A DNA stretch of 33,254 nucleotides from a virus. This document shows, in pieces, positions 1-33,254 of this stretch. The notes below the pieces were generated by a model that searched no databases, had not been told where the DNA came from, and saw nothing but the letters and a program-made list of their open reading frames with translations. The stretch spans positions 1 through 33,254 of the IMG/VR virus record IMGVR_UViG_3300046327_000041; one strand, 5' to 3'. The translations under genes and the position numbers were made by a program. The stretch's first letter is position 1, and each line of letters opens with the position of its first letter.

Positions 1-1686
1 ACCAGCGCCAGCCAATGAAGATTTTAATTGTAGCGCATCAGAAACGATTTCGATACCACCAGAACCTGCAACAACTACATCAAGAGTATTACCAGATTTT
101 GTTAAGGCGTTACCAGCAACGATCTGTCCAGCACCAGAGAACTGAGTGAAGACGATTGCGTCAGTGCCAACTGTGAGTGGAGCATCAGAAGTGATAACGA
201 AACCATTGTCACCATTTAATGTACCTTGTTCAACGAACAAGAATAGACCTGGAGATACTTCGTTTGGAGCATCAGCATCAGAAGCACGTGCCCATGCACC
301 AGAAGCAACAACGTAGATACCGTTTTGAGAACCAGTTGTTTGGTCTTTAACTAGAACACGATCGCCAACACTAAGAGCAACACCGTCAATAGTTTGAGTA
401 TTACTTAGAGTGATGTTACCAGTAGTGGCAGCACGAACAGATTGTTTAACATCCAAACCAGCACGAGCAGCGTCAACATAAGCCTTTGTGGCAGCATCTT
501 GAGCATTAACTGGATCTGCAAGACCAGTGATGGTATTTGAACCCATCGCTAGGTTACCACTTAGAGACATACCAGCGAATGCTGGAGTTGCGCCAGAGTG
601 GATGTTCTGTGGTAGGCTTAATGTTACTGCAGCAGTTTCAGTTCCAGAACCAGATACGTTTACTTGGTTAGCAGTACCTGCAATAGTAGCAACATAGTTA
701 CCAGTAGTGTCAGATCCAAGAGCAACTGAGTCTGCTTGGATAGTTGCAGTGATAGTTACGTCTGAAGAACCATTGAATGACACAGAACCAGCTACGTCGC
801 CGCTCAATGTGATTGTACGAGCAGTTTGTAATGTAGTCGCAGTTGATGCGTTACCAGCTAATGCTGCATTAATTGTACCAGCAGAGAAGTTACCAGAAGC
901 GTCACGCTTAACGATGGCCAGCGCAGTGTTTGCGCTAGTAGCGTTAGATGTGATTGTTACTGCATTATTTGTAACAGCTGCACTTAGACCGTTTGTACCA
1001 GCAAAGGTTAGAGTGTCGCTTAATAGTGCTACGCCATCTGTACCAGTATCACCAGCAATGTTTAGAGTAGTCGCTAATGCTGCAGTACCTGCCGCAGTTA
1101 GTTGACCCTGAGCGTTAACTGTGAATGTTGGAATAGCAGTAGCAGAACCATAGCTACCAGCAGTAACACCAGTATTAGTGATAGAAAGAGTTGTTGTGTT
1201 GCTAGCATCACTTACATTAGAAGTGATACCAGTACCAGCAGTAATAGTACCACCAACTGCATCATAGATGAACTCAGTTAGGGATGTATTGTTGTCGCCG
1301 ATGTATAAGTTAGTAACAACTGTCTTACCAGTACCGTTTGGTGTGATTAGTAAATCACCATTAGTATTAGTTGTGCTTAGCGTGTTACCGTTAAGTTGTA
1401 AGTTATCAACTAATAGGTTGTCGATCTTGCTATCAACGTCAGTGATAATAGCAGATGACGCTGTTAGAGTTCCCTTGTTGTGATCCAACATGTCGGTAAA
1501 GAACTTACCGCCGATAACCACGTGATTGACTGCGTTACCAGCAGTCTCTGTACCCATACCAATGTATAAACGATCACCGCCGTTTGAACCATTGTCTGTT
1601 AAGGCTGAATACGCTAATTCACCTGCTCCCAATGTACTTGGGTTGCCAGATGTACCAGAACGTTTAATTCTAATAATAGATGCCAT
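1..1686 (-). CDS. Long tail fibre protein, 3' end cut by window edge
   Basis: Open frame of 562 codons starting at the ATG at 1686 and running off the left edge without a stop. The start is supported by a GGAGAA ribosome site about 8 bases upstream (1694-1699). The product is rich in Thr, Ser, Ala, Gly and Asn, with low-complexity beta repeats typical of trimeric fibres. Near residues 400-470 it has DAATKAYVDAARAGLDVKQS followed by a segment containing VLVKDQ and NGIYVV, a module that recurs in marine phage tail fibres. The N-terminus (IIRIKRS, then GELAYS and RLYIG) resembles the attachment region of virion fibre and neck proteins. It follows two small virion-type genes on the same strand and probably shares their late transcript from the promoter near 2317. 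Fibre assignment is confident from composition and context; the receptor and exact position on the tail are unknown. Confidence 0.8.
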   Translation of the reverse strand, partial: MASIIRIKRSGTSGNPSTLGAGELAYSALTDNGSNGGDRLYIGMGTETAGNAVNHVVIGGKFFTDMLDHNKGTLTASSAIITDVDSKIDNLLVDNLQLNGNTLSTTNTNGDLLITPNGTGKTVVTNLYIGDNNTSLTEFIYDAVGGTITAGTGITSNVSDASNTTTLSITNTGVTAGSYGSATAIPTFTVNAQGQLTAAGTAALATTLNIAGDTGTDGVALLSDTLTFAGTNGLSAAVTNNAVTITSNATSANTALAIVKRDASGNFSAGTINAALAGNASTATTLQTARTITLSGDVAGSVSFNGSSDVTITATIQADSVALGSDTTGNYVATIAGTANQVNVSGSGTETAAVTLSLPQNIHSGATPAFAGMSLSGNLAMGSNTITGLADPVNAQDAATKAYVDAARAGLDVKQSVRAATTGNITLSNTQTIDGVALSVGDRVLVKDQTTGSQNGIYVVASGAWARASDADAPNEVSPGLFLFVEQGTLNGDNGFVITSDAPLTVGTDAIVFTQFSGAGQIVAGNALTKSGNTLDVVVAGSGGIEIVSDALQLKSSLAGAG

Positions 1687-1700
1687 CTTTTATTTCTCCA

Positions 1701-1946
1701 TTAAAATTCTCCGCCTTCCATGTTTTGCGCATCGAGGGTGGTTGTGGATGTCCACTTATTTGTTGTTGTTTTGTATACCAAAATAGACCCATTAACTCTA
1801 ACGCTGGTATCAACGTCCGCAATATTGGACACTGATTCTACGACGGCAGGGTTGGCCACGTTTGATGAAGAAAGTGTAAGAACACCCTCAGAGACTGCTA
1901 TCTGAAGTGCTTCATCTGCTTGTACAATAGCTATTGTATCTGTCAT
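1701..1946 (-). CDS. Small virion-associated protein next to tail fibre
   Basis: An 81-residue protein with no cysteine and no membrane segment. The middle has a SILVYKTTTNKWTSTTTL segment, a 'value, variable, weight' type beta motif often seen repeated in fibre and structural proteins of T4-like marine phages. The stop codon (1701-1703) directly precedes the ribosome site of the downstream fibre gene, and the start at 1946 lies 5 bases after the stop of the upstream gene, so all three are co-transcribed. The role is probably structural, as a fibre accessory or attachment subunit, but this is inference from position and motif. The ribosome site is weak, so translation may be coupled to the upstream gene. 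Confidence 0.6.
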   Translation of the reverse strand: MTDTIAIVQADEALQIAVSEGVLTLSSSNVANPAVVESVSNIADVDTSVRVNGSILVYKTTTNKWTSTTTLDAQNMEGGEF

Positions 1947-1950
1947 TATT

Positions 1951-2286
1951 TTAAATCTGTGTTATTTGAGCATTCACTGTTACAATGCCTTCTACCACTC
2001 TTGTTTTAGTGCCAGAAGGTGAGGTAATTTCTACGTCATATAGCCATCGACCCGCAGGGATGGCTGATGATTGATCTGAATCGAGTTGGAGGCGAACTTT
2101 TCCGTTCGCTGCGTCGTAGATAGACGCTGTGAAATTATAGGCTACAGATGAGCTATATGACTTTCTCATCTGAGAATTAGCCATGTACCCAGTTAAATTT
2201 AGTGCTTGTCCGTTAGTCGCAGCTACAGTGATAATGTTACTGTAGTTCGCTCCCGCATCCACAAACAGATTGCTTATTGTCGCCAT
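1951..2286 (-). CDS. Small beta-rich virion protein (baseplate-upper-protein-like)
   Basis: A 111-residue protein. It opens with NLFVDAGANYSNIITV and has an LNLTGY segment, then RWLYDVEITSPSG and VVEGIVTVN. This order (linear polarity term, 'tGy' strand, 'W.yDve' strand, final 'GtvtV' strand) is the pattern of short Ig-like phage baseplate-upper or fibre-base proteins, where the domain anchors fibres. It is the first gene after an exact TATAAATA late promoter box at 2317-2324 and leads the three-gene fibre unit. No enzyme motif is seen. Fold-level assignment is moderate; the precise role is unknown. Confidence 0.6.
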   Translation of the reverse strand: MATISNLFVDAGANYSNIITVAATNGQALNLTGYMANSQMRKSYSSSVAYNFTASIYDAANGKVRLQLDSDQSSAIPAGRWLYDVEITSPSGTKTRVVEGIVTVNAQITQI

Positions 2287-2316
2287 CGTTCAATCCTAAA
2301 ATGATTCTTATCATCT

Positions 2317-2324
2317 TATTTATA
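2317..2324 (-). promoter_or_regulatory. T4-type late promoter box, exact match
   Basis: Minus strand reads TATAAATA, the T4 late promoter consensus, 31 bases upstream of the start at 2286. The expected transcript start is about 2311. It lies in one of the few true intergenic gaps, which favours function. Confidence 0.7.
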
Positions 2325-2341
2325 AACGAGGAGATTTGTAA

Positions 2342-3379
2342 TTAGTCGTCCAGAATGTTATGGAATCCTTTTAGTAGGAAAATCCACTGTGGTCTATTAA
2401 CGTTAAAATTTGAAATTTTCTTGGGCTTGTTCAAAGAGTATTCATGTTCACCAAGTTCTGCCAAAGTTTCTCTCATTTGCCATCTGTGAGTATTCGGGTT
2501 TCCTTTGATTTTGGTGAATGGTTCATTGGTATTAATAGCCCATCTTTGGAAATCATCAGTATTAAAGAATCCAATAATTCTTTCTGCTTTTTCTCCTCCT
2601 TGAATCATAGTCCTGTGTTCATATAATGCAGTATACCAGTCTAAGTTGAAGATACAATACCATCTAAGATCATTTACAGTTTCTAGCTTCTTGGGAGAAG
2701 CCTTAATCATCGGATCAAAAAACTCTAATAGATTAGAGTCGATATGTTTCTCGTATGACTCATAAATTGTCTTTGGTGTGCCAAGAGTATGGTGAAACAT
2801 TGCAGTTTCTCCTGTGGCAAAGAAATCGTCTGTTGGTCCAAATAGTTGATTACCACACATCCCACTAACGTAAATACAATCAGTTTCCTGATACGCTAAC
2901 TCATTATCTGTTGCAGTTTGTATAATGTATTTGAATTCGTGCTTTAGTCTTCTATCGAACATATCGCCAGATTCGATAATAGAATTATATGTACCATATA
3001 TCCTAACTTGTTCTGGATCATTAGCATAATGTCTTAAAAGAAGAAGGATATATGTACTGTCGATTCCACCTGACCATAGAACATAGATGGTCTTACCTGT
3101 AGCTAGAAGTTGTTTGGCTCTTTCTTCAGCTACTGCATTAAAAGATTTTGTAGAAAACCCTAATGGGATTGGATGGATATCTTTAGCTATGTTTAAGTAG
3201 TGTGGAATAGACTTAGTTCTATCATACACCATATTATGTTTGTTCAACCCAAACTTGTTGTATGTGTCGAGAAGGTTATCGCTATATTCTTCTGACAAGA
3301 ATGGTGCCATAAGATGTTTTTTACTTTGAATTATCTCTGGTACGATGTGGGTGTTATAGTATAGAATCTCTGGTCTCAT
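2342..3379 (-). CDS. PP-loop ATPase (asparagine-synthetase/ATP-pyrophosphatase type)
   Basis: A 345-residue protein with the PP-loop motif SGGIDST at residues 103-109, after a hydrophobic strand (TIYVLW). This is the ATP-binding signature of N-type ATP pyrophosphatases such as asparagine synthetase B, QueC and NAD synthetase, which adenylate a carboxylate or carbonyl before amide or thio transfer. No N-terminal glutaminase domain is present: there is no catalytic Cys2 or Ntn start, and the first 80 residues do not resemble one. Any nitrogen donor must therefore be free or bound elsewhere. The substrate cannot be read. It has its own late promoter box (3419-3426) and an AAGGAT ribosome site at about 3382-3387, and it lies just after the solute-binding-protein gene and its terminator. 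It may act with the radical SAM enzyme in tail or small-molecule modification (inference). ATPase superfamily is confident; function is open. Confidence 0.8.
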   Translation of the reverse strand: MRPEILYYNTHIVPEIIQSKKHLMAPFLSEEYSDNLLDTYNKFGLNKHNMVYDRTKSIPHYLNIAKDIHPIPLGFSTKSFNAVAEERAKQLLATGKTIYVLWSGGIDSTYILLLLRHYANDPEQVRIYGTYNSIIESGDMFDRRLKHEFKYIIQTATDNELAYQETDCIYVSGMCGNQLFGPTDDFFATGETAMFHHTLGTPKTIYESYEKHIDSNLLEFFDPMIKASPKKLETVNDLRWYCIFNLDWYTALYEHRTMIQGGEKAERIIGFFNTDDFQRWAINTNEPFTKIKGNPNTHRWQMRETLAELGEHEYSLNKPKKISNFNVNRPQWIFLLKGFHNILDD

Positions 3380-3390
3380 GATATCCTTAA

Positions 3391-3416
3391 AACGAAAAAG
3401 GGAGCCGAAGCTCCCT
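3391..3416 (-). terminator. UUCG-loop intrinsic terminator
   Basis: Minus strand reads AGGGAGC, TTCG, GCTCCCT, then TTTTTCGTTTT: a 7-bp perfect stem (arms 3399-3405 and 3410-3416) with an ultrastable UUCG tetraloop and a T-rich tail. It lies 18 bases after the stop of the solute-binding-protein gene and before the PP-loop gene, so it ends the radical SAM operon transcript. Confidence 0.9.
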
Positions 3417-3418
3417 AG

Positions 3419-3426
3419 TATTTATC
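3419..3426 (-). promoter_or_regulatory. Late promoter box (GATAAATA) overlapping the terminator
   Basis: Minus strand GATAAATA, one mismatch to TATAAATA. The expected transcript start (about 3413) falls inside the first arm of the terminator hairpin. A transcript from this promoter would lack the full stem and could pass into the PP-loop gene, while read-through RNA would fold and stop. Confidence 0.5.
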
Positions 3427-3434
3427 GCATCAAA

Positions 3435-4382
3435 TTAGTGTAGTTGAATCTTCTCAACTAGACCTGGAGTGAAGTAGTCAGCAAACTTAGCGTAAACTGG
3501 AGCAGTGACTTCTTTGAAACGTGCTTCTTGTTCAGCAGTCATCTTAACAACTTCAACACCCTCAGCTTCACATTGAGCCAAGATGTTTGGAATATCAGCA
3601 ACAGATTCACGACGCTCTTGACGAGCAGCATTGAATGCAGCAGTAGACAAGATTTCTTGAGTTTCAGCATCGAACTGCTTGAAGAAGTCTTGGTTAACGA
3701 TGATAGAAGTCAAGAACAAGCTATGTGCTGTATCATTAACAACTTTGAAAGACTTATGTTGATCTAATGGGAACACACGAACGTAAGTAGATTCACCAGC
3801 TTCAATAACTCCAGAGTCAGCTGCAGCGTTCATTTCTTCTAAAGCGATGTGCTCATTAGGAATAGCGCCAAGCAACTTGAATGTCTCAACAGCAACAGGA
3901 GAACGGCTAGTGCGAACAGTGCGACCTTGCCATGCTTCTACAGTATCAGCCTTAAAGTTAGCTGGAACAACACGGTATCCACCAGAGTAAGTGAAAGACA
4001 TAGCGTGAGTGTTAGAATTAGCAGCAACGCCAGCCAATAGATCCATACCAATAGAACCTTCTAACACTACATCAGCGTGATCGTGGTCACGGAACAGGAA
4101 TGGAAGATCTAGGGCGTGCAGGTCTTTGTTGTAATCAGCTAACCAAGTAGTGTAGATATGGCTCATTTCAATAGTGCCATTATCAACTAATTGCATCAAA
4201 GCATCTTTAGTGATTTTCTTGCCACCGTTATATTTGTTAGTATAGTCAGTTAAAGAAAGAACTTCGATGTCGAAAGCACCATTAGTTTTCTCATTAACTT
4301 CTTTAGCGAAACGCTCCGCTACTTTTAAAAATAAGCCAATAGGTTCGTGTGCGATCACCCATTTTACATGCTTAATAGTCAT
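3435..4382 (-). CDS. DctP-like TRAP solute-binding protein without signal peptide
   Basis: A 315-residue protein with the fold signature of TRAP-type (DctP/TAXI-like) periplasmic solute-binding proteins: a beta-alpha start with FAKEVNEKTNGAFDIEVL (26-42), LDLPFLFRD (91-99), GYRVVPANFK (135-144), the key WQGRTVRTSRSPVAVETFKL segment (151-170) with the Arg region that clamps a ligand carboxylate in this family, LGAIPNEHIALEE, and a C-terminal helix set. Family members are normally exported; here the N-terminus (MTIKHVKWVIAHEP) has no signal peptide or lipobox, so the product stays in the cytoplasm or is built into the virion. The start overlaps the 103-residue gene by ATGA. Two late promoter boxes lie inside that upstream gene, suggesting high late expression. 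Possible roles are ligand sequestration, a sensor, or a virion-displayed binding domain. No TRAP membrane subunits are present. Family call is confident; role is unknown. Confidence 0.82.
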   Translation of the reverse strand: MTIKHVKWVIAHEPIGLFLKVAERFAKEVNEKTNGAFDIEVLSLTDYTNKYNGGKKITKDALMQLVDNGTIEMSHIYTTWLADYNKDLHALDLPFLFRDHDHADVVLEGSIGMDLLAGVAANSNTHAMSFTYSGGYRVVPANFKADTVEAWQGRTVRTSRSPVAVETFKLLGAIPNEHIALEEMNAAADSGVIEAGESTYVRVFPLDQHKSFKVVNDTAHSLFLTSIIVNQDFFKQFDAETQEILSTAAFNAARQERRESVADIPNILAQCEAEGVEVVKMTAEQEARFKEVTAPVYAKFADYFTPGLVEKIQLH

Positions 4383-4690
4383 TCGGTTTCTCCTAATTTG
4401 CTGGTATCAAATATCCAGCTTTGTGTTTGTTCTTTAAAATTCATAAATCTTTTAATCACAGTTACTCTGTTATTTATAAGATTTCTCATTGTATTTATGT
4501 CAGGAATCTCTTCCTTATTTAGGATATCAGAGACTGGAATCACCGTGTCTCTGTGTCCATATTCTTTAGTGTTCGAGTCGTATATAAAGTAATCTTTCAT
4601 CGAAAACCACTCCAAGTTACCGTCCCCTTGTTCAATAGATCTTGGAAACTGTCTAATCTCGATTACATATCCATTAATAAATGAACTCAT
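4379..4690 (-). CDS. Uncharacterised 103-residue protein in radical SAM operon
   Basis: Not recognised. It is a soluble, cysteine-free, charged protein with aromatic-rich strands in the first half (YVIEIRQFP, EWFSMKDYFIYDS) and a helical second half (INTMRNLINNRVTVIKRF). It is joined to the radical SAM gene by an ATGA overlap at 4687-4690 and to the solute-binding-protein gene by another at 4379-4382, so the three are translationally coupled. Such position suits a small partner, chaperone or peptide-recognition protein for the radical SAM enzyme, but no recognition-element motif can be confirmed by eye. It lacks Cys, so it is unlikely to be a thioether-peptide precursor itself. Confidence 0.65.
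   Translation of the reverse strand: MSSFINGYVIEIRQFPRSIEQGDGNLEWFSMKDYFIYDSNTKEYGHRDTVIPVSDILNKEEIPDINTMRNLINNRVTVIKRFMNFKEQTQSWIFDTSKLGETE
4471..4478 (-). promoter_or_regulatory. Late promoter box (exact) ahead of solute-binding gene
   Basis: Minus strand TATAAATA inside the 103-residue gene, about 90 bases upstream of the start at 4382. The same bases encode Leu-Ile-Asn-Asn, so chance is possible, but the match is exact and a second box lies 21 bases upstream. Confidence 0.45.
4492..4499 (-). promoter_or_regulatory. Second late promoter-like box (CATAAATA)
   Basis: Minus strand CATAAATA, one mismatch to the T4 late consensus, in tandem with the box at 4471-4478. It also lies inside coding sequence, so it is weaker evidence on its own. 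Confidence 0.3.
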
Positions 4691-6075
4691 GCTGCTACAA
4701 TAGGAATGATTTTTTTAGGTTTTCTAACCTTCTCTGGTTTACCTTTAGTCCACCAGAAGATATCTTTACGGTCTTCTCTTAGTGGACCATCAATATACTC
4801 TGGAATGCAACCTGTCATTTCTTCGATAGCAATACAAAATTCTACAATATTGTCACTATATGCATTGTCACAAGAGGCTTCCCATAGTGGTCCAGTTAAG
4901 AACATACAAGCACCCTTACAAATATGAATAACTGGGCAGCTTGGGCATTCTTTACGATCACTCCAGTGTGTTCCAGTATCGAGCCTTGTATTAGCTAAGT
5001 CTGAAACAGTACCTAGTTTGTGTGAAAATCCAGATGGATTGTTAGACACAGAACTAACGTTTTGGCAAGTTAAAACATTTCCGTTTAAGTCTACTGCTAT
5101 GTTTTCTGCTTTGTCCATACCACATTTTTGTGGCAGAGATTCTATTCGAGTACCATCTATAATAGAGGTAACAAAACCTGAAACCTTTTGGCCAATCGTG
5201 GCAAATCTACTAACCTTACCAGTACGTAACTCGTCCAGCGCCACAGATCTAAATCGAATATCTTCTTCACCATCCAACAACGAATTGGCCATACCACCTT
5301 CGTCATAAGCATCAACAAACGTGCCTTCGCCTATAACCAAATGTTGAATATAATCTGCACCGATTTCATTAGCTACAAATTTAACAAAGAATGCTTCTAT
5401 TCCCGCACGACTAATATTTTTAGAGTTAATCATAGAATTAAAACTAAACATCTTCTTTGGGGCGAGACGTTTGTATAAATCTATGATACCGATTTTAGAA
5501 TCTGGATCATCTAATGGATCTGGACCACGCACTGGTTGTCCTGGTCCATCATGGGATACTGCCACCCCGAATCCCATTGATTCTAACCAATCATTCTTTT
5601 CTTTATCTAATAAACTACCATTGGTAATTACTGACATAGACCCGTTAGGATACTTAGCCTTAATAGCTTCTGCTAATGGCTTAAATGTTTTCCAATAGAC
5701 AAAAGGTTCTCCACCCCAAAACTCGAAGTGTGAACCTTTTCCTAAACCATCTTCTCCACCTTCATACCAATTGCTCATATTAGCAACAAACGGATCTACG
5801 TCATTAAGATTAGTAGAATCTGCATGTGGAACAAAACGCTGATTGCAGTAATCGCATTCAAAATTACAAGAAAGACCCAACTGAATTTTAATAGTCTTTA
5901 GGTTTTTCTTACCATGCTCAATCTTAGCTGGCTCTTTAACTTCATCTTGTATCTTAACGTTACTAAGAATTGGTGTATCATCACCCCACTTTAGTAAACT
6001 TAATGAACTATCATAAGTTATTTTTTTATGAGTACTGTCCGCTGGGCACCATGCTGTAATATCAAAAATCGCCAT
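4687..6075 (-). CDS. Radical SAM enzyme with SPASM domain (peptide-maturase type)
   Basis: A 462-residue protein with both iron-sulfur modules of SPASM radical SAM maturases. The SAM cluster motif CNFECDYC gives C70, C74 and C77 (CX3CX2C), followed by the SAM-binding FWGGEP (119-124) and TNGSLL (151-156). The C-terminal part carries the full SPASM pattern: C318, then G332 and C337 (GX4C), C377-X2-C380-X5-C386-X3-C390-X11-C402. All seven expected cysteines are present. Enzymes of this class (anSME, sactipeptide, ranthipeptide and PQQ maturases) usually modify peptide or protein side chains by radical chemistry. There is a GAGGAT ribosome site and a late promoter box at 6105-6112, and the gene leads an operon with the 103-residue and DctP-like genes. 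The nearest Cys-rich candidate substrate is the fibre tip encoded at 7073-8254. The class is certain; the substrate is inference. Confidence 0.93.
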   Translation of the reverse strand: MAIFDITAWCPADSTHKKITYDSSLSLLKWGDDTPILSNVKIQDEVKEPAKIEHGKKNLKTIKIQLGLSCNFECDYCNQRFVPHADSTNLNDVDPFVANMSNWYEGGEDGLGKGSHFEFWGGEPFVYWKTFKPLAEAIKAKYPNGSMSVITNGSLLDKEKNDWLESMGFGVAVSHDGPGQPVRGPDPLDDPDSKIGIIDLYKRLAPKKMFSFNSMINSKNISRAGIEAFFVKFVANEIGADYIQHLVIGEGTFVDAYDEGGMANSLLDGEEDIRFRSVALDELRTGKVSRFATIGQKVSGFVTSIIDGTRIESLPQKCGMDKAENIAVDLNGNVLTCQNVSSVSNNPSGFSHKLGTVSDLANTRLDTGTHWSDRKECPSCPVIHICKGACMFLTGPLWEASCDNAYSDNIVEFCIAIEEMTGCIPEYIDGPLREDRKDIFWWTKGKPEKVRKPKKIIPIVAA

Positions 6076-6092
6076 ATTATCCTCAAAAAGAT

Positions 6093-6124
6093 TATCCTAA
6101 CACGTATTTATGCTCGTTAGGATA
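6093..6124 (-). terminator. Inverted repeat, possible terminator after beta-rich gene
   Basis: Perfect 9-bp arms (6093-6101 and 6116-6124, TATCCTAAC type) around a 14-base loop, followed on the minus strand by ATCTTTTTG. It lies 10 bases after the stop of the gene ending at 6134. The stem is AT-rich and the loop is long, so termination would be weak. The loop holds a late promoter box. Confidence 0.45.
6105..6112 (-). promoter_or_regulatory. Late promoter box (CATAAATA) for radical SAM operon
   Basis: Minus strand CATAAATA in the intergenic gap, one mismatch to TATAAATA, 30 bases upstream of the radical SAM start. The expected transcript start (about 6099) lies within the second arm of the surrounding inverted repeat. 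Confidence 0.55.
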
Positions 6125-6133
6125 GCCTGAATA

Positions 6134-7063
6134 TTAAAGTGTCTTAGTGAACGTGTTTCTGTTTACCCAGTATTTGAAACCCATCTTCACTCTAACTAAA
6201 TCACCAGAATTCATACCAGTTGTTACAACTTTAAATGAACCAGAACCATTGGTTACTGGAATTTTCAATTTAGGTAAGTATCCACTGTCTTGTACCAAGT
6301 AGATAAAGTCGACTTTATCTGATGTGACATCGAAATTAACTGTCAAAATATCATCAGTTTGTGCAGAAGAAGTGACATTAATTTCTGGCATTAGTTCAAA
6401 TGTTAATCTGATAATAGGATCCAGCGGATGTTTAGTTAAATTACCAGTAAAAGTCACTGTATGCTCTGCATAGTTAGTACCAGCTAAATCAATGTTGAAG
6501 TATTCAATTTCTGGAGTGTTATTCCAATATTCACCGTCAGCTTTAACTGCTGGTCTAATGATAACAGGAATAATATCATCTGCAGATGGGTTATCTTTAG
6601 TTACAAAGAACGCAATCACTGTAGCATCACCAAAGGTGTTAAAATCTTTTGTTGGTAATGTATTAGCATATGAGTTGATTAAATCACCCTCAAGTACAGT
6701 GTGTTCTTGTGCATCTGCAGTTTCATCGTCTGGAGTGTTTGTATTAACAACAGAATCTTTAATATACCATAAAGTTTGTCCATCAGCAGTGCTAAACATG
6801 CTGGTGTCAATTTTAAATTTATTGATTACTCTGTTCGAAGTTTCATTTTTGAAAACAACATTCAATATTGTTCCAGATAAATTCAAATCCCAATTAAATG
6901 TTACAGGAATTTCCTGAAAGTTAGTATCAGTCCACTCTGTCTCTGTTGGAAACTCTCCAGCCCACTCTACATCGGGTAGAGACTGTTGGAACAATGTGTT
7001 TGGAATAGCACCCTTTTGTGAAAGATATCTTCTTTTGTATTGTATTTTAGTTACGTATTGCAT
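6134..7063 (-). CDS. Uncharacterised beta-rich protein downstream of tail fibre
   Basis: A 309-residue protein not assigned to a family by eye. Composition is high in Thr, Asn, Asp, Val and Ile with alternating hydrophobic strands (for example VTFNWDLNLSG, HTVTFTGNL, IIRLTFELMPEINV), and the last 80 residues look like one or two Ig-like beta sandwiches ending in FKYWVNRNTFTKTL. It has no cysteine. The start is 9 bases after the stop of the fibre gene, so it is in the same transcript. This suggests a distal fibre subunit, adhesin or fibre-tip partner. A fibre-specific chaperone is an alternative but such proteins are usually smaller and helical. Confidence 0.6.
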   Translation of the reverse strand: MQYVTKIQYKRRYLSQKGAIPNTLFQQSLPDVEWAGEFPTETEWTDTNFQEIPVTFNWDLNLSGTILNVVFKNETSNRVINKFKIDTSMFSTADGQTLWYIKDSVVNTNTPDDETADAQEHTVLEGDLINSYANTLPTKDFNTFGDATVIAFFVTKDNPSADDIIPVIIRPAVKADGEYWNNTPEIEYFNIDLAGTNYAEHTVTFTGNLTKHPLDPIIRLTFELMPEINVTSSAQTDDILTVNFDVTSDKVDFIYLVQDSGYLPKLKIPVTNGSGSFKVVTTGMNSGDLVRVKMGFKYWVNRNTFTKTL

Positions 7064-7072
7064 ATGTTATCC

Positions 7073-8254
7073 TTAGCAGTTGCAATTACAGTTAGTGCAA
7101 TTGTAGTAATGGTGATGCGGATCCATGTTGTGGTTCGTATCTAAGTGCAGACGCATATAACAGTTGATGATAATGTTACCGCAGTTACCACCAGCGTTAC
7201 CAGCGCCACGCCCAATGTTGGCGTTGTTGTGGTTACCATGCTTAGTGTTATGTGGAACCCATCCACCGTAGTTACCTAAGTCGTTTGCAAACTGAGATAG
7301 GTGCCCTGGACGACCAGAGACATTACCCCATGCAACAGAAGAAGCAGAACCAGCGTTGCCACCAATGTTTGTTACTGTAACAGCACCCGTCATACCTTGT
7401 ACAGATGTGACTGGGACAGAAACTACAACAGCACCCGTCATACCTTGTACAGATGTAACGTTTGCATTGATAGTTGGATTGCCAGCAACACCATTACCAT
7501 TATCAACAGTAATACCAGCGCCTGCAACGATAGAACGTGCAGCAGCGACACCAGAAGATGTGATAGTAGTAAGACCAGCACCAACACTAGACAGTGCTGC
7601 TAAGTTAGCAGCGTAAGCCTGGACATCTGTACCAATACGAACACCCAATGTTCCACGAGCAGTGGCAGCATCAGCATCGTCAATTAATGTACGACCATAT
7701 GACGAAAGAGTAGTTGTGCTCGCAGTACCAGAACCAGTGAAGTATGGCAGAGCATCAACGCCAGAAGTAACAGAAGCTAATGCTGCTAATTCATAGTCAA
7801 ATGCTTGTACGTCTGTGCCGATAGCTAAACCAAGAGCAGTGCGAGCACCAGCAGCAGTACTAGAACCAGTACCACCGTCAGCAATAGACAAGTCTGTAAT
7901 ACCAGTAATAGTACCAGAAGTGATTGCAGCAACTCCAGTATGAGTACCAGAGAAGTTGGTAGCTGTAATAACGTTAGCTGAGAAGTTACCACCAGAACGA
8001 GTTACAACGCTATTACCAGCTTGGTCTGTGGAGCTAGTGTTTAAGCCATCAAGTAAATCAGCGTCTAGCCCAGAGCCAGATCCATCGACAGTTACTAACT
8101 TAGCCAGTACATCTGCAGCAGTATAGCTAGCAGCAGTTTGGGCTAATTGAAGTTGTGTGTTTAAGTTATTAAAGTTTGCATCGACTTCAGCGTTAGTAAG
8201 AGGACTACCCTTACCAGCACGAGTCGTGATTGTTGCAGCGTTAACTGATGCCAT
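7073..8254 (-). CDS. Tail fibre with Cys/His/Asn-rich C-terminal tip
   Basis: A 393-residue fibre. Residues 1-60 ([24 protein letters not shown]) match the attachment region common in phage fibres. The shaft has [29 protein letters not shown] (the 'DGGTG...AR.aLG' fibre repeat, seen again as ATARGTLG), and a tandem SVQGMTGAV repeat. The last 55 residues differ sharply: rich in Asn, Gly and His, with [15 protein letters not shown] and the terminus [10 protein letters not shown]. All six cysteines of the protein are at 358, 365, 386, 389, 391 and 393, and each follows Asn. This could bind metal (as HxH sites in T4 gp37 bind iron) or carry enzyme-made crosslinks. The AAAGGAAA ribosome site fits the start. 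Fibre call is confident; tip chemistry is inference. Confidence 0.85.
7380..7456. repeat. 29-base direct repeat in fibre gene, 48-base period
   Basis: Identical 29-base copies at 7380-7408 and 7428-7456. They encode two in-frame SVQGMTGAV units 16 residues apart in the fibre shaft. Near-identity at DNA level suggests a recent duplication. Confidence 0.9.
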
Positions 8255-8272
8255 TTTTAGATTTCCTTTAGT

Positions 8273-8500
8273 TCAATCTTTGTTCAAGAGTTGAAGAATT
8301 AACGATTTTATGTCTTGCAATTCGTTCTTTATGTTATTTATCTCAACTGTATGTTGAGAAATAGCGTTTTCACGCTGTTCAGCTTCTCTCATACGAACCA
8401 TATATTCTTCGTACTCAGTTCTGTTTGTGTTTATGATAGCTCCGCTAGAGGAGTCTCTAACCAAACCATCATGTCCTATCACCTTCAAAAAATCAGTCAT
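8273..8500 (-). CDS. Small coiled-coil virion-associated protein
   Basis: A 75-residue protein. The N-terminal half (LKVIGHDGLVRDSSSGAIIN, then TEYEEYMVRMREAE) is a pattern of short conserved proteins next to tail genes in T4-like aquatic phages. The second half is a coiled coil with heptad-spaced Ile and Leu (VEINNIKNELQDIKSLILQLL). The start overlaps the stop of the 2083-residue gene (TAATG at 8498-8502), so translation is coupled. The function is unknown; an oligomerising connector or fibre-attachment role is plausible. Confidence 0.65.
   Translation of the reverse strand: MTDFLKVIGHDGLVRDSSSGAIINTNRTEYEEYMVRMREAEQRENAISQHTVEINNIKNELQDIKSLILQLLNKD
8335..8342 (-). promoter_or_regulatory. 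Possible late promoter box (GATAAATA) ahead of fibre gene
   Basis: Minus strand GATAAATA, one mismatch to consensus, inside the 75-residue gene about 80 bases before the fibre start at 8254. It coincides with codons for Ile-Asn-Asn, so it may be chance. Confidence 0.3.
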
Positions 8501-11500
8501 TATGGGCAGGCAATAACTCGCAAGTCTTTAACGATTGGAACCGCACAGCTGTTTGTAGACTGCAGAACAATTTTAACTACCAAACCATCAAACGGTGTTA
8601 AACCAGTTAACGTGAAATCGATATCTGAGAAAGAAGGGTTACCATTTTCCACCTTAACGATAGTAGAATCTGGATTCATCTGTGTATATTTAGTCGCCGC
8701 TAATTGCTTAGTATCACCAACACTGGTCTTGTAGAACACCTTTACTGTAGCTTCAGAAGGGATATTAGCTGCAAAACGAACACGTAGGTATGTAGAAGAG
8801 TTTGCAAACTTGATAGGTGTAGTTACATACTTACCAAGAGAAGAAGAACCTTCTGGTGTAATTTCGTCGAAGAACAACTCACGAACAGATACCACAGAAC
8901 CAGAAAGAGCAGTTTCTGCAGTTCCAGAGAATCCGCTTAGAGTGATCGTAGCAGTAGTGCCATCGTCTGTGAAACCAGTAACTAAGAATGTTCCCAAGTT
9001 GCCTGCTGTAGTGGCAGAACCAGAGATAGTCACGTAACGACCGATACCAATAGCAGCCATGGAGCCACGGATCGTAGCGTTTGTAGAGCTAAAGCCAGTT
9101 GCAGTGAATGCCCAGTTAGTAGAACCAGAGACGATAGATTTAGAATCTAGAGCAGCCACGTTAGTGTTTGCTTCGGTAGGTTGGTTAATCTTATTAGAGA
9201 TAGCAACCAAGCTAGTGCGAGCAGTATCGATAACTGGAGAAACCGCATCGTTAGTAGTAGAAATCTGAGCAGAGAACGTCACAGACTTGTTACCGCCCAT
9301 CAATATATTTTCATTGATCTCAGATGCAATCACACGTGGAGAATAGAAGAAGTTATTCTCTTTAACTAAACATGGAGTGTATGTGGTATCAGCAACATAT
9401 GGTGTTTGAGAACCATCAATAGCTTTACCAGAAGAAGTCAAGATAGAGAAGCTAGACTTAGTATCAGAGAAAGTCTGCATCTGGATAGATGGGTTGATAA
9501 TGTCGTAAGATACATTACGAGTGGCCATAACTGCAGAACCGCCACCGTAACCACTAGATGTACCAGCAGTAGTAGTTGTGATTGTATAGCTGTTGGCGTC
9601 TACATTAGAAATAACATGGTCACCGTTCAACTCAGCTGCAGGGATACCGTTAATCGCATCAGCAACACCTTTGATGTTAACACGTGAACCAGAGTACATA
9701 CCGTGATCATAGTGCCACACACGAACTGTAGTAGAACCGCTTACGATTTGGAATGGATCAACTTCGATATTGTCATATTGCAATACATCATTAACGAAGC
9801 TAATGTTACCGACAACGCTAGTGTCGAATTGAGCACGGTAAATAGTGAACTTAATGTCTTGGTTTTGATCTGGAGTCCATGTAGATGCGTTCTGTGATTT
9901 GAACAAAACACCAGCGTATGGTTGCTCAGAGATAGTTCTTCCAGAAGTTCCTGGGATTGTATCACCAACGTTAGAGATCCAAACTTTGTAGTTGTTAGAG
10001 TCAGACTGAAGAACAAAGCAGTACTCAGTATTGTCTTGAACGTAAACAGGAGTCTTGAACGTAAACTTAGTAGGTGTATCGTAAGATGGGTAATCTGCGC
10101 CATCTAGAGAAACTACATTAGAAGACAAGCTAACTTGAGATGGGTTGAGAGTAGTGCGGCTAAAAGCAAGCACGTTCTTTCCAGGTGTTCCATTTACCAT
10201 CTCACGGATTTCTAATGTAACAGGAATACGATCGTCTTTTGAGGCGAAGAAAATATCAACGCTAGTCAAGAATGCTCCACCTTTTTGCTCGACCAAGAAA
10301 GATTGCGCCAGTGGATCGTACCAACCAGTATCAGAAACTACACGGCTGCCAGCACCTTGATAGATTGTCTGGCGAGCAGCTGGATCGTCGTTTGGACCGA
10401 TGATTTCTTTAACCAACTCTGCATTACGGACAGCGTTAACAGATGCTTGTTTAGTTTCAAGAACACCTTCAGCACGATAGATACCACGACCACGTGAAGT
10501 CCATTGTCCAGTAGAAGTAGAAGCGTCAATTAGTTTCAACTCACGAGCACCAGTACGGAAACGGATAGCATCTGTGTTTGGAATTTCAAACAAGAAGTTT
10601 AATTCACCGTTTTTATTAGTGATTAGAGTCGTAGGTGATGTAATTGAAACAACAGTACCAGAAGCACCAGAAACAGAACCTGTGAATGTTTGTCCATTGG
10701 CAAATGTGCCGATAACGTTTGCCAACTCAAGAGTCAGAGCACCAGTATCTGGATCAATAAACTTACCGACAACAACCGCAGATGCAGTATTTAATGAGTT
10801 AGATATAACATCACCACGGTTCAAACAAACCTGAGAATCACCACCAATACGGCGTTTAGTTTCAGAAGCTGATCCACCAACGTTGGTAGAAAAGTCAAAT
10901 ATACCAGAACCTGCTGTGTATACTAACTTGACCGAAGGTGTCACAAAGGCACTAACATCGATGTCATCGAAATATGCATAGAAACGAGTGGCTGGTTTTA
11001 GACCCTTAGTCTGTACCAAGATGTTTCTAGAACGAATGTAAGGGATAACAGCAGTAGAAACAGTGCGGTCTGCAACAGTTTCATAGTCAGTTTTAACTGC
11101 TAAAGAAGTCTTAACACCAGTACGAGACTGTCCGACTGCTTGTGCTAGATTTTCAACTTTAACTACACGATGTGCCCAACCAGATGCATCTGGTCCAAGA
11201 CCAAACTGAGCATCAAGTGCAGAGCCACCGTCACCGTAACGACGGTCAGCTTCCAGAGTTTGAATACCAGTAGAAAATGCAGTACCCAACCATTCAGTCT
11301 GCCAAGCACCCCACACAGTACCAAAACCAGCATCGCCGATAATACCAGCACGAGTTGCTAGGTCTTTGATAGTGTTATAGTTGCCTTCTACTTGCTGCAC
11401 TAGGTCAGGCATACGTGTAGTTTCAAACCAATCATCAGATGGTGGGTTGATTTCTACGTTACCTAAGAATGTGTAGATAGCAAATGGGTTGATGTTTTCT

Positions 11501-14500
11501 AAGCGAGAAGCGTAGTCTTGCTTTATCAATACTGGAGTATTGATAATTGGAAGAGTGATAATATCACCATTCAACTGATAGTTAGAAGCAGCACGTTGAC
11601 CAGAGTTAGAGTTTTTCTCTAGTAGATTAACGTTGTAAGAAGTGTAGAATGGGCGAAGTTGATTCTTCTCCATATCAATAGAGCAGAAGTAGTCTTTAGA
11701 CTTGCTGTTACCAATATTGTTACCGCTGAAGTTATCGACAACGAAACCATTCTTCATACGATCTAGACCACCAGTTGTGGTGATTTTCATAGACTGTGTT
11801 TCTTGCTCTAATAGAGAAAGAGAAGTGTAATATTCAAGGTTGTTGATACGAGACTCTAGTTTTCCGATATCACGCATTGTGTAACGCTTGTTCTCCATCT
11901 TTTGAACAGCAATACTATCAGAAGAAGTAGAGAATGTATATGGCTCAAGAGTTAGGTTGTATAGAACCATACCCAACGCTGGATCTTGTGGATCACCTGG
12001 ATGTGTAGATGGAACACCAGTGATATCAAAGAACTTGCCGTTAAAATCCAGAGCAATTTTATCTTTACGTGCTAGGTAGTAGCTGTAATCAGATGTTACG
12101 CTTTCGCCACGCTTTGGAATACCAGTGATAGAACCACCAGTAGAAATAAAGTTCTTGGCAGTACCAGCAGACTTGTTTGCAACACGTGGGCGGAAATCTA
12201 GAGAGTCACGCAATACTGCTGGAACTTGATTATAGTCTACGTTGCTATAAGAGTTGATATCAAAGTAATCACCGACACCATGCTCAAAGTATTCGTATGT
12301 AACTTGCACTGGATTAGATGGTGCAGTAAACGATGGAATTAGATTTAATCGACCCCAATCATAATGGCTTTGGCGCTGGCCATTATCAAACTCATAACGA
12401 TCAGAGATATCTTGAGTATATGCATTAGAAGCTGGTGTTGTACCAAACGCTGCTGATGGCGCTGTCTTGATAGAAACGATGCGGAATACGTCAGCTTTAT
12501 CTAGGTAGACAATAGCAGCTTGTGCTGCTGCAGCTGTAGTAAATGTTTCAGTAGCAGATGTGAGAGTTTTAGTTTTTTCGTAACCAGAACCATTGCGAAT
12601 AACTGCTGCAATTACTGTGATAGAACGGCCAGACTGCGCAGATGGAACAGTAATGGTACATGTAGAACCAACAGCAACGATAGAAACTGGGTTAATAATA
12701 GCACCACCAGCTGTTGCATCATTGTCAACTACGATATAGTTTGTAGTTCCAGAAGCAGAAGAGAATGTTCCCGATGTAGACAAGTTAACTGTAACACCAG
12801 AAGCAGTTTGTGTAAATTTCTGATAACAGATATATGTTGTGTTGTTTACACCAGAAGTTCCAGCGCCACGAACAGAACGGATAGCATAATCAGGTAAAGA
12901 GAATACTAAGCTAGAGTTGTTAGCTTCTAGTAACTGAGTACTTGCTAAAGAGTATGCTTTACCAGTGAAAGAGCTAGTTGTGATTGCAACAGCATTTTGA
13001 GATGATGGTGCTCCAGTAATACGAATCATAGTACCATCAACAACAATATAATCACCAGAGATCAAATCAGTTTGGAATGAAGTGCCAGTACCAGTTAATG
13101 ATGTAGAAGAAGCGGTGACAGATCCAACTAATGTAGTGGAAATTGCATTGATGTCAGAACTAAAGCTGAGGTTAGCATCAGCACTTGAAACGCTATAGAA
13201 GAAAGATTTAACGCTACGGTTAAAATCTTTACCATTATTCATTTGAATATCAAACAAACCTAATTTGTAAACAGCAGTAGAACCAAACAATGCACCACTA
13301 TGCCATTCCATGAAACGAACACGAGCAGTACCAATTTGGTTACCAGCAGCAGTACCAACAGAAGAACCTGTTATTTGATCACGCAACGAGATAATATCGC
13401 ATGTGTCAAGAGGAGGTAAGTTATTGACATTGGTGACTAACACATAGTTACCAACAGTGGGTTGAATGATACTGTTTAGAGCTTGATCATATGCACGTGC
13501 TTTATCGACAGCTACATAAGTTGTAGAATCTTTTTGAATCTCATAGCCACGAACATATGCTTTTCCTGGTTCTAAACCGATAGCAAGTTTAGACTCAGAA
13601 CCATCTGTATAGATACCACGGTTATACGCTGGTGTTACGTCAAATTCCCATTTAATACCAGTAGAACCTGGACCATCATATGCAGTACCAGAAGTGTGCG
13701 TTGGAGCAGTAGTAACAGATGTACCACTTAGTTTAGCAACATATGTATTACCACCACTAGTAATAATATCACCAGTTAGGTATGCTGTGTTTTGAGCCCA
13801 AGCACCACGGGCATTATTGCGGTGTTCACGAACGTCAATAGAGAATTCACGAACAGTATAATCACCAGATTCATCATATGTACGACGAGCCAATTCATCA
13901 CCGAGCATAGAGTATGCAGTGCTATCAACGATAGTCTTAATCTTACCATCTACAACACGGATAAGTTCAATGAAGTCTTCATCGCTGGTGCTGTCAATGC
14001 TTAACTTGGTTAAATTTAAGTCGATATAGAAACGATGAGCACCAGGAGCTGCAAAGTTATAGCTATTCTGAGCATTATCTAGCAATGTCTCATCTTCTTC
14101 TGGAGTGACAATAGATTCATTAACGCTCAAACCGATGCGGTAAGAAGGTGTATTACTATATTTGTCCAGAACAATAGTCTGTTCTTCAACTAAACAAAAG
14201 TGTTGGTTAATGTAGTAAACGCCACGTTTAATGGTAGCTAAAGAACCTTTACCAACAGCATTAGAAGTAGAAGCTTGAAAAGAATAAGTTCCATCTTCAG
14301 TAGTAATAACTTCAGAGTTAGAAAATGTTTGAGTTGTGTTATTGCTGCCAGTAGTTGTATATCGAATATACAGTGTAGTTGGGTCTGTGTTTTCTGCGTC
14401 TTGTGCTACAACAACTTCAGCAGTTACACCAGAAGAACCAATGATCGTCTTACCCTTAAGAGAAGATACAAACGTTTGAACTGCTACACCATTATAAACT

Positions 14501-14751
14501 GATTGTAGAGTAACGTAATCTGCGCCCTTATTTGGTTGTGTGATAGTCTCAACAGATGACTGACCTGGGATTACCATCGCACCTTGTTTGAAAATCGCAT
14601 CACCATGACGAGAAATTTGATTCTGCAGAATGGTCTGCATCTGAGTAAGTTCACGAGCCTGAACCGCAAACGATGGACGATACAGAATACGATAGAACTT
14701 TTTGTTCTCATCGTAATCATCATTATACGGTTCGGTATTGAAATCGATCAT
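8500..14751 (-). CDS. Giant DUF4815-type virion structural protein
   Basis: A 2083-residue protein, the largest in the window. The N-terminus (FNTEPYNDDYDENKKFYRILYRPSFAVQ, then ARELTQMQTILQNQI and IFKQGAMVIPG) matches the DUF4815 family of T4-like marine phage structural proteins, which sits where baseplate or fibre-connector proteins are coded. Residues about 313-371 form a small Trp-bearing module (RGAWAQNTAYLTGDIITSGG, then NTYV, APTHTSG and KWEF) like the carbohydrate-binding repeats also found in the gp8 homologue. A later segment (GGAFLTSVDIFFASKDDRIP, then TLEIREMVNG, and FTFKTPVYVQDNTEYCFVL) is a beta-sandwich domain, followed by fibre-like Thr/Ser-rich sequence. It has its own late promoter box at 14781-14788. 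It is probably a baseplate periphery or fibre-network component. Family is confident; position on the particle is inferred. Confidence 0.8.
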   Translation of the reverse strand: MIDFNTEPYNDDYDENKKFYRILYRPSFAVQARELTQMQTILQNQISRHGDAIFKQGAMVIPGQSSVETITQPNKGADYVTLQSVYNGVAVQTFVSSLKGKTIIGSSGVTAEVVVAQDAENTDPTTLYIRYTTTGSNNTTQTFSNSEVITTEDGTYSFQASTSNAVGKGSLATIKRGVYYINQHFCLVEEQTIVLDKYSNTPSYRIGLSVNESIVTPEEDETLLDNAQNSYNFAAPGAHRFYIDLNLTKLSIDSTSDEDFIELIRVVDGKIKTIVDSTAYSMLGDELARRTYDESGDYTVREFSIDVREHRNNARGAWAQNTAYLTGDIITSGGNTYVAKLSGTSVTTAPTHTSGTAYDGPGSTGIKWEFDVTPAYNRGIYTDGSESKLAIGLEPGKAYVRGYEIQKDSTTYVAVDKARAYDQALNSIIQPTVGNYVLVTNVNNLPPLDTCDIISLRDQITGSSVGTAAGNQIGTARVRFMEWHSGALFGSTAVYKLGLFDIQMNNGKDFNRSVKSFFYSVSSADANLSFSSDINAISTTLVGSVTASSTSLTGTGTSFQTDLISGDYIVVDGTMIRITGAPSSQNAVAITTSSFTGKAYSLASTQLLEANNSSLVFSLPDYAIRSVRGAGTSGVNNTTYICYQKFTQTASGVTVNLSTSGTFSSASGTTNYIVVDNDATAGGAIINPVSIVAVGSTCTITVPSAQSGRSITVIAAVIRNGSGYEKTKTLTSATETFTTAAAAQAAIVYLDKADVFRIVSIKTAPSAAFGTTPASNAYTQDISDRYEFDNGQRQSHYDWGRLNLIPSFTAPSNPVQVTYEYFEHGVGDYFDINSYSNVDYNQVPAVLRDSLDFRPRVANKSAGTAKNFISTGGSITGIPKRGESVTSDYSYYLARKDKIALDFNGKFFDITGVPSTHPGDPQDPALGMVLYNLTLEPYTFSTSSDSIAVQKMENKRYTMRDIGKLESRINNLEYYTSLSLLEQETQSMKITTTGGLDRMKNGFVVDNFSGNNIGNSKSKDYFCSIDMEKNQLRPFYTSYNVNLLEKNSNSGQRAASNYQLNGDIITLPIINTPVLIKQDYASRLENINPFAIYTFLGNVEINPPSDDWFETTRMPDLVQQVEGNYNTIKDLATRAGIIGDAGFGTVWGAWQTEWLGTAFSTGIQTLEADRRYGDGGSALDAQFGLGPDASGWAHRVVKVENLAQAVGQSRTGVKTSLAVKTDYETVADRTVSTAVIPYIRSRNILVQTKGLKPATRFYAYFDDIDVSAFVTPSVKLVYTAGSGIFDFSTNVGGSASETKRRIGGDSQVCLNRGDVISNSLNTASAVVVGKFIDPDTGALTLELANVIGTFANGQTFTGSVSGASGTVVSITSPTTLITNKNGELNFLFEIPNTDAIRFRTGARELKLIDASTSTGQWTSRGRGIYRAEGVLETKQASVNAVRNAELVKEIIGPNDDPAARQTIYQGAGSRVVSDTGWYDPLAQSFLVEQKGGAFLTSVDIFFASKDDRIPVTLEIREMVNGTPGKNVLAFSRTTLNPSQVSLSSNVVSLDGADYPSYDTPTKFTFKTPVYVQDNTEYCFVLQSDSNNYKVWISNVGDTIPGTSGRTISEQPYAGVLFKSQNASTWTPDQNQDIKFTIYRAQFDTSVVGNISFVNDVLQYDNIEVDPFQIVSGSTTVRVWHYDHGMYSGSRVNIKGVADAINGIPAAELNGDHVISNVDANSYTITTTTAGTSSGYGGGSAVMATRNVSYDIINPSIQMQTFSDTKSSFSILTSSGKAIDGSQTPYVADTTYTPCLVKENNFFYSPRVIASEINENILMGGNKSVTFSAQISTTNDAVSPVIDTARTSLVAISNKINQPTEANTNVAALDSKSIVSGSTNWAFTATGFSSTNATIRGSMAAIGIGRYVTISGSATTAGNLGTFLVTGFTDDGTTATITLSGFSGTAETALSGSVVSVRELFFDEITPEGSSSLGKYVTTPIKFANSSTYLRVRFAANIPSEATVKVFYKTSVGDTKQLAATKYTQMNPDSTIVKVENGNPSFSDIDFTLTGLTPFDGLVVKIVLQSTNSCAVPIVKDLRVIACP

Positions 14752-14780
14752 TCTTATACTCTTCTTTAAATGTTATTCTT

Positions 14781-14788
14781 TATTTATT
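14781..14788 (-). promoter_or_regulatory. Late promoter box (AATAAATA) for giant structural gene
   Basis: Minus strand AATAAATA, one mismatch to consensus, overlapping the stop of the upstream gene and 30 bases ahead of the start at 14751. The spacing resembles the boxes at 2317 and 6105. Confidence 0.5.
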
Positions 14789-17363
14789 AGAATTTTATAA
14801 CAGTTCTTAATGTAACTGTTTGGTCTGCTGTAGGCGTAAACGCTTGTTTGTTATCAATAAACAAGATATGACCAGAATACTTATCTGCAGTTGGAGGAGT
14901 AACTCCAGAACATGCGAATGTTTGTCCAGTAGGATTAACAAATACAGTTCCAACAACTGGGGCATAGTTATCTAGTGATTGTATCAACATACCAGTAGTT
15001 GTAGTAGAAACAATACGGAAACGACGTGCAGAATCACCAACAGTCAACAACATATCTGGTTTAAATGCTGCTGTATCAACAAAACCTGTGACTACATAAC
15101 ATGCAGAAGCAAGTGCTGTTTTTAGGTTACCGTACTGTCCAAACTGACGAGGGTTTTTAATAATACCTAACTGACGGAAATCGTTGTTAACGTTAAATCC
15201 TTGGTTGGTGTCTTTAGAAATATTAGTATAGAACATAAGAGTTCTAGCAAACATACCAGTAATTGGATCTTTACCATGCCCACCGAATGGTGCCATGATA
15301 GCACGAGCCTTAGCTCCAAACCCACCACCAGAAATTGTGACAGTAGCCCAACGATATCCAGTACCATAACCTCCAACGACTAATTTCTTAACGGCACCAC
15401 CTTCAATGATAGCAGTAGCCGTTGCGCCTTGACCATCTCCATCAATAGTAATAGTTGGGTTTTCACCGTAACCAAACCCACCAGAAATCACTGGATACGC
15501 CATGACACGACCATCTGGAGTCAACAACTCTGTGTTTGCTTGCATAGTATTGATATCACCTGGAGACAAGTCAGCTGAAATAACAGCATTGGTACCATCT
15601 CCTTGCACTACCAAGTTGGCGTAAGTATAACCAACACCACCATTGTCGATTTGCACGCTGTCAATCTGTCCATTTGAGATAATTGGAATCAACTTAGCTT
15701 CAGACTTAAGACCGACGAAATAACCAGTTGCACCTGCTCCACCAGAAACTGGTTGGATTTGAATATTTGGTAAAGTCGAGTAACCTGACCCGTACTTTAA
15801 AACAACAGTACCTGTGGCTGGTGACCCAACATATGTCAGTGTAGCAGTACCATTGGTTGCTGCACCACTTGTGTGTGTCGGCGCAACAGTACTAGTTGTT
15901 CCTTGAGATGTTACTGTGTATAAACGGCTAGAATAAAATATTTGTGTGCCAACTGTATATGTAGTAGATGGTGCCCACTGTGTACCAAAGTTGGCAGTAG
16001 GAATAGAAGTATACAATTCACCAGAATCAGAAACATAAACTTTCTGAACGCCAGTACCATTCATCACAACAGCACCAACGAATCCGTTACCCCCACCACC
16101 AGTTAATGTTATAGATGGAGCAGAAGTATATCCAGAACCTGGATTCGTAATGTTAACATCTAAAACAGAACCATTTAGTGTAATACCAGTAACTGCACCT
16201 GAAGATACGTTTACTGTTCCAGTAGCACGAGTACCAATATACTTTAATGACGCAGTGCCATTTGATACTATACCAGATTTATGGGTCGGTGCTGGAGAAG
16301 CGAGAGTTCCAGAAACTGTAGCTTCATACAAGTTGTTGTTATACTCAACTTTTTGACCCAATAGAATACCGACACCATTTGTCCAAGAGTTTGCACCTGC
16401 AAATGGAGGAGCAATAGTGATAGTAGCACCTGAAGTATAACCAGTTCCAGGCGCAGAAATTTGAACGTTCTGTAATAATAATGGATCAGATTCACGATAC
16501 CCGTCACCAGATACAGAGATTGATGCGAATGTGTAGTTTTGTCCACTGTTTTCTAAAACAACGTTTAAAATCTCACCATTGGAGTAAAACTGAGAACGGA
16601 TAGAGTTCACAACTGGCATGTAAACATCAGTTAAGAATTTGTTGCGCAGGGCGATTGGAATACTATACAAGTATTTCCACATATACCCGTCTGGCATATT
16701 AACTGGATCTACAACAGTTCCGATTGGCTTGTAAGTAGAAATAGCATTGTTGTTATTGTCCAGACACTTGTACACGTTGTACTCGTCTGTCATAACGACA
16801 CAGTTAATGTCTTCTAATCTTTGAGCACCTGAGTATGCAATAGCAGTTGTAGCTAAAGCTGATGCTCCTTCGCCACCACCACCTGTAATTGTTACTGTAG
16901 GTGTAGAAGTATATCCTCTGCCACGAGAAACCATATCAATAGAAACTACAACACCATCAAGTACTGTTGGAACGGCGACGGCACCAGTTCCACCACCACC
17001 TGTAATACTGACAGAAGGTGGATCTGAATACCCATATCCACCTGAAACTAGATTAATACCTTGAACTTCATCACTGTACTGATCATCATACATATCCCAA
17101 ATTTGACCAGTAACCCAGTCTACACGTGGAATGACGAATGATACGTCTGTACTCTTAATTTCTTTTAGAGTGATAATTTCGTTACGTGTTTTTAATTCAT
17201 AGTCGAAACTATCAATTGGATATGGAGGAGTTGTATCGTCCACCCAATTAACAGTTCTTCCTAAAAAGTAGTAGTAACGGGCATTTCGGTTCTGAATCTC
17301 ATCGAACAGTGCCTCTGCAATAGAGTTATGTAGCGGAGACTTCAGTAAAGAAGATGAGCTCAT
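14787..17363 (-). CDS. gp8: Baseplate wedge protein gp8, enlarged by Gly-rich repeats
   Basis: An 858-residue protein, against about 334 in T4 gp8. The core is visible in pieces: YYYFLGRTVNW (31-40) with PPYPIDS, FVIPRVDWVTGQIWDMYDD (77-94), YNVYKCLDN, MPDGYMWKYLYSIP (223-236), and near the end NNDFRQLGIIKNPRQFG (726-742) and ILFIDNKQAFT. Between them are about eight repeats of the form GxGYTxxPxVxITGGGGxGA (near residues 108, 148, 306, 409, 524, 574, 628 and 665), and two Trp/Tyr modules at about 322-383 and 462-518 containing APTHxSG and NGTAxLxYxG, which look like small carbohydrate-binding domains. gp8 is part of the wedge that links to the fibre network. The added modules probably face outwards. 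It lies downstream of gp6 and the gp7-position gene, in T4 order. Confidence 0.8.
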   Translation of the reverse strand: MSSSSLLKSPLHNSIAEALFDEIQNRNARYYYFLGRTVNWVDDTTPPYPIDSFDYELKTRNEIITLKEIKSTDVSFVIPRVDWVTGQIWDMYDDQYSDEVQGINLVSGGYGYSDPPSVSITGGGGTGAVAVPTVLDGVVVSIDMVSRGRGYTSTPTVTITGGGGEGASALATTAIAYSGAQRLEDINCVVMTDEYNVYKCLDNNNNAISTYKPIGTVVDPVNMPDGYMWKYLYSIPIALRNKFLTDVYMPVVNSIRSQFYSNGEILNVVLENSGQNYTFASISVSGDGYRESDPLLLQNVQISAPGTGYTSGATITIAPPFAGANSWTNGVGILLGQKVEYNNNLYEATVSGTLASPAPTHKSGIVSNGTASLKYIGTRATGTVNVSSGAVTGITLNGSVLDVNITNPGSGYTSAPSITLTGGGGNGFVGAVVMNGTGVQKVYVSDSGELYTSIPTANFGTQWAPSTTYTVGTQIFYSSRLYTVTSQGTTSTVAPTHTSGAATNGTATLTYVGSPATGTVVLKYGSGYSTLPNIQIQPVSGGAGATGYFVGLKSEAKLIPIISNGQIDSVQIDNGGVGYTYANLVVQGDGTNAVISADLSPGDINTMQANTELLTPDGRVMAYPVISGGFGYGENPTITIDGDGQGATATAIIEGGAVKKLVVGGYGTGYRWATVTISGGGFGAKARAIMAPFGGHGKDPITGMFARTLMFYTNISKDTNQGFNVNNDFRQLGIIKNPRQFGQYGNLKTALASACYVVTGFVDTAAFKPDMLLTVGDSARRFRIVSTTTTGMLIQSLDNYAPVVGTVFVNPTGQTFACSGVTPPTADKYSGHILFIDNKQAFTPTADQTVTLRTVIKF

Positions 17364-17379
17364 TGAATTTACCTAAAAA

Positions 17380-17832
17380 TTAGCTTACTGTAACAACCCA
17401 AGTGATAGCGATAGAGTCGCCAGCTGCCTTGTTAACAACTGGGAAAGTTGTGCGGCATAGCATTGTACCTGAAGAGTTGGCATTAAAAATACCAGCTTCA
17501 GTAATGGCACCAGTACCTGTACCAGCTGGGAAAGTAGCTGTAGCAGTAACTTGGTTAGATGAAGATGAGAAAGAAGCTAATGCTACACGACCAGCTTCAA
17601 CACCTAGAGTAGTATTACCTACAGCTGGAGTTGCAGTACCAGTACCGATAGCCATATAACCCATAACTGTTGGGATAGATGATCCCTGCATACGAGCAGC
17701 GATATAAGTCTTACCTGCAGAAACAACTAAGTTCTTAACTTTGTGTTCTTCTTTTACATTACCAGCTGCGTCCAATAGTTGGATCTTTACTTCACCTGTA
17801 GCTAGTAAGTCGTCTTGTTGTTGAAATTCCAT
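17380..17832 (-). CDS. Small tail/fibre-associated structural protein
   Basis: A 150-residue protein. It begins with VKIQLLDAAGNVKEEHKVKN, then LVVSAGKTYIAARM, MGYMAIGTGTATP, GNTTLGVEAGRVAL, ITEAGIFNA and CRTTFPVVNKAAGDSIAITW. This is a conserved phage virion domain (a beta sandwich often found alone or at fibre bases). It sits between the gp7-position and gp8 genes, 12 to 16 bases from each. The role is structural; nothing suggests an enzyme. A similar domain can occur in tail-collar fibre proteins, so the exact location is not settled. Confidence 0.65.
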   Translation of the reverse strand: MEFQQQDDLLATGEVKIQLLDAAGNVKEEHKVKNLVVSAGKTYIAARMQGSSIPTVMGYMAIGTGTATPAVGNTTLGVEAGRVALASFSSSSNQVTATATFPAGTGTGAITEAGIFNANSSGTMLCRTTFPVVNKAAGDSIAITWVVTVS

Positions 17833-17844
17833 ATAATTCTCCTG

Positions 17845-20049
17845 TTAGATTGTAATTGCCTCGCCGACATATAACCCACTATCATTTAAGAAGAAGCCAG
17901 CCTCTCCGTATGGGTTAAGTTCAAGTAAACCGCCAGAGTCTACTGCTGCGGCATTATCGTCACCACCATAGTATGTCGGATCTATAGTGGTCGTATAAAC
18001 AAATGCTGGTGTCGTTCTATTTAGGTCTGTAGGACTTGTTGCGTCAGTGTCCGACATAACAACTTGTTCTAGATCTTGGTCATTACCATTATTTAAGTAG
18101 TGATTGGCTTCGAGTAATTTGTTAAAATCGAATACATCAGCACCAATTCTAGTTGCGCCACCAGCATATCCAATAGCTTGTTCAACCATTGTAGCAGTTT
18201 CATTATCATATGCTAAATCATAATTTAAATGGGTTGCGTCAAGTAATTTAGTTTGATCAAAATATGGAACAGTACGAGATCCATTAGATCCAACTGTGTC
18301 TAAAGTGAATACAGATTCAGAGTCTACTGTAGTTCCATCATTAATAACGTGATTTAGAGTGAGCGCCTTTACCGTATCGAAATATGGCATTATTCTGGTA
18401 GAATCAGTCACATCACCACCGTCAGCTAATGAAATAGACTGCGGTTCGACATTTCCATCATAATTTAAGTTGGTGCCATCAATAGGTTTAGACAATGTTA
18501 GATATGGCATTGTTCTGGTTCCATCCAGAGTCAATCCTGTTTCTACCATTGTTACATAATGTCCTTCAACTGCACCGTCAAAGTTGGCTGTCTGATCATC
18601 AAAATACTTACCAAAATCTTTAATCTCAGTTAAAGCATCAATAGTAACTTCATCTTGAACTGTAACCGCCAAAATCTTAACTAATGATTCCAGAGCTAAA
18701 CTAACATCAAATTCATTACGAATATCATATTCACCAAATATGGCCATACCAGCAGGATGAATCAAATTCTTAACTGCAGTCTTGTAAGAGTCAAGAGCCT
18801 CATCGATCTTAATAACATAAGAGTATGCTTGATAGTAACGACTATCTTGGATATAGATAGCATCATCTAAGAAGCCATCGTTATTAACGTAGTAACCTGG
18901 ATATTTTGCAAGAGGTCCAAGAGAACATTTGATAATCGCTGGATCGTTATCTGTGATAGTAGAGTCTACGCTAGAGATACCAAATTCACGTAGAACCAAA
19001 CCAGCAAATGTGCCGTCTAGTGCTGGTCCACCAGTCTCACCAACACCTGCCATGTTATAGTCTGCTGTGTTAATTGTACCAGATTCAGCAAAACCATCTA
19101 GTCTTTCGCTAATACTCAATGTAGATAGAGTTCCACCAATTTGTGGTGTATCGATACGTTGAATAATAGTACCAGCTGTTCCAGCAACATCTTGACCAGA
19201 TTTAGCAGAAATTGTAGTTGTAAAATCTGTCGTATAACCGACACCATACTTAATAAATTGTCCTTGTGCGATACCACCGTTAGAATCGACACGAGAGATC
19301 TTCAAGATGGAACCATATCCATCAAAGTTCTTAATGTTATATAAGTCACCAATTTTAAAACCAGATCCAGGTTTCTGAATCTCTAGTTGCGATGTTGTGG
19401 CTAGAATCTCACCAGTAAAGTAGGTGCCAGCAGCGTCATCACGATAACGAAGTCTATCTCCGACTGAAATATTACCAAAGAATCGACGATCGATGTAATA
19501 TTCGTAAACGTTATCTGCAATGTTAACTACACGATCAATTTCAACTTCAACGTATTGACGACGATCGACTAGAACACGAATAATCTTGTTTGGTGTGACA
19601 ACGTCAACTAACTTACCGATTGGATCATTTGGATGACCAGTAAGAATCTTAACGAAAACAGAAACGTCTTGATTCCACTTACCATCAGAAGCACGGAGCA
19701 TCTGCTTGGCAGGATATTCAACCGTAACTTCTTTATTGAATAGAATACGAAATAGTAACTTAAAAGAAGCCTCAGAACCTTTGGCACCGTAGTGTTCTTT
19801 GATATGCTCCATTAAGAAGCGAGGTTCTACTGTAGTATAAGGTAGCTTAGAAGCTAACTCATCTTTAAAATATCTAATGAATGAATCTAAGGTCTTGTCC
19901 AGATCTCGAAGATCTTCTAAGTCCTGTTGAGTTGTTCCAAGATAATCATAATACGCTTGCAAGAATGATACAAACGCAGGATAATCTGATCTTACGAATT
20001 CAGGTAGCTGCGACGCTACCAGAGATGATAACTTTGGCTTGGTAAGCAT
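17845..20049 (-). CDS. Baseplate wedge-associated protein at the gp7 position
   Basis: A 734-residue protein. The N-terminal part (LVASQLPEFVRSDYPAFVSF, then LQAYYDYL, LDKTLDSFIRYFKDELA, YGAKGSEASFKLLFRILFNK and VEYPAKQMLRASDG) is a well-conserved T4-like marine phage domain found directly after gp6. The middle is beta-rich. The region around residues 400-450 (SYVIKIDEALDSYKTAVKNL, IHPAGMAIFGEY) is also typical. The last 260 residues carry degenerate repeats with TRxMPY and HLNYD. The start overlaps the gp6 stop (TAATG). Position and size suggest the wedge initiator gp7 or a functional substitute, but similarity to T4 gp7 is not obvious, so no symbol is given. Confidence 0.65.
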   Translation of the reverse strand: MLTKPKLSSLVASQLPEFVRSDYPAFVSFLQAYYDYLGTTQQDLEDLRDLDKTLDSFIRYFKDELASKLPYTTVEPRFLMEHIKEHYGAKGSEASFKLLFRILFNKEVTVEYPAKQMLRASDGKWNQDVSVFVKILTGHPNDPIGKLVDVVTPNKIIRVLVDRRQYVEVEIDRVVNIADNVYEYYIDRRFFGNISVGDRLRYRDDAAGTYFTGEILATTSQLEIQKPGSGFKIGDLYNIKNFDGYGSILKISRVDSNGGIAQGQFIKYGVGYTTDFTTTISAKSGQDVAGTAGTIIQRIDTPQIGGTLSTLSISERLDGFAESGTINTADYNMAGVGETGGPALDGTFAGLVLREFGISSVDSTITDNDPAIIKCSLGPLAKYPGYYVNNDGFLDDAIYIQDSRYYQAYSYVIKIDEALDSYKTAVKNLIHPAGMAIFGEYDIRNEFDVSLALESLVKILAVTVQDEVTIDALTEIKDFGKYFDDQTANFDGAVEGHYVTMVETGLTLDGTRTMPYLTLSKPIDGTNLNYDGNVEPQSISLADGGDVTDSTRIMPYFDTVKALTLNHVINDGTTVDSESVFTLDTVGSNGSRTVPYFDQTKLLDATHLNYDLAYDNETATMVEQAIGYAGGATRIGADVFDFNKLLEANHYLNNGNDQDLEQVVMSDTDATSPTDLNRTTPAFVYTTTIDPTYYGGDDNAAAVDSGGLLELNPYGEAGFFLNDSGLYVGEAITI
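17950..18640 (-). repeat. Degenerate protein repeats in C-terminal part of gp7-position gene
   Basis: About five units of 40-45 residues share the pattern 'TR(T/I)MPY..., K.L...HLNYDG...E...' (seen as TRTMPYLTLSK, TRIMPYFDTVK, SRTVPYFDQTK, TRIGADVFDFNK and NRTTPAFVY). Units are diverged at DNA level, so the expansion is old. Boundaries are approximate. Confidence 0.6.
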
Positions 20050-21881
20050 TATGAGCGACTAGAAGTAAACTGATAATTGTATCCACCACGTAAGTCACCA
20101 GATGCTGTCTTATCAGCAATCGCAGTAATCTTCAAGTGGTCTAGTGCAATTTCTGCAACTTGCGTTAGGGCAGAAACAACGTCGTTAGATTGTGGGGCGA
20201 TAGAAAGTTCAAAATCAACATCTGCTAGAGCAGTAATGTGCAAGTTCTTAATATCAACGATACCTTTAGAGTAATCAATCGTACCAATTTGGTCATTAAC
20301 GACAATTTTAGTAGCATTAGTTCCGAGACGATACAAACGCACATAACGAATACCATCATCATCCAAATAATGTACTTGATCTGAACCAGCAATGTAGAAT
20401 CCAGTTGACTGGAATGATTCTTCAGCCACACCAGAATAATAGATCGGGTTAATCATATTCAACAGATATTGCGCTGACACATTGTAACGTGGAGTCATCT
20501 TACGACGAAGCAGTACTGTTGTAATATTATTAACAATAGATGGATCAGTCTCATCGATAAGTTTGCTTAACTTAGAGAAACGGAATATACCATCAAATGT
20601 TTGTAAATCAGAATCGTTGTAAGAAATAATTGTCTGACGGACTAAAGTGGCAATTTCAGCAGCAGTGCGAGATGTATCTTGTTCATTGAAATAAACAGTA
20701 ACATCGAGGGCTATGTTAATATATTCTGGGTCTACAATTTGAGGGATAACAGAAACAACGTTACGGTTGCTAAGGATAGAAGAAGTGATGGCAGCTTTCT
20801 GAACTGTAGTCAGTTTAGTTGCATCTTTTGGTTTAATACAGATAAATGTCTTACCATAAACAGGAGGATTATTATCTTCACCACCCCAAACAGAAACAGA
20901 CTTTGCTTCTGGTACGTTAGCGTAAATTAGAGCTTTATAGTCATCTGGAGTTACCGCACGGTTCTGTGCGGCATAGAATTTTGGAGCATTAAAACGGATA
21001 GAGTCATTTGCTTCTTTATCAGATCCATTTGATGCAATTCCAGTAGTTGTTACTGTAACTGTGGCACCAGCAAGAATTGTTGCACCATTATATGAGAATG
21101 CACGAGCGCCATTGGTTGCGTCTAAGCTAGATACAAAATAATCTAAGTGAATAACATTACCTATATCTAAAGCACGACCGATATTACCATCGCCAAATGT
21201 GATTTCATAAAGACCATCATCAATTTCTTTAACCCAAAACGCTTTAGTAACAGGTGTAGCGTTGACTACAGAATCTGTATTCGACCAAGTCTCATACATA
21301 GAAGAAGTTGGGTTTTCTTGAATACGTACTTTTAGAGTGTTGATGTCTACGTTACTGTTTGGTATAATGTAACGAGAACCAGCAGAAGCCGTATATTTAA
21401 AGTTTAGTGGGCGACCTTCTGTGATTTCTAAATTTGTAAAAGTATATACGTTATTAGAACGAGTAGTAGTTACTGAACCTGTATTATAGAACGTGTATTG
21501 AGTTCCATCTACATTAGTGGTAAATTCTGAGTATGCAGGTAATGTGATTGTAGAGGGTGAGTTAACTCCACCAGAAACCGTTACTGTCACAATAGCCTTG
21601 GCACATGATGCAGAACGTGGTGTATATCCAAGCATTTTAGCAAGAGAAACAATACTGTTACGCTTGCGTGCTGAGTCTAAAAACATTTCATTAATAGCCA
21701 TGTTATTATACAGGGCATTATAATGAGTATTATATGCTAAGACATCTAGTAAGACAGACATGGCAGAACCTTCGAAGTCGTAGTCCTGAAACTGTTCTTG
21801 TCCCTTTAGGAAGTTCTTTAGGTTAGACTTGATATTATCAAAGTCTAACTCTGTTACATTGATTTTCTTATTGGATGCCAT
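20049..21881 (-). CDS. gp6: Baseplate wedge protein gp6
   Basis: A 610-residue protein, close to T4 gp6 (about 660). The N-terminus has ELDFDNIKSNLKNFLKGQEQ, FQDYDFEGSAMSVLLDVLAY and NTHYNALYNNMAINEMFLDS, followed by SLAKMLGYTPRSA, which is the gp6 (Baseplate_J-type) signature. The mid region has IRFNAPKFYAAQNRAVTPDD and YKAL, also typical of gpJ/gp6 proteins, then VSVWGGEDNNPP. gp6 dimers form the wedge ring that drives the change of baseplate shape on adsorption. The start follows the gp25 stop directly (TAA then ATG), in the conserved 25-6 order. Assignment is strong. Confidence 0.93.
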   Translation of the reverse strand: MASNKKINVTELDFDNIKSNLKNFLKGQEQFQDYDFEGSAMSVLLDVLAYNTHYNALYNNMAINEMFLDSARKRNSIVSLAKMLGYTPRSASCAKAIVTVTVSGGVNSPSTITLPAYSEFTTNVDGTQYTFYNTGSVTTTRSNNVYTFTNLEITEGRPLNFKYTASAGSRYIIPNSNVDINTLKVRIQENPTSSMYETWSNTDSVVNATPVTKAFWVKEIDDGLYEITFGDGNIGRALDIGNVIHLDYFVSSLDATNGARAFSYNGATILAGATVTVTTTGIASNGSDKEANDSIRFNAPKFYAAQNRAVTPDDYKALIYANVPEAKSVSVWGGEDNNPPVYGKTFICIKPKDATKLTTVQKAAITSSILSNRNVVSVIPQIVDPEYINIALDVTVYFNEQDTSRTAAEIATLVRQTIISYNDSDLQTFDGIFRFSKLSKLIDETDPSIVNNITTVLLRRKMTPRYNVSAQYLLNMINPIYYSGVAEESFQSTGFYIAGSDQVHYLDDDGIRYVRLYRLGTNATKIVVNDQIGTIDYSKGIVDIKNLHITALADVDFELSIAPQSNDVVSALTQVAEIALDHLKITAIADKTASGDLRGGYNYQFTSSRS

Positions 21882-22274
21882 TTATCGTGTTCTCTCTAGC
21901 GTTAAATCAAGAGTTAGTGGTTGGTTTGTATTTAAAATTTGAAACTCTATAGTCACACTAACGTCATATTCATCTTCAGAAACCACTACGATTACGTCTA
22001 GTACTTGAACACGAGGTTCGAAGTTATCGATAGTATCGATGATTGATCTGCGGAGCATAACTTCGAGCATTGGAGTAACTGGCTCGAATAATAATCTTTT
22101 AATTGGGCTACCGATTTCGCTGTGGAATGGTCGCTCATAATTAGCAGTCATAATCAAGTTCTTCAGACTAGTCTTGATAGCGTTCTCATCAAAACGACGT
22201 ACAATATCACCAGTCACTGGGTGAGGAGTGAAATTGAAGTCTAAGTCCGAGAAGATTCTTGTATTTCTTGCCAT
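21882..22274 (-). CDS. gp25: Baseplate wedge protein gp25
   Basis: A 130-residue protein matching T4 gp25 (132) and the GPW/gp25 family. Features seen are the N-terminal DLDFNFTPHPVTGDI, then NLIMTANYERPFHSEIGS (the 'T..gErp..peiG' core), RRSIIDTIDNFEPRV with the conserved EPR triad, and a C-terminal beta strand pair ending in LTLDLTLERTR. gp25 nucleates sheath assembly on the wedge core with gp6 and gp53. The ribosome site is weak and a CCTAAATA box sits too close to act as promoter, so expression is probably by read-through from the PAAR gene. Confidence 0.93.
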   Translation of the reverse strand: MARNTRIFSDLDFNFTPHPVTGDIVRRFDENAIKTSLKNLIMTANYERPFHSEIGSPIKRLLFEPVTPMLEVMLRRSIIDTIDNFEPRVQVLDVIVVVSEDEYDVSVTIEFQILNTNQPLTLDLTLERTR

Positions 22275-22288
22275 ATTGTTTATTTAGG

Positions 22289-22582
22289 TTATTCTATGAA
22301 AGTCTTTGCATTTCCGCTGGAAATTGCATCGCCATCTGCAATTAAATCATCAACTCTTGCAGCCAGATGACCCTCAAAATAAGTCTTTGCAGCACCAGTC
22401 GAAATCTTTCGTTTAACTCCTGTGTGTTGAGGTGATGGTCCATGATCGTCAAACTGGTCACCAATCACACCGATAATATTTCCACCAACATAACTTTTAG
22501 AGCACTGCATAACAGTAAGGGCAGATGGAGGATATCCATCTTGTCCTTTACTCATTGCACCCTTATAAGTTAAGGCTGTCAT
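22289..22582 (-). CDS. PAAR-type spike tip protein (gp5.4-like)
   Basis: A 97-residue protein of the right size for PAAR tips. It has the Pro-, Gly- and His-rich loops of the family: GQDGYPPSALTV, NIIGVIGDQFDDHGP, HTGVKRKISTGAAKTYFEG, LAARVDDLIADGDAISSGN. PAAR proteins cap the beta-helical spike and coordinate a metal ion with His/Cys residues (here His and a Cys at residue 27 are candidates). The gene overlaps the gp5 stop by ATGA (22579-22582), which agrees with the tip binding the gp5 C-terminus. Confidence 0.88.
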   Translation of the reverse strand: MTALTYKGAMSKGQDGYPPSALTVMQCSKSYVGGNIIGVIGDQFDDHGPSPQHTGVKRKISTGAAKTYFEGHLAARVDDLIADGDAISSGNAKTFIE

Positions 22583-25500
22583 ACCCTTTTAGCTTTCGGT
22601 GGAATTGTATCTAGAAGAATAAAACCAGATGGAATACCTTTGGAGTCTCTTTTATATACAGAGTCATTTACCATAGTGAATGCCATCTTACGATTACCTT
22701 GTGGTTTATACGCTGTGTGAATCCATACCGAATCTGTGGCACGATATTCTAAAATTAGTTGATCGTATGTGATTAACTTTTCTAGCTGTTGGACCAGTGC
22801 GTATGTCTTGTTATTACGGTCTGGCAGCATCAACGCTATATCGAAACAGTGACCTTTACAGTGGTCAGAGAATGGTGACTCAGTTGGAACAACACCCTTT
22901 AGACGATATCCAGAAGAAATCTTCCATTGTTTGTTATAACCACCAATACCACCTGGAAGTGCTTCAAGATATGGTTCAAGAATGTTCTGAGCTGACATCG
23001 CCAAGTTACACACAATTTCTTGAACCGTATATACACGTTCTTGTGTGTTTGGACCATCTTTCAGCATCTGATCAACTAGCTTATGCTTACCATTAACACC
23101 ACCATCCATTAACATACCAAGAGTGAAGTTTTTGGATATAGTATAATCATTCGTGAAGTTTTTAGTGCCGTAGATAATTTTGCAATCAACTGGGATCTGC
23201 TTACCAGACCCACCAGATGGTGTTCCAGCTTCTTCTGTGGCTGCTGGCGCTGGAGCGTTTGGTACACCAGCAATTACGGCAGCGTTTGATGCAGCACGTC
23301 CCTCTGGTGTATTGAAGTCTTCTGGCGTTTCGTTCGCAGCTAATTCTTCAGTCTTACGTTCTGGTGGGATTAGATATGGAACAACAGCGTTGATCGGATC
23401 ACCAACAGGCGGTGGTGTTAATTCAACTGGAGATACATCTGTAGCACCAGCGGCACCGTTGCCGAATTGACCTTCAGCGTAGTCTGCAGATAGAGTACCG
23501 CCTGCAAGAAGATCCATAGAACCAGCAGATTCTACATTAACTGTATTACCTTTAGCACTTACAGCACCAGTGCCCTGCATGGTTAAATCTGCATCAGCTA
23601 ACATAGAAACATCATTAGCTTGTACTTTGAATGTACCACCCGCTTTAACAAGGACATCTCCTCCAGCTGCAAAATACATATCGTTTGCAACACCAACGTC
23701 TAGATTATTTCCAACACGGATAGTCGCATTCTGAGCCACTTCGATGTTAGCGTCTGTGCGAGCAAATACGTTTAAGTTGCCATCAACTGTAATGTTACAT
23801 TCGCCACCAACGTGAATACATCCGTTACGTTCCATCAAAGTGAACTTATCACCAACAATGTAGTTAATAACAGAGCCGTTTGGGTCAATCTCTTGATATG
23901 TTCCTGCTCTGTGGTATGTATGAATACGTTCTTGGCCAGGTGTGTCATCAAACTCTTGAATGTGACCAGATTCAGTTTCAAAAACTTTATTATACGGATA
24001 CTGAGCACCAAAAGACGGGATTGGTTGATCCCAAGAGCCCATACCACCTGCTTTTGGCACACCTTTAACGATGCTGGCATCTTTCTTTTCGACGATAGTT
24101 CCATCGATGATACCACGAGCGAGACGGTTAGTATCTGGTTCGTTTAAGTATTCTTTTAGAGGATATTTATTATTTGGGTCACGGAAACCTGTGTTATCTG
24201 TACCACGCTTAATAGATTCTGCAGAAGGTCCAGGGACACCACTATAATCAGCAGCTGGTGCCGCCAGTGGTGCACCAGCATCTTTGTCTACAGCATTACC
24301 TGCCACTGCACCATAGAAATATTCGTAGTATGATGTTTTCTTGGCAGTAATGTCTGGCGAGTTTACGCCAACTGCTTTCTTAGCAGCTAAGAAAAACCCA
24401 GGATGTTCAGTAGGCTTCACACCTTTAGCTACACGATCTTTAATGTAAAGAGCTGCTACCATAGCAGATACATTGATATCAGTATCAAGAGAATCTGGAT
24501 TGTTTACGATGTCGATGTTTAGACCAGCTTCGTTAGCAAGTTTCTGATAACGTGCATAGTTTGCTCTACCAGTTAATTGGATAAAACCACGACCGAAATA
24601 CTTACCACCATCGTCATCTGTCAAATTACCCAAGAAACCTTTACCACGTTTCGTTGGACCATATGCCCATGAAAAGAATTCTGCACGTGTGATACCTTTC
24701 TTAGAAGCATCAGAGTATTTGGCAATATCCTCATCTGTGGCGAATGAATAGATCTGCTTCATACGAGAGGCAGAGTAGTTGTATGATTCTAATTGAGGAA
24801 TCCAAGTAGTCTCGCCGCCTGCAATACCCAAAAGAGCGCACTTTTGTTCTTTGGTTGTCAGACCAACTTTATCGCAAGCTGCAATAAGTGCTTTAATGCC
24901 AGCAGATGACTTAGATGCATCCGAAGTAGATTTTGGTGGAGGGATGGTTGGAATAGAAGTATTCGTGGCAGTCTGAACAGGAGCACCTTGTTGTGACTCA
25001 GCAGATCGAACTGGTGTGCCATCGTTTGTAGTCACAGGTAAACCAGTTGCCGTCATCAAGACACCTTGCAGCTTACTTGTATTAACAGCGTCTAAGTTAG
25101 TGGCAGCAGGTTTGAACGTGATAATGTTCTCGCCATAACCAGTAACAAGTTCACTAATCGTAATTTGCTTTTCGTTATCAATAGTGACAATAATACAGTT
25201 GTCAGATAACCCGAAACCAACAACCTTCATGTTGGCAGTTAATCCCTTAGTGAGATTAGATCGGTTGGTTTCTCTGTCAATAAAGGTTAACTGCTTACCT
25301 GTGACTGGACCATCGATGGTACGCAGTACGATGTCTTTTAAGTTTGATTGTTCATCGAATGGCGTGGCGCTGTCGTCGTCTTCAATAGACTTTGGTGCTG
25401 TTGGAATACCACCAATAGTACCAAGCATAATAGGTTGCTGCTGTGCACCATCTGCGAACATGATGATAACTGTAGAACCCTCAACTGGACCAATTGGAGT

Positions 25501-25674
25501 CATACCAATACCATTCATCGCAGCAGAAGTTACTGGTTGAACTGGTGTAGACCATGGCAGTTGCTCAGTAGGTAACTGAGTTTTATCATGAGTGTGAAGT
25601 CCTACGATACGAACTTGGCATCGACCGAGTTGTAATGGGTCTTGTCTATTTTCAACTACGCCTGTATAAAACAT
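22579..25674 (-). CDS. gp5: gp5 baseplate spike with GH19-type and M15-type wall-degrading domains
   Basis: A 1031-residue protein, nearly twice T4 gp5 (575). Residues 1-95 form the gp5 OB-fold (VVENRQDPLQLGRCQVRIVG, then LPWSTPV and VEGSTVIIMF). Residues about 258-455 are a GH19/lysozyme-like domain: LLGIAGGETTW with candidate catalytic Glu288, and YFGRGFIQLTGRANYARY (359-376). Residues about 555-735 are the spike stalk, with HIQEFDDTPGQERIHTYHRA and then beta-helix repeats (NITVDGNLNVFARTDANIEV). After a Pro/Ala-rich linker, 825-1031 is an M15-type metallopeptidase: SSGYRLKG, SDHCKGHCFDIA with metal-ligand candidates His938 and Asp945, and WIHTAYK with His986. It would cut both glycan and peptide bonds of peptidoglycan during entry. 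Operon order gp27-gp5-PAAR fits the hub. Assignments rest on visible motifs. Confidence 0.9.
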   Translation of the reverse strand: MFYTGVVENRQDPLQLGRCQVRIVGLHTHDKTQLPTEQLPWSTPVQPVTSAAMNGIGMTPIGPVEGSTVIIMFADGAQQQPIMLGTIGGIPTAPKSIEDDDSATPFDEQSNLKDIVLRTIDGPVTGKQLTFIDRETNRSNLTKGLTANMKVVGFGLSDNCIIVTIDNEKQITISELVTGYGENIITFKPAATNLDAVNTSKLQGVLMTATGLPVTTNDGTPVRSAESQQGAPVQTATNTSIPTIPPPKSTSDASKSSAGIKALIAACDKVGLTTKEQKCALLGIAGGETTWIPQLESYNYSASRMKQIYSFATDEDIAKYSDASKKGITRAEFFSWAYGPTKRGKGFLGNLTDDDGGKYFGRGFIQLTGRANYARYQKLANEAGLNIDIVNNPDSLDTDINVSAMVAALYIKDRVAKGVKPTEHPGFFLAAKKAVGVNSPDITAKKTSYYEYFYGAVAGNAVDKDAGAPLAAPAADYSGVPGPSAESIKRGTDNTGFRDPNNKYPLKEYLNEPDTNRLARGIIDGTIVEKKDASIVKGVPKAGGMGSWDQPIPSFGAQYPYNKVFETESGHIQEFDDTPGQERIHTYHRAGTYQEIDPNGSVINYIVGDKFTLMERNGCIHVGGECNITVDGNLNVFARTDANIEVAQNATIRVGNNLDVGVANDMYFAAGGDVLVKAGGTFKVQANDVSMLADADLTMQGTGAVSAKGNTVNVESAGSMDLLAGGTLSADYAEGQFGNGAAGATDVSPVELTPPPVGDPINAVVPYLIPPERKTEELAANETPEDFNTPEGRAASNAAVIAGVPNAPAPAATEEAGTPSGGSGKQIPVDCKIIYGTKNFTNDYTISKNFTLGMLMDGGVNGKHKLVDQMLKDGPNTQERVYTVQEIVCNLAMSAQNILEPYLEALPGGIGGYNKQWKISSGYRLKGVVPTESPFSDHCKGHCFDIALMLPDRNNKTYALVQQLEKLITYDQLILEYRATDSVWIHTAYKPQGNRKMAFTMVNDSVYKRDSKGIPSGFILLDTIPPKAKRV

Positions 25675-26954
25675 TATTTGTTCCCGTCAACGCTCATCAT
25701 TAATGAGTCTTTAATTAGTTCCATAGAACATTCATGCATATCACGAGTGATATAGTGGTTTACTGCGGCGATTAGGTAGTAGCCAGAAAACATTTTATCT
25801 GTTACATCCGTATCGTCTTTAGAGATTGGTTCCATCTTATTTAATGTAACCTTAACTTTTTGTCCAACTGTATAGTCACAACGACCAGGGACAGTAATTT
25901 GAATTTTGTTTGCTTCAGCTGCACCAAGTAAAGAGATTCTCTTTTGAGTATTTCTATAGTTAGTGGCATCATTAAAACCACTAAAGTTTGAATTCATTCG
26001 TGGATAGTTGATCAACTTAGAGTTGGTTCTGAAGATAGCCTTATCAGATGCCACGTTATATTTGTTTAAATGTTTCTCAGAAGAGAACCCATCAAACATA
26101 TTGAACCCTTTGACATTATAAGATTTTTTAGTTAGATCATATGAGATTAGCTTAGAGGAAAAGAATCCAGTTCTAATTCTATCCATGTAGTCGAAACCTT
26201 TTGGGATACTAATTGAGCCAATACGCTTATAATCTTCTGATACATTCTTACCGTCACCGCCACTCTTTTTATCATCACGAGTGTACTTGTCCATCGTGAA
26301 CTCTTGATAAACTTGAGCTTCATACAAAGACTCTAAACTAGTAAAGTAGAATCCATCACGATTCTCATAGAACACATAAGATGGAGAACCTGATTTATTC
26401 TCAGCAAGTTGAGTTACATAGTTGATAGCTTCTACTGGTGACCAAAAGTTAGAGATAAACTTAGCGATTTTAGCTGATGGTTCTGATATAAATTTCTTTG
26501 TAGTTTGAAGTCCATTCACTTGATCTTCCAATAAACTCTGAACAATCACCTCAGGTTTATCACCATAGACTTTGCTAATCTTTTTATTTAAATCAACGAT
26601 AGCTTCATTAGAGATAAAGTGTAGCTGATATACCATGCTTCTATCACCAAGCATTTCTCTGTCTGTCATTTTGTAAATGTAGAACTTAGCCTTGATATTA
26701 CCTGTTTGAAGAGAAGGTGTATTGATTTCGATCTCAACTTCTTCCTCTCCAGCGAATGGAAATAAGTTAATCAAATCCAAAGAATCTTTAATGATTAGAC
26801 TCCCTGTAATGAATGGGGAGAACAAGTCTTCAAAAATCTGAATGTTGATGACCTGCGCTGTGATATCTTGCGCTAGACCATTTCTAGTTACGATTTTAAT
26901 CTTGGCGATATTTACATCACCTGCAAATCTAACTGATTGTTCTGACGATTGCAT
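25674..26954 (-). CDS. gp27: Baseplate central hub protein, gp27-like
   Basis: A 426-residue protein, close to T4 gp27 (391). It shows the hub pattern of two tube-like beta domains: VINIQIFEDLFSPFITGSLI (a 'dsl..p...g.l.i.D' strand pair), NLFPFAGEEEVEIEI, then RSMVYQLHFISNEAI, a helical insert with FWSPVEAINYVTQLAENKS, and a late VPGRCDYTVGQKVKVTLNK, YYLIAAVNHYITRDMHECSM segment typical of VgrG/gp27 second domains. Both ends are joined by TAATG overlaps, to gp53 upstream and gp5 downstream. gp27 trimers adapt the tube to the gp5 spike. Direct sequence similarity to T4 is low, so the call leans on position and fold pattern. Confidence 0.75.
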   Translation of the reverse strand: MQSSEQSVRFAGDVNIAKIKIVTRNGLAQDITAQVINIQIFEDLFSPFITGSLIIKDSLDLINLFPFAGEEEVEIEINTPSLQTGNIKAKFYIYKMTDREMLGDRSMVYQLHFISNEAIVDLNKKISKVYGDKPEVIVQSLLEDQVNGLQTTKKFISEPSAKIAKFISNFWSPVEAINYVTQLAENKSGSPSYVFYENRDGFYFTSLESLYEAQVYQEFTMDKYTRDDKKSGGDGKNVSEDYKRIGSISIPKGFDYMDRIRTGFFSSKLISYDLTKKSYNVKGFNMFDGFSSEKHLNKYNVASDKAIFRTNSKLINYPRMNSNFSGFNDATNYRNTQKRISLLGAAEANKIQITVPGRCDYTVGQKVKVTLNKMEPISKDDTDVTDKMFSGYYLIAAVNHYITRDMHECSMELIKDSLMMSVDGNK

Positions 26955-27709
26955 TATAGTTGATCTTTAAAGTTCTTCAGCACAACTGATATCAAATCTT
27001 TAGAAATTAGTTTGATACGGCGTTTAGATTCGTTGATCTTTTCTTCATACTGTCTATTTGATACAGACACGGCGGATGGAGCATCAGAGTTAACTGTGTA
27101 ACCCAGTTCATCTTCGTAGTGATGAACTTCATCTGCTTGATCTCCATACTTATCAATCATATATTGATTAAATGCTAATAGCGTTAGTGGAAAATCTGAA
27201 GTATAGTCGTAAATGTCGTTAGTGAGCATAACGATCCAGTGATACTGTGCGTTACCGTAAACTTTCTCTGCGATAATTTCTGGAGTCTCTCCGTCAATAA
27301 TATCATACTCATCATACACTGTAATGTTAGATAAAATATCACGACGGAAACGAATGTTACGAGTGATGTCAGTCATTAAGAAGGCTTTTGTTTCTTTCTT
27401 AATGATACCATAAGGTGGTGTGATAACAACACTTGGTGTTAAGTTATAACCTGTTCCAGTAGAAAGCATAATGATGTTAGTGATAATACCATTGCTAATA
27501 ATAACCTTAGCTGATGCAGTTACACCGACATTCTCAGGTTCAGAAAATGTTACTGATGCTGACGTATATCCAGAACCTGGATTGGTGATTGTCACAGAAC
27601 CAACACCACCTGCGGTTAAGTTTGCAATAGCAGTTGCTTGAGTTCCTTCAGACTTTTTTGAGTTGATGTCAAAGTCATACAGCGTAGTTGGAAAATCTTT
27701 AAAGTACAT
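26954..27709 (-). CDS. gp53: Baseplate wedge protein gp53 with inserted repeat domain
   Basis: About 251 residues from the ATG at 27709, which follows the upstream stop as TAA-A-ATG and gives an AAGGAT ribosome site; an in-frame ATG at 27721 is the alternative. The gp53 core is clear: MYFKDFPTTLYDFD at the start, MTDITRNIRFRRDIL, then AEKVYGNAQYHWIVMLTNDI, YDYTSDFPLTLLAFNQYM and a C-terminal KINESKRRIKLISKDLISVV. The conserved start and FLMTDITRNI are separated by about 80 residues of two Gly-rich repeats (NPGSGYTSASVTFSEP and GTGYNLTPSVVITPP), the same kind as in the gp8 homologue. gp53 joins wedges together in the baseplate. Confidence 0.85.
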   Translation of the reverse strand: MYFKDFPTTLYDFDINSKKSEGTQATAIANLTAGGVGSVTITNPGSGYTSASVTFSEPENVGVTASAKVIISNGIITNIIMLSTGTGYNLTPSVVITPPYGIIKKETKAFLMTDITRNIRFRRDILSNITVYDEYDIIDGETPEIIAEKVYGNAQYHWIVMLTNDIYDYTSDFPLTLLAFNQYMIDKYGDQADEVHHYEDELGYTVNSDAPSAVSVSNRQYEEKINESKRRIKLISKDLISVVLKNFKDQL

Positions 27710-27710
27710 T

Positions 27711-28838
27711 TTATAGACCATCCTTAATTTTATCTTTTGTCAACAGAGCCAATTCACGGAATGCTAGAGTCACGTTAATTTGCGTAGGCTGGCCATCGGA
27801 GAATGTAGTGAACAATCCGTTCGGTGTATAGTTTACATTAACCTCAGTCAATACACAAGAGGTGTGGCGATGTAGGTTCTTGTTTTCTTTGCCATTGGCG
27901 TAGTAAACGATATCAAACTCAGAAGGATAGATGTAAACAAAGTTGTTAGCGTCTTTGAATTCTGGATGCATATGATACTTGAATTCTTGGATAATTCGCA
28001 TCACGTTCTTAGCCTCATCAGAATTTCTAGGGAAGAATTGATACTCGAACGAGAATGTTCTAAAGTCAACACCTTTAAACACTTGTTCTTTTTTAGGATT
28101 AGACGCAAGCCCAAGTGCAGCAGAGTTTGCAGAAGCATTTGGACCTTTAGATAATGCGATGTTTGTGATAACTGCTTGAGCTACACCAGACACATCGCTA
28201 TTCTTACCCATGCTAGTCACAGCTTTCATAATTTCAGTACCACCAGCATTTGCCATGGCTAACATAGATGTATCATCTTCAGACCATTGAACGCCATAGC
28301 GAATAGATAGCTGGTTTGGAATGTGAAGGGCGATGGCTGTTTTTAGACGACGCTGAGAACGTTTAGCATCTGGAGCCATAGAAGCAGCTACACCAACACC
28401 AACCGTTGCTGCTGCAGCAACTTTGGCATTCAAATCACCACTACCGATACCTAGTTTCTTAGCAGCATATGCTTCTAAACCGATAACGGCAGCGTTAGAA
28501 CCGATCAACCCTGCTTTAGACATGTTTTGCCCAATTAGATCACCACGATCTCTCGGAGAATAGTTATCAACAGTCTGTACGCTTTTGTCTTTAAATAACT
28601 TAGAATCTGTCGCTACATTAATATAAAACAATGCATAGTTACCACCGTAACGACCATCAGCAGCCATCAAATCAGAAGGATAGCAGTGATTGTTCACATC
28701 ATATTTCTTCTGTTCAAAAGTTGCTGATGTACCTCTATTCTTGTATAGATTTTCTGGGTTTTGTAGCGTATTTGCATAGCCATTGACCCCCTCTTTAATA
28801 GATCTTGCTGCTGCTTGAGCGTCTGAGATGAGTGACAT
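27711..28838 (-). CDS. gp48: Baseplate tail-tube cap protein, gp48-like
   Basis: A 375-residue protein (T4 gp48 is 364). The C-terminal half has the tube-fold signature of gp48/gp54: FKGVDFRTFSFEYQFFPRNS, EAKNVMRIIQEFKYHMHPEF, FVYIYPSEFDIVYY, CVLTEVNVNYTPNG, then a final strand INVTLAFRELALLTKD. The N-terminal half holds an Ala/Gly-rich helical stretch (SKAGLIGSNAAVIGLEAYAA and KVAAAATVGVGVAASM). gp48 caps the hub and starts tube growth. gp54 is the alternative identity; both share this fold. It is the first minus-strand gene after the divergent promoter region, with AGAGAAA as ribosome site. Confidence 0.78.
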   Translation of the reverse strand: MSLISDAQAAARSIKEGVNGYANTLQNPENLYKNRGTSATFEQKKYDVNNHCYPSDLMAADGRYGGNYALFYINVATDSKLFKDKSVQTVDNYSPRDRGDLIGQNMSKAGLIGSNAAVIGLEAYAAKKLGIGSGDLNAKVAAAATVGVGVAASMAPDAKRSQRRLKTAIALHIPNQLSIRYGVQWSEDDTSMLAMANAGGTEIMKAVTSMGKNSDVSGVAQAVITNIALSKGPNASANSAALGLASNPKKEQVFKGVDFRTFSFEYQFFPRNSDEAKNVMRIIQEFKYHMHPEFKDANNFVYIYPSEFDIVYYANGKENKNLHRHTSCVLTEVNVNYTPNGLFTTFSDGQPTQINVTLAFRELALLTKDKIKDGL

Positions 28839-28845
28839 ATTTTTC

Positions 28846-28853
28846 TCTAAATA
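28846..28853 (+). promoter_or_regulatory. Plus-strand late promoter box (TCTAAATA)
   Basis: One mismatch to TATAAATA, about 33 bases ahead of the gp4 start at 28887, in the divergent gap. It is the only promoter candidate seen for the plus-strand operon. Confidence 0.5.
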
Positions 28854-28862
28854 GTGGGCGAT

Positions 28863-28870
28863 TATTTATT
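28863..28870 (-). promoter_or_regulatory. Minus-strand late promoter box (AATAAATA)
   Basis: One mismatch to consensus, 24 bases ahead of the gp48 start at 28838. The expected transcript start (about 28857) lies next to that of the plus-strand box, so the two transcription units overlap by only a few bases. Confidence 0.55.
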
Positions 28871-28881
28871 CCCTAATCACT

Positions 28882-28889
28882 TATTTATG
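28882..28889 (-). promoter_or_regulatory. Second minus-strand late promoter-like box (CATAAATA)
   Basis: One mismatch to consensus, 19 bases upstream of the box at 28863. It overlaps the gp4 start codon on the other strand, so it could be an upstream alternative or chance. Confidence 0.35.
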
Positions 28890-29333
28890 TTCCATAAAAG
28901 AAAGTTTACCCCAGTCTTTGCAGAAAAGTACGTGGGTGATCCAACAAATATCATCATGAGATCGTCTTGGGAGACCCAGTTTGCCAACTGGTGCGATAAA
29001 AACCCTAAGGTGATCAAGTGGAATTCAGAGGAGACGATTATCCCATATCGTTGCCCGACGGATAACCGCATTCATCGTTATTTTGTCGACTTTAAGATTC
29101 AGGTAGCCACAACGGGTGATACTCTGAAGACTTATCTCGTCGAAGTGAAACCAGCTCAACAATGTCAGCCTCCAGTGTATCCAGGTCGAAATACTAAGAA
29201 GTATCTCACTGAATCTTATGCATACATTAAGAATCAAGCTAAGTGGGCTGCTGCTCGAGAGTATTGTAAGGATAGAAAGTGGGAATTCAAAGTAATAACT
29301 GAGTACGAACTTGGGCTCAAGAAGCCTAAATAA
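28887..29333 (+). CDS. gp4: Head completion nuclease gp4
   Basis: A 148-residue protein (T4 gp4 is 150). It matches the family along its length: KYVGDPTNIIMRSSWETQFA, NWCDKNPKVIKWNSEETIIP, YRCPTDNRIHRYFVDFKI, then YLVEVKP (the D...ExK nuclease core, with Asp of YFVDF and Glu/Lys of VEVKP), QPPVYPGRNTKKYLTESYAY, KWAAAREYCKDRKWEF and ITEYELGL. gp4 finishes the filled head before tail joining. An in-frame GTG at 28854 would add 11 residues, but homologues begin close to the ATG chosen here. No strong ribosome site is visible. Confidence 0.92.
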   Translation: MFHKRKFTPVFAEKYVGDPTNIIMRSSWETQFANWCDKNPKVIKWNSEETIIPYRCPTDNRIHRYFVDFKIQVATTGDTLKTYLVEVKPAQQCQPPVYPGRNTKKYLTESYAYIKNQAKWAAAREYCKDRKWEFKVITEYELGLKKPK

Positions 29334-29337
29334 GATT

Positions 29338-29940
29338 ATGGCTAAAAAACCACCAATGCAAGACGTCTTTGAACGTAACCAATTTGACCTTCTGACTGCG
29401 GTTAAAAGATCCAGATCATGGTTTGACACGCAAGTCAGAGAGATGACTAAGCAGCAGCTCACTCCTAAGAAAGTGATGAATGGCAATGTAGATGCGTTGA
29501 CTAAAACTCTAGTTCCAGGTAATTTGTACATGTATGCGTACGATCCAAAAACTAAAGATGATCTTCCATACTATGACCGTTTCCCTCTGGTCTTTCCATT
29601 CAGAAAGACAGTTGATGGGTTCTATGGTCTAAACATGCATTACTTACCGTATGTTCTTCGTATGCAATTGTTGGATAATCTGTTAGCTTTCAAGTCTAAT
29701 AATAGATTAGATGAAACTACAAGAATAAAGTATTCATGGGCTATGATTGATGGAGTTTCTAAATTTAAAGCAGCCCAACCTTGTGTTAAACAGTATCTGA
29801 ATTCACATGTGAGAAGTCAGTTCAGAAAAGTCGACTCAAATGACTGGGCGACTGCTATGTTACTACCTGTCGAACAATTCGTTGGTGCAAGCAAGCAGCA
29901 GGTCTGGGAAGAATCCAGAAGAAAAATTAGAAAACTATAA
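29338..29940 (+). CDS. Conserved gp4-adjacent protein of T4-like aquatic phages
   Basis: A 200-residue protein from the ATG at 29338, 4 bases after the gp4 stop; an in-frame TTG at 29311 is less likely. Visible blocks are AVKRSRSWFDTQVREM, PGNLYMYAYDPKTKDDLPYY, DRFPLVFPF, DGFYGLNMHYLPYVLRMQLL, RIKYSWAMIDGVSKFKAAQP, VKQYLNSHVRSQF and WATAMLLPVEQFVGASKQQV. These blocks recur in proteins encoded beside gp4 in T4-like marine phages. It has no recognisable enzyme motif or membrane segment. It ends with TAATG overlapping the tube-fold gene. It may be a head-completion or DNA end-protection protein, a role that T4 gives to gp2 next to gp4, but this is position only. Confidence 0.65.
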   Translation: MAKKPPMQDVFERNQFDLLTAVKRSRSWFDTQVREMTKQQLTPKKVMNGNVDALTKTLVPGNLYMYAYDPKTKDDLPYYDRFPLVFPFRKTVDGFYGLNMHYLPYVLRMQLLDNLLAFKSNNRLDETTRIKYSWAMIDGVSKFKAAQPCVKQYLNSHVRSQFRKVDSNDWATAMLLPVEQFVGASKQQVWEESRRKIRKL

Positions 29941-30617
29941 TGGCAACTATCAAAGAATTCACAGCAGCCGTAAAGTCTAATGGATTAGCCAGAGCTAACC
30001 GTTATGCTGTCGTGCTCAATCTACCAAAATCAATGCTGGGTTTTAATGCAAAAACTGTAGAAAAAGCAGTATTATTTTGCGATCAGATTCAACTTCCAGG
30101 TGTTAACTTCTCCACATCGCAGAATAGATCATTCGGCGAATTTAGAGAAACCCCATATGAAAAGCTATACGAACATATCAACATGTCATTCTATATGGAC
30201 AAAGATATGCAAGTTAAAGTATTGTTCGACCAGTGGCACAGTAATATTTACAACCCTACCACTCGCACATTTAATTACTACGATCAGTATACATCTGACA
30301 TCACGATTGAAGTGCAAGATGGTGCTGGCAAACCAACATACTGGGTGACTTTACATGAATGTTACCCAAAGAGCATCGGCGCTGTACAACTAGATTATGC
30401 GTCTAAAGATATAATGAAATTGTCAGTGTCAATGGCATATAAATGGTATGAGACTTCTTATGTGGCTCCATCAGAGTTAGCAGATGGGTTGCCAAAGAAT
30501 GCATTGACTGATAGGCTAATGAATATCGCTATTGGCACAGCAGGTGCTTATGCTGTTACTAAGTTACCTGCTCTACAGTCTAAACTTTCTAAAATAACAT
30601 CAAAACTAAAATTCTAA
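29940..30617 (+). CDS. Tail-tube-fold protein (gp54/gp19-type)
   Basis: A 225-residue protein with the tube fold order: ARANRYAVVLNLP, KAVLFCDQIQLPGVNFSTSQ, then EKLYEHINMSFYMDKDMQVK, VLFDQWHSNIYNPTTRTFNY, YDQYTSDITIEVQD, and WVTLHECYPKSIGAVQLDY followed by LSVSMAYKWYET. This alternation of strands with the 'f..W...i.np......Y...Y...i.i' centre is shared by gp19 tube protein, gp54 and T6SS Hcp-like proteins. The C-terminal 45 residues are an extra Ala-rich helix (IAIGTAGAYAVTKLPALQSK). Being larger than gp19 (163) and coded near the baseplate genes, gp54 is a good alternative to tube subunit. The start overlaps the upstream stop. Confidence 0.7.
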   Translation: MATIKEFTAAVKSNGLARANRYAVVLNLPKSMLGFNAKTVEKAVLFCDQIQLPGVNFSTSQNRSFGEFRETPYEKLYEHINMSFYMDKDMQVKVLFDQWHSNIYNPTTRTFNYYDQYTSDITIEVQDGAGKPTYWVTLHECYPKSIGAVQLDYASKDIMKLSVSMAYKWYETSYVAPSELADGLPKNALTDRLMNIAIGTAGAYAVTKLPALQSKLSKITSKLKF

Positions 30618-30628
30618 GGGTGATCACT

Positions 30629-31072
30629 ATGGCAGAAGAAACTAAAATAAGCGACAGCGAACAGAAAAAAGAAGATTGGATGAACTCCAAGTGGCGTCCA
30701 ATGATGGGTTGGATGTACATGGCTATTTGTACCGCCGACTTTATGTTGTTCCCTATTCTATGGAGTCTAGCTCAGACTATTTTGAAGCAACCTATCACAC
30801 AATGGCAACCACTAACACTACAAGGAGCAGGTCTGTTCCACGTAGCAATGGGTGCTGTTCTGGGTATCGCAGCAATGGGTCGTACTCAAGAAAAATTAGC
30901 AGGAGCAAACAATGGCGGGGCATCAACGACAGCAACAGGATCACCAAGCATCTTTCCAACACCTAGCGTACCTGCGCCAAGCGCAATCCCAAAACCAGTT
31001 CTGTCAACCCCAACACCAGTTGCAGCACTCGATCCAAGTGACCCACCAACTAGAAACACTAGAAACGATTAA
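30629..31072 (+). CDS. Holin
   Basis: A 147-residue membrane protein from the ATG at 30629, which has an AAGGG ribosome site; an in-frame GTG at 30620 overlaps that site and is rejected. The N-terminus is charged and cytosolic. Residues 22-52 (WRPMMGWMYMAICTADFMLF, then PILWSL) form a helix with the KWRP start common in phage holins, and 66-84 (GAGLFHVAMGAVLGIAAMG) form a second membrane helix. The remaining 60 residues are rich in Pro, Ala, Thr and Ser. Holins open the inner membrane at the end of infection. No endolysin gene is adjacent; the wall enzymes seen in this window are on gp5. Confidence 0.82.
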   Translation: MAEETKISDSEQKKEDWMNSKWRPMMGWMYMAICTADFMLFPILWSLAQTILKQPITQWQPLTLQGAGLFHVAMGAVLGIAAMGRTQEKLAGANNGGASTTATGSPSIFPTPSVPAPSAIPKPVLSTPTPVAALDPSDPPTRNTRND

Positions 31073-31077
31073 ACAAT

Positions 31078-31494
31078 ATGAAACTTGATGATTCTTTGTC
31101 AGAAATCTTTGATGTCGCTCCGATGTCAAAGACTGAAGTGATTGCGAAAGATGGTACAGTAATTCCTGAATCTAACGATAAGATTGAAACGGATTACGAT
31201 GTTACCAGAAATAACCTTCGTGAGTTATTGTCTACAGGACAAGCTGCGCTAACGCATGCGTTAGAAGTAGCTAAACAATCTGAACACCCACGTGCCTTCG
31301 AGGTGGTGGGTAATTTAATGAAACAACTAGCTGATGTGAACCAACAACTGATGGACATCCACCAGCAAAAAGCCAAACTAGATGCGCCAAAAGGTGCAGC
31401 TAAGTCAGGTGGTGATAAAGTGACCAACAATGCTATCTTCGTGGGTAGCACTGCTGAATTAAACAAAATGATCAAGAAAATGCAAGGAGAATAA
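31078..31494 (+). CDS. gp16: Terminase small subunit gp16
   Basis: A 138-residue protein (T4 gp16 is 164). It shows the gp16 layout: DYDVTRNNLRELLSTGQAAL, ALEVAKQSEHPRAFEVVGNL, MKQLADVNQQLMDIHQQKAK (central helical hairpin), then NNAIFVGSTAELNKMIKKM, matching the 'n..vFvGs..el' C-terminus in T4. gp16 forms rings that bind DNA and regulate the gp17 motor at the start of packaging. The large terminase gene is not in the window. The ribosome site is weak, 5 bases after the holin stop. Confidence 0.88.
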   Translation: MKLDDSLSEIFDVAPMSKTEVIAKDGTVIPESNDKIETDYDVTRNNLRELLSTGQAALTHALEVAKQSEHPRAFEVVGNLMKQLADVNQQLMDIHQQKAKLDAPKGAAKSGGDKVTNNAIFVGSTAELNKMIKKMQGE

Positions 31495-31496
31495 TT

Positions 31497-32219
31497 ATGG
31501 CTTTACCAATTATGGCAACACCGAAGTACAACTTAACGGTGCCATCCACTGGAGTGAATGTTAAGTATCGTCCCTTTCTCGTTAAAGAAGAAAAGGCTTT
31601 ATTGATAGCACAACAATCTGAAGACATCACTGTGATGATTGACAGCCTAAAGGGTGTTATCCAAGACTGCGTTCTAGATAAAATTGATATTGATAAGTTG
31701 GCGATGTTTGATATTGAATACATCTTCACGCAGATCCGTGCTAAGTCTGTCGGTGAAATTGTTGAACTTCTATTCCCATGTGATATCGATCACGGAGGAG
31801 AAAACGACAAGGCTAAGGTTAAAATCTCTATTGATTTAACTAGTCTACAAGTAGACAAGCCAGAAGGTCACACGAACAAGATTGATTTATTTGAAGACGT
31901 TGGTGTTGTGATGAGGTATCCAACGATGAAAGTTATGACTAGACTTGAAGAGCTAGACACTGAAAACATTGATGCGATTTTTGATGTTATCGCAGATTGT
32001 ATTGACTACATCTATCAGGGCGACGAACTCCACTATGGCGCTGAGCAGAAGAAAGAAGAGCTTCTAACATTTTTGGGTAATCTTACCACAGACCAGTTTA
32101 AGAATATTCAAGCATTCTTTACTACAATGCCAAAGATTAGAAAAGAAGTAGAGTATAACTGCCCTGTGTGTGGTAAACACCACAAAGTTGCCTTGGAGGG
32201 CATGCAAAGTTTTTTTTAA
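31497..32219 (+). CDS. gp26: Baseplate hub/tail assembly protein, gp26-type (T4_baseplate family)
   Basis: A 240-residue protein (T4 gp26 is 208). It starts with LPIMATPKYNLTVPSTGVNV and KYRPFLVKEEKALLIAQQSE, the family signature, continues with IEYIFTQIRAKSVGE and a strand region, then MRYPTMKVM, and ends with a small zinc-ribbon-like YNCPVCGKHHKV before the stop. AAGGAGA at 31484-31490 is a strong ribosome site. The last codons are TTT TTT TAA within a run of eight T, and the -1 frame is open for 61 further codons, so a longer frameshift product of about 301 residues is likely. In many tailed phages, a gene with this arrangement just before the tape measure codes tail assembly chaperones. 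Confidence 0.85.
   Translation: MALPIMATPKYNLTVPSTGVNVKYRPFLVKEEKALLIAQQSEDITVMIDSLKGVIQDCVLDKIDIDKLAMFDIEYIFTQIRAKSVGEIVELLFPCDIDHGGENDKAKVKISIDLTSLQVDKPEGHTNKIDLFEDVGVVMRYPTMKVMTRLEELDTENIDAIFDVIADCIDYIYQGDELHYGAEQKKEELLTFLGNLTTDQFKNIQAFFTTMPKIRKEVEYNCPVCGKHHKVALEGMQSFF
32210..32216 (+). other. Predicted -1 ribosomal frameshift site (T TTT TTT)
   Basis: Slippery heptamer T TTT TTT in the frame of the gp26-type gene (eight T at 32210-32217), followed at once by the in-frame TAA. Slippage by one base enters an open frame to 32401. Confidence 0.65.
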
Positions 32220-32401
32220 TAAACCTGTGTCACGAGAGTTTGGTGAACTTCTATAAAATGAATTTCGCTTTGATGCAGTATCACAAATACTCTCTAGCTG
32301 AGTTAGAAAACATGATACCATTTGAGCGAGAAATTTATACACATATGTTGATCCAGTATCTAGAAGAAGAAAAACAAAGAATCGAATCTAAAAAGAGATA
32401 A
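32216..32401 (+). CDS. -1 frame extension of gp26-type gene (or separate small ORF from 32258)
   Basis: After slippage at the T run, reading continues for 61 codons to the TAA at 32399-32401. The segment includes NLCHESLVNFYKMNFALMQY, HKYSLAELENMIPFEREIYT and MLIQYLEEEKQRI, which is helical and resembles C-terminal parts of tail assembly proteins before tape measure genes. Independent translation could begin at the ATG at 32258, giving 47 residues, but there is no ribosome site, and the conserved-looking part begins before that ATG. It ends 2 bases ahead of the tape measure start. Confidence 0.65.
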   Translation, partial: LINLCHESLVNFYKMNFALMQYHKYSLAELENMIPFEREIYTHMLIQYLEEEKQRIESKKR

Positions 32402-32403
32402 AG

Positions 32404-33254
32404 ATGGCAAAAAATCAATTAGGTTATGTTGTTAATGTAAGTTCAAGTGATTTCAAAAACTTACTAGAAGCCCAAGTGTCTACGTTGGGCGAGCTAACCT
32501 CAATCAAAAAATTGATGGAATTGTCTCAGCATCACGAGAAAACTAAACAAGTTTCTACTGGTAATCAAGATCTTTCTGGATTACAAGAAAAGATTCTGGA
32601 CACTCTTGAAGATCAACTAAAGACTACTAAACGTAGAGCAAAACAGCAAGAAGACTACGAACGTGAGTGGCGTGTTGAAGCTGCTAATATCGCAGACCTA
32701 GCCCAGACAATGAAAACTCAAGGTAACGTATTCCAAGAGATGGGTGCTAGCCTTAGTGCAAAGAAGCAAGGTATTCAAGAAAAGCTAAGCCTTAAGACTG
32801 GTGGTTTAGGGCGTACTGTGATGGGTGCTCTAAACGTTGGTGGAGTATTTAATAAAGCCATCGCTAAAAGCGAGTTCAGAGAAAAGCAACGTCTTATTGG
32901 CGGTGATACAAGTAATGCCAATGCAGAAGGTGCATACCAAACTGCTAAACAAATTAAAGCACACGAACAAGAAATTGGTAAGTTTAAAAGAGCAACAGGC
33001 ATGTCTGAAGAACAGATGGCTACTACTAAAGGTGGTGCTGCTCTACTGTCTAAACGTAACGAGTTGACCGACAAGTATGGTTCACATGATGTGGCAACAA
33101 ATCAATTCTCTCCAACTCCAGTTATGCCTCTAAATGCTGGCGAAGCACAAGAGTCTCAAATGGAAGCTGCCAAAGTTCAAGAAAAAGAACTTAAACTTCT
33201 AGAAGAAATCAGAGACGGGCTTGGTGGTAAGACTGGCGGAGTTGAGAAAGTTAA
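32404..33254 (+). CDS. Probable tail tape measure protein, 3' end cut by window edge
   Basis: Open from the ATG at 32404 to the right edge (283 codons). The visible part is mostly charged helix and coiled coil: SSSDFKNLLEAQVSTLGELT, LQEKILDTLEDQLKTTKRRA, KQQEDYEREWRVEAANIADL, and later VQEKELKLLEEIRDGL, with a short Gly-rich hydrophobic stretch (GRTVMGALNVGGVF). The position directly after the frameshifted gp26-type gene is where tailed phages place the tape measure (gp29 in T4), which sets tail length. The hydrophobic tape measure helices would lie beyond the window. A gp28/gp29-type hub role is the alternative. Confidence 0.65.
   Translation, partial: MAKNQLGYVVNVSSSDFKNLLEAQVSTLGELTSIKKLMELSQHHEKTKQVSTGNQDLSGLQEKILDTLEDQLKTTKRRAKQQEDYEREWRVEAANIADLAQTMKTQGNVFQEMGASLSAKKQGIQEKLSLKTGGLGRTVMGALNVGGVFNKAIAKSEFREKQRLIGGDTSNANAEGAYQTAKQIKAHEQEIGKFKRATGMSEEQMATTKGGAALLSKRNELTDKYGSHDVATNQFSPTPVMPLNAGEAQESQMEAAKVQEKELKLLEEIRDGLGGKTGGVEKV

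Follow-up and report, generated by a model that had tools for sequence, protein, structure and literature searches.

A phage radical SAM/SPASM enzyme encoded beside virion tip proteins with Asn-Cys tails: a candidate maturation system

Introduction

Why would a phage encode a radical SAM/SPASM enzyme one gene away from a tail fibre whose cysteines all lie near its C-terminus? This question is raised by the window, i.e. the whole 33,254-nucleotide stretch of viral DNA analysed here (IMG/VR record IMGVR_UViG_3300046327_000041), in which all features discussed below lie on the minus strand. The enzyme (462 aa, 4687..6075) is separated from the fibre (393 aa, 7073..8254), its proposed substrate, by one intervening gene (6134..7063), a recurring third gene whose 309-aa product has an Ig-like domain at its C-terminus. 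On the other side, the last four bases of the enzyme gene also belong to the gene of a 103-aa protein (4379..4690); the family of this protein occurs at 19 of the 105 enzyme loci described below, and we do not count it among the parts of the system. Judging from the open reading frame list, the fibre presumably sits among T4-like baseplate and tail genes.

We propose that a tip protein with an Asn-Cys tail and the radical SAM/SPASM enzyme encoded downstream of it probably constitute a two-part phage maturation system. In the accessible part of the open-licence PMC literature, we found neither a mention of the enzyme-tail pairing nor a description of radical SAM finishing of viruses' own virion proteins.

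Sequence and Predicted Structure of the Enzyme

The window enzyme has the sequence of an intact radical SAM/SPASM protein. The preliminary description of this DNA had credited it with every SPASM cluster ligand, and these were recovered in full: C70, C74 and C77 of the CX3CX2C motif at residues 70-77, followed by C318, C337, C377, C380, C386, C390 and C402. All ten are invariant in the 81 rows of alignment A2, which holds 81 enzyme sequences including that of the window. The SPASM seven-cysteine pattern is CX9-15GX4C - CX2CX5CX3C - C, and the enzyme reads C318-X13-G332-X4-C337, C377-X2-C380-X5-C386-X3-C390 and C402. The SPASM-domain model TIGR04085 (NCBIfam) scored 32.0 against a cut-off of 27, and Pfam Radical_SAM scored 26.1, under its cut-off of 29.5; membership of the radical SAM superfamily is indicated by the CX3CX2C motif together with a barrel model that aligns with CteB, ChlB and anSME over 318-364 residues. 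Three further cysteines (10, 414 and 423), absent from the earlier list, are also present.

The AlphaFold2 model of the enzyme (pLDDT 94.5) has CteB, ChlB and anSME as its nearest solved folds. VIA-align placed CteB on top (5why_B; Z 23.8, 346 residues, 3.9 Å), in an alignment that begins with the first model residue. Three strands make up residues 1-30, with no helix ahead of the barrel, and the N-terminus of the model gives no sign of a separate leader-binding (RRE) domain. Among the best 25 of 36 NCBIfam families, no curated sacti- or ranthipeptide maturase family scored above its cut-off; the top match was PapB (5.1e-14, 52.2 against a cut-off of 340), and the SCIFF maturase and RumMC models reached 27.6 against 425 and 25 against 720, respectively. 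A defence-gene reading was also considered, since PADLOC returned viperin-type matches (3.3e-12), and was rejected because these cover residues 63-177 only and stop short of the SPASM domain.

Foldseek ranked anSME first (4.1e-13) with CteB just below (7.8e-13), which keeps formylglycine chemistry under consideration. More generally, the enzyme might modify the tail without forming thioethers, by converting Cys to formylglycine and so placing aldehydes at the tip, by epimerisation or by carbon-carbon joining. HMM alignments to anSME span most of the enzyme, and the family member of phage JWF bears the annotation 'anaerobic sulfatase-maturating enzyme'. However, the curated anSME model gave a score of 33.5 against a cut-off of 349, and the extra auxiliary-cluster cysteine that anSME itself shows between the first two SPASM cysteines in the HMM alignment was found in 0 of the 81 rows of A2: all 81 have the seven SPASM cysteines, and none has a cysteine between 318 and 337. 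This is as expected for an open auxiliary cluster that binds a substrate cysteine. D321, conserved in 79 of the 81 rows, could act as a fourth cluster ligand and close the open site; in PqqE, an Asp serves as a cluster ligand.

The Asn-Cys Tail and Its Carriers

The window fibre matches PHROGs tail-fibre families (best 7.7e-11) and has its anchor motif near the N-terminus. It had been described as having six cysteines, all in Asn-Cys pairs within the last 36 residues, and we found exactly these six, C358, C365, C386, C389, C391 and C393. According to the codon positions, residues 358-393, which hold all six pairs, are encoded at 7076..7183, and the C-terminal tail NCTNCNCNC (residues 385-393), a constant end after a variable tip, at 7076..7102. 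In alignment A3 of 26 fibre sequences, N388, C389 and C391 occur in all 26, and C386, N392 and C393 in at least 90%. Both AAC and AAT and both TGC and TGT are used in the tail, and 40 distinct 18-mers occur among 49 family tails, so the tail is not a DNA repeat.

Isolated tail cysteines are preceded by Asn in 87% of 128 cases, compared with a background of 14% Asn. The preference lies at -1 (87% for isolated cysteines, 89% for the first cysteine of a run) and not at -3 (10% and 14%); a reacting N(i)-C(i+3) pair, considered by analogy with NxxcA, is therefore not favoured. The Asn-before-Cys rule and the clustering of the cysteines suit a reaction between two residues better than the oxidation of single cysteines. 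In addition, the sulfatase modification motif is of the CxPxR type, and the window tail contains neither proline nor arginine and thus no such motif. With these points added to those from the enzyme, we regard modification of the tail by chemistry other than thioether formation as unlikely.

The tail is carried by proteins of different sizes, from small ones of 72-173 aa, which are presumably virion parts too, up to fibres of 300-500 aa or longer. The earlier idea that a virion fibre tip is the precursor is thus supported with one limit: the carrier is often one of the small proteins and no long fibre. For this reason, we propose the Asn-Cys tail, and not the fibre as such, as the substrate. 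The candidate in the window, a fibre of 393 aa, does not have the form of a short RiPP-type precursor with leader and core. In one group, which includes JWF, the tail is followed directly by a Hint domain, so that cleavage would leave the tail C-terminal; in the isolated phages JWF and 2-1, this domain starts at the cysteine next to the tail (Pfam 3e-12 and 5e-12). In the single case of Providencia phage PSTNGR1, a Hint-like protein lacks such a tail, and a phage-wide search found no enzyme in that record.

Co-occurrence of Enzyme and Tail

The preliminary description suggested looking for co-occurrence across phages. Enzyme loci were collected by the enzyme alone, giving 105 loci once redundancy had been removed at 90% identity, each with at least 4 kb of upstream DNA; in IMG/VR, the enzyme family matched at least 592 stretches and 80 loci were kept. 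A tail was scored under a strict rule, if the product of a same-strand gene had CxCxC among its final 45 residues or immediately ahead of a Hint motif. Enzyme and Asn-Cys end do occur together, at 90 of the 105 loci under this rule and at 99 when six tails found by six-frame reading and three with looser spacing are included. As the loci are related, Fisher p-values overstate their independence. By position, tail genes account for 91 of the 488 genes within 4 kb upstream of the enzyme, 2 of the 110 at 4-6 kb and 1 of the 654 downstream. Antisense ORFs gave a high tail frequency (19/105), which we reason arises because the antisense of NCNC reads SCSC; they were set aside as a control, and gene position and anchor-found loci were used instead.

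The reverse search, for NCNCNC directly before a stop, returned at least 42 tail ORF groups, and among those listed, 32 share a contig with the enzyme. When fibre anchors alone were used as queries, all 61 judgeable distinct loci with a tail had the enzyme and all five without a tail had none on the contig, the number of judgeable tail-less loci being small because the queries were taken from tailed fibres. Where an anchored fibre was tail-less and the enzyme present, a separate small tailed protein was found in 8 of 8 loci.

The pairing might nevertheless be an accident, both genes being common cargo of a hypervariable host-recognition island in marine T4-like phages and sharing ancestry. Radical SAM gene cassettes reportedly distinguish two pelagimyophage host-recognition clusters (PMC7029224), and many of our loci are close relatives. 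We give this explanation very little credence, since the pair spans siphophages, apparent prophages and T4-like phages, the tail and anchor searches agree with the enzyme search, and other island genes are kept less often (2OG-Fe(II) oxygenases at 35, PP-loop proteins at 22 and DctP at 19 of the 105 loci). The carriers also differ. Their anchors were labelled with hand-written motifs, nine named and a mixed 'other' class of 20 rows, and on the 97-row enzyme tree a quick method gave 27 label changes, a rough figure in view of the approximate labels, the mixed rows, the quick tree and its 24 weakly supported forks. The tail was kept throughout these carrier changes, which argues against chance linkage. 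A single BLAST clustering of the anchors had merged the two main fibre anchors and was dropped.

Exceptions and the Ig-like Neighbour

Four families of NCNCNC-ending proteins, making up 5 of the 42 groups listed, lack the enzyme on their contigs of 7.5-89.7 kb (L065/L122/L142; L068/L105/L130/L153; L101; L111). The motif can therefore serve another purpose, and a lone NCNCNC end was rejected as proof of the system. One further locus, L145, has a clear tail and no enzyme on its 23.7 kb contig. Conversely, six-frame and looser reading found no tail at six of the 105 enzyme loci. Two of these look frame-broken (L188 and L309) and one is a 107-bit partial hit (L236), while L220, L229 and L211 are genuine tail-less exceptions. 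L211 adjoins a C39-peptidase ABC exporter and HlyD, and for the bacterial relatives without phage context (L211 and L229), no Cys-rich partner was found in the available flanking DNA.

The enzyme-less families lend some weight to the idea that the tail is an unmodified metal-binding or disulfide tip, and that the enzyme acts elsewhere in the same host-recognition module, e.g. on the Ig-like protein. CxC repeats with nearby His are typical of metal sites, and the window tail has such repeats with DPHHHYY preceding it. The Ig-like family is frequent as well, at 72 of the 105 loci by BLAST and 81 by HMM. A different conserved substrate gene beside the enzyme had been named as evidence against the fibre tip, and the Ig-like gene does recur, yet some groups have the enzyme-tail pair without it: the HMM did not find it at 24 of the 105 loci, among which are JWF and 2-1 as well as L196 and L197, where enzyme and tail gene are directly adjacent. 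Its members have no cysteine common to all, and 11 of 80 are Cys-free. Since, in addition, the judgeable fibre loci without a tail had no enzyme, we consider an unmodified tip distinctly improbable.

The model of the Ig-like protein (pLDDT 89.4) matches intimin Ig domains over residues 226-309 (Z 9.4). The solved-structure matches listed cover mainly this C-terminal domain, and Foldseek against viral models returned phage proteins of unknown function. These structural matches did not explain the system.

Proposed Mechanism and Its Implications

Taken together, the pairing and the enzyme's sequence make it probable that a phage-coded radical maturase modifies the Asn-Cys tails of virion tip proteins. 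Whether this modification consists of thioether bonds appears to us an evenly balanced matter. In the proposed pathway, the phage would produce a virion tip protein (in the window, the T4-like tail fibre) with a short C-terminal Asn-Cys tail, and while the virion is being assembled or earlier, the enzyme encoded just downstream would modify this tail in the cytoplasm of the host. As in the rest of the superfamily, whose motif is present, the cluster held by C70, C74 and C77 would cleave SAM to yield a 5'-deoxyadenosyl radical. A tail cysteine may then bind the open site of the auxiliary SPASM cluster, as the seven-cysteine pattern and the CteB-like model suggest. With the same even balance, the radical would abstract hydrogen from a residue near the cysteine, with the adjacent Asn as the likeliest, and a C-S thioether would form, and this step would presumably be repeated along the tail. 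In Hint-bearing carriers, self-cleavage would expose the tail as the C-terminus. We speculate that the mature virion tip could end in a covalently tied knot that is protease-resistant or holds metals.

In a narrower and rather doubtful version, each cysteine would be tied to the Asn preceding it (i to i-1, a six- or seven-membered thioether ring), making the tip a string of rigid heterocycles. If true, viruses would place a new post-translational modification on their own attachment proteins, by a system that is widespread, modular across anchors and Hint-exposed in some phages. If the tail is modified as proposed, phage tail tips would bear a covalent modification invisible from sequence alone. 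This would matter for how tips bind receptors and how stable they are, as well as for structure prediction and the production of recombinant fibres. A set of viral radical SAM genes now annotated by domain or, in JWF, as sulfatase maturation would also acquire a function. Because Achromobacter phage JWF is a cultured member, the system is directly testable.

Comparison with Known Systems

Several known systems share features with the proposed one. T4 gp37-type fibre tips are trimeric and carry metal-binding HxH motifs, and the end of the window fibre, with its DPHHHYY, could likewise hold metals; in contrast, neither an Asn-Cys tail nor a partner enzyme is known to us from tips of this type. 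anSME, like the proposed maturase, acts on a cysteine of a full-size protein, but differs in its extra auxiliary-cluster cysteine and in a curated model that the window enzyme falls far short of.

Repeated action of one enzyme on a short repeat links the system to TvgB, for which many actions on TVGG repeats were shown, and to Hxs, which is putative (PMC9062424). Their repeats and chemistry are different, and the His-Xaa-Ser maturase models were both under cut-off (HxsB 26.6 bits against 370, HxsC 22.2 against 267.9). QhpD is a radical SAM enzyme that introduces thioether bonds into a protein subunit and not into a RiPP (PMC8326336). Its substrate is an enzyme subunit and not a virion tip, and its NCBIfam model matched the window enzyme at 5.2e-13 with 48 bits, where the cut-off is 453.

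The Cys and Asp that PapB links may be immediate neighbours or as much as six apart, and the NxxcA ranthipeptide has an Asn-Cys beta-thioether (PMC9413430, PMC8326336). PapB/freyrasin and NxxcA thus share with the tail repeated cysteines near acidic or amide residues, although here the Asn stands immediately before the Cys and the PapB score is low (52 bits against 340). CteB, which matures the SCIFF ranthipeptide CteA and in which an auxiliary cluster leaves a site open (PMC8326336), is similar in its radical SAM barrel and SPASM domain, in giving the best structural alignment and in its Cys-rich substrate. It differs in that identity is 18%, the window model shows no helical RRE, and CteA is a short peptide while the proposed substrate is a phage protein of about 72 to several hundred residues. 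With these differences noted, the analogy to sacti- and ranthipeptide systems fits the nearest structures of the enzyme.

Sequence and Structure of the Enzyme and the Fibre

From its ORF list, the 33 kb virus record presumably carries T4-like baseplate and tail genes. The radical SAM/SPASM enzyme (4687-6075, minus strand, 462 aa) had been credited with every cluster ligand in the preliminary description, and all of them are indeed present (C70/C74/C77 together with C318/C337/C377/C380/C386/C390/C402), the seven SPASM-domain cysteines being invariant in an alignment of 81 sequences. The tail fibre (7073-8254, minus strand, 393 aa) was likewise confirmed to hold six cysteines, each preceded by Asn, within its last 36 residues. 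Such a C-terminal run of Asn-Cys pairs is called the tail here, and the N-terminal part carrying it the anchor. A single gene (6134-7063, minus strand), encoding an Ig-like-domain protein whose C-terminal domain resembles intimin Ig domains, separates fibre and enzyme.

In PHROGs, the fibre is matched to tail fibres and the enzyme falls in phrog_1802, 'radical SAM domain-containing protein' (7.9e-59). Against NCBIfam, the enzyme groups broadly with SPASM peptide maturases (PapB 5.1e-14, QhpD-type 5.2e-13, nif11 1.6e-12, anSME 2.4e-8); among the best 25 of 36 families, it reaches the cut-off of no full-length model, and the SPASM-domain model alone passes its own. An AlphaFold2 model based on the 81 sequences reached a mean pLDDT of 94.5. 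VIA-align ranked CteB first (Z 23.8 and 23.6 over 346 and 364 residues, 3.9-4.0 Å), followed by ChlB (21.2), anSME (19.8), TigE (19.1), SuiB (about 15) and SkfB (14.8), while anSME was marginally first in Foldseek and TigE (1.4e-17), CteB (6.4e-12) and anSME (3.4e-11) led the sequence-profile comparison. At the position of the one extra SPASM-domain Cys of anSME, none of the aligned enzymes has a cysteine (0/81). This cysteine pattern favours, but does not prove, thioether chemistry, and the presence of D321 in 79 of the 81 sequences calls for caution.

Co-occurrence of Enzyme and Tail

A tblastn search of 50,697 phage records identified no near relatives of the enzyme outside Achromobacter phages JWF and 2-1 (42.7 and 43.8% identity), with weak matches in four further records. 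JWF, whose host is Achromobacter xylosoxidans, is described as an isolated temperate siphophage (PMC3899368). IMG/VR yielded 50 loci with the single enzyme sequence as query and, with the enzyme alignment, at least 592 stretches coding a relative (E ≤ 1e-3), from which 80 loci were kept; bacterial genomes contributed 70 loci (Limnohabitans, Comamonadaceae, Burkholderia, Rhodospirillales and others), many of them apparently prophages. The pooled 196 loci with an enzyme match (profile E ≤ 1e-10) were reduced to 116 representatives by 90% clustering, and 105 retaining at least 4 kb upstream were analyzed (2 phage records, 58 viral contigs and 45 genome contigs), leaving out 11 with insufficient upstream sequence.

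Under a strict rule, requiring a same-strand gene with CxCxC either within its 45 C-terminal residues or immediately preceding a Hint motif, the enzyme family co-occurs with such ends in 90/105 loci, including one (L231) where the tail gene lies 6.1 kb downstream of the enzyme instead of upstream. Six-frame reading added six tails (L204, L172, L210, L237, L234 and L215) and looser spacing three more (NCRNCNC in L012 and L014, NCNCDRNCGC in L230), which brings the count to 99/105; by these three readings no tail was found in L188, L309, L220, L229, L211 and L236. Tail genes make up 91 of the 488 genes within the first 4 kb upstream of the enzyme, 2 of 110 at 4-6 kb upstream and 1 of 654 downstream (Fisher p = 7e-35, which is only indicative because the loci are related). 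The connection between enzyme and fibre tip, originally drawn from one window, is unusually well supported by comparative genomics.

Several enzyme loci are exceptional. In L211 (3554-9314, Sulfuritalea MAG), the family member adjoins a C39-peptidase ABC exporter and an HlyD protein, which suggests a secreted peptide system; no Cys-rich partner was seen in the locus DNA examined. In L237 (6137-9303, Halomonas sulfidaeris), the enzyme gene is split over several frames and the tail ORF NTNCNCNCNCDCGNS is still present. Three loci come from MAGs of other groups (L189, Akkermansia muciniphila; L192, Bacteroidetes; L235, Klebsiella). Since the L189 and L192 enzymes branch with Limnohabitans-type enzymes in a quick tree, binning contamination is likely.

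A reciprocal scan for DNA coding NCNCNC-stop gave at least 119 stretches, and 118 loci were examined. Among the matches listed, 53 of the 118 have no open frame of at least 50 aa ending at the motif, and the others comprise 69 ORFs in 42 groups, with the enzyme on the same contig in 32 groups and absent in 10. These ten, also among the matches listed, comprise five groups (from four families) that encode other proteins, four T4-type fibres whose contigs stop no more than 0.8 kb downstream, and L145, whose 23.7 kb contig carries an ordinary tail; the motif alone is therefore insufficient. Two virus protein families ending in NCNCNC, of about 184-190 aa (L065/L122/L142) and 202 aa (L068/L105/L130/L153), had no radical SAM family member on their contigs. 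The matches listed also revealed a new class of Cys-rich proteins of 125-173 aa, encoded 12-19 bases upstream of the enzyme (L064, L066, L073, L084, L103, L106, L131, L136 and L166).

Searches with the anchors alone gave 80 loci for the T4-like and 40 for the siphophage anchor before removal of near-copies; as the queries were drawn from tailed fibres, tailed loci are over-represented. Once near-copies were removed, the enzyme accompanies 54 tail-ended fibres (29 T4-like-anchor and 25 siphophage-anchor). Six distinct anchored fibres (eight loci) lack the tail yet have the enzyme, and a separate small tailed protein is coded in 8/8; the contig of a seeming exception, L339, also bears both, and the total with tail and enzyme is 61. 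On the contigs of the tail-less L344, L375, L376, L422 and L373, no enzyme was found, nor any tail gene in the DNA examined. Left unjudged were 10 tail-ended fibres whose downstream sequence was too short and gave no match, 14 open-ended ORFs, 3 tail-less fibres short of downstream sequence (where L373 was first tallied, before being judged enzyme-less) and 4 loci without a fibre ORF.

Composition and Possible Exposure of the Tail

In 85 non-redundant tails, Asn precedes 87% of 128 isolated cysteines and 89% of the 110 cysteines that open a run, against a background of 14% Asn. Cys-Cys spacing is mostly two, with Asn (355), then Ala (66) and Asp (47) in between, and tail codons are mixed. Cys is the final residue in 119 of 180 C-terminal tails, a set that includes some spurious ORFs. 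By eye, variation among 26 T4-like fibres is greatest in the tip preceding the tail, and N388, C389 and C391 are invariant; in L003, whose enzyme is identical to that of the window, the fibre tip differs by a few residues and the tail is unchanged.

In JWF (fibre at L002 5814-7265, also with a Shufflon_N match of 5.3e-7), 2-1 and L052, the tail sits inside the protein, and the Cys immediately after it is the first residue of a Hint domain (Pfam Hom_end_hint, 3e-12 from residue 308 in JWF and 5e-12 from residue 306 in 2-1). L195 and L210 share this layout with scores below the Pfam cut-off, L301 matches more weakly still, and L223-L226 were assigned by motif only. Hint domains cut before their first Cys. 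Cleavage would therefore expose the internal tail as a C-terminus, matching the other tails, and JWF possibly offers a self-cleaving fibre tip in a cultured phage. In one case, a protein of Providencia phage PSTNGR1 that matches Hint weakly (7.2e-4, below cut-off) lacks an Asn-Cys tail, and no enzyme was found in that record by the phage-wide search.

Modularity of Anchors and Neighbouring Genes

The partners of this one enzyme family include T4-like fibres, MQNYTEIP-type siphophage fibres, small FGDGT-type proteins (as tandem pairs or triplets in L040, L049, L129 and L141) and others, with the tail retained. On a quick 97-enzyme tree, the anchor labels (nine named ones plus a mixed 'other') require 27 changes (shuffled mean 58.5, minimum possible 9), a rough figure because the labels are hand-written, 'other' covers 20 rows and support is weak for 24 of the 94 inner branches. 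What is shown is an enzyme with all ligands, an Asn-Cys tail and their tight genomic partnership across unrelated anchors.

Other neighbours are retained less often than the tail among the 105 loci. The Ig-like protein family occurs in 72 by BLAST and 81 by HMM, and is doubled in eight. A 2OG-Fe(II) oxygenase family has a member in 35/105, and Pfam 2OG-FeII_Oxy_5 was detected in the four members tested, one below cut-off; a second tip-modifying activity is possible. The radical SAM gene is directly preceded by two or three such consecutive genes in L040 (5714-7562) and L049 (6160-7998), those of L040 matching PF13759 at 2.2e-7, 4.1e-7 and, for the third, only 0.0084. The window also encodes a 345-aa PP-loop (SGGIDS) protein (2342-3379, minus strand; 22/105 loci) with weak PAPS-reductase/QueC PHROG matches, by eye like Asn-synthase-type ATPases. 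Beside the fibre genes lies a DctP-family TRAP-transporter substrate-binding protein (3435-4382, minus strand; Pfam 6.8e-44), with relatives in 19/105 loci and no signal peptide evident by eye.

Proposed Chemistry and Comparison with Known Systems

We propose that the enzyme acts on the Asn-Cys tail, which is probably its substrate. The Cys sulphur would become joined to a residue beside it, with the preceding Asn as the foremost candidate. An Asn-Cys beta-thioether has been reported for NxxcA (PMC8326336). For PapB, Cys and Asp may be immediate neighbours or up to six residues apart (PMC9413430), so linkage of adjacent residues has precedent. The chances of a thioether of some kind seem about even, while rings strictly between adjacent residues appear rather improbable. 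More speculatively, the mature tip might end up stiffer, protease-resistant or metal-holding. The chemistry is directly testable.

In published work, radical SAM genes form variable cassettes within the host-recognition clusters of pelagimyophages (PMC7029224), count among the Fe-S-related genes that T4-like viruses carry (PMC5332604) and appear in a doubtful ahbD heme AMG (PMC9301287); the passages concerned in these papers do not tie them to a fibre tail, and no report of the enzyme-tail pairing was found in the literature searched. The system would be of the known 'SPASM radical maturase with Cys-rich substrate' kind, with the putative substrate shifted to virion tip proteins.
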